Assembly (NCBI RefSeq): GCF_000715505.1
Contig: NZ_JHEH01000010.1
Coordinates: forward strand, 1-64,000
Source: Thioclava dalianensis
GTDB taxonomy: Bacteria > Pseudomonadota > Alphaproteobacteria > Rhodobacterales > Rhodobacteraceae
Direction of reading: 5' to 3'
DNA length: 64,000 nucleotides
Below are positions 1 to 64,000 of this stretch, piece by piece. The position numbers and the translations under genes were made by a program. Within the stretch, counting starts at the first letter, position 1, and each line of letters starts with the position of its first letter. Under the pieces are notes generated by a model. It saw nothing but the letters and a program-made list of their open reading frames with translations. It ran no database searches and was not told where the DNA came from.

Positions 1-457
1 CCCTGCTGTCCGGCGCGGCATGCGGGCGGGGCAGATATCCCTCGGGGGTGACGAGAAATCCACCCTCTTCGCGCAGGACACTGACCCGCGCGCCCATGGA
101 CAGCCCCATCACCTCGCCCCGCTTGATCGAGGCCTCGCGGTAGAGATGCGTGGCCCGCGCAGTCACGATATGGGTGGGCTCCAACATTGGCGCGGCCGCA
201 CCGGCCTCGATCCAGCCGCAATACCCATCCCACGCCGCCTGCACGAAGGCATGCGTCTCCAGCCGCTCGATCACCGTGATCGCCGCGCCAAACACAAGCT
301 GGCGGTCGCGCGGCCCATCGGGCGCGGGGCACAGATCACAGACAGGCACGGTGATCCACGCGGGCTCGCCGCGGGTGTAGCGCTCGGCCTCAACCGTATC
401 GCGCAGGCTCTCCAGCGCGACCCGGCCCGAAAACGGCATGCGCCGGCGGTCGCTCAT
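1..457 (-). CDS. NlpC/P60-family cell-wall hydrolase, N-terminal part (cut by window edge)
   Basis: Reading leftward from the ATG at 457 gives an open frame to the window edge, about 152 residues, beginning MSDRRRMPFSGRVALESLRD. The stretch DLCPAPDGPRDRQLVFGA followed by a second SH3-like segment (residues about 55-145) matches the bacterial SH3 pair that precedes the NlpC/P60 cysteine-peptidase domain in Rhodobacteraceae proteins. That catalytic domain would lie outside the window, so its Cys/His residues cannot be checked. The start codon overlaps the aminopeptidase stop (ATGA), so the two are translationally coupled. Family members cleave peptidoglycan stem peptides; a role with the aminopeptidase in muropeptide turnover is inference. 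Confidence 0.8.
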   Translation of the reverse strand, partial: MSDRRRMPFSGRVALESLRDTVEAERYTRGEPAWITVPVCDLCPAPDGPRDRQLVFGAAITVIERLETHAFVQAAWDGYCGWIEAGAAAPMLEPTHIVTARATHLYREASIKRGEVMGLSMGARVSVLREEGGFLVTPEGYLPRPHAAPDSR

Positions 458-1863
458 GCCAGCGCCTCGGGCAGTGCGGCAAAGATCGCCCGCGCCCCCT
501 GCCCCACACCGCCTTTGGGGCGCGCAGGCGCAGAGGCCGGTTGCCAGCCATAGATGTCGAAATGCGCAAACCGCGCCGTATCGGTCACAAAGCGGCGCAG
601 GAACAAGGCCGCCGTGATCGAGCCCGCCATGCCACCTGAGGGCGCGTTGTCGAGATCGGCAATGCCCGGCTCGATCTTGCTTTCATAGGGCGCCCAGAAC
701 GGCATGCGCCACAGCGGATCGGCCTGCGCGGTGCCCGCCTGCATGAGGGCCTGCGCGAGGGGGTCATCATCGGTGTAAAAGGGCGGCAGATCAGGCCCCA
801 GCGCCACACGGGCCGCCCCCGTCAGCGTTGCCATACAGATCATCAGGTCGGGCTTGTCCTCATCGGCCAGCGCCAGCGCATCCGCCAGAACAAGACGCCC
901 CTCGGCATCGGTATTGTTGACCTCGACGCTCAAGCCTTTGCGGCTGCGCAGGATATCGCCGGGCCGGAAGCTGTTGCCCGCCACCGCATTCTCCACCGCC
1001 GGGATCAGCACCCGCAGCCGGATCTTCGCGCCGGTCTGCATGATCATATGCGCGAGCCCCAGCACGGTGGCCGCCCCGCCCATATCTTTCTTCATCAGCC
1101 CCATCGAGGCTCCGGGCTTGAGGTTGAGCCCGCCCGTGTCGAAACACACCCCCTTGCCCACCAGCGTGAGCGCAGGCCCCGCATCGCCCCAGCGCAGATC
1201 GATCAGACGCGGCACGCTGGCAGCGGCGCGGCCCACGGCATGGATCATTGGGAAGTTCTGGGCCAACAGATCCTCTCCGGCGATCACCGAAACCTGCGCC
1301 TCATGGCGCTTGGCCAAGAGATGGACGGCGGCTTCAAGCGCATCGGGCGACATGTCAGAGGCGGGCGTGTTGATCAGATCGCGGGTCAGCGCCTCGGCCT
1401 CGGCCATCGCCTCAAGCTGGGCGCGATCCACCCCTTCCGGGCAGACCAGCCGCGCCTTGGGCGGGGCGGATTTGGCATAGCGCTCAAAGCGGTAGCCCGC
1501 GAGCAGCCAGCCAAGACAGAGCGCGTGCAGATCCAGATCCGGCGGTATATCGGCCAGCGCCCATGCCCCTTCGGCCAAGAGCGGCACGGCTTTGGCCAGC
1601 GCGAACCGGTCACGGCTACGGGCCTGCGCATCCCCCACGCCCAGCAAGGCGGCGGCAACGCCCTCCGGTCCGGGCAGCAGGCACAACGCCCCGGCCCCGG
1701 CGCCAAACCCCTGCGCCTTCGCAAACGCGGCCTGCGCCTTTGGCAAGGCGTCGAGACGCGCGGCGAGCGTATCGGATGACACGAGATGCAGCAAACGCGA
1801 GGCCCCGCCCGCTTCAGCAAAACGCATTTCGGGACGGGCGGCGAGAAACTCAAAGTCAGGCAT
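454..1863 (-). CDS. M17 leucyl aminopeptidase family protein
   Basis: A 469-residue cytosolic metallo-aminopeptidase that removes N-terminal residues from peptides. The M17 signature NTDAEGRLVLAD is intact, and the metal/active-site segment GKGVCFDTGGLNLKPG lies about 80 residues before it. Length is slightly below the roughly 480-500 residues common for the family because the N-terminal domain is short. It is the upstream gene of a two-gene leftward unit with the NlpC/P60 hydrolase at 457. No strong promoter was identified in the 60 bases upstream. Substrate preference cannot be read from the sequence. Confidence 0.93.
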   Translation of the reverse strand: MPDFEFLAARPEMRFAEAGGASRLLHLVSSDTLAARLDALPKAQAAFAKAQGFGAGAGALCLLPGPEGVAAALLGVGDAQARSRDRFALAKAVPLLAEGAWALADIPPDLDLHALCLGWLLAGYRFERYAKSAPPKARLVCPEGVDRAQLEAMAEAEALTRDLINTPASDMSPDALEAAVHLLAKRHEAQVSVIAGEDLLAQNFPMIHAVGRAAASVPRLIDLRWGDAGPALTLVGKGVCFDTGGLNLKPGASMGLMKKDMGGAATVLGLAHMIMQTGAKIRLRVLIPAVENAVAGNSFRPGDILRSRKGLSVEVNNTDAEGRLVLADALALADEDKPDLMICMATLTGAARVALGPDLPPFYTDDDPLAQALMQAGTAQADPLWRMPFWAPYESKIEPGIADLDNAPSGGMAGSITAALFLRRFVTDTARFAHFDIYGWQPASAPARPKGGVGQGARAIFAALPEALA

Positions 1864-1925
1864 GGCAGATCCTTGCGGAGGGGAAGCGCGCGCAGCCTAG
1901 CGCGCCCAGCCCTGCCTGCAAGGGA

Positions 1926-2306
1926 TTACAGCCGAAGATCGCCCAGATCCCAGACTTCAGTCAGGGAGCGATCCGCGACCCGCATCAGCCGCGCCAAAAC
2001 CGCCGCCTGCGCGGTGCCATCCCCAGAGGCGATACAATTTAACAGATCGCGCGCCACGACCACCATCGAGGTGAGCCCGACCTGATCGGCCAGATCCTCC
2101 ATATGGCTCAGTCGCTCGGTCAGTTGCGCCCTGTCGCCACAGGCCGCGGCCGTCTCGATCCCGACAAGCGTTTCGGCCAGATCTTCCATCGCGAGCGAGA
2201 TCACCCGCTCTGCACCACGCTCGCCCAGCTCGGCATAAAGCACCACGATTCGGGCGGGATCGAGCCCGCTTATTTCGTCACATGTAAGGTGAGACACCTG
2301 TGCCAT
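1926..2306 (-). CDS. small acidic helical protein, unknown function
   Basis: A 126-residue acidic protein rich in Ala, Leu, Asp and Glu with predicted all-helical character; no signal peptide or membrane segment. It has the feel of a four-helix bundle such as an Hpt-like domain, but no phosphorylatable HxxKG motif is present, so that idea is not supported. It lies alone between the aminopeptidase and the divergent carbonic anhydrase. I do not recognise a named family. Coding quality (strong GC bias at third positions and no competing frame) supports a real gene. Confidence 0.7.
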   Translation of the reverse strand: MAQVSHLTCDEISGLDPARIVVLYAELGERGAERVISLAMEDLAETLVGIETAAACGDRAQLTERLSHMEDLADQVGLTSMVVVARDLLNCIASGDGTAQAAVLARLMRVADRSLTEVWDLGDLRL

Positions 2307-2475
2307 CGCGACACCCCCTTCATATCCCCAATCAACTGCTGATCCCCACCAGCAGCGCGATCATGACATTGAGACATCAAGAAAGAGTTATATGCGGCCG
2401 GAAAAATCTCGTATCTAGGTACGTCTCGCGCTATCTGACGGATCACACGGTGAGCAACCGAAACGCGAGGGATCT

Positions 2476-3126
2476 ATGAGAGAGCATGTCAAACCGCTTC
2501 CGACTTACCTTGTCAGCCGCTATCAGGGCTGGCACGCCACGTCCTATGCCGAAAACCGCGCTTGGTATCGCAGATTAGCAGATGAAGGGCAGCGGCCGCG
2601 CTCGATGATCATCGCGTGTTGCGATTCGCGGGTGCATGTCAGCTCCATGTTCGGAGCCGATCAGGGCGAGTTCTTCATCCACCGCAACATCGCCAATCTG
2701 GTGCCTGCCTTCACGCCCGACGGCGATCATCACGGCACCTCGGCGGCGGTGGAATATGCCGTCCAGAGCCTGAAGGTCGCGCATCTGATCGTGCTGGGCC
2801 ATTCCAATTGCGGTGGCGTGGCAGGCTGTCATGCGATGTGCGCGGGGCAGGCCCCCGATCTGGAGGAGAAAAGTTCCTTCACCGGTACATGGCTCAACAT
2901 CCTGCGTCCGGGCTATGAACGTGTGCTCGAACGGGCGCCCGCAGATCCGGTGACCGAGCTGGAGCGCGAAGCGGTTAAAGTCAGCCTCGAAAACCTGATG
3001 ACCTTCCCCTTCGTGCGCGAGGCGCTGGATGCCGAGCGGATGACGCTGCACGGGCTGCGCCACGAAATCGGTGAGGGCACGCTGGAGCAATATGTCTCGT
3101 CGAGCGATCAGTTCGAGCCGCTCTAA
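2476..3126 (+). CDS. beta-class carbonic anhydrase
   Basis: A 216-residue zinc enzyme interconverting CO2 and bicarbonate in the cytosol. Zinc/active-site residues are visible: ACCDSRV (Cys48, Asp50, Arg52) and GHSNCGG (His109, Cys112). Length matches the family. It is transcribed away from the small helical protein gene; the 169-base gap between them contains an AT-rich stretch (about 2363-2395) that could hold a promoter, but the -35/-10 spacing is poor. Downstream is an unrelated small gene, so it is probably monocistronic. Confidence 0.95.
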   Translation: MREHVKPLPTYLVSRYQGWHATSYAENRAWYRRLADEGQRPRSMIIACCDSRVHVSSMFGADQGEFFIHRNIANLVPAFTPDGDHHGTSAAVEYAVQSLKVAHLIVLGHSNCGGVAGCHAMCAGQAPDLEEKSSFTGTWLNILRPGYERVLERAPADPVTELEREAVKVSLENLMTFPFVREALDAERMTLHGLRHEIGEGTLEQYVSSSDQFEPL

Positions 3127-3176
3127 ATCGCGTGGGCGGGGCGAACCTGTTCATCAGACGTTAAGCTTGGCCGCGC

Positions 3177-3668
3177 ATGCTGCCGGGCATGATGAAACAT
3201 CTCTCCGTTACCCTCCAACTGCCGCTCGATCTTATTGAGCTGATCGACGCGCAGGCCCGATCCGAGGAAATTCCGCCCGCGGAAGTGATGCGGCGCGCGC
3301 TGCGCGCCGCACTCGCCCCCGAGCCCAGTTTCGACTTGATCAACCGCGCCGCGATGTCCCCAGAGGATGCGGCATTGCAAAGCGCGTTGTCGGTGGCATC
3401 GGGTTGGCTCGATCTGCAAAATCGTCTGGGTCAGGCGGGTTATGTGCTGCGCTTGGGCGTGGCGGGCGATCTGGGGCGGCTTGCGCTGCATGACCGCACC
3501 AGCCTGCAATTCCTGACCGCGCTCGACGAGATTGGCCCAACGATGGACGATCTCGCCTTGCGGTTTCGCGCGCCCTTTCCCGGCATTGCCGCCCAGCCGG
3601 GCGCACGCCCACCACAGACACCCCGGATCCTACCGGCATGGCTGCGCGGGCGGCGCGACAGTGCTTAG
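3177..3668 (+). CDS. hypothetical protein with ribbon-helix-helix-like N-terminus
   Basis: A 163-residue protein of unknown function. The first 45 residues (SVTLQLPLDLIELIDAQARS followed by a basic helix) resemble a ribbon-helix-helix or CopG-type DNA-binding fold, seen by eye only. The remainder is helical, ending in a proline/arginine-rich tail. In-frame ATGs at 3177, 3189 and 3192 compete and none has a clear Shine-Dalgarno, so the start is uncertain. Its stop overlaps the stop of the convergent DUF4139 gene by four bases. If it is a transcription factor, its targets are unknown. Confidence 0.6.
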   Translation: MLPGMMKHLSVTLQLPLDLIELIDAQARSEEIPPAEVMRRALRAALAPEPSFDLINRAAMSPEDAALQSALSVASGWLDLQNRLGQAGYVLRLGVAGDLGRLALHDRTSLQFLTALDEIGPTMDDLALRFRAPFPGIAAQPGARPPQTPRILPAWLRGRRDSA

Positions 3669-5263
3669 CGCAGCACCTGATCGGCAGGCCAGGTCAGCAC
3701 GGTTTCGCTGCGCAGCTCTTTCTCGGCACCGGCAGGCAGATCGAAGCGCCACGCGACGACGCCGCGTTTATCGCCATACTCCGTCGTCTCGGGTTTCGGC
3801 GAGAACGACGTCGAGACTTTCAGATCGTCCTGTTCCGAATAGGGCACCCGGTCGATCACGCGCATCGGCCAATCGGTCTGGGTCAGGTTCTTCACCGTGA
3901 TCTGCACCACCTCGCGCCGCTCGTTGGATTTCGAGATGATGCCCCGATCCCCCTCGCTTGTATCCGGCTCGGTCCGGCTCAGGCGCAGCCCCTCGATCGC
4001 ACCGAAGCCAAGATGCAGATCGTCTCCGGCAGCGATCATCGGCAATTGGGTCTGACCGACCAGAGCGCCGCCCACAAAGAGGGTCGCGGGACCCGGCAGC
4101 AGGATCTCTCCGGTCGCGTTCTTGCCCTCGGCCACGCGGTAGGCCTGCGGATCTGACAGCGGGGCGGCCTCTGCGATCACCTCGACCGGCAGCACCTTGT
4201 CATCAAGCTTGAGGCGAAGATCATCGACCCCGTCGCGCAGATCGACCTTGCTGGGATAGTGATAGGTCACCGTCTCGCCCTGCATCTGCAACTTCGCCGT
4301 ACCAGAGAAGGCCGCCTCCATCATCGGCGCAGGCGCGCCCGCCATATCGGCCACGCGCGCATTGCTTTTGGCCAGCGGCATCACCGGTCTGGGCGGGCCG
4401 CTGCTGACCTGCCGGGGATAGACCTCGGAGGGCGCGGATTGCGCACCGGGACGCGCGGTCGAGAGCGTCAGATCGACATCGCGCCAATCCTCACCCGAGG
4501 ATTGATGCACCGAGACATAGCGTGTCATGTCGAGCTTGCCCGCCGCGCGATCCAGCCGCAGATCATAGGTCGGCTGCCATCCCGCATTATCGACGAAAGA
4601 GGTGATCGTGAGCGTGCCGGAGCCCTGCACCATGGCGCGCAGCACGTCGTGATCCTTGGCGGGGTTCTCCAGCGCATCAAGCGCCGCCTGCGCCTGTTTG
4701 ACGGCCTTCTCCTGCGGGTCGAGCGCCTCGCGGGCGCGGCGCGCATCGGCCTCGGCGGCAATCGCGCGTTCCGAGGCGGCAAGGATCTGATCGCCCACCA
4801 CCTGCGCGATCGCCTGCAGCTGGCTTGGATCGCTCACCTGCGTGCCAGCGCCCTTGAGGAAGGTGATCTGATCGCGCGCGGCCTGCGCCTTGGCCTCGAT
4901 CGTGGCGACCTGATCCTTGGCATTGGCCAGCGCCTCGCGGGCCTGTGCCAACCGCTCACGGGCGGCCTTGATCGGCGCGCTGTCGACCTTTGCAAGCGCG
5001 GGCGCGCGGCCATCGATCAGGCTCACAGCTCCAACGCTCACCCCATCGCCCGAGACCCGCAGGCTCGAGATATCTGTGCCTTTGGGCAAGCCCGGCACCA
5101 GCACCTCATTGGTGCCGGAAGGCCCTGTGATCTGAACCTGCCGTACAACCTGCGCGCCCTGCGGGAACAGGGTGACGGAGTTGATCGTGGCGGGTGCCTC
5201 GATCGTATCGGCCAGAGCGGGGCACGCACCAAGAAGCAGTGCGGCGGTCAGGGTGATACGCAT
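3665..5263 (-). CDS. secreted DUF4139 (mucoidy-inhibitor MuiA-like) protein
   Basis: A 532-residue exported protein with a Sec signal peptide (MRITLTAALLLGACPALADT). Residues about 25-115 form the DUF4140-like N-terminal beta region (GTNEVLVPGLPKGTDISSL), residues about 80-200 are a long Ala/Gln/Glu-rich coiled coil, and the rest is the DUF4139 beta domain (WQPTYDLRLD, YRVAEGKNATGEILLPGPAT). The family is widespread but of unknown molecular role, and the name comes from mucoid suppression in one system. It sits alone between convergent and divergent neighbours. Confidence 0.85.
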   Translation of the reverse strand: MRITLTAALLLGACPALADTIEAPATINSVTLFPQGAQVVRQVQITGPSGTNEVLVPGLPKGTDISSLRVSGDGVSVGAVSLIDGRAPALAKVDSAPIKAARERLAQAREALANAKDQVATIEAKAQAARDQITFLKGAGTQVSDPSQLQAIAQVVGDQILAASERAIAAEADARRAREALDPQEKAVKQAQAALDALENPAKDHDVLRAMVQGSGTLTITSFVDNAGWQPTYDLRLDRAAGKLDMTRYVSVHQSSGEDWRDVDLTLSTARPGAQSAPSEVYPRQVSSGPPRPVMPLAKSNARVADMAGAPAPMMEAAFSGTAKLQMQGETVTYHYPSKVDLRDGVDDLRLKLDDKVLPVEVIAEAAPLSDPQAYRVAEGKNATGEILLPGPATLFVGGALVGQTQLPMIAAGDDLHLGFGAIEGLRLSRTEPDTSEGDRGIISKSNERREVVQITVKNLTQTDWPMRVIDRVPYSEQDDLKVSTSFSPKPETTEYGDKRGVVAWRFDLPAGAEKELRSETVLTWPADQVLR

Positions 5264-5365
5264 GAAAGTCCTCCTTGAACGGTGCGCGCAGGTTGGCCCC
5301 GCGCGCGGTCAAGTGCAATGGCCCGGATGCGCCCGGCGCGCGCATCTCGGCGAAACCACGCTGGC

Positions 5366-5716
5366 TCAGGACTTGTCCGGGGCGATCAACGCACCCAGCG
5401 CCGCGATCTCCGCCGCGCCCGAGACGCGGCATTTCTCCTCGAAGGCGCGATAGGCCCTGAGCGCGGCCTCGCCGGTCTCGGTCAGCCCCGCCCCACCGCC
5501 GCGCGATCCGCCGCGCGTGCTGTGCACCAACGGGGCGCGAAAGGCGCTGTTCATCTCTTCGACAAGGTTCCAAGCGCGCTTGTAGCTCATTCCCATCGCG
5601 CGGCCCGCCGCCGAGATCGAGCCTTCCGCGGCGATCCGTTCCAGCAGCTCTGCCTTGCCCGGCCCCATCATCGCCTCGCCGAAATAGAGGCGCATCTTCA
5701 ATCGGGTCAGCTCCAT
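5366..5716 (-). CDS. ModE/LysR-type winged helix-turn-helix regulator (DNA-binding domain only)
   Basis: A 116-residue protein consisting of essentially one winged-helix domain: LLERIAAEGSISAAGRAMGM then SYKRAWNLVEEMNSAF and the wing GGSRGGGAGLTETGE. This is the ModE N-terminal type; the molybdate-binding TOBE domains of full-length ModE are absent. The start was placed at the ATG at 5716 (MELTRLKMRLYFG), preceded by GGAGGGG; a longer in-frame start at 5785 would add non-conserved residues. It is divergent from the MFS carrier at 5863, so local control of that gene is plausible. Confidence 0.82.
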   Translation of the reverse strand: MELTRLKMRLYFGEAMMGPGKAELLERIAAEGSISAAGRAMGMSYKRAWNLVEEMNSAFRAPLVHSTRGGSRGGGAGLTETGEAALRAYRAFEEKCRVSGAAEIAALGALIAPDKS

Positions 5717-5862
5717 CTCCCCTCCATGTCCCAGCGCGGATTGCGGGCCTGTCTGCATCCTGAAAGCGGGCGCAAAGCTTGGCAAGGCCTACGCCTCGCG
5801 CACGCCCCTTGCACTTGGCGCGACGCTCATGCAGCTTGGCGCCAGTTTTCACCGGAGCATTT

Positions 5863-7053
5863 ATGCGCGCGACCATTGCGGGCCTCGTGGCAGGCTATCT
5901 CCTCAGTCAATTCTACAGAACCTGCCTCGCGGTTCTCGCCCCCATTCTCAAGACCGAGATCGGGGTGAGCAGCAGTGATCTGGCGGTCTCGCTGGGCCTG
6001 TGGTTTGCGGCCTTCGCGCTGGTGCAGATCCCGGTCGGTGAGGCGCTGGACCGGATCGGCCCGCGCCGCACGGTCTCGGTGATGCTGGCGGTGGGCGGCG
6101 GTGCGGGCGCTGCGCTTTTCGCGATGGCGGAAGGGCCGATTGCGATCCATTTCGCGATGATCCTGATCGGGCTGGGCTGCGCGCCGATCCTTGTCGGGAG
6201 CTATTTCATCTACGCCCGTTCGTTCAAGCCTGCGCTGTTCAGCACGCTGGCGGCCTCGACGATGGGCGCGGGCTCTCTGGGCAACCTTGCGGGGGCCACG
6301 CCGCTCGCCACCGCTATCGATACGTTTGGCTGGCGTCCGACGCTCTGGGGGCTGGCCGTCATCACGCTGGGCGTGGCGCTGCTCATCGCGGTGTTTGCGC
6401 GCGATCCCGAGCGGGTCGTCCAGCCCGAGGGCCGACGCGGCACGGCGCTTGATGTGCTCAAACTGCCCGGCTTCTGGCTGCTCTTGCCGCTGACGCTCGC
6501 CAATTACGCCCCGGCGGCAGGCATTCGCGGAGCATGGGCCGGGTCGTATCTCAGCGATGTGTTTGGCGCCGATACGCAGCTGATTGGCCGGGTCACGCTG
6601 ATCATGGGGCTGGCAATGATTGCGGGCACCTTCGCATATGGTCCGGCGGATAGGCTATTGGGCAGCCTCAAACGGGTGATCGTGCTGGGCAATATCGTGA
6701 TGGCACTGGCGCTGGCGGGACTGTGGCTGATGCCCGACCAGTCGATCTTGCTGGCGACCGTTCTGCTGGCGCTGGTCGGATTTTTCGGGGCGTCCTTCCC
6801 GATCATCATGGCGCATGGCCGCAGCTTTTACCCGCCGCATCTGACCGGGCGCGGCGTGTCAGTGCATAACATGTTCTCGATCCTTGGCGTGGCGATCATG
6901 CAATTCGCCTCGCGCCCGGTCTTCGAGGCCGCCTCCGCCGGACACTCCCCGCAAACCGCCTACGGATTGCTGTTTGCCTTTTTCCTCGCGCCGGTCGCGA
7001 TCGGGTTGGGCTTTTATCTCTTTGCCCCCAGCCGGGGCGAGAGTTTAAACTAG
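5863..7053 (+). CDS. MFS transporter
   Basis: A 396-residue, roughly 12-helix major facilitator carrier. The motif A-type loop between helices 2 and 3 is visible (GEALDRIGPRRTV). The start at 5863 was chosen because GGAG lies 6-9 bases upstream and the first helix follows at once; an upstream in-frame ATG at 5779 adds a non-hydrophobic leader. Substrate is unknown. It is divergent from the ModE-like regulator, and the 146-base gap contains repeated CTTGGC elements. The next gene, a glycosyltransferase, starts only 10 bases downstream, so the two may be co-transcribed although their functions look unrelated. Confidence 0.85.
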   Translation: MRATIAGLVAGYLLSQFYRTCLAVLAPILKTEIGVSSSDLAVSLGLWFAAFALVQIPVGEALDRIGPRRTVSVMLAVGGGAGAALFAMAEGPIAIHFAMILIGLGCAPILVGSYFIYARSFKPALFSTLAASTMGAGSLGNLAGATPLATAIDTFGWRPTLWGLAVITLGVALLIAVFARDPERVVQPEGRRGTALDVLKLPGFWLLLPLTLANYAPAAGIRGAWAGSYLSDVFGADTQLIGRVTLIMGLAMIAGTFAYGPADRLLGSLKRVIVLGNIVMALALAGLWLMPDQSILLATVLLALVGFFGASFPIIMAHGRSFYPPHLTGRGVSVHNMFSILGVAIMQFASRPVFEAASAGHSPQTAYGLLFAFFLAPVAIGLGFYLFAPSRGESLN

Positions 7054-7062
7054 GGCCTCCTT

Positions 7063-8088
7063 ATGAAACAGATCGACGTCATAGCCCCCAATCTCAAGTG
7101 CCGCCTGTCGGGCGTGACGGCCACTGTCGTGCGGCTTGTGCCCTTGCAGGCCCGCATGATCGGGATCGTCGCCACCGGGCCGGGCCTGCCAGAGCACCTG
7201 CCCCATGTGCCTGTGTGGCGGCTGCCCTTCTTGCCGCGCCGCACCCGCGTATGGCATGCGCGGCGCAACACCGAGATGCTGCTGGGGCTGGTACTGCGCG
7301 ATCTGCTGCGGATGCGGCTGCGGCTGTTGTTCACCTCGGCCAGCCAGCGGCAGCATTCGGGCTATACGAAATGGCTGATCGGCAAGATGGACCGGATCGT
7401 TGCGACCTCCTCGCGCACCGCCTCCTATCTGGAGCGCGAGGCCGATGTCATCTTGCACGGCATCGACACGCAAAGCTTCACCCCCGCCCCGGATCGCATG
7501 GCCCTGCGCGCCCAGCTGGGTCTGCCCACGAAAGGTCTGCTGGTGGGGTGCTATGGCCGGATCCGCGCGCAGAAGGGCACCGATGCCTTTGTCGATGCGA
7601 TGATCGCAGCACTGCCCTCGCGTCCCGGCGTGACGGCGGTGGTGATGGGCCGCGCGGTGGGCGAGCATGCGCGGTTTCTGGGCGGGCTGAAGGAAAAGGT
7701 CGCGCAGGCGGGTCTTGCCGGGCGGATCCTGTTTCAACCCGAGGTCGACGTTGATCAGATGGCCGATTGGTACCGCGTGCTTGATCTATATGTCGCGCCG
7801 CAGCGCTGGGAGGGCTTTGGCCTGACCCCGATTGAGGCGATGGCTTGCGGCGTGCCGGTCGTGGCCACCCGTGTGGGCGCTTTCGAAGAGATCGTGACGC
7901 CTGAGACCGGTGCGCTGGTCGCGCCCGGAAAGCCTCAGGCGCTGGCCGAGGCCGCGGCGATGTTTCTTGACGACCCCGACCGGCTGGACGCGGCGCGCGA
8001 GGCCGCGCGTCTGCGCGCGCAATCCGCCTTTGCCCTCGAGCGCGAAGCCGAGGCGCTGGTAGCGATCTATCGCGAGATGCTGGCGTGA
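7063..8088 (+). CDS. GT4-family glycosyltransferase, LPS core (LpsB/LpcC-like)
   Basis: A 341-residue GT-B fold retaining glycosyltransferase. The N-terminus IDVIAPNLKCRLSGVTATVV resembles the rhizobial LPS-core mannosyltransferases LpsB/LpcC. The C-terminal donor-binding half carries the E-x7-E signature (EGFGLTPIEAMACGVPVVAT begins with the first Glu). It would act on the cytoplasmic face of the inner membrane during core oligosaccharide assembly. Its stop overlaps the GTG start of the next gene (GTGA), so the pair is translationally coupled. Donor sugar is inferred only by resemblance. Confidence 0.88.
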   Translation: MKQIDVIAPNLKCRLSGVTATVVRLVPLQARMIGIVATGPGLPEHLPHVPVWRLPFLPRRTRVWHARRNTEMLLGLVLRDLLRMRLRLLFTSASQRQHSGYTKWLIGKMDRIVATSSRTASYLEREADVILHGIDTQSFTPAPDRMALRAQLGLPTKGLLVGCYGRIRAQKGTDAFVDAMIAALPSRPGVTAVVMGRAVGEHARFLGGLKEKVAQAGLAGRILFQPEVDVDQMADWYRVLDLYVAPQRWEGFGLTPIEAMACGVPVVATRVGAFEEIVTPETGALVAPGKPQALAEAAAMFLDDPDRLDAAREAARLRAQSAFALEREAEALVAIYREMLA

Positions 8089-8699
8089 CGCGGCTGGGCT
8101 TTTTGATAGCGCGCAGCCTGCGGCGCGAGGCACCTCTGGCCACCCTCTCAGTCTCGCAAGACGCGCTTCTGGCCGAACTGCGCGGGAAATCCGTGGCGCT
8201 GGTGGGCAATGCCCGCGCACTGGCTGAGACGACGCAGGGCGCGCAGATCGACGCCCATGACGTCGTGATCCGCATCAACCGCGCGCCGATGCCCGATGCG
8301 CAAAGCCACGGGACGCGCACTGATTGGCTGGGGCTTGCGACCCGATTGCCGCAAGCCGACCGCAGCCGGATCGCGCCTGCGCGCATTTTGTGGATGAGCC
8401 ACAAGCGCAAGCGGCTGGATTGGCAAAGCGCCACAAGCCCCGGCTTCTACCTGCATCCGCTGAGCGCTTATCACGCGCTCAAATCCCGACTTGGCGCGCA
8501 GCCCACGACGGGGGCGATGCTGATCGACATGCTCGCAGGCTCTGCGCTGGCGCGGCTCGATCTCTACGGGTTCGACTTTTTCGCCTCGCGCTCGCTCTCG
8601 GGATCGCGCAGCGCCGAGAATGTGCCGCATGATTTCGCAGCCGAGGCGCAGATGGTCGAGGCCCTTATCGCCCGCGATTCCCGCATCATTCGGAACTGA
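8085..8699 (+). CDS. GT29 (sialyltransferase-like) family protein
   Basis: A 204-residue protein with the sialylmotif pattern of family GT29: a large motif GKSVALVGNARA with D-VVIRINRAPMP, then a small motif QPTTGAMLIDMLAG and LDLYGFDFFAS. The family is best known from animal sialyltransferases, with short bacterial members. No membrane anchor is evident. It starts at GTG 8085, overlapping the preceding glycosyltransferase stop, so it probably modifies the same glycan, most likely LPS core. Transfer of sialic acid is not proven; no sialic-acid synthesis genes are in the window. Confidence 0.75.
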   Translation: MTRLGFLIARSLRREAPLATLSVSQDALLAELRGKSVALVGNARALAETTQGAQIDAHDVVIRINRAPMPDAQSHGTRTDWLGLATRLPQADRSRIAPARILWMSHKRKRLDWQSATSPGFYLHPLSAYHALKSRLGAQPTTGAMLIDMLAGSALARLDLYGFDFFASRSLSGSRSAENVPHDFAAEAQMVEALIARDSRIIRN

Positions 8700-8775
8700 T
8701 CGGGCGCTCACCCCTTTCATTTTCTTGATGAAGGCGCTATCAGCGCCTCTGTTCTTTTTGGGCAAGGAGGTCCTA

Positions 8776-9798
8776 ATGGGCTATAAAGTCGTCGTTGCAG
8801 GCGCCACGGGTAATGTGGGCCGCGAAATGCTGAACATTCTGGCCGAGCGCCAGTTCCCGGTCGATGAACTGGTCGCGCTCGCGTCGCGCCGGTCGCTTGG
8901 TACTGAGGTCAGCTTTGGCGATAAGACCCTGAAGACAAAGGATCTGGAGGGCTTCGATTTCACCGGATACGATATCGCGCTCTTCGCGATCGGTTCGGAT
9001 GCGACGAAGAAATATGCCCCCATCGCAGCCTCGCAGGGCTGTGTGGTGATCGATAACTCCTCGCTCTACCGCTATGACCCCGACGTGCCGCTGGTCGTGC
9101 CGGAAGTGAACCCCGAAGCGGTCGATGGCTATACCAAGAAAAACATCATCGCCAACCCGAACTGCTCGACTGCGCAAATGGTCGTGGCGCTCAAGCCGCT
9201 GCATGATCGCGCGCGCATCAAGCGCGTGGTGGTGAGCACCTACCAGTCGGTTTCCGGCTCGGGCAAGGCTGCCATCGATGAGCTGTGGAACCAGACCAAG
9301 GGCATGTATGTCCCCGGTCAGGAGGTTGAGCCCAGCGTCTATCCCAAGCAGATCGCGTTCAACGTGATCCCGCATATCGACGTGTTCCTCGATGACGGCT
9401 CCACCAAGGAAGAGTGGAAAATGGTCGCCGAGACCAAGAAAATCGTCGACAAGTCGATCAAGCTGACCGCGACCTGCGTGCGCGTTCCGGTCTTTGTGGG
9501 CCATGCGGAATCGATCAATATCGAGTTCGAGGAATTCCTCGACGAGGACGAAGCCCGCGACATCCTGCGTGAAGCGCCGGGCATCATGGTGATCGATAAG
9601 CGCGAAGATGGCGGCTATATCACGCCGGTCGAGTGCGTCGGCGATTTCGCGACCTTCATCTCGCGGATCCGTCAGGACAGCACGATCGAGAACGGCCTCA
9701 ACCTGTGGTGCGTGTCGGACAACCTGCGTAAAGGCGCGGCCCTCAACGCGGTGCAAATCGCGGAAACGCTGGGCAATCGCTGCCTGAAAAAAGGCTAA
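8776..9798 (+). CDS. asd: aspartate-semialdehyde dehydrogenase
   Basis: A 340-residue cytosolic enzyme reducing aspartyl-4-phosphate to aspartate semialdehyde with NADPH, the branch point to lysine/diaminopimelate, threonine and methionine. The N-terminal dinucleotide motif VAGATGNVGREM, the catalytic cysteine in NPNCSTAQ (Cys130) and the conserved RVPVFVGHAE segment are present. The start is ATG 8776, six bases after a perfect AAGGAGG; an upstream in-frame extension is not conserved in character. It is followed by a strong intrinsic terminator. Confidence 0.97.
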   Translation: MGYKVVVAGATGNVGREMLNILAERQFPVDELVALASRRSLGTEVSFGDKTLKTKDLEGFDFTGYDIALFAIGSDATKKYAPIAASQGCVVIDNSSLYRYDPDVPLVVPEVNPEAVDGYTKKNIIANPNCSTAQMVVALKPLHDRARIKRVVVSTYQSVSGSGKAAIDELWNQTKGMYVPGQEVEPSVYPKQIAFNVIPHIDVFLDDGSTKEEWKMVAETKKIVDKSIKLTATCVRVPVFVGHAESINIEFEEFLDEDEARDILREAPGIMVIDKREDGGYITPVECVGDFATFISRIRQDSTIENGLNLWCVSDNLRKGAALNAVQIAETLGNRCLKKG

Positions 9799-9827
9799 GC
9801 TGCGCGCGAGCGTAGCCAGAAACAGAC

Positions 9828-9855
9828 CGCCCGGGGGTTTCCCCGGGCGTTTTTT
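9828..9855 (+). terminator. intrinsic terminator of asd
   Basis: A 9-bp GC-rich stem (CGCCCGGGG / CCCCGGGCG) with loop GTTT is followed directly by six T residues, starting 30 bases after the asd stop codon. Confidence 0.9.
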
Positions 9856-9902
9856 ATGGGGCACTGGCGAGAGCGAATGCCGCCCCCTCCTGCCCCGCGG
9901 AT

Positions 9903-9933
9903 ATAAAAGAACGCGCGAGGGGATCCTCGCGCG
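9903..9933 (-). terminator. intrinsic terminator of hsp20
   Basis: Read leftward, a 9-bp stem (CGCGCGAGG / CCTCGCGCG, at 9912-9920 and 9925-9933) with a 4-base loop is followed by the U-rich TCTTTTAT. It lies 28 bases beyond the hsp20 stop and faces the asd terminator. Confidence 0.8.
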
Positions 9934-9960
9934 CTCCGGGTCTTTACGGCTGTCAGCGCA

Positions 9961-10422
9961 TTAGGCGTCGACGGTTTCGACCTGCTTACGCTCCGATTTG
10001 GCGGGGCCAGCAATCTCGATCTGACGGGGTTTGAGCGCCTCGGGCACTTCGCGCACCAAATCGATATGCAGCATCCCATCCTCATGGCTTGCGCCCGTGA
10101 CCTTCACATGATCGGCCAGCGCGAAACGGCGGTCGAAGGCGCGGGTCGCGATACCGCGATGCAGATAGGTGCGGGTGTCGTCCTCGGCCTTGCGCCCGGT
10201 CACGATCAGCGCGCCTTCCTTCATCTCGACGCCCAACTCATCAGAGCCGAAACCGGCAACGGCGATCGAGATGCGATAGGCATTCTCGTCGATCTTCTCG
10301 ATGTTGTAGGGCGGATAGGTCGGCTGCGCGAGATCATGCGTCAGAGCACGGTCCATCAGGTCCGCCACGCGGTCAAAACCGACAGTGGCACGGTAGAGCG
10401 GCGAAAGATCAAAGCTTCGCAT
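9961..10422 (-). CDS. small heat-shock protein, Hsp20/alpha-crystallin family
   Basis: A 153-residue ATP-independent chaperone of the IbpA type that holds unfolding proteins. The N-terminus MRSFDLSPLYRATVGFDRV is typical of IbpA-like proteins, and the alpha-crystallin domain runs from about residue 37 to 130 (YRISIAVAGFGSDELGVEM, then RAFDRRFALADHVKV). The C-terminal I-x-I-type element is RQIEIAG. The upstream region has a convincing sigma-32 promoter giving a leader of about 90 bases. An AGAGAGGA ribosome site lies 8 bases before the ATG. Confidence 0.93.
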   Translation of the reverse strand: MRSFDLSPLYRATVGFDRVADLMDRALTHDLAQPTYPPYNIEKIDENAYRISIAVAGFGSDELGVEMKEGALIVTGRKAEDDTRTYLHRGIATRAFDRRFALADHVKVTGASHEDGMLHIDLVREVPEALKPRQIEIAGPAKSERKQVETVDA

Positions 10423-10519
10423 GGTATCATCCTCTCTTGAGCGATGTTGAACACCCGCCCGATCGTCCGGGCCGGGCTATTGTGACACGGGACCCGTCAT
10501 GGCATCCCGATGGTTCAGA

Positions 10520-10548
10520 ATTTGGGGAGTGAAATTCGCCGTTTCAAG
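10520..10548 (-). promoter_or_regulatory. sigma-32 (RpoH) heat-shock promoter of hsp20
   Basis: On the minus strand the sequence reads CTTGAAA (10548-10542), a 14-base spacer, then CCCCAAAT (10527-10520). This matches the RpoH consensus (CTTGAAA, 13-15 bases, CCCCATNT) in all seven -35 positions and most of the -10. It lies about 100 bases before the hsp20 ATG; the leader between contains a GC-rich hairpin (CCCGGCCCG with CGGGCGGG) that could have regulatory value. Confidence 0.7.
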
Positions 10549-10562
10549 AGGGGAAATCTCTC

Positions 10563-11456
10563 TCAGGGGCGCAGAAATTTCGCGCCAGTATTCGACCCGC
10601 CGCCGCGCAGAATGCGCGGCTGGCCCGTGCGCTCGGGCGTCTCATCTTGCGGGCGGACCTGACGCGCCCCGGTCTGCACCTCAGGCGCGCCCTCGATCAC
10701 ACCGCGCCCGGAGCGCAGGTTCGCCTTGAGCTGCGCCACGATGGCCGGAAGCTCCATCCCATAGGCCTGAACCTTGCCGTCCTTGCGCGCGCCCGAAGAG
10801 ACCAGCGAGACGATCTGCGCGCGCTGCCCCGCCGACACGCCGCTGCGATCAAAGACCGGCGCCCCCGAAGAGCCGTGATCGACATCGCAGTCAAAGCCGA
10901 TCAGCCCCTGCGCATGACCGAACACGGTGCAATCGCGCTGCCATGACAGCGCGCCAGACCGCCCGCGCGCATAGGACACGACGCTGACCGCCGCCCCCTT
11001 GCCGCCCGCATCGCCCACGCGAAACCACGCGGCGGTCGAGCTGGGGATCGGCGTTGCCAGCTGCAACAGCGCGACATCGTGGCGGATCGTGTCGACCGAG
11101 ATCGGCACAAAAGGCGCATAGGCGGGGTCTGCGATCATCCGCGCGACCGGGCGCGAGGCGATCTCGCGCGCGCCGGTTTGTCCTGCGAGAAATGTCAGAT
11201 CGGCGGGGGCGCGCGCCTGCCGCGTGGTGCGATCAAAGATGCAATGCCCCGCCGTGAGCACCAGATCGGGCGCGATCAGCACCCCGGTGCAATACCCGTT
11301 CGCCCCGATCCGCACCTTGCCGACCGCTTCCCAGCCGAACAGATCCGCGCGGCGCGACAGGCGGTCGAGCCCGGTTTCGGCCTGCGCAGGCGCCCCGCTC
11401 TGACCCAGAACGAACAGCGCCGTAAGGGCGATGAGGCTGCGTTTGATCATCGCCAT
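10563..11456 (-). CDS. secreted trypsin-like serine protease A (S1 family)
   Basis: A 297-residue exported protease with signal peptide (MAMIKRSLIALTALFVLG, cleaved near AQA). The S1 triad is visible: His in LVLTAGHCIFD, Asp in IRHDVALLQL, Ser in DHGSSGAPVFD; cysteines flank the His and Ser. After the catalytic domain comes a roughly 50-residue low-complexity linker ending in GAKFLRP. The start at 11456 is supported by GAGGAG 6 bases upstream; that ribosome site sits inside the end of the upstream paralogue, whose stop is 10 bases before this ATG. Likely target is a periplasmic or extracellular protein, unknown. Confidence 0.88.
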   Translation of the reverse strand: MAMIKRSLIALTALFVLGQSGAPAQAETGLDRLSRRADLFGWEAVGKVRIGANGYCTGVLIAPDLVLTAGHCIFDRTTRQARAPADLTFLAGQTGAREIASRPVARMIADPAYAPFVPISVDTIRHDVALLQLATPIPSSTAAWFRVGDAGGKGAAVSVVSYARGRSGALSWQRDCTVFGHAQGLIGFDCDVDHGSSGAPVFDRSGVSAGQRAQIVSLVSSGARKDGKVQAYGMELPAIVAQLKANLRSGRGVIEGAPEVQTGARQVRPQDETPERTGQPRILRGGGSNTGAKFLRP

Positions 11457-11466
11457 CGGGGTCTCC

Positions 11467-12243
11467 TCAGGGGCGCAAGAACTTCGCGCCATTGGTGTGA
11501 ACTTCCTGGCCGCCCGGTGCGCGCTCGCGCGAATCCATCTCGGCGCGCAGATCCGCGACGCCACTGATCAGCGCCCCGATCGAGACCGGCTCTTTGCCCA
11601 GCTCCGCCTTGGCCGACACGACCGAAACGATCCGGGGCACCCCGTCGCGCAGGGTAAAGACCGGCGCGCCCGAGGCTCCAAAATCGACCGAACAGGTCAT
11701 CACCACCGTGCTGTTCTCGCGCGCGATGACCTTGCAGGCGCGCTGCAGCGAGGGCGCCTCCGAGCGACCGCGCGCATAGGACAGAACCCCCACCGTCTCG
11801 TCGCGCACGGGCACCGCGCTTTCGAGCGAAAACAGGCGGAGCTGCGGCAGGCGCACCGGTTGGCTCAGCTCGACCAGCGCCAGATCGAAGGAAGAGCGCG
11901 ACAGGCGATGGGGCCCGTCATAGTGATAGGAGGGATGGGCAATCGCGCGGCGGATCTTGCGATAGGCCAGCGCCCGCCCATTGCGCCAACCCGCGCGGAA
12001 CTCCATGTCGCTGGCCGCGATCATCGCGCCGGTGCGCTTGTCATACAGACAATGCGCCGCGGTGAGCACCAGATCGGGCGCAATCAGCGTGCCGGTGCAA
12101 AAGCTGCCATGCCCGAGATCGAGCTTGCCCACGGCCTCCCACCCGCGCGAAGAATCGCCGGTATCGAGCCGCGTGAGCGCAGGATCCGCGCGAACGGGAA
12201 ACGCCAGCGCAAGCAGGATAAAGGCAAGAATGGGCAAACGCAT
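11467..12243 (-). CDS. secreted trypsin-like serine protease B (S1 family)
   Basis: A 258-residue paralogue of the adjacent protease with signal peptide (MRLPILAFILLALAFPVRA). Triad residues are present: His in LVLTAAHCLYD, Asp in SSFDLALVELS, Ser in DFGASGAPVFT. It also ends in GAKFLRP exactly at the C-terminus, after a short polar linker. It is the first gene of the leftward pair. A local tandem duplication followed by divergence of the linkers is the simplest explanation; identity between the two catalytic domains is moderate, so the duplication is not recent. Confidence 0.88.
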   Translation of the reverse strand: MRLPILAFILLALAFPVRADPALTRLDTGDSSRGWEAVGKLDLGHGSFCTGTLIAPDLVLTAAHCLYDKRTGAMIAASDMEFRAGWRNGRALAYRKIRRAIAHPSYHYDGPHRLSRSSFDLALVELSQPVRLPQLRLFSLESAVPVRDETVGVLSYARGRSEAPSLQRACKVIARENSTVVMTCSVDFGASGAPVFTLRDGVPRIVSVVSAKAELGKEPVSIGALISGVADLRAEMDSRERAPGGQEVHTNGAKFLRP

Positions 12244-12327
12244 CGGCGGCTCCGTCGGGGGAATTCGGGGCTGATCAGTCTTGAGATAGCCTCGGATTAG
12301 GGCCGATTTGTGACGCCATGCAAGGAT

Positions 12328-13620
12328 TTACGCACTCAGCGCGCGCGGTTTTGGCCCACCCGTTGCCCAATCGAGCAGCTCGACACTATGCACCACCGGT
12401 ATCCCAGTGCCGCCCGCGATCTGCATCATGCAGCCGATATTGCCCGCCGCGATCACCTGCGGTGCCTTGGCCTCAAGCGTCGCGACTTTACGTTTGCGCA
12501 GCTCTTGCGCGATCTCGGGCTGCAGCAGGTTATAGGTGCCCGCCGAGCCGCAGCACAGATGGCTGTCGGCGGGCTCGACCACCTCGAACCCCGCCTGCCG
12601 GAGCAGATCTTTGGGCGCGGCTTTGATCTGCTGGCCATGTTGAAGCGAGCAGGCCGCGTGATAGGCCACGCGCAAAGCGCCGGGCTCTGCCTTGGGATTT
12701 TGGCGCTCAGGCAGGCCGATCCGCGCGACAAATTCCGAGATGTCGCAGGCAAGCTCTGCCACTTTTGCCGCCTCCTGCGCATGCGGGCCGTGGCGCAGCA
12801 TCTCGCCGTAATCCTTGACCGTGGTGCCGCAACCCGAGGTGTTGATGATCACCGCGTCCAGCTCTGGCTCGGCGAGATAGGCGCGGATATTGGCCAGCGC
12901 CTGCGCATGGCTCTCACCCTCGCGGCCCATGTGATGCGCCAGCGCGCCGCAGCAGCCAAGCCCCTTGGGGATCACAACCTCGCAGCCCAGCCGCCGCAAA
13001 AGCCGGATCGTGGCATCGTTGATATCAGTGTTGAGCGCGCGCTGCGCGCAGCCCGTCTGCAGCGCCACGCGGTAGCGTTTGCGGCCCTCGGGCGCGAAGA
13101 CCTGCGGGTCGTCATTGCGCGAGACCGGCGGGATCACCTTCGGCGCCATCTCAAGCATCGCGCGCAACCGCCGGTCGGGTAGGAAACGCGCAAAGGGGCG
13201 GGCCAGTTTCGCCCCGCCCATCGCCAGCCGGAACCGCCCCGGATAGGGCAGAATCCGCGCCAGCGTTGCGCGCAGCAGCCGGTCCATCAGCGGGCGCTTA
13301 TAGGTCTTTTCGACATGGGCGCGCGCATGATCAATCAGATGCATGTAATCGACGCCCGAGGGGCAGGTCGACACGCAGGCCAGACAGCTCAGGCAGCGAT
13401 CCAGATGCTTGACCGTCTTGGCATCGGCTGGGCGGTCATTCTCCAGCATGTCCTTGATCAGATAGATCCGCCCACGCGGGCTATCCAGCTCATCGCCCAG
13501 CACCTGATAGGAGGGACAGGTCGCTGTGCAAAACCCGCAATGCACGCAGGCGCGCAGAATGGAATTGGAGCGCGCAATGCCCGGATCTTCAAGCTGCTCG
13601 GGGGTGAAATTGGTCTGCAT
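12328..13620 (-). CDS. glcF: glycolate oxidase iron-sulfur subunit GlcF
   Basis: A 430-residue iron-sulfur protein that passes electrons from GlcDE to the quinone pool. Two 4Fe-4S clusters are seen near residues 22-32 (CVHCGFCTATCP) and 74-86 (CLSCLACVSTCP); the C-terminal half has two CCG-type cysteine-rich domains (GLGCCGALAHHMG and SHLCCGSAGTY). The ATG at 13620 overlaps the glcE stop by one base (TGATG). A much longer open frame upstream is an out-of-frame reading of glcE and was discarded. It is the last gene of the glcDEF operon. Confidence 0.95.
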   Translation of the reverse strand: MQTNFTPEQLEDPGIARSNSILRACVHCGFCTATCPSYQVLGDELDSPRGRIYLIKDMLENDRPADAKTVKHLDRCLSCLACVSTCPSGVDYMHLIDHARAHVEKTYKRPLMDRLLRATLARILPYPGRFRLAMGGAKLARPFARFLPDRRLRAMLEMAPKVIPPVSRNDDPQVFAPEGRKRYRVALQTGCAQRALNTDINDATIRLLRRLGCEVVIPKGLGCCGALAHHMGREGESHAQALANIRAYLAEPELDAVIINTSGCGTTVKDYGEMLRHGPHAQEAAKVAELACDISEFVARIGLPERQNPKAEPGALRVAYHAACSLQHGQQIKAAPKDLLRQAGFEVVEPADSHLCCGSAGTYNLLQPEIAQELRKRKVATLEAKAPQVIAAGNIGCMMQIAGGTGIPVVHSVELLDWATGGPKPRALSA

Positions 13621-14702
13621 CAGCTCATCCTTCCGGGGTTGAGAATGCCACGTGGATCGAACTGCGCGCGCAGCCCCGCCGAGAGGGCCGCGACCGGGGC
13701 GGGCTCTGGCTGGAACACCGCGCCCTCCGCCGCCCCGCGCATCAAACTGGCATGGCCGGTATAGGGGCTGGCCTGCGCGCGCGCATCCGTACCCTCTGGC
13801 ATCAGCGCCCAGATCAGCCCGCCGCCCCAGTCGAGCACGACCTCGCAGCCCAGCCGCGCGATAATGCCCGGCGCATCGCCGGGTTTGACCGACAGACGCC
13901 ACAGATCGCCGTCACGACCCACAAAGGGCGTGACATCGCGCAGCGCCTGCCACAGCGCGGCTGAGCCATCCTCTTCGATCCGGGCCGGGCCAAAGCGCTC
14001 CAGAAGCATGCGGACCTGCGCGGCCCGGTAGCGCACCGATGCCGCCAGCCCCTCCAGCCGCACGATCGCGCCGGTGCCGGGCAGCCAGCCCGCGCCCGAG
14101 ACGTCGTAGGGCGAGGCCAGGGCCGCGGCGAGCGCGGTCGGTGCCGCCCCGGCGGGCAGATCGAGCACCACGGTCGCCTGCGCAGGCGCGGCGGGCAGCA
14201 GCTTGAAGGCCACCTCGCTCAGCGCGCCGAGCGTGCCCCAGCTGCCCGCCAGAAGCCGTGCCAGATCATAGCCCGTTACGTTCTTCATCACCCGACCGCC
14301 CGATTTGATCGCATCGCCGCGCCCGTCCACGAACCGCACGCCAATCAGGCTGTCGCGACAGGCCCCGGCCTGAATCCGGCGCGGGCCCGAGACATTCGCG
14401 GCCACCACGCCGCCAATCGTGCTTGCGCCCGCAGCGCCCAGAACGGGCCCCCAAAGCGCAGGCTCAAAAGGCAGGCGCTGGCCTTCGGCCGCCAGCGCGG
14501 CCTCGATCTCGGCCAGCGGCGTGCCGGCGCCCGCGACCATCGTCAGCGCGCCCGGCTCATAAAGCGAAATCCCCGCAATCGCGATCTCAAGCGGTGTGCC
14601 AAAGCTGCGCCCCACGGGCCGCGTGCCGCCGCCCGTGATCGAAAGCGGCCCCTGCGCATCGCGGATCGCCTCGGCCAGTTGCGCCTCTGTGGTGACTTTC
14701 AT
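13620..14702 (-). CDS. glcE: glycolate oxidase FAD-binding subunit GlcE
   Basis: A 360-residue FAD-binding (PCMH-type) subunit. The flavin-binding region includes LSITGGGTRPVGR near residue 22 and GAAGASTIGGVVAANVSGPRR near residue 95. Start was set at the ATG at 14702 (MKVTTEAQLAEAIRDAQG), which overlaps the glcD stop. GlcE is required with GlcD and GlcF for glycolate:quinone oxidoreductase activity in characterised systems. The subunit is shorter than GlcD and lacks its C-terminal cap, as is usual. Confidence 0.94.
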   Translation of the reverse strand: MKVTTEAQLAEAIRDAQGPLSITGGGTRPVGRSFGTPLEIAIAGISLYEPGALTMVAGAGTPLAEIEAALAAEGQRLPFEPALWGPVLGAAGASTIGGVVAANVSGPRRIQAGACRDSLIGVRFVDGRGDAIKSGGRVMKNVTGYDLARLLAGSWGTLGALSEVAFKLLPAAPAQATVVLDLPAGAAPTALAAALASPYDVSGAGWLPGTGAIVRLEGLAASVRYRAAQVRMLLERFGPARIEEDGSAALWQALRDVTPFVGRDGDLWRLSVKPGDAPGIIARLGCEVVLDWGGGLIWALMPEGTDARAQASPYTGHASLMRGAAEGAVFQPEPAPVAALSAGLRAQFDPRGILNPGRMS

Positions 14703-16153
14703 AAAGATGCGCCCCCGTCGCCTGCCCTGCGCGCCGCGCTGCTTGCGAGGGGAAATACCTTGGCCGGGTTGAGCAGCCATTTCGGATCGAACACGTCTTT
14801 CACGCGCATCTGCGCCTCCAGATCTGCGGGGCCAAATTGCACCTCCATCAGGTCGCGCTTTTCGATGCCCACTCCATGCTCTCCAGTCAGACACCCGCCC
14901 ACCGCGACACAGAGCTTGAGGATCTCCGCCCCCAAAGCCTCGCATTGCGCCTGCTGCCCGGGCGCATTGGCATCATAGAGGATCAGCGGATGCATATTGC
15001 CATCGCCTGCGTGAAACACATTGGCCACTTCCAGCCCGTATTGCGCAGAAAGCGCCTCGATCCCGCGCAGCACATGGGGCAGCTCGGAGACCGGGATCGT
15101 GCCATCGAGACACATGTAATCGCCCAGCTGTCCCATCGCGCCAAAGGCCGATTTGCGGCCCAGCCAGATCCGGGCGGCCTCTTCGGGGCTTTGCGCCTCG
15201 CGGAACTCGACGGGATCATGGCGCGCGGCGATCTCGCGGATCAGGCCGATCTGCTCGTCGATCTCGGCGGGGCTGCCCTCGCATTCGACAATCAGAAGGG
15301 CCGCGCAATCGGGATAGCCCGCGCCGCAAAACGCCTCGGTCGCGCGAATGCAGGGGCGGTCCATAAACTCGATCGCGACCGGCAAGATCCCGGCGCGGAT
15401 GATATCGGCCACGCAGGCCCCCGCGATCTCATTGGCCGAAAACCCGATCAGTACCGGGCGTGCGCCTTCGGGCTTGGGCAGGATCTTGAGCGTGGCCTCG
15501 GTCACCACGCCCAGCTGTCCCTCGGAGCCGCAGACCAGCCCCAGCAGATCGAGCCCCGGCGCATCGAGACTGCCCGTGCCGCCGATCTCGATCACCTCGC
15601 CCGCCATCGTGACCAGCGTGACCCCCAAGAGGTTATTCGTCGTCACCCCGTATTTCAGACAATGCGCGCCGCCCGAATTCATCGCGATATTGCCCGAGAT
15701 TGCACAGGCGAGCTGGCTGGACGGATCGGGGGCGTAGAACCAGCCGTCGCTTTCGACCGCGCCGGTCACGGAGAGGTTGGTGCGCCCGGCCTGCACCCGG
15801 ATCAGACGGTTGGTGTAATCGGTCTCAAGCACCGCGTTCATCCGCGCAAGCCCCAGCACGACGCTATCGGCCTGCGGCATCGAGCCGCCCGCAAGCGAGG
15901 TGCCCGCGCCGCGCGGCACTACGGGCACGCCCATCTCGTGCAGTAGGGAAAGGGCGGCTGCAACCTCGGCGGTTGAGCGGGGCAGCACCACGGCCAGCGG
16001 CTGACAGCGATAGGCCGAGAGCGCATCGCATTCATAGGCGCGCGTCTCGGCGGGATCGTCGATCACCGCATCGGCGGGAAGCACATCGCGCAGCCGCGCC
16101 ACGATCTCGGGCTTGCGCGCCAGAATTGCAGCCTTCGGGTCCGGCATCTCCAT
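14699..16153 (-). CDS. glcD: glycolate oxidase catalytic subunit GlcD
   Basis: A 484-residue FAD-linked dehydrogenase that oxidises glycolate to glyoxylate at the membrane. The FAD-binding motif VVPRGAGTSLAGG (near residue 79) and QLACAISGNIAMNSGGAHCLKYG (shortened here to its key part, SGNIAMNSGGAHC) are present, and the C-terminal active-site region has HAGDGNMHPLILYD and CLTGEHGVGIEKRD. The start at 16153 has GGGAGG 8 bases upstream. First gene of glcDEF. The operon fits photorespiratory-type glycolate salvage; a HAD phosphatase of the phosphoglycolate type lies elsewhere at 38510. Confidence 0.95.
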   Translation of the reverse strand: MEMPDPKAAILARKPEIVARLRDVLPADAVIDDPAETRAYECDALSAYRCQPLAVVLPRSTAEVAAALSLLHEMGVPVVPRGAGTSLAGGSMPQADSVVLGLARMNAVLETDYTNRLIRVQAGRTNLSVTGAVESDGWFYAPDPSSQLACAISGNIAMNSGGAHCLKYGVTTNNLLGVTLVTMAGEVIEIGGTGSLDAPGLDLLGLVCGSEGQLGVVTEATLKILPKPEGARPVLIGFSANEIAGACVADIIRAGILPVAIEFMDRPCIRATEAFCGAGYPDCAALLIVECEGSPAEIDEQIGLIREIAARHDPVEFREAQSPEEAARIWLGRKSAFGAMGQLGDYMCLDGTIPVSELPHVLRGIEALSAQYGLEVANVFHAGDGNMHPLILYDANAPGQQAQCEALGAEILKLCVAVGGCLTGEHGVGIEKRDLMEVQFGPADLEAQMRVKDVFDPKWLLNPAKVFPLASSAARRAGDGGASL

Positions 16154-16166
16154 CGTCTTCCCTCCC

Positions 16167-16191
16167 TATTTGGTAAACAAATATAACCAAT
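16167..16191. promoter_or_regulatory. palindromic operator candidate upstream of glcD
   Basis: The AT-rich gap before glcD contains a perfect 6-bp inverted repeat TATTTG-GTAAA-CAAATA (16167-16183) embedded in a wider TTGGT...ACCAA repeat (16170-16174 and 16186-16190). Glycolate operons are commonly controlled by GntR-type regulators that bind short palindromes. No regulator gene is adjacent, so the link is inference. Confidence 0.4.
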
Positions 16192-16234
16192 CATGCCCCG
16201 TGACAAGACAGCGCGAGACGGGCTAACTGAGGCT

Positions 16235-16936
16235 ATGAGCCAAATCTATCACATCGGCCCGCTTGGGCTCCTCGATCTCGCCGCGCTGGCCTTCCTTGTG
16301 ATCTGCTGGGTCGGGATCGGCTGGGTCACCGAACATTCGCCGCCCCATCGTCCCTCGATGGGCGAGATCATGGCCGCCTATCGGCGCGAATGGCTGCGCC
16401 AATTGGTGACCCGCCAGCCGCGCATCTTCGATTCGCAGATGGTGGACGGGCTGCGCCAATCGACGACCTTCTTCGCCTCGACCGCGCTGATCGCAATCGG
16501 CGGCGGGCTGGCGCTGATCGGCAACCCCCAGCCGCTGACCGATATCGCGAGCGATTTCGACATCGGCCAAGGGCCGAGCCTGTTGTGGGAGGCGCGGATT
16601 TTGACAGCGGTGCTGTTTGGCGCCAACGCCTTTCTCAAGTTCGTCTGGTCGCATCGGCTGTTTTCCTATGCCGCCATCGCGATGGCCGCCGTGCCCAACA
16701 ACCCCGAGGATCCGCTGGCCTATCCGCGCGCGGCGCAAGCGGCGCAAGTGAATATCAACGCCGCCAAAAGCTTCAATCGCGGGCTGCGCTCGGTCTATTT
16801 CGCGCTGGCGACGCTCGCGTGGATGCTGGGCCCTGTGGCGCTGATTGCGGCGACGGCCTTTACCACGGCGATGCTGTGGCGGCGCGAATTCGCCTCGGAA
16901 TCGCGTCAGGCCCTGCTCGATAACAGCCCCGAATAA
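16235..16936 (+). CDS. DUF599 membrane protein
   Basis: A 233-residue integral membrane protein with about four hydrophobic helices (residues about 9-30, 75-95, 120-140 and 185-215) and the DUF599 features YRREWLRQLVTRQPRIFDSQ, QSTTFFASTALIAIGGGLAL and FVWSHRLFSYAAIAM. Function is unknown for the family. The start at 16235 (MSQIYHIGPLGLLDL) puts the first helix near the N-terminus; an in-frame ATG at 16193 would add 14 polar residues inside the glcD promoter region. It is divergent from glcD and convergent with the exonuclease fusion gene, 4 bases away. Confidence 0.85.
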   Translation: MSQIYHIGPLGLLDLAALAFLVICWVGIGWVTEHSPPHRPSMGEIMAAYRREWLRQLVTRQPRIFDSQMVDGLRQSTTFFASTALIAIGGGLALIGNPQPLTDIASDFDIGQGPSLLWEARILTAVLFGANAFLKFVWSHRLFSYAAIAMAAVPNNPEDPLAYPRAAQAAQVNINAAKSFNRGLRSVYFALATLAWMLGPVALIAATAFTTAMLWRREFASESRQALLDNSPE

Positions 16937-16940
16937 GCGC

Positions 16941-19037
16941 CTAACCATTGAGATCACGCAGCAGGCGGCTGTGTTTGCGCAGCTCGGCCAGGACCGCGCC
17001 AAACCGCGTCAGACCGCGCGCCTGCAACACCGCTGAGAGCTTGAGAAACGCCTCCGCCGTGGCCACCGTATCGCCAAGCGCCGTGTGGCGCGCCTCCTCG
17101 GGAATGGTGATCCCCAGCCGATGGGCCAGCGCGTCGAGCGTGTGGGTCTGCGATTGGCCAAACACCACCGCCGAGAGCAACACCGTATCGAGCACCGGAT
17201 TGTCGAACCGCGCGCCAATCTCGTCCTGCCTGCGGGTGAGAAAAGCCATGTCGAAAGGCGCGTTATGGGCCACAAGCACCGCGCCTTCGGCAAAGCGGTG
17301 AAACTGACGAACAGCCTCGGGGACCGAGCAGGCGCCTTGAACCATCGCATCGGAAATCCCATGGATCGCCGCCGCCTGCGCCGGGATCGGACGGCCCGGA
17401 TCCACCAGCATGTCGAACACCTCCCCCGCGACGCGCCGCCCGTTGACGATGCGCACCGCCGCGATTTGCACGATCTCATCGCCCGCCTCGGGCGCAAGCC
17501 CGGTCGTTTCGGTGTCAAACACCACGTAAGTCAGATCGGCGAGCGGCGTCTCGGCAATCGTGCCGGTCGCCCCCCGCGCAAGCAGATCGAAATCATAGAC
17601 CACCCGGCGCGTTGCGGGGGCCGGGCGCGCGGTGACGTGGCGTGCCTCGCGCAGCGGCAGGCAGAGCCGCCCGCGCCCGTCGGGCAGCGTCTCGGGCCAG
17701 ATTTCGGTGGCATGGATCTGCAGCACGCGCCGCCCGGTCAGCTCTGCCCCCCCGGTATCGAGCGGCTGATCGAGCCAGCTCTCCAGCGCGCGGATCTCGA
17801 CCGGCGCACCGACCCATTCCAGCGCGATCAAAGCCCCCACCCCCTCTTGCATGATCTCAAGGCGCAGGTTGTCGCGCGGGCGCAGATGCCGCGCCAAATT
17901 TGCAAGCAAGGCCACCAGCTCGAAGCCCTCGCAGCGCAGCATCAGCGCGGCACTCACTGGCAAAAGCGCGCCGCCCTCAGCCTCGACCCGCGCCGCCACC
18001 GCCTGCCCCAGATCCGAGGCCCGGATCATCGAGAGCGGCCACCAATCCGCCCGGGTGGCCTCGTGTCGCGCGAAGACATCGTGGATCGCATCGGAGAGCT
18101 GGCGCGTCTCGCTGCGGGCCGCCGCGCGGATCGGATCGCGCGCCGGATCTGTGCCCGCCTCATCCGGGCCGGTCAGTACGTCGATCAAGGATTGCAGCGC
18201 GGCGGCGGGGCGTCGAATGCGCTCGAACAGCTCATCGATCAGCTGCGTACGTGCATGGTGGGTGGCCATGTCGCCCGACACATCGCGCAGCGTCAGAACA
18301 TAGCCCGGGTGCCCCCCGGCCTGCGCATCCTGCGGTACGGCCAGCCGCCGCATCCGCGCGGCCAGCACCAAACCCCCATCGACCGTGGCACAGAGCAGAT
18401 CGGTCGCAGCTTCAGGATCTTTCGTCATACCAAGCCGCTCATAGGCATGCGAAATCGGCCCGGCGGTGAGGTATTCGAAGACCCGCCGATCGAGCCCCGG
18501 CGCATGGGCTGACCCCAGAAGATCCACCGCAGCCCCGTTGTAAAACGCGATCTGATGCTCAGCGGTGCAGAGCAACACGCCCACCGGGACATCTGCCAGC
18601 AAGGCCTCAAGGCGCTCTTTTTCCTCTGCAAGCCGGGTCGTCTCGCGCGCGACCACTGTGTTCAGCGCGTGGCGGGTCTCGGAGAGCGTCTGCGCCATGG
18701 CCCCCGCAGCCGGGGTCAGATCGCCGAGAAAGGGGGCATCGCGGGTCTCGATTTGCGCGCCCGCATCCGCCGCGCCATGCGCGCGCAACAGCCCTGCGAG
18801 CCGCTCAACCGGTTTGACGAGATGGGTGTCGAAAAACAGCCAAAGCCCCGCGATCAGGCCGAGGCTGACAAAGCCCGCAGCAATCCCGCCCGCGAGCATC
18901 GGGCTGCGCAGATCGGGCGCAGGCTCGCGCGTATAGCCAAGGATCAGCCCGCCTGCCAGCGCCGCCAGAACACCCACGGCCAGCGCCGCGAACAACAACA
19001 GCACCCGGAGCCGCAGGCTGAACCGGGCACCGGACAT
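16941..19037 (-). CDS. membrane PAS/kinase-like protein fused to a DnaQ-type 3'-5' exonuclease
   Basis: A 698-residue fusion. Two N-terminal membrane helices (about 10-35 and 46-68) are followed by a HAMP-like linker, a coiled coil, a PAS-like domain (about 140-270), a helical segment resembling the dimerisation domain of a histidine kinase but with FERIRRPAAAL where the phospho-accepting His would be, and a degenerate ATPase-like region. Residues 504-690 are a DEDDh exonuclease: FDTETTG (Asp508, Glu510), AHNAPFD (Asp596), HTALGD (His651, Asp656), all catalytic residues present. It overlaps the upstream response-regulator gene (TGATG) and ends the acetate/symporter gene group. Confidence 0.85.
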   Translation of the reverse strand: MSGARFSLRLRVLLLFAALAVGVLAALAGGLILGYTREPAPDLRSPMLAGGIAAGFVSLGLIAGLWLFFDTHLVKPVERLAGLLRAHGAADAGAQIETRDAPFLGDLTPAAGAMAQTLSETRHALNTVVARETTRLAEEKERLEALLADVPVGVLLCTAEHQIAFYNGAAVDLLGSAHAPGLDRRVFEYLTAGPISHAYERLGMTKDPEAATDLLCATVDGGLVLAARMRRLAVPQDAQAGGHPGYVLTLRDVSGDMATHHARTQLIDELFERIRRPAAALQSLIDVLTGPDEAGTDPARDPIRAAARSETRQLSDAIHDVFARHEATRADWWPLSMIRASDLGQAVAARVEAEGGALLPVSAALMLRCEGFELVALLANLARHLRPRDNLRLEIMQEGVGALIALEWVGAPVEIRALESWLDQPLDTGGAELTGRRVLQIHATEIWPETLPDGRGRLCLPLREARHVTARPAPATRRVVYDFDLLARGATGTIAETPLADLTYVVFDTETTGLAPEAGDEIVQIAAVRIVNGRRVAGEVFDMLVDPGRPIPAQAAAIHGISDAMVQGACSVPEAVRQFHRFAEGAVLVAHNAPFDMAFLTRRQDEIGARFDNPVLDTVLLSAVVFGQSQTHTLDALAHRLGITIPEEARHTALGDTVATAEAFLKLSAVLQARGLTRFGAVLAELRKHSRLLRDLNG

Positions 19038-19429
19038 CAGGCCGAGGCCTCGTCGAGAATGCGGCGCAGCTCGGCGCGCAGCTCGCCCAGCTCGAAGGGC
19101 TTGGCGATAAAGCCATCCGCGCCAAGCGCGAGGCCCTTGCGCCGCTCCATCGCCGAGCCGCGCGCGGTCATCATCAGGATGCGCACATCGGCCAGCGCCG
19201 CATCGGCGCGCACCTTCTGGCAGATTTCATAGCCCGACACTTCGGGCAGCATCACGTCGAGCAAAACGAGGTCCGGGCGGGTCTCGCGGATTTTCTCAAG
19301 CGCGCCGCGCCCGGTTGCGATCCGCTCATGCGCATAGCCCTCGCGCCCCATCAGGTAATCGAGCGCGATGGCGATGTTATCCTCATCCTCCACGATCAGC
19401 ACATGCTGTGTCTTGCCCGGCTCGCCCAT
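19037..19429 (-). CDS. single-domain response regulator (CheY-like)
   Basis: A 130-residue stand-alone receiver domain. The acidic pair is EDED near residues 14-17, the phospho-accepting Asp is in LLDVMLP (about residue 55), the switch Thr is in MMTARG and the conserved Lys in IAKPFE. There is no output domain. The stop overlaps the start of the exonuclease fusion gene. Because the neighbouring kinase-like protein lacks its own phospho-His, the phosphodonor must come from elsewhere. Confidence 0.92.
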   Translation of the reverse strand: MGEPGKTQHVLIVEDEDNIAIALDYLMGREGYAHERIATGRGALEKIRETRPDLVLLDVMLPEVSGYEICQKVRADAALADVRILMMTARGSAMERRKGLALGADGFIAKPFELGELRAELRRILDEASA

Positions 19430-19433
19430 CCCT

Positions 19434-19970
19434 TTATCCTTTCGCGCAGACCGCTTGCAGCCCCGGATCTTGGGCGCTCAGCTTGACCCATTTGCCGCCC
19501 GAAAGCGTACCGTCACTATTCAGACTGGCCCCGGCGATCAGGTCCGCCCGCTGCCCATCGTCGCAATTATACACCGTCGGCACGGTTTGCAGCGGCTGCC
19601 AGCGCCCGATCAGCAGCAGGTCGGTTTCGGCCAGATCCGGACGGCTGGCAATCGGATGGGTGACCTGCGCGCCATCGACAGCCATGAAGCGCGTCACCAT
19701 CGGCACGAGATAGGTCCAGGGCCGCCACGCGACCCGCTCATCCACCGCTTGCAGCACCACCACCGTGTCAGGCATGGCGTCGCGGGTGTGCGGATACCAG
19801 CTATACTCGTTCCAGATCGTGTAGCCGATCAGCGCCGCTCCGATCGCGGCCGGCATCGCCCATTTGGGCAGTTTCTGACCACGGAATTTCTTGCTCATGT
19901 GGTTGAGCAGGAACATCACCAGCGCCGCGAGAGAGCCTGCCGCAATGGTCGAGATAAAGTCGTTGGTCAT
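19434..19970 (-). CDS. hypothetical membrane-anchored protein
   Basis: A 178-residue protein with two N-terminal hydrophobic segments (about 6-24 and 39-57, LPKWAMPAAIGAALIGYTIW) and a soluble C-terminal domain facing the periplasm or outside. I do not recognise a family. It begins 8 bases after the DUF294 gene and ends 4 bases before the response regulator, so it belongs to the same transcript. A single close cysteine pair (Cys146 and the C-terminal Cys) could form a disulfide. Confidence 0.75.
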   Translation of the reverse strand: MTNDFISTIAAGSLAALVMFLLNHMSKKFRGQKLPKWAMPAAIGAALIGYTIWNEYSWYPHTRDAMPDTVVVLQAVDERVAWRPWTYLVPMVTRFMAVDGAQVTHPIASRPDLAETDLLLIGRWQPLQTVPTVYNCDDGQRADLIAGASLNSDGTLSGGKWVKLSAQDPGLQAVCAKG

Positions 19971-19978
19971 GGAGCGTC

Positions 19979-21808
19979 CTAACTGATCGGGCCTTTGCCG
20001 TGGCCCAAGGCGGATTGCATGGTGCGCACGACGACAAAGGCATCGCGCAGGTGGGAGCGTTCGAAATCCGACAGATCGGAGGGGGCGAGGTAGTTGTCGG
20101 GCGCACGCCCCGAGCGGATCAGATGCGCCTGATTTTCAAGCCTGCGCGCGGCGATCAGGTCATAGGCCTCGATCAGATCGCGCGCGCCCGAATGCGAAAG
20201 CTGACCCGCCGCCTCCGCCGCGATCAGCCGGGCGCGGGTATTGACCTCGGGCAGACGCCCGCGCAGCGCATAGACCCGCGCGAGATCGGCCACCGGCACG
20301 ACGCCGTTATGCTTCATGTCGATATGGTTGCGATGCTCGCCCGAGCGGATCGTGGCAAAGCCGCGCAGCAGGCCCAGAGGCGGCGTATGTTTGAGCGAAT
20401 TGGCGATCATATGCGCCACGAAAATCGAATTCTTCGACGCCTGCTCGAGCGTTACCTCTTGCAGCCCCGCAAAAAGCCCCGCACCGCCGCCGCCGATTGC
20501 GCGCAGATCGAACATCACCGAGGCCAGCATCTGCGCCTCGGGATTGGGGGTGGCGATCCAGCCCTCGAAATAGGATCGCCAGACCCGCACCGGCTGGCAC
20601 CAGCGCGGATTGGTGGCCATCATATTGCCCGGGCAATAGACATAGCCGCAGGCATTGAGCCCATCCGAGACGATCCGCGCCAGCGCGTGGAAATAGGTCA
20701 TATCCTGCGCGCCCACCGCATCATCGAGGATCAGGCAATTGTCCTGATCGGACACCCCGGTCTGCTCGCGTCGGCCCTGACTGCCACAGGCCATCCAGAG
20801 GTAGGGCACAGGTGGCGCGCCCAGCTCGGCCTCGGCCATCGCAAGCAAGCGGCGCGTCACCGCATCCGCGATATCGGTGATCAGCCGGGTCACGACCTCA
20901 TGGGTGTGATGCCCGCCCACGAGCTGCATCAGAAGCTGCGGAATGCGCGCGGTGACGGCGGCCATATCGGCCACGTCCACAGCGCCCGCCACATCGCGGA
21001 TCAGCACCGCCGAAGAGACGGCCTGAAAGCGGGTCAGATCGGTCTGGGTGACCATCCCGACAAACCGACCCTGATCCATGATCGGCAAATGGCCGATCCG
21101 CTTTTCCAGCATGACATTCAACAGATCCGAGCCCAGCGCATCGGGGCCAAGCGTCACCGGATCGGCTGTCATCACCGCCTGAACTTGTGTCTCGGGCAGG
21201 CGTCCCTCGGCCAGAACCTTATTGGTCAGGTCGCGCTGCGTAAGGATACCGCGCAGCGCGCCGTCAGCGCCGATCACCACCAGCGACGAGATCTGCTGGT
21301 CACGCATCAGCCGGGCGGCCTCGGCCACGGTGGCATCCGGCGCACAGGAGATCGGCTTGCGCGTCATCAGATCGGCGATCTTCATCGTGGTAATCGAGGG
21401 GCTGCGCGGCTCCGAGCTGCGCGCCCGATTGAAAAACCGCGCAAAGCTCGGCACGTCGTGCAAGAGCGCGCGGAACGGCTCGGGCGGCAAGACCAGCAGC
21501 ACCGTCTCGGCGCTCGCCGTGGCGCGGGTCGCAGCCAGCCCGTCGCGCATCAGCCCGCGCTCGCCAAATGTGTTTCGCGGTCCAAGGATCGAGACCAGCG
21601 CACCGTTGGAATCCGTGATTTCGACCGCGCCGCGCTCGATCAGATAGATCCCCTCAAGCGGGCGGCCATAGGTATAGATGCAGGCCCCGGCCTTGACCTC
21701 CCTGCGGCGGAAGGAACTGGCAACAGCCTCCAGCTCGTTGCGCGGCAGGGTGTCATAGGGATGAACGGTTTCAAGAAACGCGAGGATCGGTGTCGGATCG
21801 GCGCTCAT
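19979..21808 (-). CDS. cNMP-binding / CBS / DUF294 nucleotidyltransferase-like protein
   Basis: A 609-residue cytosolic regulatory protein. Order of domains: cyclic-nucleotide-binding fold (about 15-130, ending GERGLMRDGLAATRATA), two CBS domains (about 145-265, DLMTRKPISCAPDATVAEAA and VMTADPVTLGPDAL), a DUF294 putative nucleotidyltransferase with GSQGRREQTGVSDQDN (about 335-350), and a helical C-terminal domain. Such proteins usually accompany VC2705-type sodium:solute symporters, as here, and probably sense nucleotides or covalently modify a partner; the target is unknown. The gene is separated from the symporter by an apparent terminator, so it may have its own promoter. Confidence 0.9.
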   Translation of the reverse strand: MSADPTPILAFLETVHPYDTLPRNELEAVASSFRRREVKAGACIYTYGRPLEGIYLIERGAVEITDSNGALVSILGPRNTFGERGLMRDGLAATRATASAETVLLVLPPEPFRALLHDVPSFARFFNRARSSEPRSPSITTMKIADLMTRKPISCAPDATVAEAARLMRDQQISSLVVIGADGALRGILTQRDLTNKVLAEGRLPETQVQAVMTADPVTLGPDALGSDLLNVMLEKRIGHLPIMDQGRFVGMVTQTDLTRFQAVSSAVLIRDVAGAVDVADMAAVTARIPQLLMQLVGGHHTHEVVTRLITDIADAVTRRLLAMAEAELGAPPVPYLWMACGSQGRREQTGVSDQDNCLILDDAVGAQDMTYFHALARIVSDGLNACGYVYCPGNMMATNPRWCQPVRVWRSYFEGWIATPNPEAQMLASVMFDLRAIGGGGAGLFAGLQEVTLEQASKNSIFVAHMIANSLKHTPPLGLLRGFATIRSGEHRNHIDMKHNGVVPVADLARVYALRGRLPEVNTRARLIAAEAAGQLSHSGARDLIEAYDLIAARRLENQAHLIRSGRAPDNYLAPSDLSDFERSHLRDAFVVVRTMQSALGHGKGPIS

Positions 21809-21825
21809 GATCTCGGTCCTTTGGG

Positions 21826-21857
21826 GGAAAAGAGGCGCCCCGCACCAACGGGACGCC
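21826..21857 (-). terminator. terminator or attenuator between symporter and DUF294 gene
   Basis: Read leftward, GGCGTCCCG-TTGGTG-CGGGGCGCC forms a 9-bp stem with one G-U pair and is followed by TCTTTTCC. A second GC-rich hairpin (GTCGGGC / GCCCGAC) lies just before it, around 21872-21901. It probably lowers expression of the signalling genes relative to the symporter. Confidence 0.6.
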
Positions 21858-21910
21858 CCGGGAAACGTCTGGGTCGGGCAGGGCCTTACGCCCCCGCCCG
21901 ACGCGTGGTT

Positions 21911-23671
21911 TCAGTGGTCGGTCGCAGCCCCCGCCCCGCGCGGGATACGGATCGACTCGACCAGTTCCTTGATGTCCTCGGGCGTGTCTTTCGTCGCGTT
22001 CGACACCACGAAGGCGGTGATGAAGTTGAGAACCGCACCGACAGCCCCGAAGGAGGTCGACTTGATCGAGAGGATCATCGGGTCCGCATCCGTGAAGCTG
22101 TTGGTGCCGGGGATGAAGAACCAACCCTTGTGCAAGAAGATGTAGACCACCGTCGTCACGAGACCGACAAGCATCCCCGCAACCGCGCCGGAGTTGTTGA
22201 TCCGTTTCGAGAAGATCCCCATCATCAGCGCAGGGAAGATCGAGCTCGCCGCAAGGCCGAAGGCCAGCGCAACCGTCTGGGCCGCAAAGCCCGGCGGGTT
22301 GAGACCGAGATAGGTCGCCACCACGACCGCCACCGCCATCGAGATCCGGGCCGCCAACAGCTCGCCCTTCTCTGAGATGCCGGGGTTGATCTGCGACTTG
22401 ATCAGGTCATGCGAAACGGCAGACGAAATTGCCATCAGCAGGCCCGCAGCCGTCGAGAGCGCCGCGGCCAAACCACCGGCTGCCACCAGCGCGATCACCC
22501 ACCCCGGAAGGTTTGCGATCTCGGGGTTGGCCAGCGTGATGATGTCGCGGTTCACGGTCAGCTCGTTGGCGGGCTTACCGTCGGTCGGGTCCTTATAGGC
22601 GTTGTATTCAATCCGGCCATCGCCGTTCTTGTCGTCGAAGGTCAGAAGCCCGGTCTTGGCCCAGTTGCGCACCCAAGCGAGGTTCGCATCGTTGTCGATC
22701 GCGCTCAGCTCAATCGCAGGCTGGCTCACGCCTTCAGGATAGAAGGTGTTGATCAGGTTCAAACGCGCCATCGCACCCACAGCCGGGGCCGTAAGGTACA
22801 GAAGGGCGATGAAGACAAGCGCCCAGCCCGCCGAGCTGCGCGCATCCGCCACTTTCGGCACGGTGAAGAAGCGCACGATGACATGGGGCAGACCGGCGGT
22901 ACCGATCATCAGCGTCATCGTGAACAGGAACAGGTTGAGCGTGGTGTCATGCTGGCCGGTATAGGACTGGAAGCCAAGATCGGTGACCAGACTGTTGAGC
23001 GTCGAGAGCAGCGGCTGACTGGTACTGGTATCGGTCGAGAACAGACCGAGCGCCGGGATCGGGTTGCCCGTCAGCTGAAGCGCGATGAAGATCGCCGGGA
23101 TCGTATAGGCGATGATCAGCACGATGTACTGTGCCACCTGCGTGTAGGTGATGCCCTTCATGCCGCCCAACACTGCATAGAGGAACACGATAGCCGCGCC
23201 AATGAAGAGGCCGGTCGTGTTGTCCACTTCGAGGAAGCGCGAGAACGCCACGCCAACGCCGGTCATCTGACCGATCACATAGGTGATCGAGGCGACGATC
23301 AGGCAGATCACGGCCACGGTGCGCGCGGTCTGGCTGTAGAACCGGTCGCCGATGAATTCCGGGACCGTATATTTGCCGAATTTGCGCAGATAGGGCGCAA
23401 GCAGCATGGCCAGCAGCACATAGCCACCCGTCCAGCCCATCAGATAGGCCGAGGTGTCGTAACCACCGAATGCGATGATGCCCGCCATCGAGATGAACGA
23501 GGCGGCCGACATCCAGTCAGCGCCCGTGGCCATGCCGTTGACGACCGGATGCACGCCGCGACCTGCGGCGTAGAACTCGGATGTGGAGCCCGCACGGGCC
23601 CAGATCGCGATGCCGATGTAGAGCACGAATGTCGCGCCCACCACCAGTAGGTTAAGGGTAAACTGATCCAT
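21911..23671 (-). CDS. sodium:solute symporter, VC2705/ActP-like (acetate uptake candidate)
   Basis: A 586-residue inner-membrane transporter of the SSS family with about 13 helices. It opens with FVLYIGIAIWARAGSTSEFY and the conserved GMATGADWMSAASFISMAG segment involved in sodium and substrate binding. The position in a unit with acs suggests acetate or a related short acid as substrate, taken up with sodium. A long hydrophilic loop (about 320-385) is typical of the VC2705 subfamily and distinguishes it from classical ActP. It starts 24 bases after the DUF4212 gene, its usual partner. Confidence 0.92.
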   Translation of the reverse strand: MDQFTLNLLVVGATFVLYIGIAIWARAGSTSEFYAAGRGVHPVVNGMATGADWMSAASFISMAGIIAFGGYDTSAYLMGWTGGYVLLAMLLAPYLRKFGKYTVPEFIGDRFYSQTARTVAVICLIVASITYVIGQMTGVGVAFSRFLEVDNTTGLFIGAAIVFLYAVLGGMKGITYTQVAQYIVLIIAYTIPAIFIALQLTGNPIPALGLFSTDTSTSQPLLSTLNSLVTDLGFQSYTGQHDTTLNLFLFTMTLMIGTAGLPHVIVRFFTVPKVADARSSAGWALVFIALLYLTAPAVGAMARLNLINTFYPEGVSQPAIELSAIDNDANLAWVRNWAKTGLLTFDDKNGDGRIEYNAYKDPTDGKPANELTVNRDIITLANPEIANLPGWVIALVAAGGLAAALSTAAGLLMAISSAVSHDLIKSQINPGISEKGELLAARISMAVAVVVATYLGLNPPGFAAQTVALAFGLAASSIFPALMMGIFSKRINNSGAVAGMLVGLVTTVVYIFLHKGWFFIPGTNSFTDADPMILSIKSTSFGAVGAVLNFITAFVVSNATKDTPEDIKELVESIRIPRGAGAATDH

Positions 23672-23695
23672 CCCTCATACTCCTCCCTGAGTATT

Positions 23696-23953
23696 TTATT
23701 CTTCGACGCCGTACTCGCGATCGAGTTTGTTCATCCGCCACGCGTAGACGAAGATGAGCACAAGAAATACGAGGATCGAGCCCTGCTGGGCGAACCAGAA
23801 GCTAAGATCGGTGCCGCCGAATTTGATGCCCGACAGCATCGGGCGCAGCAGGATGCCGAAGCCGAAAGATACGACGAACCAGATCACCAATGAGATCTGG
23901 ATCATCCGGATATTCGCCTTCCAATAGGCGTTGGACGATGATGTGTCCGCCAT
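23696..23953 (-). CDS. DUF4212 small membrane partner of the symporter
   Basis: An 85-residue protein with two membrane helices (SLVIWFVVSFGFGILLRPML and WFAQQGSILVFLVLIFVYAW), the usual small subunit encoded before VC2705-type symporters, comparable to YjcH before ActP. Start chosen at ATG 23953 (MADTSSSNAYWKANIRM) with GGAG about 10 bases upstream; an ATG five codons earlier at 23968 is possible. Confidence 0.9.
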   Translation of the reverse strand: MADTSSSNAYWKANIRMIQISLVIWFVVSFGFGILLRPMLSGIKFGGTDLSFWFAQQGSILVFLVLIFVYAWRMNKLDREYGVEE

Positions 23954-24020
23954 AAGCGTTACTCCCATAACAATGTCTCCCAAGGCTGGCCCCCTCCCCG
24001 GGGCCAACCGCTCCCTCACA

Positions 24021-24713
24021 TCAGGTCGATACGCGCGAAACGATCGTCCCGAGCTCCGAAGCGATCGTGTCGATGGAGCCCATCGCGTCGATCTCTTCGA
24101 GAACACCGAGCGCCCGGTAATGGGCGATCAGTGGCGCCGTCTGCGCGTGGTAGGCCTCCAGCCTTGCACGCGCCGTCTCGGCTGTGTCGTCGGCCCGGCG
24201 CTTGAACTCCGTGCCTCCGCAAGTGTCGCAAACGCCCGAAGTCGCGGGCTGTTTGAAATCGTCGTGATAGCCTTCGCCGCAGGCCGCACAGCTATAGCGC
24301 CCCGCGACCCGCGCGATCATTGCGTCATCATCGACGCGCAGGCTGATCGCGGCGGTCACCGCCTGCCCCGCATCGGCCAGAAGCCCATCGAGCGCTTCGG
24401 CCTGCGCGGCGGTGCGCGGAAACCCGTCAAGGATCACTCCGCGCGCCACGTCAGGTTCCGCCATTCGGTCGCGCAGGATCTCGAGCACGATCTCGTCCGA
24501 GACCAAGCCGCCGCTTTCCATGACGGACTTCGCAGCCAGCCCGGCGGGTGTTTTCGCGGCAACCGCTGCACGCAGCAGATCGCCGGTCGAGAGCTGCACA
24601 AGGCCGACGCGTTCTTCAAGCAGGCGCGCCTGCGTGCCTTTGCCCGCGCCGGGCGGACCCAGCAGGATCAGCACCGCAGAGCAGGTCTCGGTCATTGGAT
24701 CATGCCGCCCCAT
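24021..24713 (-). CDS. adk: adenylate kinase (zinc-lid type)
   Basis: A 230-residue long-form adenylate kinase converting AMP and ATP to two ADP. The P-loop is GPPGAGKGT (about residues 19-27); DGFPRT and the LID domain with four cysteines (Cys142, 145, 162, 165) that should bind zinc are present. The ATG at 24713 overlaps the acs stop (TGATG); ATG 24695 is an alternative start. Because Acs releases AMP, co-transcription would allow recycling of AMP beside its source. Most bacteria carry their housekeeping adk in a ribosomal-protein operon, so this may be a second copy. Confidence 0.92.
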   Translation of the reverse strand: MGRHDPMTETCSAVLILLGPPGAGKGTQARLLEERVGLVQLSTGDLLRAAVAAKTPAGLAAKSVMESGGLVSDEIVLEILRDRMAEPDVARGVILDGFPRTAAQAEALDGLLADAGQAVTAAISLRVDDDAMIARVAGRYSCAACGEGYHDDFKQPATSGVCDTCGGTEFKRRADDTAETARARLEAYHAQTAPLIAHYRALGVLEEIDAMGSIDTIASELGTIVSRVST

Positions 24714-26683
24714 CAGCCCTTATTTCCCCGATTTGCGATCAGGTCATCGACGACGGACGGATCGGCCAGCGTCGAAATATCGCCAAGGCTGCCATGGTCG
24801 TTTTCGGCGATCTTGCGCAGGATGCGGCGCATGATCTTGCCCGAGCGGGTTTTCGGCAGGCCCGGCGCCCATTGGATGATATCGGGCTTGGCAATCGGGC
24901 CGATCTCGGTGCGCACCCAAGTCTCCAGCTCTTTGCGCAGCGCATCGCTGGGGTCTTGGCCGTTCATCAGCGTGACATAGGCGTAGATGCCCTGCCCCTT
25001 GACCTCATGCGGGTAGCCCACAACGGCGGCCTCAGCGACGGCGGAATGCGCAACCAGCGCGCTTTCGACCTCGGCCGTGCCCATCCGATGGCCCGAGACG
25101 TTGATCACGTCGTCCACACGACCGGTGATCCAGTAATAGCCATCCTCATCGCGACGGCAGCCATCGCCGGTGAAGTAATAGCCTTTGTACTGGCTGAAAT
25201 AGGTCTCTTGGAACCGCTCGTGATCGCCCCAGACGGTGCGCATCTGACCCGGCCAGCTATCGGCGATGCACAAGACGCCCTCGGCCTCGGTCGCCTCTTG
25301 CACCTCTGCGGTCTGCGGATCGAGCACCACCGGCGCCACACCGAAGAAAGGCAGCGTTGCAGAGCCCGGCTTGGCCGCGATGGCACCGGGCAGCGGGGTC
25401 AGCATATGCCCGCCGGTTTCAGTCTGCCAGAACGTGTCGACGATGGGACATTTGCCCTTGCCGACATGCTGATCATACCAGATCCACGCCTCGGGATTGA
25501 TCGGCTCGCCCACGGTGCCCAGCACCTTGAGCGAGGACAGGTCGTATTTCTCGACCCATTCCGCACCTTGCCCCATCAGCGCGCGGATCGCGGTGGGCGC
25601 GGTGTAGAACTGGTTGACCTTGTGCTTTTCGCACACGGCCCAGAACCGGCCCGCATCGGGATAGGTCGGCACGCCCTCGAACATCAGCGTGGTCGCGCCA
25701 TTGGCCAGCGGCCCGTAGACGATATAGCTGTGCCCCGTGACCCATCCGACATCGGCAGTACACCAGAAGACATCGCCGTCATGATAGTCGAACGTGTATT
25801 GATGCGTCATCGCGGCATAGACGAGATATCCGCCCGTCGTATGCACCACCCCTTTGGGCTTCCCGGTGGAGCCCGAGGTATAGAGGATGAACAGTGGATC
25901 TTCGGCATTCATCGGGCGCGGCGGGCAGTCAGGACTTGCGGTCTCCATCAGGGCTTTGACATCCACATCGCGGCCCTCGACCCAAGTGGTCTGGTCGCCG
26001 GTATGTTTCACGACAAGGCAGCGCACCTTGTCAGAGCAATGCAAGAGCGCCTTGTCCGCATTGGCCTTGAGCGCAGTCGAGCGCCCGCCCCGCGGCGCCC
26101 CGTCCGCGGTGATCACCAGCTTGGCCCCGGAATCGTTGATACGATTGGCCAGCGCGTCGGGTGAGAATCCTGCAAAGACGATCGAATGCACCGCCCCGAT
26201 CCGGGTGCAGGCCAGCATCGCATAGGCGGCCTCGGGGATCATCGGCAGGTAGATCACCACCCGGTCGCCGCGCATCACGCCTTGGCTGAGCAGCACATTG
26301 GCGAAGCGATTCACCTTCTCGCTCAGCTCGCGATAGGTGATGTGCTGGGCCGGTGCATCCGGGCTGTCGGGCTCAAAAATGATTGCTGTCTGATCGGCGC
26401 GGGTCGCCAGATGACGGTCGACGCAATTGACCGAGGCATTCAGCACCCCGTCCTCGAACCACTTGATCGAGACATTTCCGTAGGTGAAATCGGTGTTCTT
26501 GACCTTGGTATAGGGCGTGATCCAGTCAAGCCGCTTGCCCTCGCGCGCCCAGAACCCCTCGGGATCGTCCATCGATTCCCGATACATCTCACGATATTTC
26601 GCAGCATCTGCGTGGGCATTCTCAAATCCCGCAGGGATATCCTTCTTGGCCGGGATGTGATGCGCTTGGTCCTGAGCCGTCAT
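24713..26683 (-). CDS. acsA: acetyl-CoA synthetase
   Basis: A 656-residue ANL-superfamily enzyme making acetyl-CoA from acetate, CoA and ATP through acetyl-AMP. The P-loop-like motif [14 protein letters not shown], the conserved GWVTGHSY and WQTETGG segments and the C-terminal TRSGKIMRR with the catalytic, acetylation-sensitive Lys are present. GGAGG lies 6 bases before the ATG. It heads the leftward acetate gene group with adk, DUF4212 and the symporter. Its upstream region holds candidate ScfR/RamB-type sites. Confidence 0.97.
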
Positions 26684-26982
26684 GGGCGTCCTCCCTCAAA
26701 ATACAGATTGCGGCGCGGCGTCACCTCCTCGCACGCAACCGCCTTGCGCGCAGCTTACCTCAAGCAGGGTGTAAACTAAAGTATAAATTTTTTGTAACTC
26801 CCTTTTATCATTGGATTTTTCAGTTAATTTATTCACACAAAGGTTGAGTGATTTGTAAACTTTGCAAATTTCGCATGGATTTCTACACGCATGATCAAGC
26901 GTTTGAATGTAGCGAAGGCTGAAAAATGCGGCATTTTGCAAAGCCCGCGCGCCTCCAATAGCTGCAGACCTGATGCGCGCAC
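26684..26982. promoter_or_regulatory. AT-rich acs promoter region with TTTGCAAA palindromes
   Basis: No gene is seen here. The stretch 26760-26880 is much richer in A and T than the rest of the window, as expected for a promoter region of acs. It contains the 8-base palindrome TTTGCAAA at 26861-26868 and again at 26935-26942, and a near copy TTTGTAAA at 26852-26859. This is the core motif reported for ScfR/RamB-type regulators of acetate and propionate metabolism (for example PccR of Rhodobacter sphaeroides). Exact -35/-10 boxes could not be assigned. Confidence 0.45.
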
Positions 26983-27015
26983 AAGAAAAGGCGCGCGAGG
27001 CTTCCCTCGCGCGCC
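26983..27015 (-). terminator. intrinsic terminator of the beta-helix gene
   Basis: Read leftward, a perfect 11-bp stem (GGCGCGCGAGG / CCTCGCGCGCC at 26990-27000 and 27005-27015) with a 4-base loop is followed by TTTTCTT, about 55 bases after the stop of the beta-helix gene. Confidence 0.85.
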
Positions 27016-27068
27016 CGTGCCCCTCAGGCTGTGCAATGCTCTGCCCCCGGATCGGGGCAATGCGACCG

Positions 27069-29426
27069 TCAGACTGGCGTGTCCATGCGCAGCGTGATCT
27101 GCACCCGCCCCCGCGCCGCCTCGGGCCAGTTGATCGTCGCCTGCGTCTTGCCCGAGCCTTCCTCGATCTCGACATAGGGCATCGAGGACACCCGCGCGCC
27201 CGCGTTGTTGCGGATCATCCCTTCCGCCACCAACCCCTGACAGTTGCGCGCCCACCCCGCGAAGGGCAGGTAGTCGCTCGGATCGACCGTCCAGACCGAT
27301 TGCGCGCTCGATTGGTTGACCTCGAGCACCACCGGGTTCTGAGTGATCGCGTTGACAGCGTTGAACATATTGCCGTCAAAGGTCACGTTGCGCATCCGGG
27401 CACGGTTCAAATCCGCGAAGCTGGTATCGACCCGCTCGATCCGGTCGACCGGCCCGTTGAGCGATTTGAAGACGTTATTTGCAACGCTCAAGCCCTGAAT
27501 GAAATGTCCCGAGCCATAGGGCTTGATCGACAACCAGCAAAACCACGGCGCGACATTGATGCATACGCAGGTATTGCCGGTGATCGTGAGCCCGCCAAAA
27601 CTGTACTCATTGCCGAAATCAGGATTGGCATCATGCTCGTTGGTCCATTCGATCACCGAGTTGTCGATATAATTGCCCGTGACCGCCGATTGAACGTTGG
27701 TCTGGGTGAACACGAGCCCCGCGACGCGCACGCCCGAGCTCTCCTCGTCGCCCTGAAACCAATGATTGCCCACGATCAGATGCCCCGAACCATTGAGCAC
27801 GAATGTCGTTCCAAAGCGCACAAAGCGCGAGTCGCGGATCTTGACGTCATTGGCATTGGCGTTGAACACGACAGATTTGCGATCCTGCGCCCGGGTCAGT
27901 TGCTCGTCCGACAAGAACTGGCAGCCGTCGATCAGGAAATCCTGACAACCCCGCCCAATCGAGGTGATCGCGCGATCCTTGGGGCGCACGACATAGCTGT
28001 CGCGGATCTGGACCATCTGGCCTTGGGGCGCCAGCATCAGAAAGCTCGCAGCGCCGTTGCACAGCGCCTCGATATTGGCGATGTTGAACCGATCGAGCTT
28101 ATCCATGCCCGAGAAATCCAGCACATATTGGTAGCGCCGGAACGTGTAATTCCGCGTCCCCGAGCCGCCATAAAGCGGCTGCGACAGGGAGAGCGGGCCT
28201 GCGCCCACGGTTTTCGAGGGGACATAGACTTCGCGATAAAGCGGCTGCGACAGGTAGAGCGTGCCTGCGCCCACGTTTTTCGAGGTGACATAGACTTCGC
28301 GCCCAACCCCGCTGCCCGTCACATGCGCGCCAACCGGAATATTGGCGATATTGGCGACATTGGTCATCTGCAGCGGCTGAGCGATCGCATAGGTAGCCTG
28401 CGAGGTGACCACCTCGTCATTCCACGCCGATCCCTCGATCACGTTCAACTGGCCGTTTTGCAAGATCCGGCGGTTCGAGAAAGTCGACAGGTCGGGCGCA
28501 ATCTCCGAGATGCGGATCGGTGCGGTGATCTCGACGCGGCGCCCGCGCAGGTCGAGCACGTTGTGATCGGTATAACCAAACAGCGCCTGCAACGCTTTCT
28601 TAAAGCCCGCCTCCTCATCGCCAAACGCATCCGCATAGGTCGGAAAGTCGAACGAGGCGAGCAGCGCCAGACTGGCTGCAACCGGCATGGTGAGCGTGCC
28701 CACGAAACGTACCGGCGCCTTCAGCGACAGCGAACTTCCGATACGGTAGTGCCCCTCCGAAACCATGATCGTGCGGCCATCGGCGGCCTGGCGGCCGGCC
28801 ACAAACGCCGCGCGATCGTCGCTCACCCCGTCGCCAATCGCGCCGAAATCGCGGACATCGACCCATTCCAACATCTCGCGCAGGAAGGCGTCCGTGACAT
28901 CCTCGACCTGAATGTCGTCGATCCGCACGACGCCGCCATTGGCCCCCGTCAGATCAATCCCGAGATAGCCGTAATCGGGGCCAAGCCCCCACGGCATATC
29001 CACGCCCGTGCGGTTGCCGGTCCCCACGATTGCCGAGACTTCCACCACCTCGCCGTAGCTTTGCAGCGCCACCGTCGGCCCGGTCTCGATCAGCCCGCCG
29101 ACATGGGCGTTGTTCGACTTCACCGCATAGCCCGCCGCGCGCACCGAGGGCAGGTTGCCGCTCAGCGCCTTGATCCGTGCCGAGATCCGCAGATAGGTAC
29201 CGGGCAGGATCGGCGTGCGCACCATCGCCCGGACCTTCTGCGTGCTTTGCGTCTTAATCAGTTCCATGCAGCCGCCGAAATCGGCATCCGCCGGCACGAA
29301 GGCGGCGTTTGCGACATTGGCATAGGTCGTCGAGCCGGGCGTTCCGTTCTCGCTCGACCACTGATCCAACCCGTCTATGAAAGGGGGCGGCGTCAAATCC
29401 AGCCCTTGGGTAATCGCCACGTTCAT
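27069..29426 (-). CDS. large right-handed beta-helix protein (pectate-lyase-3/tailspike-like)
   Basis: A 785-residue protein without a signal peptide or membrane helix. Residues about 1-205 form a beta-rich N-terminal domain; residues about 206-260 carry the pectate-lyase-3/GH28-related entry motif WVDVRDFGAIGDGVSDDRAAF, and the following 450 residues show the N-rich repeating strands of a parallel beta-helix (KIRDSRFVRFG, LIVGNHWF, VTGNYIDNS). The start at ATG 29426 has GAGGA 8 bases upstream. It stands alone with its own terminator. It could be a cell-surface polysaccharide-binding or cleaving protein or a relic phage tailspike; no phage genes are nearby. A 22-residue tandem duplication occurs inside it. 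Confidence 0.75.
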   Translation of the reverse strand: MNVAITQGLDLTPPPFIDGLDQWSSENGTPGSTTYANVANAAFVPADADFGGCMELIKTQSTQKVRAMVRTPILPGTYLRISARIKALSGNLPSVRAAGYAVKSNNAHVGGLIETGPTVALQSYGEVVEVSAIVGTGNRTGVDMPWGLGPDYGYLGIDLTGANGGVVRIDDIQVEDVTDAFLREMLEWVDVRDFGAIGDGVSDDRAAFVAGRQAADGRTIMVSEGHYRIGSSLSLKAPVRFVGTLTMPVAASLALLASFDFPTYADAFGDEEAGFKKALQALFGYTDHNVLDLRGRRVEITAPIRISEIAPDLSTFSNRRILQNGQLNVIEGSAWNDEVVTSQATYAIAQPLQMTNVANIANIPVGAHVTGSGVGREVYVTSKNVGAGTLYLSQPLYREVYVPSKTVGAGPLSLSQPLYGGSGTRNYTFRRYQYVLDFSGMDKLDRFNIANIEALCNGAASFLMLAPQGQMVQIRDSYVVRPKDRAITSIGRGCQDFLIDGCQFLSDEQLTRAQDRKSVVFNANANDVKIRDSRFVRFGTTFVLNGSGHLIVGNHWFQGDEESSGVRVAGLVFTQTNVQSAVTGNYIDNSVIEWTNEHDANPDFGNEYSFGGLTITGNTCVCINVAPWFCWLSIKPYGSGHFIQGLSVANNVFKSLNGPVDRIERVDTSFADLNRARMRNVTFDGNMFNAVNAITQNPVVLEVNQSSAQSVWTVDPSDYLPFAGWARNCQGLVAEGMIRNNAGARVSSMPYVEIEEGSGKTQATINWPEAARGRVQITLRMDTPV
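28170..28301 (-). repeat. 66-bp tandem direct repeat inside the beta-helix gene
   Basis: Two adjacent 66-base units, 28170-28235 and 28236-28301, each starting ataaagcggctgcgacagg on the plus strand and differing at only a handful of positions. They encode REVYVTSKNVGAGTLYLSQP-LY and REVYVPSKTVGAGPLSLSQP-LY. The unit is exactly 22 codons, close to one beta-helix turn. Confidence 0.95.
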
Positions 29427-29592
29427 CAGCAATCCTCTTGTTCGTGTTCCGGCCTTCCAGATCCGGGCGCCAAGGGAATGACACGACCGGATCTGGCCTC
29501 GCCGCAGCCACTGCCCCGGCCCGAAGAGAGCTAGACGTGAAGGTTAAAGAACTCCTGATAGCACCGTACGCGATCGTCCGGGTCGGAGATAT

Positions 29593-29622
29593 GAAAACGC
29601 CCGCGTCTAGATGGGCGCGGGC
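29593..29622 (-). terminator. intrinsic terminator of the lysyl-tRNA synthetase gene
   Basis: Stem GCCCGCG / CGCGGGC (29599-29605 and 29616-29622) with a 10-base loop; read leftward it ends in GTTTTC. It lies 36 bases after the synthetase stop. Confidence 0.65.
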
Positions 29623-29657
29623 ATTTCTCGATTGTGTCTTTGCGGCGGTCTGGGCCT

Positions 29658-31259
29658 TCAGGCCACAAGCTCTCCGGCCAGCGCACGGTCGATCAGGCCA
29701 ATCGTCTCATCGACACCGTAGAGGGCGATGAACCCGCCAAAGCGCGGCCCCTGGCTGGCGCCCAGCAACACCTCGTAGAGCGCCTTGAACCAATCGCGCA
29801 GCGGCTCGAACTCATGGGCTTTGCCAACGGCGAACACCATCGTCTGAAGCGCGTCCGAGGGATCATCAAACTGCACATTGAGATCGGTTTTCGGAAGCTC
29901 GGCCAATTGGTTGCGCAGATCCTCTATGGCCGCGCGCTCCTGATCTGTCGGCAGGCGGAACTGCCGCTCAGGAGCCACGAAATCGTTGAAGTAGCGCACC
30001 GCGAAACCGGCGGCCTGATCCAGATCGGGATGGCTCGCGGGCGTGGCATCCGGGGCGTAGCGCTTGATAAAGCCCCACAGCCCGTCCTTGTCGGTCGCTC
30101 CGGCAACCGATGCGAGATTGAGCAACATCGAGAACGGCACGACCATCCGGCTTTCGGGCACCTTGCCGCCGTGAATATGCCAGACCGGATTATTGGCCTG
30201 CTTGTCGGCATCCTGATCGGGATAGGCGCGCAGCTGCTGGTGATACTCGTCCACCGCCTTGGGAATCACGTCGAAATGCATCCGCTTGGCCGTCTTGGGC
30301 TTGAGATACATGAAATAGCTCAGGCTTTCGGTCGAGGCATAGGTCAGCCACTCGTCGATCGAGAGGCCGTTGCCCTTGGATTTCGAGATTTTCTCGCCAT
30401 TGGCGTCGAGGAACAGCTCATAGGTGAAATGCTCGGGCGCGCGTCCGCCCAGCACGCGGCAGATCCCGTCATAGATCGGCGTGTTGGTCGAATGGTCCTT
30501 GCCATACATCTCGAAATCGACGTCGAGCGCGGCCCAACGCATGCCGAAATCGGGCTTCCATTGCAGCTTCACATTGCCGCCCGTGACCGGCAGCGTCCAC
30601 TCGCGCCCGTCCTCGTCGTCGAAGGTCACGGTGCCATCCTTGGCATTGACCTCCTTCATCGGCACATAAAGCACACGGCCCGTTTCCGGATGGATCGGCA
30701 GGAAGCAGCTATAGGTCTGCTGACGCTCCTCGCGCAGCGACTTGAGCATGATCGCCATGATCTCATCGTATTTTTCCGCCGCCCGCAGCAGCATCGCATC
30801 GAACTTGCCCGATTTGTAATATTCGGTGGCCGAGGCGAACTCGTATTCGAACCCGAACGTATCGAGGAAGCGGCGCAGCATCGCATTGTTATGATCGCCG
30901 AAGCTCTCGAACTCGCCGAACGGGTCGGGGACCGAGGTCAGCGGCTTTTGCTCATGCGTGCGCAGCATATCCTGATTGGGCACGTTGCCCGGCACCTTGC
31001 GCATCCCGTCCATATCGTCGGAAAAACAGATCAGACGTGTCGGGATGTCGGAAATCGCCTCGAAGGCACGCCGGATCATCGTGGTGCGCGCAACCTCACC
31101 AAATGTCCCGATATGGGGCAGGCCAGAGGGGCCGTAGCCCGTCTCGAACAAGACATAGCCCTTCTCGGGATCCTTCTTTTCGTAACGCTTGAGCAACCGG
31201 CGGGCCTCTTCAAAGGGCCAAGCCTTGGAATTCATTGCAGCGTCACGAAAGCTGGTCAT
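29658..31259 (-). CDS. lysS: lysyl-tRNA synthetase, class I (archaeal type)
   Basis: A 533-residue class I aminoacyl-tRNA synthetase charging tRNA-Lys. Class I signatures are visible: the HIGH-like PHIGTF (after SGL, about residue 46) and KMSKS-like KISKSKG (about residue 285). This type is unrelated to the usual bacterial class II LysRS but is standard in many Alphaproteobacteria. The start was set at ATG 31259 ([19 protein letters not shown]) with GAGG 8 bases upstream; upstream in-frame codons are non-conserved. It is monocistronic and divergent from the TerB gene. Confidence 0.95.
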
Positions 31260-31369
31260 AGCATACCTCACAAAGGCGCGCCCATCGCGCCCATCGGCGA
31301 CCCACCTATTGCGACACGCCAGAACAGTCAATAATTTGCAGCTTGCACCTCAGTTAGGAGCCTGTCCCA

Positions 31370-31792
31370 GTGAACGATATTCTTGCCTCTCTTTCGGCCC
31401 AAGATGCACTTGTCGCGGTCATGGTCGCGGTGTCGGCGGCTGATGAAGACGTGCCCACCTCGGAACTACTCGCGATCAGCCGGATCGTCGATCACATGCC
31501 GATTTTTGCCGACTACGACATTGATCGGATCGCGCGCGTGTCGAAATCCGTCTTTGCGCTTTTCGAGGATGAGGACGGGATCGAGGCGCTGTTCGGACTG
31601 GTGCGCGACGCCCTGCCCGAGCGTTTCTTTGAAACCGCCTATGCGCTTGCTTGCGACGTTGCCGCTGCCGATGGCGCGCTCCGGCAGACCGAGCTGCGCA
31701 TGCTTGAAGAGATCCGGGGCGAGCTGGCAATTGATCGCCTGCACGCCGTCGCCATCGAATGGGGCGCGCGTGCGCGGCACATGACCTTGTAG
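31370..31792 (+). CDS. TerB-family protein
   Basis: A 140-residue all-helical protein of the TerB/DUF533-like superfamily, with the typical two repeated acidic helix pairs (VAVSAADEDVPTSELLAISR and ALACDVAAADGALRQTELRM). TerB proteins bind metal ions and are linked to tellurite resistance and membrane stress, but stand-alone cases have no defined role. It starts at GTG 31370 with AGGAG upstream. No other ter genes are nearby. The PilJ-domain gene follows 81 bases later in the same direction. Confidence 0.85.
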   Translation: MNDILASLSAQDALVAVMVAVSAADEDVPTSELLAISRIVDHMPIFADYDIDRIARVSKSVFALFEDEDGIEALFGLVRDALPERFFETAYALACDVAAADGALRQTELRMLEEIRGELAIDRLHAVAIEWGARARHMTL

Positions 31793-31873
31793 ACGCGTGC
31801 CGGTAGGCAACGCTTAACCGATCGGAAAGACCTTTTTGCTATGCCATGGGAAACGTGGCTGCCGGAGGGTCTG

Positions 31874-32764
31874 ATGCGCCTGATCAACTTGCTATGCGCC
31901 GTCGCCTGCGCACTAAGCCTCGCGCTGCCCGGCATGGCTCAGGACAGATCATCCGAACACACCGCCAAACTGCGCATGGACATCGCCGGGCGTCAAAGAT
32001 TGCTCAGCCAACGTATGACGGCCGCCGCCTGTTTCATCACGCTCGGTATCGACCGCGAAAAACAACTGAACATCCTGACAAATACGCTCGCGCTATACAG
32101 CGAGACGCTCGATATCTTGCAATTCGGCTCGACGGAGCTCGGGCTCGAAGCCAATCAAGATCGCGCTTTGGAACTCATCCTGAAGAAAAACCGTGCGACG
32201 TGGCAGGAATTCGAAACGCGCGCAACGTCGCTTCGCGATCAGGCGCGCGCGGGAGAGATCCTTCAGACCGCCACGCTTTTCGCGCTGGCCAAGCAAGAAC
32301 CCGATCTGCTGAGCATGTCGCAAGCGGTGGTCATGACGCTTTCCGACATGCAAACCAAGTCTGAGGCGGATACGGGCGCGACGCTCGAAGTCAACCTCGC
32401 GGGGCGTCAGCGCATGCTCTCGCAGGCCGTCGTGAAGGACATCTGCCTCAGCGCAGCCGCCCGCAGTCAGAATGCGGATTTCCAGAAGTACAACAAACGG
32501 ATGCGCACGCGGCTTGCACTCTTTTCAGAAACCGGCGTTGCGTTACGCAGGGGCACGATTTCCGCCAGTTCCAAACCTCCGCCGCCCGAGGTCTTCGAAG
32601 CGCTTGTGCAGGCCCATTACGCCTGGAGCGATCTCGTCTACCTGCTTGAGCCTGGAATTGCCGATGAAGCCCTCAACAAGCTCGACCTGCTCGAAATCGC
32701 CAATGGCTACGAGGCGCTTCTGCCCCGCCTCCATGGCGTCGTAAAAAGCTATGTCGACGCCTGA
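31874..32764 (+). CDS. secreted PilJ-domain protein with two copies of the sensor motif
   Basis: A 296-residue exported protein (signal peptide MRLINLLCAVACALSLALPG, cleaved near GMA). It has two PilJ/NarX-like extracellular sensor motifs, DIAGRQRLLSQRM (about 34-46) and NLAGRQRMLSQAVV (about 174-187), each followed by a long helix, so it looks like two sensor bundles in one chain without any transmembrane or signalling domain. Such domains usually sit on chemoreceptors or kinases. Here it would be a free periplasmic protein. GGAGGG precedes the ATG by 5 bases. Confidence 0.82.
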   Translation: MRLINLLCAVACALSLALPGMAQDRSSEHTAKLRMDIAGRQRLLSQRMTAAACFITLGIDREKQLNILTNTLALYSETLDILQFGSTELGLEANQDRALELILKKNRATWQEFETRATSLRDQARAGEILQTATLFALAKQEPDLLSMSQAVVMTLSDMQTKSEADTGATLEVNLAGRQRMLSQAVVKDICLSAAARSQNADFQKYNKRMRTRLALFSETGVALRRGTISASSKPPPPEVFEALVQAHYAWSDLVYLLEPGIADEALNKLDLLEIANGYEALLPRLHGVVKSYVDA

Positions 32765-34207
32765 TCACGCGCCATAGACAGCCGCCCACCGCTCTAGCAA
32801 CTGACTTTGCAAGATCTTCGAACGGCGCACCCAATCGGTCTGCCCCGGCGGTCGGGCCTGTCCAAGATATCGCCTGCGCCGCGCCAGATCGCCCGTCATG
32901 ATGGTAAAGACCAACTCGGTCCCATCCGGTGCGGTCATGTAGCCCGCCAGTGTCGAAACAAAATCCAGCGTGCCGGTCTTGGCATCAACCGCGAAGGGTT
33001 GCGACTTCATATAGCGGCCCGTCGCATCGCGCAGTTTGAACGGCTTCATCAGGCCACGCAGCCCCACCGGCACGCCCAGCGTCCGAAGCGCGGTCACCAT
33101 ATCGACCGGCGCGATACGCGCATCGGCCCGAAGCCCGGAGTGATCAGTGAATTTCGCAGAGCGCGCGCCCGTCCGCGCTTGCAGCCAATCGCTCATCGCC
33201 CGCCCGGAGGCATTGATCGAACCGCCCGCACCCCGCCTCAAACTGGCCGAGACGCCGACAGCCTCGGCGGTCAGGTTGGTTGAATATTTCATCATTGCGC
33301 GCAGCAGCGGCGGCAATGGATTGCTGGCATGGGAGACCAGAACCGAACCGCCCGGAAAACGCCCGATGCTCTGCGGAGGCGGCAAGGGAACGCCTTGCGC
33401 CCGCGCGAGGGTCTGGAACACATCGCCCGCATAGGCCGCGGGATGACGAACCGGAAGCCAACGGCTGCCGCCGCGCCCCAGTGCGCTCGAAGCCACGGTC
33501 CATTTCTCCACGCCACCGCGATCGGAATAGGTAAACAGTGGAGAGGCACGGCTCACGATGCTCGCCGAGGCCGTATAGGCGGTCGGCTGAACCGTCTGGC
33601 CCGTCGCATCCATCGCCAGTGCCCAGCCGTTCCCGCTCCGCTTCCACTGAAAATGCACACGGTTGAAATTGAGCATCAGCCCCGACAGCGCCGGATTGTA
33701 GCTGGCGAAAATCGGCTGATCATCGGCAATCTCCCGGGCATAGGGCAGCGCATCCGCCCAGGTCAGATACCGCCCCGAGACCCCACGCACGCCTTTGGCC
33801 GCGAGCGCCTTGGCCATCTCATTGAGATCATCGGTCCCAAGCGTCGGATCCCCGCCGCCTGCAAGGATCAGGTCGCCTTGGATGATTCCATTCGCGACTG
33901 GTCCGGTCGCGATCAGCTGTGTGCCAAACCGAAACTGCGAGCCCAACGTCTCGAGCCCGTACATCGAAGTGATCGATTTCAAGGCCGAGGCCGGGGGCAT
34001 CGCCTGTCCCGGTTTCCGGCTCTCAAGGATCTGGCCAGTTCGCAGGTCGGCCACCACAAAGGCCACGTCGCCAGAGAGACCGGCGGACTGAACCAAGGCC
34101 TCGCCCGATGCGATCCGGGTCTGCGCCACAGCACCATGCCCCACGCTCACGACCGCCGTCGAGGCTGCAAGCCCCCGTAAAACATCGCGCCGCGACAACA
34201 TGTCCAT
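32765..34207 (-). CDS. dacB: D-alanyl-D-alanine carboxypeptidase/endopeptidase (PBP4 type), Tat-exported
   Basis: A 480-residue S13-family penicillin-binding protein that trims or opens peptidoglycan crosslinks in the periplasm. The three active-site motifs are visible: SxxK at Ser74-Lys77 (PASALKSITS), SxN in KYSTNLTAEA and KTG in DAKTGTLDF. The N-terminus MDMLSRRDVLRGLAAS is a twin-arginine signal (SRRDVL then a hydrophobic stretch). The start at 34207 has AGGA upstream; a longer in-frame extension runs into nadD and is unlikely. It follows nadD by 71 bases on the same strand. Confidence 0.93.
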   Translation of the reverse strand: MDMLSRRDVLRGLAASTAVVSVGHGAVAQTRIASGEALVQSAGLSGDVAFVVADLRTGQILESRKPGQAMPPASALKSITSMYGLETLGSQFRFGTQLIATGPVANGIIQGDLILAGGGDPTLGTDDLNEMAKALAAKGVRGVSGRYLTWADALPYAREIADDQPIFASYNPALSGLMLNFNRVHFQWKRSGNGWALAMDATGQTVQPTAYTASASIVSRASPLFTYSDRGGVEKWTVASSALGRGGSRWLPVRHPAAYAGDVFQTLARAQGVPLPPPQSIGRFPGGSVLVSHASNPLPPLLRAMMKYSTNLTAEAVGVSASLRRGAGGSINASGRAMSDWLQARTGARSAKFTDHSGLRADARIAPVDMVTALRTLGVPVGLRGLMKPFKLRDATGRYMKSQPFAVDAKTGTLDFVSTLAGYMTAPDGTELVFTIMTGDLARRRRYLGQARPPGQTDWVRRSKILQSQLLERWAAVYGA

Positions 34208-34278
34208 GATCTGATTCCTACCCCTGCTACGCGAGAAGCCTAACGTGCTCGCCCGACCCGCTTCAAGCGGGCGCGCGA

Positions 34279-34884
34279 TCACAGTTTCGGCCATTTTCCC
34301 CGCGCGCGTATCTCGCTCGAAGACAGCGAAGACATCGGAATATTCACAAAAGACCAGACGGGCGCCTGCAGGCTCGCAAGCTGGCGAGCGCGCTCGGCGG
34401 GCAGTTCGGCGCGCGCGAAGATCCGCGCGCTGCGCGCGTAGCGCCCCGCCATCCGCCAGCCCGGCCGCGCCAGCACGCCCACCGGCACGCGCGCCATAAT
34501 ATCGCGCCAGTGATCCCAGCGGTCGAACTGCACGAGATTGTCGGCCCCCATCAGCCAGACGAAATGTACGCCCGGATAACAGGCTTGCAACCGCGCCAAG
34601 GTATCCGCCGTGAACCGGGTGCCCAGACGCGCCTCGATATCGGTGATCACGACATTCGGGTCGGACATCACGTTGCGCGCCTGCGCGATGCGTTGCGCCA
34701 TCGGGGCCGGGCCGTTTTCCTTGAGCGGGTTATGCGGGCTGAGCATCCACCACACCCGGTCCAGCCCAAACCGCCGCAATGCCTCGCGGGTGATCAGAGC
34801 ATGTCCGTCATGGGCCGGATCGAACGACCCGCCCAGAATACCGATCCGCATGCCCGGCCGCGCGATGGGATATCCCTGTCTCAT
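34279..34884 (-). CDS. nadD: nicotinate-nucleotide adenylyltransferase
   Basis: A 201-residue enzyme making nicotinic acid adenine dinucleotide, a late step of NAD synthesis. The nucleotidyltransferase motif [11 protein letters not shown] and the C-terminal SSSEIRARG (ISSTxIR type) are present, as is [17 protein letters not shown]. The start at 34884 keeps a short N-terminal extension ([11 protein letters not shown]) commonly seen in relatives; ATG 34851 is an alternative. It lies between the diguanylate cyclase and dacB, on the same strand as both. Confidence 0.94.
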
Positions 34885-34957
34885 GCGCAGCCCTTATCCG
34901 ATCGTGCGATGGCAACGGAAGCAAAAACAGCATCCAAGCACCGGAAATCGCCCATGA

Positions 34958-36154
34958 TCAGCCCGCTTTCGGGACGGAACGGGGCTCTTGCTCCGACGGC
35001 TGGTGTAAGATGCATTGCCCGCGACCCGCCGCCTTGGCCGCGTAGGTCGCAACATCCGCGTCCCACAAGATCCGGGCTTTCTCGGGGGCGGCGTAATCTA
35101 TCGACCGCACGACACCGAGTGAACCGGAAATCCGGGATTCCGCCCCCTCGAAGCGAATAGGCTCGGACAGGCGCCCGATCAGCCGCGCGCCCAGTTCCGC
35201 GATCTGTTCGGGCGTCATCGTACCGCGCATGAGCAGCACAAACTCATCGCCGCCCATCCGTGCCGCGAGATCGCCCACGCGCAACGAGTCCCGCAAGATC
35301 TCAGAGACGACGCCCAGCACATAATCGCCCGTCGCGTGGCCCAAACTGTCATTGACCTGCTTGAAGTGATCAAGGTCGATCTGAACGAGGGTAAAGCCCG
35401 CGCCGCCACGTGCCGCCCCCGCCAAAGCCTGATCCAGTGCTGCATCCATCGCACGGCGGTTGGCCAAGCCTGTGAGCGGGTCACTCAGCGCTTGCGCCTC
35501 GGCGGCCTTGCGGGCCTTGTCGAGACGCGAGGTGAGCGCGCGCAATTCCCCCGTCACAAGCGCCTTGGCCTCTTGCTGATACAGCAAATCAATCGCGAGA
35601 TCCGCCGGAGAGAAATCTCCATCCGTCAGGGCGAACTCGGCCACGGCCTCACGCAAGTGAATGCCGAAACTGAGGCTCAGCAAGATGCCTGCCTCACCCG
35701 CTTGCCCGACACTGAACGCCTCTCCGCGCAGGCCAATCCCCGGCGCCTCGACAAGCGTGAGATGCACGATACGCTGCTGTGCCAAGCGCATCAGCGAGGC
35801 CCCACATCGACCCATCCGGCGATCGCAACTCTGCGCCTGGTTCTGCGCGGCGCAAAGGGGCGTACCGGCATCTTGGCATCTCTCAAGCCGATCGCGGCTG
35901 CGCCCAATCCGGAAGAAGCGCTCAAATGGCTGACCAAGTACCGAGCGACCACCCATGGCCTTCTGCAAGGTCGCGCCCAAGGCGCAAATTTTGCCCTGCG
36001 GATCGACCCAAAGAAACATCGGCAGCAAGGCCCCGAGGATCGGGACGAGTTGCTCAAACTCCTGCGCACGTGTCGCAGTTCGTGCGATCACCTTGCGCAG
36101 GGCATCGCGGGACGCGAGCCCCTGACTGGGCGCAATCTCGGGCGCCCCGTTCAT
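34958..36154 (-). CDS. diguanylate cyclase with H-NOX-associated (HNOBA) domain
   Basis: A 398-residue cytosolic c-di-GMP synthase. Residues about 30-215 match the haem-NO-binding-associated fold (LLPMFLWVDPQGKICALG, then FSPADLAIDLLYQQEAKALV), followed by a coiled coil and a GGDEF domain (about 225-385) with an intact RMGGDEF active site and an inhibitory I-site RxxD (RVGD) five residues before it. No membrane segment. The ATG overlaps the H-NOX stop, so the two proteins are coupled and expected to interact. In studied systems H-NOX binds NO at haem and controls the cyclase; here the H-NOX partner seems unable to bind haem conventionally. Confidence 0.92.
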   Translation of the reverse strand: MNGAPEIAPSQGLASRDALRKVIARTATRAQEFEQLVPILGALLPMFLWVDPQGKICALGATLQKAMGGRSVLGQPFERFFRIGRSRDRLERCQDAGTPLCAAQNQAQSCDRRMGRCGASLMRLAQQRIVHLTLVEAPGIGLRGEAFSVGQAGEAGILLSLSFGIHLREAVAEFALTDGDFSPADLAIDLLYQQEAKALVTGELRALTSRLDKARKAAEAQALSDPLTGLANRRAMDAALDQALAGAARGGAGFTLVQIDLDHFKQVNDSLGHATGDYVLGVVSEILRDSLRVGDLAARMGGDEFVLLMRGTMTPEQIAELGARLIGRLSEPIRFEGAESRISGSLGVVRSIDYAAPEKARILWDADVATYAAKAAGRGQCILHQPSEQEPRSVPKAG

Positions 36155-36741
36155 CCGGCGCCCCCCACGGCGTGCGACAGTTCGAACGCCCGACCCCGGC
36201 TATGACTGTGATCGAGCAGTCGGAGCGACAAACGCTCAGTCCCATCGGGGGCGGGGTCGATCAGTTCGATCAGCGCCAGCGCACCGTAATCATCTGCCAT
36301 CGCGCGCACCAAACCGGCCAGCACAGCGCCCCAGCCGGGCTGCGCGGCGCGCACTTCAAGCGCGAAATGATCTTTCTCCCCCTCAAGCAAGAACAGTTCG
36401 GGCAGATGCAAATAGTCGAGCGCCATCTGCGTGCGCCCCTGCAATTCATTCAACGATCTGAGAAAATCGACGAAATCCCGCCCGCCATAGCGTAAGAGGC
36501 GCCGCACCGCTTCGCGGGTGGTCAGATAGGCGCCAAGATCCTCCAGCAGGTCGAGCCGCCCGCGATTAAGCCGGGTACAAGCCGCCTCGATCAGCGTGTC
36601 GGTTACCGCTTCATCATAGCCCAGCATCGCTTCGAACCCCTCTTCCGGGATTGAGCTCCGCTGTGCGATATCGCGCCAGACCTCCTCTCCGAACGTATCG
36701 GACAGGAAATTTTGGATAGATCGATTGACCAAGCCCTGCAT
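36151..36741 (-). CDS. H-NOX-fold protein lacking the haem-anchoring residues
   Basis: A 196-residue protein with clear H-NOX shape (MQGLVNRSIQNFLSDTFGEE, then GGRDFVDFLRSLNEL). By-eye alignment shows all four diagnostic residues changed: the proximal His is Gln101 (LNELQ instead of LDNLH), and the YxSxR motif is Val130, Ala132 and Gln134 (EVRAAQ). The spacing is otherwise kept, and the offset to the reference numbering (102, 131, 133, 135) is a constant one residue. It overlaps the downstream HNOBA-GGDEF gene. The usual NO/O2 sensing role is therefore doubtful; it may bind another ligand or act as a structural partner. Confidence 0.85.
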   Translation of the reverse strand: MQGLVNRSIQNFLSDTFGEEVWRDIAQRSSIPEEGFEAMLGYDEAVTDTLIEAACTRLNRGRLDLLEDLGAYLTTREAVRRLLRYGGRDFVDFLRSLNELQGRTQMALDYLHLPELFLLEGEKDHFALEVRAAQPGWGAVLAGLVRAMADDYGALALIELIDPAPDGTERLSLRLLDHSHSRGRAFELSHAVGGAG

Positions 36742-36801
36742 GATGCCTCCATCGGCACATGCTATGCTCCAAGCCTTAACAATCCCCGAAGATCTGAGCG
36801 C

Positions 36802-38517
36802 TTAGCGCATCCTCGGCACCAGAAGCGCGCCATTCACGGAAAGCGCCGAGAGCCCGCTTGGCACGATCTTGTAATCCCCCGCGACAATCGCCGCGATCAC
36901 CGCTTCAGGATCGACCGGAGCGCCGCCGAGTGCGCGCGTCACGCCATCAAACTGCCAGACATCTCCCGAGCGTGAGAACGCACGCACCGGGGGCTGGCCC
37001 GGCGCTGCGACCACCAAAAGGGCGTCCTGACCGGTGTGATCGGGCCGAAAATTCGCGACGACGACGGCGCAGATCGGTCGCTTGGCGGTCCCGGTCAGGC
37101 AGATATTGCCTCCGCGCGCGCGCGCCTGCTCTGCGATCAGCGTGAGCAACCCCACAGGGATCGGCGCCGATCCGGTCGGCACCGCGATTGCTGCGCGCAA
37201 CGCGGCGAGATCGCTCTCTCCGCTGGCCTGCCCGTCACGCGGGTCAAGCGTTGCAAGCGCGCGCGCCAGATCCGGGTCGCTCTCGGCCTTGGCGCGAAGC
37301 TGCGCGACGGCCTCCTGACCGGGCCGCCCCCAGTCGCGCCCCATCCGATAGAGCGGCAGGCGTGACGCCGGAACCTCCCCCGCCGCGTAGCGCGCCAGTT
37401 GCGACTGTGCGGCTATCGTGTTGGCGTCGATCAGCGGCGTCAGCCACAGCACCGCCGCTGCAATCAGACCACCCGCCATCGCGATATTTACACGTCGAAT
37501 ACGCGCCATCCAGCCGCGCCCTGTCAGCACAGACCCGCCATAGCCAAGCCCGTAGCCCGCCAGCACGCAGAGCACCACCGTCTGTCCCACCAGCGCCGGG
37601 GTCCATCCGATCTGGGCGACCCTATGCGCCAAGCTCCATACAGCGACCGCAACGAGCACGGGCAGCACGACTGCGAGCGCCTTTGCTGCGTTGCGCGGCA
37701 ATCGGGTCGCCACGGCCTCGCTGTCGTCGCGCTCGACAGCTACCGAGATCATCGTGATCGCGGCGAGTGCCATCGCAATCAAGGTCTGACCGATCGACAG
37801 GCCGGGCACGCCCTCGCGCCCCAAACGCAGCGCTAGGCCAATGAGGAAAACGACGACCACAACAAGCACAACGGGCAGTAGCAGGCGCAGCAAACGCAGC
37901 AGCAAGAAGGGCGAGATCATGTCCTCGCGCTCAGTCACCACGGCCATGGCGAGGCCCAAAATGGCCCCCGACAACCCAAGCGCCAGCGCCGTGTTGCGAA
38001 ACAGCTCTTTGAGCAGATTGATCCCAACGCTCTCCAGCAGTTCTGACGACAGATAAAGCAGCAACCAGACCAGCGCGACAAAGAGCCAAGCCGCCCCGTA
38101 GCGCACCACGATCATCCATGACTGCGCGAACAAGACAGGGTAATTCCCTAGGCACCTGCGCCCCTCTTGCACGTAGGCCACGGCAAAGGGGATCGGCACG
38201 GCGCCGAGCACGAAAAGCGCCAGCACCCCGGCGGGCATCTGCGCTGCGACCGAGCGGGCGGGGTCGAGCGCGCCCGCCGCCCACCAGCCCAGCACGCTAG
38301 GCGCAATCGCGATACCCGCGGCCCCCAAAGCGGCACGGCGCAGACCGATCTCGCCCAGCATGGCCAGACAGGCCCCGAAAAACGCGACACCTGCAACCCC
38401 AAACCCAAACACCGCGCGCGGGCTTAGCGACAGCCCCCCGAGCGAGTCCGACTGCAGCGCCCAGAAAAACAGCCCGGCCAGCAGGCCGATGATGACATGT
38501 TGGACACGATCACCCAT
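36802..38517 (-). CDS. DUF4153 polytopic membrane protein
   Basis: A 571-residue inner-membrane protein. The N-terminal 380 residues contain about ten hydrophobic helices, including a leucine-rich segment around LLRLLLPVVLVVVVVFLIGL; the C-terminal 180 residues are soluble and hold a DUF4153-type domain. The role is unknown. The start at 38517 overlaps the end of the HAD phosphatase gene by 8 bases; an earlier in-frame start adds non-hydrophobic residues that belong to the HAD reading region. Confidence 0.8.
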   Translation of the reverse strand: MGDRVQHVIIGLLAGLFFWALQSDSLGGLSLSPRAVFGFGVAGVAFFGACLAMLGEIGLRRAALGAAGIAIAPSVLGWWAAGALDPARSVAAQMPAGVLALFVLGAVPIPFAVAYVQEGRRCLGNYPVLFAQSWMIVVRYGAAWLFVALVWLLLYLSSELLESVGINLLKELFRNTALALGLSGAILGLAMAVVTEREDMISPFLLLRLLRLLLPVVLVVVVVFLIGLALRLGREGVPGLSIGQTLIAMALAAITMISVAVERDDSEAVATRLPRNAAKALAVVLPVLVAVAVWSLAHRVAQIGWTPALVGQTVVLCVLAGYGLGYGGSVLTGRGWMARIRRVNIAMAGGLIAAAVLWLTPLIDANTIAAQSQLARYAAGEVPASRLPLYRMGRDWGRPGQEAVAQLRAKAESDPDLARALATLDPRDGQASGESDLAALRAAIAVPTGSAPIPVGLLTLIAEQARARGGNICLTGTAKRPICAVVVANFRPDHTGQDALLVVAAPGQPPVRAFSRSGDVWQFDGVTRALGGAPVDPEAVIAAIVAGDYKIVPSGLSALSVNGALLVPRMR

Positions 38518-39229
38518 CGCGCCCTGCCCGTCCCTGTTGCCGCAGCCACTCCGGGATCGCACCGATATCGGGCAGGACGGCAACGGCGACGGGGGCCAGA
38601 TCCGCTTCGCTGGCCGGACCGCTCAGAACGCCAAGCCCGCGCATGCCCGCCGCCCGTGCTGCGTAGAGGTCGTGACGGCTGTCACCGACCATCACAACGG
38701 CGGAGGGATCGAGCCCGAAACGGTCGGCAAAGGCCAAAAGCGGCCCCGGCTCCGGCTTTGCACCAAAGCCACTGTCATAGCCGATGATCATGTCGAACAG
38801 CTCGTGAATCTCGGCGCGGCGGGCATGGGTATGGGCCGTGGCCTCGGAATCATTGGTGCAAATCCCGAGCCGCAGGCCTTGTGCACGGAACGTTTCCAGC
38901 AAGGGGCGCAACGGCACTGGCGCCACCAGCGGCACCTGCTGGGCGGCAGCGTCGAGCGAGGCGATCAGGTCTGCGCGCTCATATCCCGGCAAAAGCGGCA
39001 AAAGCAGATCCGCCACCTCGCCTGCCGTTCCCGCGATCACCGGCGATTGCGGATAGAAACGGGCATGATCGAGGTCGAAAGCGATAGCCGCCGCAAGCCC
39101 CCGAAGATGCAGTTCACTGCGCGCCAAGGCCTTCAGCTGACCGCTGGCCCAGGCACCCCAGGTCGCGTCGAAATCGAACAAAGTGCCATCCTTATCGAAA
39201 AGGATCGCCTGAATTTCGCCGGTTGCCAT
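38510..39229 (-). CDS. HAD-family phosphatase (phosphoglycolate phosphatase-like)
   Basis: A 239-residue haloacid-dehalogenase phosphatase. The four HAD motifs are seen: LFDKDGTLFDFD (motif I, nucleophile Asp), GICTNDS (motif II Thr), a Lys in GAKPEPGP (motif III) and VVMVGDSRHD (motif IV). The cap is of the small helical class. Family members such as Gph release phosphate from 2-phosphoglycolate, which would feed the GlcDEF oxidase, but other sugar phosphates are possible. Start at ATG 39229 with AAGGA 7 bases upstream. It lies between a DUF3572 gene and DUF4153. Confidence 0.88.
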   Translation of the reverse strand: MATGEIQAILFDKDGTLFDFDATWGAWASGQLKALARSELHLRGLAAAIAFDLDHARFYPQSPVIAGTAGEVADLLLPLLPGYERADLIASLDAAAQQVPLVAPVPLRPLLETFRAQGLRLGICTNDSEATAHTHARRAEIHELFDMIIGYDSGFGAKPEPGPLLAFADRFGLDPSAVVMVGDSRHDLYAARAAGMRGLGVLSGPASEADLAPVAVAVLPDIGAIPEWLRQQGRAGRDG

Positions 39230-39278
39230 TCTCACATCCTTCCGCTGATCGCGGCGCGAGACTGCCTCGTTCAACCGG

Positions 39279-39557
39279 TCAGGTCCAGTGCCTCTGATCA
39301 CCGCGTCCCAGCACTGTGCGCGCACCCGCCAAGTCTTCGGGCGCAACGGCCAGATCGGCGGCGCAGTCGAGCACCCACTGGTCGTTGAGCATAAGGTAGT
39401 CCAGCACACCGCAAAGGAAATCCGGGTCGCCCGCCTGCGCCCGCAGATCCTCCTGCGAAGCCCCGGTATGGGCAAGAAACCCGTCGATCAGCGTCTCGTT
39501 CGACACCAGCCAGCCCAAAGACCTTATCGCGAGGATATGTGCGGAATCGTGCTGCAT
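39279..39557 (-). CDS. DUF3572 protein
   Basis: A 92-residue acidic helical protein with the DUF3572 core (ALAIRSLGWL-type helix, here ILAIRSLGWLVSNETLIDGF, and DPDFLCGVLDYLMLNDQWVL). It is found across Alphaproteobacteria as a small conserved protein of unknown function. It begins the leftward group with the HAD phosphatase 49 bases downstream. Confidence 0.88.
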   Translation of the reverse strand: MQHDSAHILAIRSLGWLVSNETLIDGFLAHTGASQEDLRAQAGDPDFLCGVLDYLMLNDQWVLDCAADLAVAPEDLAGARTVLGRGDQRHWT

Positions 39558-39655
39558 GTGCGCCCTGCCCCAAAGTTCGGAAACACTTTGTTAACGCTTG
39601 AGGTGCTAGCTTCAAGCCAAAGTCGCAAAATGCGCTCATTTCGGGCAGGAGGCCC

Positions 39656-41047
39656 ATGGCCGGATCGATCCTCATCGTCGATGACGTCGCAACCAATCGC
39701 ATCGCACTCAAGGCGATGCTGTCTGCCGCACGCTACGAAACCTGTCAGGCCGCCAGCGGCGAAGAAGCGATCGCCGTTGCGATAGAGCAAAAGCCAGAGT
39801 TGATCCTGCTCGACATCGAACTGCCAGATATCGACGGCGTTACGGTGATCACGCGCCTGCGTGAAATGGCCGCGACCCGCTACATCCCGATCATCGCCAT
39901 CACGCCCAGCGACACGCCCGAGCAGCGTCTGGAGCTGTTGCAAAGCGGCGCCAATGACATTTTGTCGAAACCTTTCAACGAACTGGTTATGCTCGCCCGG
40001 CTACGCAGCCTGATGCGGGAATATGCAATTGATCGGGAGTTTTTGCGCCGCGAGACCGCGTGCAGCGAGCTTGGCTTTGCCGAGGCGCAAAGCGATTTCC
40101 GGCCGCCAGCGCGCATTGCGGTCATCGCGGCCCGTCCCGACTCGGCGCTGCGCTCGAAACGTGCACTGGCGCGCGAACTGCCCGGTGACCAGATCAAGAT
40201 CCTGAGCCGCGAAGAAACGCTCGCGCGCCCCGGTGCCGAATGCGCGGCGGATATTTTCCTGATCGAGGCGGGGCTTGCGCAACGCGGTGACGGGCTGCGC
40301 CTGATGTCCGAGCTGCGCTCGCGTCCCGAAACATCCAACGCGGCCATCGTGATCTGCACCCGGGCGGACGCACGCGAAACGCAGGCGACCGCGCTGGATC
40401 TCGGGGCCAATGATCTGGCGCCCATCGATCTTTCCTGCCGGTTTGCCGCGCGCGAGACCGCGCTGCGCGTAACAGCGCAACTGTGCCGAAAATGCAGACT
40501 AGCGCGACAGCGCGATGCGTTGGACGAGGGGTTGCGGCTGGCGATGGTCGACCCGCTCACCGGGCTCCACAATCGACGCTATGCGCTCACCCATCTGGCC
40601 CGAATGCAGGACCACGCGCGCAATACGCAACGCCCTTTTGCCGTCCTGATCCTCGATCTCGACCGATTCAAATCTGTCAATGACACCTACGGCCATACGG
40701 CCGGCGATGACGTCCTGATCGATGTGTCAAACCGGTTGCGCTCGAACCTGCGCAGCATTGATCTGATCGCCCGGCTGGGGGGGGAAGAATTCCTCATCGC
40801 GATTCCCGACACGACCCTTGCAGAGGCCGGGAGCGCTGCCGAACGCCTGCGCCGTGTGATCGACGAGTCTCCGATCCCGCTTGGCAACCGGCGCCGCATC
40901 TGGGTGTCGATTTCCATAGGTCTGGCGCTGGGGGGCACCTCTGCGAGCACCGCGCAGGATTTGATCGACCGGTCGGACGCCGCCTTGATGCGCGCCAAAA
41001 CGACCGGGCGCAATCAGGTCATGATCGATGCGGGAACGGCAGCCTGA
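39656..41047 (+). CDS. pleD: PleD-like diguanylate cyclase (receiver, degenerate receiver, GGDEF)
   Basis: A 463-residue soluble response regulator. The first receiver (1-120) has the phospho-accepting Asp53 in LLDIELP. The second receiver (about 150-275) has Glu in the corresponding position (DIFLIEAGLAQ), as in known PleD proteins where it acts as a dimerisation adaptor. The GGDEF domain has an active RLGGEEF motif with the I-site RSID five residues before it. It is divergent from DUF3572 and convergent with the Spy-like gene. Known PleD activity requires phosphorylation of the first domain by a kinase not present here. Confidence 0.93.
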   Translation: MAGSILIVDDVATNRIALKAMLSAARYETCQAASGEEAIAVAIEQKPELILLDIELPDIDGVTVITRLREMAATRYIPIIAITPSDTPEQRLELLQSGANDILSKPFNELVMLARLRSLMREYAIDREFLRRETACSELGFAEAQSDFRPPARIAVIAARPDSALRSKRALARELPGDQIKILSREETLARPGAECAADIFLIEAGLAQRGDGLRLMSELRSRPETSNAAIVICTRADARETQATALDLGANDLAPIDLSCRFAARETALRVTAQLCRKCRLARQRDALDEGLRLAMVDPLTGLHNRRYALTHLARMQDHARNTQRPFAVLILDLDRFKSVNDTYGHTAGDDVLIDVSNRLRSNLRSIDLIARLGGEEFLIAIPDTTLAEAGSAAERLRRVIDESPIPLGNRRRIWVSISIGLALGGTSASTAQDLIDRSDAALMRAKTTGRNQVMIDAGTAA

Positions 41048-41080
41048 CCGGATCGCACGGGTCCGAAATCCAATCCTAGA

Positions 41081-41587
41081 TTACTGCGCGTCGCGTTTTT
41101 GCGCCCGGCGCTCCTCGCGGCGTTTCTCGTGCTGCTCCACATCCTTCTGAAGCCGGTCAGCGAAGTCACGACGGTCGGCCACGCTCATCGCATCGAACCG
41201 CTCGAAAATCAGCGCGTCGCCAAGCTGCACCCGCTTGACCATCCGATCCTGATGGCGCGTGAGAATGGCTTTGACCTCGGCACGATCCCAGGGCTGCGCC
41301 TTGAGCGCGCCGATCAGCGCTGTCAGATCCGCACGCGCCTGCATCCGCATCGCGCGAAATTCGGGGGCGCGCTTTTGGGCTTCCTGCCGCAAGGCCTCCC
41401 GGTCTTCCGGGCTCAGCGATTTCGTGAAGATGCCCAGCGTGACGTCGCCGACGACCATGCGCGGCGGATGTCGATCATGCCCGAAGATCCCGCCGATGAT
41501 AACGCCGATCACCAACAGGTTGAGCGTGACCGACCCGATCAGCACCCACCGGATCAAACGGCGACTAGGGCTGCCTGTCACGGCCAT
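41081..41587 (-). CDS. periplasmic heavy-metal sensor/chaperone of the Spy-CpxP/CnrX type
   Basis: A 168-residue protein with an N-terminal membrane anchor (LIRWVLIGSVTLNLLVIGVIIGG region) and a periplasmic helical hairpin. The pattern is of the CpxP/Spy/ZraP/CnrX superfamily, including two long amphipathic helices with several Arg/Glu/His residues. The start overlaps the anti-sigma-like gene stop (TGATG). In CnrYXH-type systems such a protein senses metal and releases the sigma factor; that role here is inference from gene order. Confidence 0.85.
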   Translation of the reverse strand: MAVTGSPSRRLIRWVLIGSVTLNLLVIGVIIGGIFGHDRHPPRMVVGDVTLGIFTKSLSPEDREALRQEAQKRAPEFRAMRMQARADLTALIGALKAQPWDRAEVKAILTRHQDRMVKRVQLGDALIFERFDAMSVADRRDFADRLQKDVEQHEKRREERRAQKRDAQ

Positions 41588-41991
41588 CAGAACCCTCCTT
41601 CATCGACATAGGCGACCGTTTCCACCTCGGGCAAGAGATTCACCGTACCCAGATTTTCGCTTTGTTGCCAATAGCCTGAGGCAACCGTATCAACCTGCTG
41701 AGCGCCCATGAAGCCGATCCAGAGCCCCGCCAGACCCGCGGTCACCAATCCCCCCACGGCACCCCATCCGCCAAACAGCGTACGCAGGGTCTCGATGACT
41801 CCCGCGCGGGACTGACGCTCCGCGCGCGGGAGCGCAAAGCCCCGCTGCACCTCAAGCGCATCATCCATCACTCGCGCCATGAAACCCGCTGTAGGCTCGG
41901 GGGCGTTTGCGCGCGCCTCTCGCAAAAGCGCATCGATATGCGCTTCATCCTCGCGTGCCATCGTCTCGCGATCAAACCTTTTGTCATTCAT
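41587..41991 (-). CDS. putative anti-sigma factor (single-pass membrane protein)
   Basis: A 134-residue protein with a cytoplasmic N-terminal half of charged helices (MNDKRFDRETMAREDEAHID), a membrane helix (about 83-103, VGGLVTAGLAGLWIGFMGA) and a short periplasmic tail. This is the layout of an ECF anti-sigma factor; no zinc-binding HxxxCxxC is present. It starts 8 bases inside the sigma gene and is followed without a gap by the Spy-like gene. An upstream start at 42012 is less likely. Confidence 0.75.
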   Translation of the reverse strand: MNDKRFDRETMAREDEAHIDALLREARANAPEPTAGFMARVMDDALEVQRGFALPRAERQSRAGVIETLRTLFGGWGAVGGLVTAGLAGLWIGFMGAQQVDTVASGYWQQSENLGTVNLLPEVETVAYVDEGGF

Positions 41992-42568
41992 CGCCAAACC
42001 CCAATTCTTCACGCCGCCCGGACAAAAGAGCGGTCAAAGCGCGCTTTGCACGTGCTGTCAGACTTTCTACGGCTTCCACCCCGGTTTCCAGCGCTTCCGC
42101 GATTTCCGGATTGGACAGGCCCTCGATATGGCGCAGCGTCACCGCGAGCCTCTGGCGTTCGGGAAGCTGCTCAAGCGCCTCGTCCAACGCCGCCATCCGG
42201 TCGCGCACGATCAGATCCTCCAGCGCCGAGGCACGATCGTCGGCAATCTCGGGCGCCTCATCCAGACCGACATTGCGCCGCTTGCGCAGACGGTCCGTCG
42301 CAAGATTGCTGACCACCCTGTAGAGCCATGTGGAGACTTTCGCCTCTCCCGCACGCCAGTCAGGCGCGATCTTCCAGAGCCGCAAAAGCGCCTCTTGCGC
42401 GACATCCTCGGCCTCGGCTGCATCGCGCAGTTTACGCAGCGCCAGCCGATACGCCAACGGCCCAAGCCGAAGCGTGAGCGCACGCGCCGCCGCGGGATCG
42501 CCCTGCGCGTAAAGCTCCAATAGAGCTTCGTCGGTGCTGTCATTCATCGCATCAAGCGCCATATCCAT
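41984..42568 (-). CDS. ECF-type RNA polymerase sigma factor
   Basis: A 194-residue sigma-70 family factor with only regions 2 and 4. Region 2 includes YRLALRKLRDAAEAEDVAQE and the core-binding/-10 helix TWLYRVVSNLATDRLRKRRN; region 4 includes LEQLPERQRLAVTLRHIEGL then the helix-turn-helix SNPEIAEALETGVEAV. Starts at 42568 or 42562 (spacing from GGCGGA favours the second). It is encoded after the EF-hand gene and upstream of its putative anti-sigma factor. Confidence 0.92.
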   Translation of the reverse strand: MDMALDAMNDSTDEALLELYAQGDPAAARALTLRLGPLAYRLALRKLRDAAEAEDVAQEALLRLWKIAPDWRAGEAKVSTWLYRVVSNLATDRLRKRRNVGLDEAPEIADDRASALEDLIVRDRMAALDEALEQLPERQRLAVTLRHIEGLSNPEIAEALETGVEAVESLTARAKRALTALLSGRREELGFGDE

Positions 42569-42617
42569 TCCGCCAAACGCCTAGCGCGGATCGCACGCGC
42601 GCGCAATTGTCAGGCAC

Positions 42618-42646
42618 GGCCGGGGGCGCGCAGCACGCCCCCGGCC
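42618..42646 (-). other. strong hairpin between EF-hand gene and sigma factor gene
   Basis: A perfect 11-bp inverted repeat GGCCGGGGGCG / CGCCCCCGGCC (42618-42628 and 42636-42646) with a 7-base loop. No U tract follows in the leftward direction, so it is more likely an RNA-stabilising or partial-attenuation structure separating the first gene from the sigma operon than a complete terminator. Confidence 0.6.
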
Positions 42647-42662
42647 ACCGATCCCGACGAGA

Positions 42663-43328
42663 TCAGTTCTGCGGTGCGGGCGGTGCAGGCGGGGTGGCCA
42701 TGCCGCCGTCCTGCCCGTCCATCTGACCACCCATCTTGCCGCCCATTTTGCCGTGGTGCTCCATCTTGCCGTGGTGCTTGCGATCCATCTTGCCATGGTG
42801 ATGGCCATATTTGCCCATCCGCTCGTGCATCATCTTGCGCGCCGCCTTGATTTCCTCGGGGCTCAGCGCGCCGTCACCATCGCGGTCCATGCGCTCGAAC
42901 ACTCGGGTGGGCAGCGGGTGGACCATCAGCTCGGCTGCCGACAGCTCGCCATCCCCGTTGAGATCACGCGCCGCGAAGCGGGCCTTCACGCGCGCCTCGA
43001 TCCGGGTCTTTGCCTTGGCCATCTCGAAGTCCATCAGCTCTTGCTCCGAGATCTTGCCGTCGCCATTGGCATCCAGCGACTTGGCCTCGGCGGCCCGCTT
43101 GGCCTGAATCTCGGCCAGCGAGATCTTGCCGTCGCCGTTGGTGTCGAGCCCGGTCCGGTCAAAGCCAAAGAGCTTGCCGCCCGGCATGCCCGGCGCAGGG
43201 CTCGGGGTGCTGGTCTGAGACTGCGCATCGCCAGTGGCACTGTCTTGCGCGAAGGCGGGCACGCTCAGCACAAGGCTTGAGCTGGCGAGAAGAACTGCTG
43301 CGATGGTTTGCCTGTTCATGAAGGTCAT
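42663..43328 (-). CDS. secreted EF-hand protein with His/Met-rich C-terminal tail
   Basis: A 221-residue periplasmic protein with a signal peptide (cleaved near AFAQ, residue 28). Four canonical EF-hand calcium loops are visible at about 62-73 (DTNGDGKIS), 86-97 (DANGDGKIS), 122-133 (DLNGDGELS) and 148-159 (DRDGDGALS). The tail (about 170-208) is built of HHGKM/GGKM repeats, a likely transition-metal-binding segment. The start at 43328 is preceded by AGGAGA. As first gene of the cluster with the ECF sigma factor it is probably the sensed or regulated product. Functional connection is inferred from position. Confidence 0.9.
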   Translation of the reverse strand: MTFMNRQTIAAVLLASSSLVLSVPAFAQDSATGDAQSQTSTPSPAPGMPGGKLFGFDRTGLDTNGDGKISLAEIQAKRAAEAKSLDANGDGKISEQELMDFEMAKAKTRIEARVKARFAARDLNGDGELSAAELMVHPLPTRVFERMDRDGDGALSPEEIKAARKMMHERMGKYGHHHGKMDRKHHGKMEHHGKMGGKMGGQMDGQDGGMATPPAPPAPQN

Positions 43329-43434
43329 TTTCCTGGTCTCCTTTGAAACTCTGTCGGGGCCGTGTTCGGGCCGTCGATGTGAGTTCAAACGTGACCGGAG
43401 ATCGTTTCCGTCGCAGAACGGCCCGCCGGGCCGA

Positions 43435-43460
43435 GACGGGAGCGTGCCACGGCACTTTCC
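43435..43460 (-). promoter_or_regulatory. possible ECF-sigma promoter before the EF-hand gene
   Basis: On the minus strand GGAAAG (43460-43455), a 16-base spacer, then CGTC (43438-43435) resembles the general ECF promoter pattern (GGAAC, 16-17 bases, CGTC), about 100 bases before the EF-hand ATG. Position five of the -35 element differs. It would allow autoregulation of the cluster. Confidence 0.3.
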
Positions 43461-43525
43461 AAGTGAGGTGAAGATCTCCATATTGAGGGCGAGAGTTTCA
43501 GGTCCGCTGGCGCGGGAGGCCAAGC

Positions 43526-43927
43526 ATGTACGATGAAGCAGACCCAATAGACGACCGCCCGATGGGCCGCGCGATGCGGCGCGGGCTGATGTGTCTTTGC
43601 CCCGCCTGTGGGAGCGCGCGGGTGCTCAAAGGCTATCTCAAAGTGCGAGAGTCGTGCCCCAATTGCGACGAAGATCTCTCGCATCAGCGCACCGATGATG
43701 GCCCCGCCTATCTCACGATCCTGATCGTCGGGCACCTGATGATCCCGCTGATGGCTGCAGCTTTCGTAGCCTACCGCCCCGAGCCGTGGCAGATGATTGC
43801 TCTCTTCGGCACCGCGACGGTCGCACTGTCGCTGATCTTGCTGCCGATGATGAAGGGGCTGATGGTCGCGATCCAATGGTCGCGCCGGATGCATGGGTTC
43901 GGCGCGCTTGCAGGCGCAAATGACTGA
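43526..43927 (+). CDS. DUF983 membrane protein
   Basis: A 133-residue protein with a four-cysteine zinc-ribbon-like segment (CLCPACGSAR then SCPNCDEDL) and the DUF983 signature TDDGPAYLTILIVGHL leading into two membrane helices. The family is common in Alphaproteobacteria, often next to NUDIX or cytochrome oxidase genes, with unknown function. GGAGG precedes the ATG by 7 bases. Its end overlaps the NUDIX gene start. Confidence 0.9.
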   Translation: MYDEADPIDDRPMGRAMRRGLMCLCPACGSARVLKGYLKVRESCPNCDEDLSHQRTDDGPAYLTILIVGHLMIPLMAAAFVAYRPEPWQMIALFGTATVALSLILLPMMKGLMVAIQWSRRMHGFGALAGAND

Positions 43928-44633
43928 CGCCTCCCTCGCGGCGACACCCGACAAAACGGCGCTGCGTCACGCCGCAACCGTGATCGTGCTGCGCCGCGAT
44001 GCCGGAGAGCCGCCGCGGGTGCTGATGGGACAACGCGCAGAGCGCGCCGCCTTCATGCCCTCAAAATTCGTCTTTCCGGGCGGCGCGGTGGATCTTGGCG
44101 ATTGGAACGTGCCGCTCAGTGCGCCGCTCGGCGCGCCCAATGCCGCACGGCTGGCACATGACGCCCCTGACGGGATCGCCCCTGCCCTTGCCGCCGCCGC
44201 GATCCGCGAGCTGTGGGAAGAAACCGGGATGATCCTTGGCGCGCGTACCGATTGGCCGGATGCGGCGCCGCCCGACTGGCAGGGATTCGCGGATCTGGGG
44301 TTTTGCCCCGCCGCGTCTGATTTGCATTTCGTGTTCCGCGCGATCACGCCGCCGGGCCGTCCGCGCCGCTTCGATGCGCGGTTTTTCCTCGTCGATGCGG
44401 AGGCGATTTCGAATGATCCCGACGACTTCTCACGCGCCTGCGATGAGCTCTCGCATCTGCAATGGGTGCCGCTGAGCGAGGCCCGCGCGCTCAACCTGCC
44501 TTTCATCACAGAAGTGGTGCTCGCCGAAATCTCGGCGCTTTTGCGTCCGGGGCAGCCAATTTCTCCGCCCGCCAGCGTGCCGTTTTTCGACAATCGCGGC
44601 CCCGCCTCGCGGTTTCTCGCAATCGAGACCTAA
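43920..44633 (+). CDS. NUDIX hydrolase
   Basis: A 237-residue cytosolic hydrolase for nucleoside diphosphate-linked compounds. The NUDIX box is recognisable although the glycine-rich part is separated by an insertion: FPGGAVDLGDW then AAIRELWEETGMI. This longer type with a C-terminal helical extension is standard in the Rhodobacteraceae. The start at 43920 (MTDASLAATPDKT) overlaps the DUF983 stop. Its stop overlaps the stop of the convergent DMT-family carrier by four bases. The substrate is not predictable. Confidence 0.9.
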   Translation: MTDASLAATPDKTALRHAATVIVLRRDAGEPPRVLMGQRAERAAFMPSKFVFPGGAVDLGDWNVPLSAPLGAPNAARLAHDAPDGIAPALAAAAIRELWEETGMILGARTDWPDAAPPDWQGFADLGFCPAASDLHFVFRAITPPGRPRRFDARFFLVDAEAISNDPDDFSRACDELSHLQWVPLSEARALNLPFITEVVLAEISALLRPGQPISPPASVPFFDNRGPASRFLAIET

Positions 44634-45538
44634 CGCGATCCTGCCAGCACGATCACGATCAGCGAGGCCACAACCAGCGCGATGCCGAGGCCTTCGCGCC
44701 GGTGCAATGTCTCGCGGAAAACCAGCACCGAGGCGAGCAGTGTGAAGACGATCTCCACCTGCCCCAGCGCGCGCACGAAGGCCGCGTTTTGCAGCGAGAA
44801 CGCGGTGAACCACCCCGCCGAGCCCAGCACGCCGGTGATCCCCACAAGGATCGTGCGCCGCCATGCGCGCAGCACGCGGCTCAGTTCTCCGGCCTCGCGC
44901 AGCCGCAGATAAAGGCCCATCCCGATGGTTTGCGCGAATGTCGCACAGGCGAGCGCCACGATGGCGCGGGCGAAGAACTCCAGCGGGGCCAGTTCCAGCG
45001 TCGCCCCGCGGTAGAAGATCGAGGACAGGCCGAACAGTCCGCCCGCCACCACGCCATAGATCGCCGCGCGTGCGTTGAGTTTCACGGCCCCCGGCTGCTT
45101 GGTCAGCAACAGCACGCCGATCAGACCGATCAGGATGCCGACCCAGCCCAGCGGCCCGACCCATTCGCCCAAAATTACCGCCGAGAAGAGCGCGACCTGC
45201 ACCGTCTCGGTCTTGGTGAACGCGACCCCCACGGCAAAATTACGCATCGAAAATAGCGCGACCGTCAGGAAGGTCGCCGCCACCTGACACGCACCGCCCG
45301 CGATGACGAAGCCCCAGAATGGGGCGCTCAGATGCGGCCAGGCGGTGCCGGTCTCATGCAGGAAACCGATCGCGACCAACGCGGCAATCGGGAAGCCGAA
45401 CAGGAACCGCGAGAAGGTCGCCCCGCCCACCGATAACTGCGCGCCTGCCAGCATCTTTTGCAGCATGAAACGCAGGGTCTGGACGATGGCCGCAAACAGC
45501 GTGACCCAGACCCACAGATGTGCAGGCACCGCGGTCAT
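44630..45538 (-). CDS. EamA/DMT-family transporter
   Basis: A 302-residue drug/metabolite-type carrier with about 10 membrane helices in two EamA repeats (first repeat ends near GVLLLTKQPGAVKLNARA). The ATG overlaps the lipocalin stop (ATGA). Last gene of a four-gene overlapping unit: aldo/keto reductase, Cys-rich lipoprotein, lipocalin, this carrier. Substrate unknown. Confidence 0.9.
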   Translation of the reverse strand: MTAVPAHLWVWVTLFAAIVQTLRFMLQKMLAGAQLSVGGATFSRFLFGFPIAALVAIGFLHETGTAWPHLSAPFWGFVIAGGACQVAATFLTVALFSMRNFAVGVAFTKTETVQVALFSAVILGEWVGPLGWVGILIGLIGVLLLTKQPGAVKLNARAAIYGVVAGGLFGLSSIFYRGATLELAPLEFFARAIVALACATFAQTIGMGLYLRLREAGELSRVLRAWRRTILVGITGVLGSAGWFTAFSLQNAAFVRALGQVEIVFTLLASVLVFRETLHRREGLGIALVVASLIVIVLAGSR

Positions 45539-46035
45539 GGCGAGATCTTTCTCAGATCATAGCCGTTGAAATCGAGCACTTCGCGGGCCGCCTTGAGCAG
45601 ATCGGGGCGCGCAGGCGTTTGACGCGACAGGATCATCCCCCACTGCCCCGAGGGCGTGCCCAGAGCCGCGATCCGGTAATCCTGATCGACCCACATCACA
45701 TAGATCGGCTCGCCGCCAAAGGCCTCTCGCGCGGACATCCGCCCGCCCGGCCCGGTCAGCACGACTTTGGCGTCAAGAGGCCCCGTGGCACCGGCGCATT
45801 CCGCCCCGCGCACATCGAAGCTGCCCGAACCGTCCCAGCGCCAGCTCTGGACGCCCTTACATCCCGGCTGACCGCTGGCCACAACGTGCCAGTCGCCTGC
45901 AAAACGGGTCGGATCGAAGAGCGCGGCCGAAGAGATCAGCGCATCGCGATCGCGCAACCCGGGCGCCATACGCGGCGCCGAGGCACAGCCCGCAAGAAGG
46001 GCTATCCCCGCAAGGATAAGGATCAGTTGACGCAT
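45535..46035 (-). CDS. lipocalin-family outer-membrane lipoprotein (Blc-like)
   Basis: A 166-residue lipoprotein: signal peptide with lipobox LLAGC (Cys17), then a single lipocalin barrel with the first-strand motif RFAGDWHVVASG and the later PIYVMWVDQDYRIAALG. Bacterial lipocalins (Blc) bind hydrophobic ligands such as lysophospholipids. It overlaps the upstream lipoprotein gene by 13 bases. Confidence 0.88.
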   Translation of the reverse strand: MRQLILILAGIALLAGCASAPRMAPGLRDRDALISSAALFDPTRFAGDWHVVASGQPGCKGVQSWRWDGSGSFDVRGAECAGATGPLDAKVVLTGPGGRMSAREAFGGEPIYVMWVDQDYRIAALGTPSGQWGMILSRQTPARPDLLKAAREVLDFNGYDLRKISP

Positions 46036-46379
46036 GTGGTCATCGGGTAGCCCGCCTCTGTCATCACATCATTGCAGCCCATAAGCGGCACCACCGGCGC
46101 GCAGGTTTGTGACCGCGCGAGACACTCGCCCTCGCAATCATTGCGCGAATGGCACATCTTGCCATTGTCACGCGTGTCGTGCTGGCACAGATAGCCGCCG
46201 TTGAAATCAATCCACCTGCCGCCCTTGGCGACGCAAGCTGTCTTTTCCGCGTCCTGCTTTTGCTGGCCGACCAAGGGCAGCTCTTGCTGCGTGCCCCCGC
46301 CCATGCCTGTCATCTGGGCCAGCGGCTTGCAGGCCGCCAGCGCCAGAAGGCTCACGCAGATCAGGGCTGCCGCGCGCAT
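46023..46379 (-). CDS. cysteine-rich lipoprotein, unknown function
   Basis: A 118-residue lipoprotein with lipobox LALAAC and eight further cysteines in the mature part (in ACVAKGG, YLCQHD, KMCHSRNDCEGEC, QTCAP, MGCND, TTCVN), enough for four disulfides in the periplasm. No recognised family. The ATG at 46379 overlaps the aldo/keto reductase stop (TGATG); a TTG one codon earlier is ignored. Co-translated with the lipocalin, so a joint envelope role is possible. Confidence 0.78.
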   Translation of the reverse strand: MRAAALICVSLLALAACKPLAQMTGMGGGTQQELPLVGQQKQDAEKTACVAKGGRWIDFNGGYLCQHDTRDNGKMCHSRNDCEGECLARSQTCAPVVPLMGCNDVMTEAGYPMTTCVN

Positions 46380-47425
46380 CAATAGGGCGTCGGCATATCG
46401 TGGTGCAGCACCGCGATCTTGTCGAGCAGCTCCTTGGGCAGCGTCACGCCCGCCGCATCAAGGTTCGGCTTGAGCTGCTCGAGCGAGGTCGCGCCGATGA
46501 TCGGGATCACCGGGAAGGGACGGCTCATGACCCAAGCAATGGCCATCGTGATCGGGTTGAGATCGAATTCGCGTGCCAGTGCGATATAGGCATCCGCGAT
46601 ATCGAAGGCGCGCGGATTGGCGCGCCCGCCCAGCGAGGCCACATAGGAGCGGCGCGACAGCGGCGGCGTCACATCGCCGGAATATTTGCCGGTCAGAATG
46701 CCTGCCGCCAAGGGCGAATAGGCCAGAAGGGTGACCCGCTCGTGATGGCACAGTTCCGCCAGATCCAGATCGAAATACCGGCACATCAGCGAATATTCGT
46801 TCTGGATCGTCTGCATCCGCGGCCCAGCCCCGGCCTTGGCCAACCGCAGCCATTCCGAGGTGCCCCAAGCAGTCTCGTTGGACAGGCCCGCATGGCGGAT
46901 CTTGCCTGCGTCAATCAGCTCTTGCAGCGTCTCAAGACAGGCCTGCATATCGGCCTCGACCTCGGCCCGGGGGGGCTGCGTCGAGGGATCGAAGCGCCAC
47001 GCCTTGCGGAAGTGATACGAGCCGCGATTGGGCCAGTGAAACTGGTAGAAATCGACGTAGTCGGTCTGAAGCCGCTTGAGCGAAGCATCGACGCCTGCGC
47101 GAATCCGCTCGGGCGAGATCGGCACGCCACTTTCGATCGCATGCGAGCCCTCGCCGGTGAGCTTAGTGGCAATCACCAGATCATCGCGCTTGCCGCGCTT
47201 GGCCAGATAGGTGCCGATAATGGTCTCGGTCGCGCCCAATGTCTCGGCGCTGACCGGATTGACCGGGTACATCTCGGCGGTGTCGATGAAATCGATCCCG
47301 TGATCGAGCGCCATGTCGATCTGTGCGTGCCCTTCGGCCTCGGTGTTCTGGGTGCCCCAGGTCATCGACCCGAGGCAGATTTCCGACACTTCGATCCCGC
47401 TGCTGCCAAGTTCAATCTTGCGCAT
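46379..47425 (-). CDS. NADP(H)-dependent aldo/keto reductase, Tas-like
   Basis: A 348-residue oxidoreductase of the Tas branch. Catalytic residues of the family are seen: Asp and Tyr in FIDTAEMYP, Lys in VIATKLTG and His in FYQFHWPNRG. The Tas-type insertion YPVNPVSAETLGATETIIG follows the Tyr. Start set at ATG 47425 (MRKIELGSSGIEVSEICLG). It heads the four-gene overlapping unit. Confidence 0.92.
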   Translation of the reverse strand: MRKIELGSSGIEVSEICLGSMTWGTQNTEAEGHAQIDMALDHGIDFIDTAEMYPVNPVSAETLGATETIIGTYLAKRGKRDDLVIATKLTGEGSHAIESGVPISPERIRAGVDASLKRLQTDYVDFYQFHWPNRGSYHFRKAWRFDPSTQPPRAEVEADMQACLETLQELIDAGKIRHAGLSNETAWGTSEWLRLAKAGAGPRMQTIQNEYSLMCRYFDLDLAELCHHERVTLLAYSPLAAGILTGKYSGDVTPPLSRRSYVASLGGRANPRAFDIADAYIALAREFDLNPITMAIAWVMSRPFPVIPIIGATSLEQLKPNLDAAGVTLPKELLDKIAVLHHDMPTPY

Positions 47426-47499
47426 AGCTCCGCCCCTTCTCAACTGTTCGTGCTGCTGCGCGAACCTGCCACCGGGGAGCGAGAACGTAAAGCCTGTAG

Positions 47500-47940
47500 C
47501 TACTCGACCTGATCGATCAGATCGCCATAGCCTTGCGCCTCCATCTCCTCGAGCGGCACGAAGCGCAGGGAGGCGGAGTTGATGCAGTAGCGCAAACCGC
47601 CCTGATCGCGCGGCCCATCGGGGAAAACATGGCCCAGATGGCTGTCACCATTCTTTGACCGAACCTCGGTGCGCACCATGCCCAGCGTTTTGTCGGTCAG
47701 CTCGACCACGTGTTCACTCACCAGAGGTTTGGTGAACGAGGGCCAGCCACAGCCGGATTCGAACTTGCTCGACGAGGCGAAAAGCGGCTCGCCCGAAACC
47801 AGATCGACATAGATGCCGCGGGCCTTGTGGTCGTTATATTCCCCGGTGAAGGGCCGCTCGGTCCCGTTTCTCTGGGTGACGCGATACTGCTCCGGTGTCA
47901 GCTTCGCCAGCGCCTCTTCGGATTTTTGCCATTTGCTCAT
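47500..47940 (-). CDS. msrB: peptide-methionine (R)-S-oxide reductase MsrB, zinc-free type
   Basis: A 146-residue enzyme repairing methionine-R-sulfoxide. The catalytic Cys119 is in [11 protein letters not shown] and a likely resolving Cys64 in ESGCGWPSF. The two CxxC motifs that bind structural zinc in many MsrBs are absent: the first would be near [10 protein letters not shown], which has no cysteine. It stands alone 75 bases upstream of the aldo/keto reductase, both leftward. Confidence 0.94.
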
Positions 47941-48058
47941 GATGGGTCTCCCTTTCCGCTCTGATTTAGGGGCGCGCGGCGCGATATAAAGGCCTGCGTG
48001 GCTTTCGCTCGCCGTTTGTCCCTTCGCGCCCTATCCTCACAAGGAGGAGGATAGCGCC

Positions 48059-49681
48059 ATGACCACACCTGCCCCGCGTTCCGATCTGTCCACGCATCTG
48101 GTCGAGAACCAGCCGCCCGCGCGCGGCGATATCGACCTGTGGCAAAACGATCTTGCCCTGCGCGAGGCGGTGGCCCGCGCCGAAGGGCGCTCGGCCCCGC
48201 TGGCCGAATATGGCGCGCATCTGGGGCTCGCCGAGAGCCGCGATGCCGCGCGCGAGGCCAATCGGCACAGCCCCGAGCTGGTGCTCTTCGATGCAGGCGG
48301 GCGCAGGCTGGACGAGGTGCGCTTTCACCCCGCCTATCATCGCTCACTGGCGGTCGGGATCACGGCGGGCTACAGCGCCGTCGCTTGGGAAGGCAAGCCG
48401 GGCGGGCATGCCACCCACGCCGCGATGGTCTATCTCAACAGTCAGGTCGAGCCGGGAAGCTGCTGCCCGATGACCATGAGCTATGCCGCCTTCCCCGCGC
48501 TCAGCGCCACCCCGGCGCTGGCGGAGCTGTGGCAGCCCAAGCTGATTTCGCGCAGCTACGATCCGCGCATCTTGCCGATGTCCGAAAAGAGCGGCGTCAC
48601 GCTGGGCATGGCCATGACGGAAAAGCAGGGCGGCTCGGATGTGCGCGCCAACACCACCCGCGCCGAGCGCGCGGGCGATCATTACCGATTGACGGGGCAT
48701 AAGTGGTTTTGCTCGGCCCCGATGTCGGACGGGTTTTTGACGCTGGCGCAGACCGATGAGGGCTTGAGCTGCTTTCTCGTGCCGCGCTGGCTGGAGGACG
48801 GGCGCAATCCGATCCGCATCCAGCGGCTCAAAGACAAGCTCGGCAACCGCTCCAACGCTTCCGCCGAGATCGAATATGAGGGCGCGCTGGCTTATCTGCT
48901 GGGAGAGCCGGGCCGTGGCGTGGCCACGATCATCGAGATGGTCACCCATACCCGGCTCGATACCGCGATGGCGCCTGCGGGCCTGATGCGGGCGGCGCTC
49001 TGTGAGGCCCATCACTGGGTCAGCCACCGTGCGGCCTTTCAGCGCCGCCTGATCGATCAGCCGCTGATGCGCGCGGTGCTGGCCGATCTGGCGCTCGATT
49101 GGGAGGGCGCTTTGGCGCTTGGGATGCGCGTGGCGCAGGCCTTTGACGGGGCAAACGCCGAAGACCGGGCCTTCGCGCGGATCGGCGTGGCGCTGGCCAA
49201 ATATCTTGGCAACAAGCGCTGCCCGCAGGTCACCTATGAGGCGATGGAGTGCTTGGGCGGGATGGGCTATGTCGAGGACACGCCGATGCCGCTTCTCTAT
49301 CGCGAGGCACCGCTGAACGGGATCTGGGAGGGCTCGGGCAACGTGATCTGCCTCGACATCCTGCGCACGCTGGCGCGTGAGCCGCTCGCCGCAGAGGTCG
49401 TGCAGGCAGAGCTGGAGGCCGCGCGCGGCACCGACCGGCGCTATGATGCCGCGCTTGACGCCCATCACGCGCGCTGGCCGAGCTTGCCGCCCGAAGCCGA
49501 GGCGCGCTGGTTTGCCGAGCGCTTGGCCCTGCTGCTGAGCGCGGCGCAGCTGATCCGACACGCGCCCGGCGCGGTGGCCGATGCGTTCGTCGCAACCCGG
49601 CTTGCGGGCGAGGCCGGGCGCACCAGTGGCGCGATGGCGGGGAGCGATGTCTCGAGCATTCTGGCCCGTCTCGCGGAGTGA
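48059..49681 (+). CDS. AidB-like acyl-CoA dehydrogenase family flavoprotein
   Basis: A 540-residue FAD enzyme. It has the acyl-CoA dehydrogenase core with the FAD/substrate segment LGMAMTEKQGGSDVRANTTR and later YEAMECLGGMGYVEDTP and PLLYREAPLNGIWEGSGNVI. The long N-terminal part and the C-terminal extension fit the AidB subgroup, which binds DNA and is induced by alkylation stress, rather than beta-oxidation enzymes. The gene starts after GGAGGAGG. It is divergent from msrB. Catalytic activity on a defined acyl-CoA is not predictable. Confidence 0.9.
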   Translation: MTTPAPRSDLSTHLVENQPPARGDIDLWQNDLALREAVARAEGRSAPLAEYGAHLGLAESRDAAREANRHSPELVLFDAGGRRLDEVRFHPAYHRSLAVGITAGYSAVAWEGKPGGHATHAAMVYLNSQVEPGSCCPMTMSYAAFPALSATPALAELWQPKLISRSYDPRILPMSEKSGVTLGMAMTEKQGGSDVRANTTRAERAGDHYRLTGHKWFCSAPMSDGFLTLAQTDEGLSCFLVPRWLEDGRNPIRIQRLKDKLGNRSNASAEIEYEGALAYLLGEPGRGVATIIEMVTHTRLDTAMAPAGLMRAALCEAHHWVSHRAAFQRRLIDQPLMRAVLADLALDWEGALALGMRVAQAFDGANAEDRAFARIGVALAKYLGNKRCPQVTYEAMECLGGMGYVEDTPMPLLYREAPLNGIWEGSGNVICLDILRTLAREPLAAEVVQAELEAARGTDRRYDAALDAHHARWPSLPPEAEARWFAERLALLLSAAQLIRHAPGAVADAFVATRLAGEAGRTSGAMAGSDVSSILARLAE

Positions 49682-49732
49682 GAAGACAGAAGCCTCCGGC
49701 GGCAATATTTTTATCAAGAGAAAGGGGCAGAG

Positions 49733-50221
49733 ATGACCGAAGAACGCTACTTGGTGCAGGCGCAAGAAATCGCCACGATGCCGGGGCTCTCCAAGACGCA
49801 TTTTCTTAACCCCAATGCAAAGCGGGTGAACAAGAGCCTCGGCGATCTCACCGGGCTGACTGGAATCGGGGTGCATATCATCGAGGTCGAGCCGGGCCGC
49901 GAGACCACGGAATTTCACCGCCATCACCACGAGGACGAGGCTGTCTTCGTGCTCTCGGGCGAGGCGACAGCCCGGATCGGCGACGCCCGGCACGCCATCG
50001 GACCGGGAGATTTCATCGGCTACCGCGCAGGCGGCGAGGCGCATTCCATCAAGAATACCGGGGTGCAGCCGCTGCGACTGCTGGTCGTGGGCCAACGCCT
50101 TGCCCATGATGTGGGCGATTACCCCGATCAGGGCAAGCGGCTGTTCCGCGCGCCCGGGCTGGCGTGGCAACTGGTCGATGACGCAGCGATCCAGCCGATA
50201 CAGGCGGGAGCGAAACGCTAG
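49733..50221 (+). CDS. cupin-domain protein
   Basis: A 162-residue beta-barrel protein with the two cupin motifs: EFHRHHHEDEAVFVLSGEA (three His and one Glu, metal ligands) and GDFIGYRAGGEAHSIKNTG. A metal-dependent role (isomerase, dioxygenase or sensor) is possible; no specific family can be assigned. It lies between AidB-like and MFS genes on the same strand, 51 bases after the first. Confidence 0.85.
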   Translation: MTEERYLVQAQEIATMPGLSKTHFLNPNAKRVNKSLGDLTGLTGIGVHIIEVEPGRETTEFHRHHHEDEAVFVLSGEATARIGDARHAIGPGDFIGYRAGGEAHSIKNTGVQPLRLLVVGQRLAHDVGDYPDQGKRLFRAPGLAWQLVDDAAIQPIQAGAKR

Positions 50222-50344
50222 GGCCGAAACGCGCCCCGCGTGCGAGGGCCCGACGGTTGACCGCGCTCTACCCCCTTGCCACCGCGGCTCAGGAATGGCC
50301 CTATCGGGCTGCCGCCGCTTTCACCCTTCAACCGGATCGCTCCC

Positions 50345-51982
50345 GTGCCGCAACGCTCTGTCTTCTCGCCCTTCCAAAACCCGACCTTCCGCGCGCTGTG
50401 GCTGGCCACGCTGTTTTCCAACCTCGGGACGCTGGTGCAGGCGGTGGGTGCGGGCTGGCTGATGGCGAGCCTTACGACCTCGCAGGATATGGTCGCGCTG
50501 GTGCAATCCTCGAACACCTTGCCGGTGGTCGTGTTGTCGCTGCTGGCAGGGGCGCTGGCAGATAATTTCAACCGGCGCCGGATCATGATCGCGGCGCAGA
50601 TCTTCGTTGTGCTGGTGTCGGTCGCGCTCGCGCTCTTCGCGTGGGCGGGGATGCTCACGCCGTGGCTGCTGCTGGGATTCACCTTTTTAATTGGCTGTGG
50701 AGGGGCGCTGTTCAACCCGTCTTGGCAGGCCTCGATGGGCGATATCGTGGAGCGCGACGACCTGTCGGCTGCGGTCTCGCTCAACAGTATGAGTTTCAAC
50801 ATGATGCGCAGCCTTGGCCCGGCAATCGGCGGCATCATTGTGGCCGCAGCCGGGGCGGCGGCGGCCTTCGCGCTCAATGCGATCAGCTATCTTCCGCTGA
50901 TCGGGATCCTGTTTCGCTGGCGTCCGAGCTATCCGAGCGACCCCTTGCCGCGCGAGCCGCTGCGTCTCGCGCTGAGTGCGGGGCTGCGCTACGTCATGCT
51001 CTCGCCGGTGCTGCTGCGGGTGATGGCACGCGGCGCGATCTTCGGCTTTGCCGCGATCTCGGTGCTCGCGCTTTTGCCTTTGGTGGTGCGCGATCTGCTG
51101 GCGGGGAGCGCGCTGGATTACGGTATCTCTCTGGGGGCCTTCGGGCTGGGGGCTATTGGCGGCGTCGTGCTCAATGCCCCGCTGCGCGAGCGGTTCTCGA
51201 ACGAGGTGATCGTGCGGATCTCCTTTGTCGGCTTTGCGGTGGCGGTGGCCGGGTTGGCGCTGTCGAGCTCGCTGATCCTCAGCTGCCTCGCGCTGATCGT
51301 GGCCGGACCGTTCTGGGTGCTGGCGCTGTCGCTCTTCAACGTCACGGTCCAGCTTGCCACGCCGCGCTGGGTCGTGGGCCGGGCGCTCTCGCTGTATCAA
51401 ACCGCGACCTTCGGCGGGATGGCGAGCGGCGCATGGGTCTGGGGTCTGCTGGCCAGCCAGCACGGTGTGAGTGCCGCGCTCGGGGTGGCGGCGCTGGTGC
51501 TTCTGGTCGGGGCGGTGCTTGGGATCTGGCTGCGGCTGGAGGGGTTCTCGACGATCGATCTCGACCCGTTTGGCAGTTTCCAACCGCCCGAGCCGCAGCT
51601 TGATATTCGCGCACGTTCCGGGCCGATCCTTGTCCTTGTCGAATACGAGATCGACCCTGCGGATACCGAGCGCTTCATGGCGCTGATGCGGGCCCGGCGT
51701 CGCATTCGCATTCGTGACGGAGCGCGGCAATGGGGGCTGTTGCGCGATCTGGAAAATCCGCGGCTCTGGATCGAGAGCTATCACGTGCCGACGTGGATCG
51801 AGTATCTGCGCCACAATGCGCGGCGGACGAAAAACGACGCGCAGAATTTCGAGGACCTGCTTGAGCTGCATCACGGGCCTGCGCCGCGCCCTCAGGTCCG
51901 GCGCCTGATCGAGCGTCAGACCGTGCCGCTGCATGATGACGCCCCGCCACGTCCGCCCACGACCGAGCTACCGGGCGTGTAA
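50345..51982 (+). CDS. MFS exporter (EntS/MFS_3 family) with soluble C-terminal domain
   Basis: A roughly 545-residue protein: about 12 membrane helices (residues 10-405) with the MFS_3 pattern (ADNFNRRRIMIAAQ, MGDIVERDDLSAAVSLNS) and a C-terminal soluble domain (about 425-520, ILVLVEYEIDPADTERFMAL) resembling an ABM-type ferredoxin-like fold that occurs in this family. Start uncertain: GTG 50345 gives a short N-terminus before helix 1; TTG 50276 is an alternative. Exports an unknown compound. No siderophore genes are present. Confidence 0.82.
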   Translation: MPQRSVFSPFQNPTFRALWLATLFSNLGTLVQAVGAGWLMASLTTSQDMVALVQSSNTLPVVVLSLLAGALADNFNRRRIMIAAQIFVVLVSVALALFAWAGMLTPWLLLGFTFLIGCGGALFNPSWQASMGDIVERDDLSAAVSLNSMSFNMMRSLGPAIGGIIVAAAGAAAAFALNAISYLPLIGILFRWRPSYPSDPLPREPLRLALSAGLRYVMLSPVLLRVMARGAIFGFAAISVLALLPLVVRDLLAGSALDYGISLGAFGLGAIGGVVLNAPLRERFSNEVIVRISFVGFAVAVAGLALSSSLILSCLALIVAGPFWVLALSLFNVTVQLATPRWVVGRALSLYQTATFGGMASGAWVWGLLASQHGVSAALGVAALVLLVGAVLGIWLRLEGFSTIDLDPFGSFQPPEPQLDIRARSGPILVLVEYEIDPADTERFMALMRARRRIRIRDGARQWGLLRDLENPRLWIESYHVPTWIEYLRHNARRTKNDAQNFEDLLELHHGPAPRPQVRRLIERQTVPLHDDAPPRPPTTELPGV

Positions 51983-52010
51983 GGCCGCGCGAACCGCTTA
52001 GACCTGCGTC

Positions 52011-52038
52011 CCGGGCGCGGTTTGAAGGGCGCGCCCGG
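52011..52038. other. hairpin in the convergent MFS/ychF gap
   Basis: Stem CCGGGCGCG / CGCGCCCGG (52011-52019 and 52030-52038) with a 10-base loop sits between two convergent stop codons. No U tract on either side, so termination efficiency is uncertain. Confidence 0.4.
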
Positions 52039-52045
52039 ACAGCGA

Positions 52046-53143
52046 TCAGCTGTTGAAGAGGAAATGCAGGACGTCGCCGTCCTTGACCTCGTAGGTCTTG
52101 CCCTCGACGCGGAACTTGCCCGCCTCCTTGGCGCCCGTCTCGCCCTTGCCCGCGATGTAATCGTCATAGGCGATGGTCTCGGCACGGATGAAACCCCGCT
52201 CGAAATCACCATGGATGACGCCTGCCGCAGCCGGTGCGAGCGTGCCATGACGGATCGTCCAGGCGCGCGCCTCTTTCGGTCCGACGGTGAAATAGGTCTG
52301 CAGGCCGAGCAGCTCATAGCCTGCCCGGATCAGGCGGTCGAGACCGGCCTCTTCCAGCCCCATTTCGTCCAGAAACATCTCGGCCTCATCGGCGTCGAGC
52401 TGCGAGATCTCTTCTTCGATCTTAGCCGAGATCACGACCGTACCGGCACCTTGGGCCGCGGCCATCTTCGCCACGGCGTCGGATTTGGAATTGCCCTTGG
52501 CGGCATTGGCCTCTTCGACGTTGCAGACGTAGAGGACAGGCTTGGCCGTCAACAGCTGGAGCATGGCCCAAGCCTTGCGGTCTTCCTCGGCGACCTCGAT
52601 GGTGCGCGCGGGGCGACCGGCCTCAAGCGCCTCCTTGGCCTGCTCGAGCAGACGCACGGCATCCTTGGCTTCCTTGTCGCCCGACTTGATCTTGCGCGCG
52701 AGGTTGGCGATCCGCTTCTCAAGGCTCTCGAGATCGGCGATCATCAGCTCGGTCTCGATGGTCTCGGCATCGGCCACGGGCTCGACGCGGCCCTCGACAT
52801 GGGTCACATCGTCATCCTCGAAACAGCGCAACACATGCGCAATCGCATCGGTTTCGCGGATATTGGCGAGGAACTGGTTGCCCAAGCCCTCCCCTTTCGA
52901 CGCCCCTTTCACGAGGCCCGCGATATCGACGAATGTCATGCGCGTCGGGATGATCTCTTTCGAGCCGGCAATCGCTGCCAAAGCCTCGAGCCGGGCATCG
53001 GGCACAGCCACCTCGCCGACATTCGGCTCAATGGTGCAGAAGGGAAAGTTCGCGGCCTGAGCGGCGGCCGTTTTCGTCAGCGCGTTGAACAGGGTCGATT
53101 TGCCGACATTCGGCAGACCCACGATACCCATCTTGAAACCCAT
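52046..53143 (-). CDS. ychF: redox-regulated ATPase/GTPase YchF (Obg family)
   Basis: A 365-residue cytosolic P-loop NTPase associated with ribosomes and oxidative stress control. G1 is GLPNVGKST near residue 8; G3-like DIAGLVKGAS and the altered G4 NVEE (giving ATP preference) are present; the C-terminal TGS domain includes the family segment RAWTIRHGTLAPAAAGVIHG. Start is ATG 53143 with GGAGG upstream; a long upstream extension is spurious. It is divergent from trpA. Confidence 0.96.
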   Translation of the reverse strand: MGFKMGIVGLPNVGKSTLFNALTKTAAAQAANFPFCTIEPNVGEVAVPDARLEALAAIAGSKEIIPTRMTFVDIAGLVKGASKGEGLGNQFLANIRETDAIAHVLRCFEDDDVTHVEGRVEPVADAETIETELMIADLESLEKRIANLARKIKSGDKEAKDAVRLLEQAKEALEAGRPARTIEVAEEDRKAWAMLQLLTAKPVLYVCNVEEANAAKGNSKSDAVAKMAAAQGAGTVVISAKIEEEISQLDADEAEMFLDEMGLEEAGLDRLIRAGYELLGLQTYFTVGPKEARAWTIRHGTLAPAAAGVIHGDFERGFIRAETIAYDDYIAGKGETGAKEAGKFRVEGKTYEVKDGDVLHFLFNS

Positions 53144-53327
53144 TGCGCCCTCCTGATTGCGGCTGCGCGCTTCATATTCACTGGCGGGCTTGGGCGCAAG
53201 CGGGCGTGGAGGCGTGGCGCGCCATAATTCCCGCGCGGGCGCGCCGAATGGCAGCAAGCGGGCCGGGGGGCATTGATTTTCCCGCCCTCTTCGCGCAAAC
53301 CCCTTCGGGACCACCCGGAGGGACGCC

Positions 53328-54119
53328 ATGACTCGCATAGACGCCAAATTCGCCGCACTCAAATCCGAGGGCAAGAAGGCCTTTGTCTCCTACATCATGG
53401 CCGGGGACCCGGATCTGGAGAGCTCGCTTGCGGTGATGAAGGGATTGCCCGGCGCGGGCGTCGATATCATCGAGCTGGGCGTGCCCTTCACCGATCCGAT
53501 GGCCGATGGCGCAACGATCCAGCTTGCGGGCCAGCGCGCGCTCGATGGCGGGCAGACGCTGCGCAAGACGCTTGAGATGGCCGTCGCCTTCCGCGAAAGC
53601 GACGACACGACGCCGATCGTTCTGATGGGCTATTACAACCCGATCTACAGCCATGGCGTGGAGGCTTTCCTGGCCGATGCCAAGGCCGCCGGGATCGACG
53701 GGCTGATCGTTGTGGACCTGCCGCCCGAGGAGGATGACGAGCTGTGCATCCCGGCGCAGGCAGCGGGCATCAATTTCATCCGGCTGGCCACGCCCACCAC
53801 CGATGACGCGCGCTTGCCCAAAGTGCTGCAAAACACTTCGGGCTTTGTCTATTATGTCTCGGTCACCGGGATCACGGGCTCGCAGGCGGCGCAAGCCGCC
53901 CACGTCGGTCCCGAGGTTTCGCGGATCAAATCGCAAACCGATCTGCCGGTCATCGTGGGCTTTGGCATCAACACCCCCGAGGCCGCCCGTACGATCGCAG
54001 GTGTGGCCGATGGTTGCGTCGTGGGCTCGGCCATCGTCCAGCAGATCGCGTCGGGCAAGTCGCGCGACGACGTGCTGGCCTTCGTGGCAGGACTGGCCTC
54101 GGGCGCGCATTCGGCCTGA
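53328..54119 (+). CDS. trpA: tryptophan synthase alpha chain
   Basis: A 263-residue TIM-barrel enzyme splitting indole-3-glycerol phosphate to indole and glyceraldehyde-3-phosphate. Catalytic Glu49 and Asp60 are in [15 protein letters not shown]; the phosphate-binding [10 protein letters not shown] loop is present. trpB is not in the window, so the alpha and beta genes are separated here. GGAGG lies 8 bases before the ATG. It is followed by a perfect terminator. Confidence 0.97.
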
Positions 54120-54184
54120 GCGGCCCTTAGAGCACCAGCGGCTTTGCCCCTTTTCGCGCAAGGCTGCGGCGCTTATCTTAATGC

Positions 54185-54219
54185 CACAACGCGCCCTGAC
54201 CGGCGCGTTGTGCTTTATC
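54185..54219 (+). terminator. intrinsic terminator of trpA
   Basis: An 11-bp perfect stem CACAACGCGCC / GGCGCGTTGTG (54185-54195 and 54202-54212), 6-base loop, followed by CTTTATCT, 65 bases past the trpA stop. Confidence 0.85.
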
Positions 54220-54285
54220 TCGCAGGGCGCGGCTGGTAGAGCCTCAATGAACTGCCGCGCTCGGCTGGCCAAACAGGCGTGATGG

Positions 54286-56100
54286 ATGACCGACGAAACC
54301 GTTGAAACCACCCCCGGACGCTTGGGCGCGCTCAAGGGCCTGTTGAACAACTCGCTGATCAGCCGGTTGCTGCGCGAGGGCATGAACGAACAGGGCTGGC
54401 TTTATGCCATAGCGATCTTGGCGATGCTCGTCGTGGCGCTGACATCCGCGGCCACGGCTTGGGTGATGCAACGGATCATCGATGCGCTGGGTCACCCCGA
54501 GAACCACGCGGGCGTTGCGATGGTCTCGATCACCGTGATGGTGATTTTTACCGTAAAGGGCATCGCCAATTACACACAGGTCGTCTTCATGTCGCGTGCG
54601 GGCAACCGGATCGTCGCGCGCCAGCAGATCCGGCTGTATCAAAAGCTGATGCGGCAGGGCGTCGGGTTCTTCAACATCAACGAATCCTCCGATCTGCTGA
54701 TGCGGGTGACGCAAAGCGCGCAGGCTGCGCGGTCGCTGATCGAGGTCGTCGTGACCTCAATGGTGCGCGATCTTCTGACCCTGTTCGGCCTGATCTGCGT
54801 GATGGTCTATCAGCAACCGCTTCTGTCGAGCGTGATGCTGATTATCGGGCCGCTGACGATGATTGGGCTGCGCTACATCCTGCGCCATGTGCGCGTGATC
54901 ATGGAAAAGGAAATGGCCTCGCTGAGCGAGATCATCAAGGTCATCCAAGAGACATCGGGCGGCATCCAGATCATCAAGATCTTCTCGCTCGAGAAGCGGA
55001 TGAACCGGCGCATGGAAGGCGCGGTGAAGCAGGTCGAGACACGCTCCAACGCGGTTGCGCGGCTTGAGGCGATCACCTCGCCGCTGATGGAGACGCTCTC
55101 GGGCTTTGCGATTGCGGGCGTCGTCTATCTCAGTGCCTTTGGCGCCTTTGGCAGCGAGGCCACGACACCGGGCCAGCTGATGTCCTTCGTCACCGCGCTT
55201 TTGATGGCCTATGAGCCCGCCAAGCGCCTGTCGCGGATGCGCGTCACGATCGAATCCAAGATGGTCGGCGTGCGGATCATGTTCGAGCTACTCGACCAGC
55301 CCGAAACAATTTCCGAAGCCGAGAACGCCACTACCTTGCCCCCCGGCCCCGGCAAGATGGAGATGCGCAATCTCGGGTTCGCCTATGCCAAGGATAAGCG
55401 CGTTCTACGCGATGTGAATCTGACCTTCGAGCCGGGCAAGACCACCGCGCTTGTGGGGCCCTCGGGGGCCGGAAAATCGACCGTTCTGAACCTTGCGATG
55501 CGGCTTTACGACCCGACAGAGGGCAACGTACTGATCGACGGGCAGGATATCCGCGATGTGACCTTCGACTCATTGCGTGCCCGTATGTCCTTCGTGGGTC
55601 AGGGCACATTCCTGTTCTCGACCTCGGTGATGGAGAATATCCGGGTGTCGCGCCCCGATGCGACCGACGAAGAGGTCTATGAGGCCGCGCGCGCAGCGCA
55701 TGCCCATGAATTCATCGCAAAGCTCGATGAGGGCTATGAGACGCAGGTGGGCGAGAACGGCACCTTCCTCTCGGGCGGTCAGCGCCAGCGTCTGTCGATT
55801 GCGCGCGCCTTCCTGCGCCGCGCCGAGATCTTGCTGCTGGATGAGGCCACGAGCGCGCTCGATGCCGATAGCGAAGCGCTGATCAAGGATGCGCTGCGCG
55901 AGGTCACCAAGGATGTGACCACGATCGTGATCGCGCACCGCCTCTCGACCGTGCTCGAGGCCGACCGGATCTATGTGATGGAAGACGGGCGCGTCGTCGA
56001 ATTCGGCACGGCCCGCGAATTGCTGGACCATGGCGGTGTGTTCAAGCGGCTATTCGATCAGCAGTTCGGCGGATCAGGCGGGATGCAGGGCGTGCAGTAA
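54286..56100 (+). CDS. ABC exporter with fused membrane and ATPase domains (MsbA-like)
   Basis: A 604-residue half-transporter. Six membrane helices in the first 330 residues are followed by an ATPase domain: Walker A GPSGAGKST, Q-loop FVGQGTFLFS, signature LSGGQRQRLSIARA, Walker B EILLLDEATSALD and the H-loop IAHRLST. All catalytic residues are intact. It should work as a homodimer moving lipids or another hydrophobic compound; lipid A is possible given the MsbA-like layout. It is separated from trpA by a terminator and convergent with the Mrp operon. Confidence 0.92.
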   Translation: MTDETVETTPGRLGALKGLLNNSLISRLLREGMNEQGWLYAIAILAMLVVALTSAATAWVMQRIIDALGHPENHAGVAMVSITVMVIFTVKGIANYTQVVFMSRAGNRIVARQQIRLYQKLMRQGVGFFNINESSDLLMRVTQSAQAARSLIEVVVTSMVRDLLTLFGLICVMVYQQPLLSSVMLIIGPLTMIGLRYILRHVRVIMEKEMASLSEIIKVIQETSGGIQIIKIFSLEKRMNRRMEGAVKQVETRSNAVARLEAITSPLMETLSGFAIAGVVYLSAFGAFGSEATTPGQLMSFVTALLMAYEPAKRLSRMRVTIESKMVGVRIMFELLDQPETISEAENATTLPPGPGKMEMRNLGFAYAKDKRVLRDVNLTFEPGKTTALVGPSGAGKSTVLNLAMRLYDPTEGNVLIDGQDIRDVTFDSLRARMSFVGQGTFLFSTSVMENIRVSRPDATDEEVYEAARAAHAHEFIAKLDEGYETQVGENGTFLSGGQRQRLSIARAFLRRAEILLLDEATSALDADSEALIKDALREVTKDVTTIVIAHRLSTVLEADRIYVMEDGRVVEFGTARELLDHGGVFKRLFDQQFGGSGGMQGVQ

Positions 56101-56107
56101 CGCGCAT

Positions 56108-56533
56108 TCAGGCGCGATCATCCTCCGCCTGCTCCGCTAGATCGCGCTCGACGGACAGTTCCCCACGCGAGGTATCCGCATCGGCTTGATGCACGGCCCA
56201 TTCGCCGTCGCCTGAGGGGCGCGGCAGTTTCTCGGCGGGCCAGTCGCGGAAGATATTCGCCTTGGCGATGAAATGCGCGGTGATCGGCGCGGTGAGGAAG
56301 ATGAAGACCGTGATCATCAACTCATGCAGCGTAACCTCGCCCTGCTTGACGCCGAACCACAGCATCGAGGCGATCAGCACAGAGCCCACGCCCAGCGACG
56401 CGGCCTTGGTGGGCGCATGCAGCCGCGTCATCGGATCGGGCAGTTTCACAAGCCCCAGCGAGCCCACGAAGCCGAAAATCCCGCCAATCACCAGCAGTGC
56501 CGAAATCAGAATGTCCCAGACCAGTTCCATCAA
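56108..56533 (-). CDS. mrpG: Mrp-type cation/proton antiporter subunit G
   Basis: A 141-residue membrane subunit with three helices in the first 100 residues and the MnhG pattern (GSLGLVKLPDPMTRLHAPTK), plus a charged C-terminal tail of about 45 residues. Last gene of the Mrp operon; it starts 4 bases after the subunit F stop. Mrp complexes exchange sodium or potassium for protons and are needed for alkaline and salt tolerance. Confidence 0.92.
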   Translation of the reverse strand: MMELVWDILISALLVIGGIFGFVGSLGLVKLPDPMTRLHAPTKAASLGVGSVLIASMLWFGVKQGEVTLHELMITVFIFLTAPITAHFIAKANIFRDWPAEKLPRPSGDGEWAVHQADADTSRGELSVERDLAEQAEDDRA

Positions 56534-56537
56534 TGCC

Positions 56538-56807
56538 TCACTCGATGATATCGCCGCGCAGGATGAATTTCGCGAATGCCACGGTCGCCACGAACCCGGT
56601 CATCGCATAAAGAAGCGAGGCCTCGAAGAACATCGCCGTGCCCTCGTAGATCCCGAAAAGCACGATCAGGGCGATCGCATTGACCGCCATCGTGTCGAGC
56701 GCAAGCACCCGGTCCGTCACCCCCGGCGCCTTGACCACGCGGTAGAGGTTGAACAGCAGCGCCGCGCAAAAACAGGCGATGGCGAAGATCAGCGCATAGA
56801 GGATCAT
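56538..56807 (-). CDS. mrpF: Mrp-type antiporter subunit F
   Basis: An 89-residue protein with three membrane helices and the MnhF pattern (DRVLALDTMAVNAIALIVLF). Its ATG overlaps the stop of subunit E. Confidence 0.93.
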   Translation of the reverse strand: MILYALIFAIACFCAALLFNLYRVVKAPGVTDRVLALDTMAVNAIALIVLFGIYEGTAMFFEASLLYAMTGFVATVAFAKFILRGDIIE

Positions 56808-57295
56808 TCGAATATCTCCTTCAGTCGGGCTTCATAACGGGTCTTGATCTCGTCGCGCACCTCATCGGGGTCGGGCGCGTGCAGGCAATGGACCAGCAGC
56901 GAGTGCCCATCCGCTGCAAGCTCTGCGGTCAGCGTGCCCGGCGTCATCGTGATGGTGCCCGAGAGCACCGTGATCGCCTCGGGCGAAATCAGATCCAGCG
57001 GGACAGTCACCCAGGCCGGCTGCAACTTCGCATTGGGCATGAACAACACGATCCGGGCCACCGTAATGTTGGCCATGACGATATCCCACAAGACCACGAG
57101 CGCATATTCCGCGATTTTGAGCGGGTTCGCCACGCGCGCGCGCGCGGGCCAGTAAGGCGCCGTGATCCAAGGGATCACGAGGCCCACGAGGATCGCGAAG
57201 ACCAGCGAGTTGATCGTGTAGGCATTGGCCAGCAACAGCCAGACAATCGCCAGAATGAGCGTGAGATAGGGGTGCGGAAGGAACTTGCGGATCAT
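56804..57295 (-). CDS. mrpE: Mrp-type antiporter subunit E
   Basis: A 163-residue membrane protein with two to three N-terminal helices and a soluble C-terminal domain typical of MnhE (ITVLSGTITMTPGTLTAELA and HCLHAPDPDEV). Start set at ATG 57295 (MIRKFLPHPYLTLILAIV); the longer open frame reads into the end of subunit D in another frame. Confidence 0.92.
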   Translation of the reverse strand: MIRKFLPHPYLTLILAIVWLLLANAYTINSLVFAILVGLVIPWITAPYWPARARVANPLKIAEYALVVLWDIVMANITVARIVLFMPNAKLQPAWVTVPLDLISPEAITVLSGTITMTPGTLTAELAADGHSLLVHCLHAPDPDEVRDEIKTRYEARLKEIFE

Positions 57296-57308
57296 TTCTT
57301 GCGCCCCC

Positions 57309-58964
57309 TCAATGGCTGGCCGGGGCGTCATGCCCGGTCTGCGGTTGTGATGCTCCCTCGGCTGCACGGTCGGCAGGCGCCATATGGTCGATCACTTCGG
57401 CATGGCCGTGATCCTGCGCACCGATCCGGGCAGCTTCCTGCGCCCGCGCCTCGGCACCGCCCATCACCGCGTCGATATATTGCGCGGGCGCAAACAATTG
57501 CGCAGCCGTGCCCTGCATCCATGTGCTGACAGGCCCGGCCATCACGGTCACGGCGACCAGCGCGGCCACCAGCCCGCCCGTTGCGGTAAAGGCCAATGCA
57601 GGCGCGGTCACGTCCTCGCGCAGCTCGGGCGTCTCCTCGTCCTTGACCGCATAGGAGCGCCAGAACACCTGCGAGCCGATCCGGGCATAGCCCACAATCG
57701 AGATCAGGGACGTGATCAGGATCGCCGCCCACAGCCACCAATGGCCACGCAGCGCGTCGAGGATCATCAGCTTGCCAAGAAAGCCCGAAAGCGGCGGCAT
57801 CCCGGCCATCGCGATGGCGGCTACGAAAAACAGGGCCGCCAGCAGGCCGTGATTGTGCATCAGCGGGGCATCGCGCAATGCCAGCCCCCAGCGCCCGCGC
57901 CGCTCGCGCACGAGATCGGCAATCAGGAACAGGGCGGCGGCTGCCAGCGTCGAATGCACCATGTAATAGAGACCCGCAGACGTCGCCCCTTGGGTGAATT
58001 GCGAGAAGGCCAGAACCATCGTCCCGATCGAACCGATCACGGCATAGGTCACCGCCCGCCCCATATCGCGCGCGCCGAAAACACCGACCATCCCGACGAC
58101 CAGCGTCACGCAGGCGGCGGGAACAAGGATGTCATGGATCAGCGTGTCGGTCGTGCCGGTGATCGGGAAGATCAGCGTGTAGACCCGCACGATTGCATAG
58201 ACCCCCACCTTGGTCATGATCGCAAACAACGCCGCCACCGGACCCGGCGCATTGCTATAGGTCGCGGGCAGCCAGAATTGCAGCGGCACAAGGGCGGCCT
58301 TCACCGCAAAGACCAACAGCAGCAGGACCGCACCAACACGGATCAGCGCGCTATCCCCGGCGGGCATCTGCGCGACCTTGGTCGCGAGATCCGCCATGCT
58401 GAGCGTGCCCGCCACGGCATAGATCGTCCCCAGCGCGAACAGAAACAGCGTCGATCCGGCGAGGTTATAGACGACATATTGCACGCCCGATTTCAGCCGC
58501 GCCTTGCCGCCCGAATGGATCATCAGACCGTAAGAGGCGATCAGCAGAACCTCGAAGAAGACGAACAGGTTGAACGCATCCCCGGTCAGGAACGCCCCGT
58601 TGATCCCCATCATCTGGAACTGCATCAGCGAGTGGAAATGCCAGCCGCGCCGATCCCAGCCCGAACCGATGGCGTAGAGCACCACGACAAGGCCCAGTAT
58701 GGCGTTGAGCAACAGCATCAGCGCCGAGAGGCGATCGAGCACCAGAACGATACCATAGGGCGGCTCCCAGCCGCCAAGCCTGTAGACCTCGGGCGGGTTC
58801 CCCGAGGCCGAGACCAGCAAGGCAATCGCCAGTGTCAGCAGCGCCAGCATCCCGATGACCGAGGCCACGCGCTGCGTCACAAGGTCATAGCGCATCCACA
58901 GCACGATCAGTGGCGCGAGGATTGCCGGCAAGACGACCGGCGCAATGATCCAATGCTCCATCAT
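57309..58964 (-). CDS. mrpD: Mrp-type antiporter subunit D
   Basis: A 551-residue polytopic subunit homologous to NuoN/NuoM of complex I, with about 14 helices. The proton-path Glu/Lys helices include a conserved Glu in NLFVFFEVLLIASYGL and a Lys in AVKAALVPLQFWLP. A His/Asp/Ala-rich C-terminal tail of about 60 residues is extra. Its ATG overlaps the subunit C stop. Confidence 0.94.
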   Translation of the reverse strand: MMEHWIIAPVVLPAILAPLIVLWMRYDLVTQRVASVIGMLALLTLAIALLVSASGNPPEVYRLGGWEPPYGIVLVLDRLSALMLLLNAILGLVVVLYAIGSGWDRRGWHFHSLMQFQMMGINGAFLTGDAFNLFVFFEVLLIASYGLMIHSGGKARLKSGVQYVVYNLAGSTLFLFALGTIYAVAGTLSMADLATKVAQMPAGDSALIRVGAVLLLLVFAVKAALVPLQFWLPATYSNAPGPVAALFAIMTKVGVYAIVRVYTLIFPITGTTDTLIHDILVPAACVTLVVGMVGVFGARDMGRAVTYAVIGSIGTMVLAFSQFTQGATSAGLYYMVHSTLAAAALFLIADLVRERRGRWGLALRDAPLMHNHGLLAALFFVAAIAMAGMPPLSGFLGKLMILDALRGHWWLWAAILITSLISIVGYARIGSQVFWRSYAVKDEETPELREDVTAPALAFTATGGLVAALVAVTVMAGPVSTWMQGTAAQLFAPAQYIDAVMGGAEARAQEAARIGAQDHGHAEVIDHMAPADRAAEGASQPQTGHDAPASH

Positions 58965-59299
58965 TGCTCATCCTCCTGCGCGTCGAGATCGATCCGGTCA
59001 TCTCCGGCCTCGATGAAGGCACCAAGCGCCAGCATCACCGCCACCGCCGTCATCCCGAAGGAGATCACAATCGCGGTGAGCACCAGCGCCTGCGGGATCG
59101 GGTCGGTATAGCTCGTGACGCCGTCGCGCAGGATCGGCGGCTCGTTCACCACGAGGCGCCCGGAGGCGAACAGGAACACGTTCACCGCATAGGACAGCAG
59201 CGACATCCCGACGACGACGGGAAATGTCCGCAGCCGCAGGATCATGTAAATTCCGGCGGCCGTGAGCACGCCGATGGCGGAGGCAACAAGCACTTCCAT
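58961..59299 (-). CDS. mrpC: Mrp-type antiporter subunit C
   Basis: A 112-residue NuoK-like subunit with three membrane helices (MEVLVASAIGVLTAAGIYMI, then FPVVVGMSLLSYAVNVFLF). Its ATG overlaps the stop of the A/B fusion (TGATG). Confidence 0.94.
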   Translation of the reverse strand: MEVLVASAIGVLTAAGIYMILRLRTFPVVVGMSLLSYAVNVFLFASGRLVVNEPPILRDGVTSYTDPIPQALVLTAIVISFGMTAVAVMLALGAFIEAGDDRIDLDAQEDEQ

Positions 59300-62298
59300 C
59301 AGTGATCCTCCTCCTGGGTCTTGATCTTGTTGGCATGGACCGCGTCGCGCTCGGCGGTGGTCGCCTCTCTGGCAGCGCGCGCCGTGCGCCACCAGCGCCG
59401 TGGCACCTTGGCCTCTGGCGGATAGGGCCCGGCGGACAGCGGCGCCAGCACACGGGCCTCAGGTTTCTCGGCTGCGATATGCGCGCCCTCTTCGCCGTCG
59501 TGCTCGCCCATCGCGGCGCGGCGCGCCAGACGGCTCAGCCCGCCCAACGCCAGCATCACCGAGCCCACGACGCCAAGGAAGACCCCCAGATCGAAGCCCG
59601 CAGCCGTTGCCAGCTCGAACTTGTCGAGGCCGGGCAGTTTCACATAACCGAAATTGGACGTCAGGAAGGGCAGACCGCCAAAGAACGCCCCGGCCCCGGT
59701 GATCCCCGCGACCAGCACGCCAGAGGCGATCAGCACATGGTAATAGACTTTCTGACGCGCCTGCGTCCATGCAAAGCCCGAAGCCATATATTGCATCACC
59801 AGCGCAATCGCGACGATCAACCCGGCGATGAACCCGCCGCCCGGCAGGTTGTGCCCGCGCAGGAAGATAAACAGCCCCACCACAAGCGCGATCGGCATCA
59901 TCACCCGGGTCGCTACCAGCAGCAGCAGCGGGTGCTTGTCGCCACCGCGCGCCACATCGGGCCGCCATGCGATCAGCTTGCGCGAGGACGCGCCTTGCAG
60001 CAGTGCCTCGGTCAGCGCGAAGATCACCAGCGCGGCGATCCCCAGCACCGTAATCTCGCCATAGGTATCATACCCCCGGAAGTCGACGAGGATCACGTTG
60101 ACCACATTGTCGCCGCCCGCAAGATTATAGCTGTTCTCAAGCATGTATCCCGACATCGGCGGGAAGGCGAAATCGCGCGTCATCAGCGCATAGATCAGAC
60201 CGGCCACAGCCACGCCGCCGATCACCGCGATGCAGACATCGAAGCTGATCTTGAAGCGGCTCGATTCAATCTTGGTCACCTTCGGCAGGAAGTTGAGCGC
60301 AAGCAGCATCAGCACCGCCGTCACCACCTCGACCGAGATCTGGGTCATCGCCAGATCCGGGGCAGACAGGTAGACGAACGAGATCGAGACGATCAGGCCC
60401 ACGATGGAGATCAGCACCAGCGCAAGGATGCGGTTGTGATGGAAGGCCACGATGCACATGGTCGCCGTGAGCAGCAAGATCCACGCCGTGACGGCAGCCC
60501 CATTGACCGGGGTCAGCGCGCGGGTTTGCGGGCCCATGGAACCGGTCGAGAAGGCGTAAAGCCCCGCCCCGACCGCTGCCAGCGCAAACAGCATCAGATA
60601 GCGGGCCATCGCGCCGGTATAGAGCCCCTGCGTGAGGCGATCGGCGCCCAGTTGAACGCGGCCCACGACCCAGTCGAACATCACCTTGGCCTCGGGGCGC
60701 GGCATGCGGTCCCAGACGCGCTGGCACGGGCCATGCGCGGTCAGGAAGAGGATACCGCCCAGAACCGCGATTGCCGACATATACAGCGCGGGCGTAAAGC
60801 CATGCCATATCTTGAGCGGATGCATATGATAGCCGCCGCCCACGACCGCATTGGTCGCCATCTGCACATAGGGGCCCGCAACCGCCATCGGGAAGATACC
60901 GATGGCCAGCACCAGCACGACCAGAAAGGCCGGGCTCAGCCACATGCCCATCGGCGGATCATGCGGGGTCTTGGGCAGATCGGTCGCGACCTCGCCGAAG
61001 AAGGCGTGGTGAATGAAGCGGAAGGCGTAGGTGGCCGACAACAAAGCCGCAAGCGTGGCCATCGCCGGGACGATCCAGTAATTGTCGAGCCACACCGTAT
61101 GCGCCGCCGCTTCAAGCATCATCTCCTTCGACAAAAAGCCGTTGAAGAACGGGATGCCCGCCATCGAGAGCGCCGCAATTGTGGAAATCGCGAAGGTGAT
61201 TGGCATCAGTTTTCGAAGCCCGCCCACCCGTGTGAGATCGCGCGTCCCCGCCTCGTGATCGACAATACCCGCCGACATGAACAGCGCCGCCTTGAAGGTC
61301 GCGTGGTTGATGATGTGGAACACGGCCGCGAGCGCGCCCGCCTGCGTTCCAAGCCCGAGCATGAAGGTGATCAAACCCAGATGCGACACGGTTGAAAACG
61401 CCAAAAGCGCCTTCATGTCATGCTTGAAAATCGCGATATAAGCAGCGATCAGCATCGTGATCAGGCCCACGGTCGACACAATGTAGAACCATTCCGGCGT
61501 GCCCGACAGAACGGGCCATAAACGCGCCATCAGGAACAGCCCCGCCTTCACCATCGTGGCCGAATGCAGATAGGCCGAAACCGGCGTGGGCGCGGCCATC
61601 GCATGGGGCAGCCAGAAGTGGAATGGGAATTGCGCAGATTTCGTAAACGCCCCGCCAAGGATCAGCAGCAGCGCCGGAATGTAGAGCGGGCTTGCCTGGA
61701 TCGCGTCCTTGTGGCGCAGGATCTCGGAGATATCGTAGCTGCCCGCAATCTGACCCAAGATCAGCATGCCTGCGATCATCGACAGCCCGCCCAGACCGGT
61801 CACGGTCAGCGCCATACGCGCGCCCTGACGGCCTGCGGGGAGGTGCTTCCAATAGCCGATCAGCAGGAAGGAGGTCAGCGAGGTAAGTTCCCAGAACACA
61901 AGCAAAAGCAAGATGTTATCGGAGAGCACAATGCCCACCATCGCGCCTTGGAACAACAGAAGATACGTGTAGAACTGCCCCACCGGATCCTTGTTGGACA
62001 GGTAGTAGCGCGCATAGAGGATCACCAGCAGGCCGATCCCGAGGATCATCGTGGCAAACAGCATGCCCAAGCCGTCGATCCAGAAATTCAGGTTCAACCC
62101 AAGCCAGGGGAGCCAGTCGATCCGGGTCTCCACGACACCGCCTGCCAGAGTGGTCGGCAGATGCAGCAACAGGCCCAGCAAGGCCAGCCCGGTGATGACG
62201 GCAGATACACCCGCGGCATTATTGCGGCCAGTACGGATCAACAGCGATGGCAGGGCAGCGCCAAGGAAGGGTAAGGCGGCAATCAGGGCAGGCGACAT
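59299..62298 (-). CDS. mrpA: Mrp-type antiporter subunit A fused to subunit B
   Basis: A 999-residue fusion. Residues about 1-770 are MrpA, homologous to NuoL, with the conserved LLLVFWELTSLTSFLLIGYW helix and QFPFHFWLPHAMAAPTPVSA; the C-terminal 200 residues correspond to MrpB (MnhB; RVMMPIALVVGLFIFLRGHN and LPGGGFIAGLIVAIALVMQY). The A/B fusion is typical of the group II PhaAB type. First gene of the six-gene Mrp operon. Start at ATG 62298 after GGAGAGAG. Confidence 0.94.
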   Translation of the reverse strand: MSPALIAALPFLGAALPSLLIRTGRNNAAGVSAVITGLALLGLLLHLPTTLAGGVVETRIDWLPWLGLNLNFWIDGLGMLFATMILGIGLLVILYARYYLSNKDPVGQFYTYLLLFQGAMVGIVLSDNILLLLVFWELTSLTSFLLIGYWKHLPAGRQGARMALTVTGLGGLSMIAGMLILGQIAGSYDISEILRHKDAIQASPLYIPALLLILGGAFTKSAQFPFHFWLPHAMAAPTPVSAYLHSATMVKAGLFLMARLWPVLSGTPEWFYIVSTVGLITMLIAAYIAIFKHDMKALLAFSTVSHLGLITFMLGLGTQAGALAAVFHIINHATFKAALFMSAGIVDHEAGTRDLTRVGGLRKLMPITFAISTIAALSMAGIPFFNGFLSKEMMLEAAAHTVWLDNYWIVPAMATLAALLSATYAFRFIHHAFFGEVATDLPKTPHDPPMGMWLSPAFLVVLVLAIGIFPMAVAGPYVQMATNAVVGGGYHMHPLKIWHGFTPALYMSAIAVLGGILFLTAHGPCQRVWDRMPRPEAKVMFDWVVGRVQLGADRLTQGLYTGAMARYLMLFALAAVGAGLYAFSTGSMGPQTRALTPVNGAAVTAWILLLTATMCIVAFHHNRILALVLISIVGLIVSISFVYLSAPDLAMTQISVEVVTAVLMLLALNFLPKVTKIESSRFKISFDVCIAVIGGVAVAGLIYALMTRDFAFPPMSGYMLENSYNLAGGDNVVNVILVDFRGYDTYGEITVLGIAALVIFALTEALLQGASSRKLIAWRPDVARGGDKHPLLLLVATRVMMPIALVVGLFIFLRGHNLPGGGFIAGLIVAIALVMQYMASGFAWTQARQKVYYHVLIASGVLVAGITGAGAFFGGLPFLTSNFGYVKLPGLDKFELATAAGFDLGVFLGVVGSVMLALGGLSRLARRAAMGEHDGEEGAHIAAEKPEARVLAPLSAGPYPPEAKVPRRWWRTARAAREATTAERDAVHANKIKTQEEDH

Positions 62299-62702
62299 TC
62301 TCTCTCCGGTCCGTTCTGGGGCGGGCCTTGGGACAGTGAAACCGCATGGATCACCCCCCACAAACGCTCTCCATTACCTGAGCAAGCGGGGTGGGGCTGT
62401 CAAGATAAACGGGTGGAATCATCGGCAGAATCGGACACTTGGTCGCGCCTTGCGCGCGAAAGTCGCCCCCGAAGCCAGCCTTCGCATCTGCGGCAAAAAG
62501 GCACGAGCCACGGCGGAAATAGGCGGGAAACCGCGCTAAAGGGCGCTTTCATGGGCAACGTTATGCAGATTTCGCATGGCTGGCACGGTGCCACGGGTCC
62601 GGGCATGCGAGAGCTCTTGATTGTTTTATGACGCTGTGACTATGCAATCTGTGGAAAGCGTTTATCTATATGCGCGAAGTTTTTGTAATCGCAGGGAAAC
62701 AC
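62299..62702. other. 404-base gap between Mrp operon and glucan gene
   Basis: No gene is supported here; the short open frames in it have weak coding character. The left end (62299-62400) would be the leader of the Mrp operon and can fold CCCCAC with GTGGGG on the minus strand; the right end (62600-62700) is more AT-rich and probably holds the promoter of the glucan gene. No clear riboswitch or terminator was identified. Confidence 0.5.
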
Positions 62703-64000
62703 ATGTCCTCTTCCCGGTCTGTTCGTAAGGCTCACCCCTCCCGCCGCGCCTTTCTTGGTGCCGGCACTGCGCTTGGCCTTCTGGCGGCCACCGGCGTGCC
62801 GGTCCGTGCTCAAGATAGCGCGCAACCCGCCCCCGCCGCGCCCGCCACTCCACCAGCTGCAGAACCTGCCGCACCCGCTGCGCCGCAGAAAACCCCCTTC
62901 TCCTTTGATGCGCTCTCGGCCGAGATGCAAAACGAGGCCAAGGGCGACCCTGTGCCGCCCGCCACGAGCGATGCGGATTTCCTCAGCAAGCTGACCTATG
63001 ACACCTATCGCCTGATCCGCTACAACCCGGACAAGGCGATCTTCTCGGATATCAAGGACAGCCTGTTCCAGCTTCAGGCCTTCCATCTCGGCTGGCTCTT
63101 CAAGGAGCCGGTACAGATGTTCTCCGTTGAAGACGGTCAGGCAACGCCGATGATCTTCAACACGGATGACTTCATCTACGAGCGCGAGGCCCGCAAGATC
63201 GTGCCCGAGCACGCGGACCTGCCCGGCGTCGCGGGGTTCCGACTGCATAACCCGATCAACCGTCCCGACGTGATGGATGAGCTCGCAGCTTTTCAGGGCG
63301 CGTCTTACTTCCGCGCGCTTGGGCGGGGCTCGGCCTACGGGCTGTCCGCGCGCGGGCTGGCGGTGAATACCGGCCTTGCCGTGGCCGAGGAGTTCCCGCG
63401 GTTCACGCGTTTCTGGATCGAGACCCCGACCCCCGGCAGCGACACGATCACGGTCTATGCCGCGATGAATTCGGCATCGCTGACCGGCGCTTATCGCTTC
63501 GTGATCACGCCCGGCGATGCGACCGCGATGGATGTCACGGCGCGGCTTTATATCCGTGCTGACATTCAGCAGCTTGGTGTGGCACCGCTGACCTCGATGT
63601 ATCTCTACGGGCCGCGCAATCGCTCTGATTTCGACGATTACCGCCCCAAGGTGCATGACAGCGACGGGCTTGGGATCGAGCAAGGCGATGGCGACCTGAT
63701 TTGGCGCCCGCTGCAAAACCCCGGCAAGATCGCGTCCTCGTATTTCTCGCAAAATGCGCCGCACAGCTTCGGCCTCTATCAACGCGACCGCAATTTCGAC
63801 GACTATCAGGACGCCTCCGCCCATTACGAGCGCCGCCCCTCGGCGCGCGTCACCCCGGCCTCCGATTGGGGCAAGGGCATGGTGCGTCTCGTCGAGATCC
63901 CCTCGAAGCTTGAAGTGAATGACAATATTGTCGCGTTCTGGGTGCCCGATGCCCCGGCCAAGGCAGGCGATGCGCTGGAATTCGCCTATCGGCTCGAATG
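62703..64000 (+). CDS. periplasmic glucan biosynthesis protein, OpgG/OpgD (MdoG) family, cut by window edge
   Basis: The first 432 residues of a periplasmic protein for osmoregulated glucan synthesis. The N-terminus SSSRSVRKAHPSRRAFLGAG followed by a hydrophobic stretch is a twin-arginine signal, as known for OpgD; a Pro/Ala-rich linker follows (about 40-65). The MdoG beta domain begins near residue 68 (FSFDALSAEMQNEAKGD) and includes YRLIRYNPDKAIFSD and FRLHNPINRPDVMDEL. It starts at ATG 62703 after CAGGGAAA. The C-terminal part and any opgH partner lie outside the window. Confidence 0.93.
   Translation, partial: MSSSRSVRKAHPSRRAFLGAGTALGLLAATGVPVRAQDSAQPAPAAPATPPAAEPAAPAAPQKTPFSFDALSAEMQNEAKGDPVPPATSDADFLSKLTYDTYRLIRYNPDKAIFSDIKDSLFQLQAFHLGWLFKEPVQMFSVEDGQATPMIFNTDDFIYEREARKIVPEHADLPGVAGFRLHNPINRPDVMDELAAFQGASYFRALGRGSAYGLSARGLAVNTGLAVAEEFPRFTRFWIETPTPGSDTITVYAAMNSASLTGAYRFVITPGDATAMDVTARLYIRADIQQLGVAPLTSMYLYGPRNRSDFDDYRPKVHDSDGLGIEQGDGDLIWRPLQNPGKIASSYFSQNAPHSFGLYQRDRNFDDYQDASAHYERRPSARVTPASDWGKGMVRLVEIPSKLEVNDNIVAFWVPDAPAKAGDALEFAYRLE

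Follow-up and report, generated by a model that had tools for sequence, protein, structure and literature searches.

H-NOX proteins without the canonical haem-ligand residues beside a diguanylate cyclase in Thioclava dalianensis and related Rhodobacteraceae

In the window, that is, the whole 64,000-nucleotide stretch of Thioclava dalianensis DNA (contig NZ_JHEH01000010.1, positions 1 to 64,000) considered here, an H-NOX gene lies next to the gene for a diguanylate cyclase (Table 1). A first-pass annotation of this locus held that the residues that hold haem are replaced in the H-NOX, and suggested that the sensor has either moved to another ligand or cofactor or become a constitutive partner of the cyclase. 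The locus thus raises the question of what an H-NOX does beside a cyclase once its means of holding haem are lost, and whether this loss is peculiar to one genome.

Table 1. Positions of the gene pair at 34958-36741 and of associated features in the window
Feature	Position	Strand	Basis
H-NOX (HNOB) gene, 196 aa, without proximal His and YxSxR	36151-36741	(-)	ORF, Pfam, alignment, model
Diguanylate cyclase, 398 aa, PAS/HNOBA-like N-terminus (model and orthologues), GGDEF and RxxD	34958-36154	(-)	
Gln101 codon (CAG), position of the proximal haem His	36439-36441	(-)	alignment; counted from start codon
Codons 130-134 (V-R-A-A-Q), position of YxSxR	36340-36354	(-)	alignment; counted from start codon
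Upstream gene, DUF4153-like by D. shibae orthologue, part of conserved order	36802-38583	(-)	
CtrA-like promoter element TTCGGGGATTGTTAA, upstream of the H-NOX gene	36776-36790	(-)	

The H-NOX protein of the window

The window H-NOX matches the Pfam HNOB family (PF07700) at 69.9 bits (E 3e-19; curated cut-off 25.5). Its AlphaFold2 model, made with an alignment of 68, has a mean pLDDT of 86.8, with the last 16 residues below 50, and the top structural match of this model is the Nostoc H-NOX (TM 0.80, E 1.6e-12). Both the family match and the model thus bear out the annotated retention of the fold. Alignment with Nostoc Alr2278, whose His and Tyr/Ser/Arg we take to be the haem ligands, pairs Gln101 with the haem His and Val130/Ala132/Gln134 with the Tyr/Ser/Arg. 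The alignment spans residues 1-149 and is gap-free in the stretches at the haem positions, and it returns the same four replacements that had been read from the letters alone. In none of the alignments made does the haem pocket receive a His or a YxSxR from elsewhere in the protein, which leaves the annotated loss standing. The same haem-ligand residues are given for sGC (PMC8196705).

Judged by the proximal His of helix F and by the YxSxR that serves the haem propionates, the window protein falls outside the haem-based, NO-sensing H-NOX proteins, and its sequence suggests that haem is absent from it. It contains a single Cys, residue 55, carries Gln at position 2, and lacks His2, His76 and His95, which are frequent among its relatives. 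Its N-terminus is level with that of the Nostoc H-NOX in the alignment, with no N-terminal extension. The closest named relatives are the proteins of Thioclava indica (61%) and T. atlantica (58%).

Haem positions and selection across the family

The family was sampled with 394 genomes, close to one for each genus. HNOB is present in 296 of them and a match to the window protein in 288; 80 of the matching genomes without listed positions were re-searched, and 70 of those were fetched. The resulting 370 loci give 283 distinct clade sequences, counted as distinct aligned strings and collected for the most part through their similarity to the window protein, such that distant haem-keepers could be missed. 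The comparison set was 35 canonical copies that carry both His and YSR, namely those within reach of the clade profile. A stricter cut-off used in one count missed 7 loci of the strong class. Five rows were dropped: L028 (His, YSN), the two pieces of L245 and, because they fell below the cut-off, L367 (Gly, A/E/D) and L370 (Pro). L245 (genome G271) is a clade H-NOX broken by a TAA stop in the assembly; one of its pieces has the His.

At residue 101 the 283 sequences carry Pro in 197, Gln in 24, His in 18, Arg in 10, and Glu, Asn and Ser in 6 each, followed by Ala (5), Asp (4), Gly (3), Thr (2), Tyr (1) and Lys (1). YxSxR is found in none of the 283. Tyr130 is present in one (L312, which has Pro101), Cys130 in 157 and Arg134 in 16. 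Position 2 is His in 247; the window protein has Gln there, and several of its near relatives have Leu. In a FastTree tree the clade forms one branch (support 99) with none of the 35 canonical copies inside; deep branches within the clade are weakly supported. At least 14 changes between His and not-His at position 101 are needed on the tree, and in a smaller tree the His101 tips are dispersed among Pro-rich groups. T. atlantica (L064) and a genome of the same genus (G254, locus L035) have His101, encoded by CAC, one base apart from the Gln101 codon, CAG, of the window and T. indica (L063).

The order sample (149 genomes) contains the same family only. In the class sample, HNOB is present in 14 of 289 genomes, 10 of them from other families, and all 9 of the 10 that were aligned have His and YSR. 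The tenth, a weak HNOB protein from another family of the class (L298, genome G651), which lies outside both the clade and the reach of the profile, has YxSxN by eye and adjoins a gene that by eye resembles a sigma-54 activator.

The loss of haem ligands is clade-wide and not peculiar to the window genome; the exact four replacements vary from member to member. The locus is therefore no local oddity, as it had seemed when read in isolation, and the state is already in print. The H-NOX "Group 5" of Lee-Lopez and Yukl 2022 (PMC8738867), seeded with the H-NOX of Paracoccus denitrificans, is described as having the proximal His in <10% of members, mostly Pro in its place, and no conserved Cys. The axial His was reported missing from P. 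denitrificans H-NOX, as in R. sphaeroides, in 2017 (PMC5588039). The clade resembles Group 5 in its counts of His (18) and Pro (197) and in having Cys in more than half of the sequences only at 130, and the P. denitrificans sequence (L300; 38% identity to the window protein) is inside the clade set. The window H-NOX is a new example of this already published group. The review leaves the trigger of Group 5 open, asking how the group senses anything, and the text of its Group 5 section makes no mention of YxSxR. What is new here is the loss of YxSxR, the contrast in conservation, the strict cyclase linkage, the CtrA-like element and the place of Dinoroseobacter shibae.

Conservation was ranked over 189 positions in the 283 sequences. 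Variability is among the highest at positions 132 (rank 164) and 134 (rank 186); positions 101 (rank 105) and 130 (rank 104) lie mid-table, with Pro and Cys, respectively, as the commonest residues. Position 101 is not wholly free: Pro is dominant, and the 58 changes of letter on the tree are slightly fewer than the 67 of the median column. At least 98% conservation in the clade is seen at 21 positions, including W22, R80, R81, R84, G87, D150 and G153, all of which are unconserved in the 35 canonical copies; G70, G143 and P114 are conserved in the clade and the canonical copies alike. Among 62 pairs with >72% identity, dN/dS has a median of 0.14 and a highest value of 0.38, by a simple Nei-Gojobori count in which dS is near saturation for some pairs. 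The clade gene is under selection, though not for the canonical haem ligands, because the haem positions are unfixed while the 21 others are so strongly conserved.

This pattern bears on two proposals for a replaced signal. According to the first, which was the annotation's own, the vacated pocket takes another small molecule or cofactor and the pair senses a new signal. Such a change would agree with the retained fold, with the conservation of G70, G143 and P114 on both sides of the tree, and with a trigger left open in the review (PMC8738867), but no new residues have become fixed at the old ligand positions. The idea of a substitute ligand common to the clade was examined and rejected: among 215 sequences, the positions with His in more than 50% are 2, 76 and 95 alone, position 130 is the sole one for Cys (56%), and the window protein is without all three of these His residues. 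The proposed move to another ligand thus gained no positive support, and we regard it as unlikely. According to the second proposal, the protein is a redox sensor that works through cysteines and zinc. The H-NOX of Vibrio cholerae sets a precedent for haem-free signaling of this kind (PMC7108781), and Cys130 is common in the clade. However, the V. cholerae type has three zinc-binding cysteines and the window protein only the one at residue 55, no position other than 130 has Cys in more than half of the 215 sequences, and the review too notes no conserved Cys (PMC8738867). For the window protein, redox sensing is largely refuted by the missing cysteines and is hardly credible.

The cyclase partner and the promoter element

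The H-NOX and GGDEF reading frames overlap by 4 bases, and both are on the minus strand. All 281 clade sequences with room for a downstream gene (2 have no such room) are followed directly by a cyclase, versus 2 of the 35 canonical copies; thus the annotated overlap and kept operon hold for the window, and the linkage holds across the clade. In eight loci a cyclase seemed to be missing only because of the gap rule that was applied; it is present in all eight. This linkage also argues against a gene that is decaying and on its way out. The lost ligand residues, together with one clade member (L245) found in two pieces, could be taken as signs of decay, but the linkage, the low dN/dS and the 21 conserved columns refute a pseudogene at the level of the clade, and decay is left with a very small probability.

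In the 205 partners that were aligned, GGDEF is present in 204 and the Arg of RxxD in 202. The window cyclase has both GGDEF and the RxxD I-site, in agreement with the annotation of intact motifs. Its description as an HNOBA-GGDEF protein holds for the GGDEF part; the Pfam HNOBA domain gives no match in the window cyclase at E up to 1. Six other clade partners were scanned for HNOBA: D. shibae Dgc1 and L149 score above the cut-off, L100 has a match below it, and L094, L063 and L035 show none. The model of the window cyclase (pLDDT 84.8, pTM 0.52) consists of a mixed N-terminal domain, a long helix and the GGDEF domain; its best match is a PAS-GGDEF-EAL protein, although the superposition is poor (TM 0.36, rmsd 26.6 over the whole length). 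An insertion at about residues 93-117 of the cyclase contains four Cys (93, 101, 110 and 117) and is modeled with low confidence; at Cys93, the alignment places a residue in only 5 of the 205 partners.

The gene upstream of the pair has 35% identity to the gene upstream of the D. shibae H-NOX. The D. shibae protein scores 26.3 bits against Pfam DUF4153, just below the cut-off of 27, and a Pfam scan of the window protein gives no match.

Between this gene and the H-NOX gene lies a candidate promoter element. The pattern TTNR-N6-STTAA is present upstream of the H-NOX start in 153 of 281 clade members, versus a mean of 1.0 (highest 3) in shuffled sequence; it was found by word enrichment and was chosen post hoc, after the enriched words had been seen. 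In a subset of 213 members it is mostly 35-60 bases ahead of the start codon, and it is found in 4 of 35 canonical upstream regions and in none of 213 stretches within the gene. The element resembles the CtrA motif TTAAC-N5-GTTAAC (PMC7232146), with one half retained. A perfect CtrA site, TTAA-N7-TTAA, was rejected, since it occurs in 1 of 213 upstream stretches. The R. capsulatus cyclase is reported to be affected by CtrA (PMC9143464), and the HNOX and c-di-GMP genes of D. shibae have been reported to be under CtrA control, with the predicted CtrA site named at dgc2, not at hnox. The likeness to the motif suggests that the element may be controlled by CtrA.

What the pair may do

Published work on two related pairs bears on the effect of the H-NOX on its cyclase. 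The P. denitrificans pair HnoX/DgcA (Pden_3719/Pden_3720) resembles that of the window in having overlapping H-NOX and GGDEF genes and no axial His. Its biofilm is reported to decrease in an hnoX mutant and to increase in a double cyclase mutant, from which its authors conclude that H-NOX inhibits DgcA, and they model NO as the trigger of this inhibition (PMC5588039). The H-NOX of P. denitrificans HAMBI_2443 has Pro101 and A/S/Q; the window differs in its Gln101 and Gln2, and the genetics come only from Paracoccus.

In D. shibae there is a single HNOB gene, presumably Dshi_2815, which belongs to the clade and carries His101 together with C/W/R. Its locus is orthologous to that of the window over three genes (H-NOX 39% and cyclase 38% identity, in addition to the upstream gene). 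Unlike the window protein, it has His101 and Arg134, and it has been reported to bind both haem and NO, with the NO-bound form reported to inhibit Dgc1. D. shibae is the strongest fact against the whole clade being haem-less. It is, however, the only one of the 283 sequences to combine His101 with Arg134, and for this reason its NO sensing is not transferable to other members. Selection for the combination is unsupported, since 18 His and 16 Arg in 283 sequences predict about 1 joint case by chance.

The best explanation of the pair, to which we assign about an even chance, is that it is a haem-independent H-NOX pseudo-sensor that restrains its cyclase, with the output set by expression of the operon. 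The H-NOX would no longer hold haem via the proximal His and YxSxR, and would instead serve as a protein partner, binding the PAS/HNOBA-GGDEF cyclase via a candidate conserved surface. It would be stuck in a shape like that of an NO-bound H-NOX, in which the haem-His bond is broken; in Shewanella H103G work, breakage of the Fe-His bond reportedly gives the NO-bound shape, and a Shewanella H103G structure is, by its title, among the fold matches. The cyclase would be held back by default, and output would be governed mainly by operon expression rather than by NO. The pseudo-sensor part of this explanation is drawn from the clade-wide loss of residues, the modeled fold, purifying selection, strict linkage, intact cyclase motifs and the conserved promoter element. 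The inhibitory role is drawn from the Paracoccus genetics and from the reported inhibition of Dgc1 by NO-bound D. shibae H-NOX. Thus, the annotation's second proposal, a constitutive partner, fits better than a new ligand and is helped by the Paracoccus genetics (PMC5588039), while physical contact of the H-NOX with the cyclase and inhibition as the default state of the cyclase are proposed additions to it. Against a pseudo-sensor stand the haem and NO binding reported inside the clade, the NO trigger of the Paracoccus authors, the report of a later group that c-di-GMP is undetectable in P. denitrificans (PMC12582929), the constraint on position 101, and the prevalence of His2, which hints that something near the N-terminus matters in most members, though not through a His in the window protein.

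Several of these same facts would favor an H-NOX that retains haem in some other way, such as via the His2 of most members or with no axial protein ligand, and that still senses NO. The D. shibae protein is reported to bind haem and NO, and NO is reported to stimulate Paracoccus biofilm (PMC5588039). However, the window protein has Gln at both 2 and 101 and lacks the clade-frequent His76 and His95, the D. shibae result does not carry over, and NO acts on Paracoccus biofilm without hnoX too, its authors modeling a further NO path independent of H-NOX (PMC5588039). The probability of such unconventional haem binding is accordingly low.

The haem-independent partner has a parallel in the "pseudo-H-NOX" of sGC alpha, a haem-free H-NOX fold beside a cyclase, which is described as lacking the His in the human protein and YxSxR in the moth protein (PMC8196705). 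The window pair resembles it in retaining the H-NOX fold beside a cyclase after loss of the haem residues. It differs in that an N-terminal extension fills the pocket of sGC alpha (PMC8196705), whereas the window H-NOX is a separate bacterial protein without one.

A bolder version, which we hold only tentatively and consider somewhat more doubtful than not, extends this partner role to the whole Rhodobacteraceae clade. In the clade, what was once a gas sensor would have become a haem-free regulatory subunit of the cyclase that is always on, with the inhibitory NO-bound shape frozen, selection acting on the partner surface alone, control exerted through CtrA-dependent expression, and D. shibae as the lone keeper or regainer of haem. 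Genes in this group carry haem/NO-binding annotations and are discussed in those terms, and a role for NO in R. capsulatus and Paracoccus has been argued by analogy. If the haem-free reading is true, such transfer of an NO role would be unsafe for the 265 of 283 members without the His. A natural test of what an H-NOX does without haem would be provided by close relatives that have His101 (T. atlantica) or Gln101 (the window and T. indica) in the same operon.

Gln101 recurs in R. capsulatus: the member from strain SP108 (L094), which probably stands for rcc02630, has Gln at 101 and V/G/F, and in this respect the pair rcc02630 and rcc02629 resembles that of the window. The R. capsulatus mutant data concern the cyclase, not the H-NOX; rcc02629 is reported to affect GTA production and motility (PMC7232146).

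The window's assembly contains one HNOB gene, five GGDEF matches and three EAL matches. A second diguanylate cyclase is located near the pair, at 39656-41047 (+); it is 463 aa long, has GGEEF and a receiver-like N-terminus, and is PleD-like by eye.
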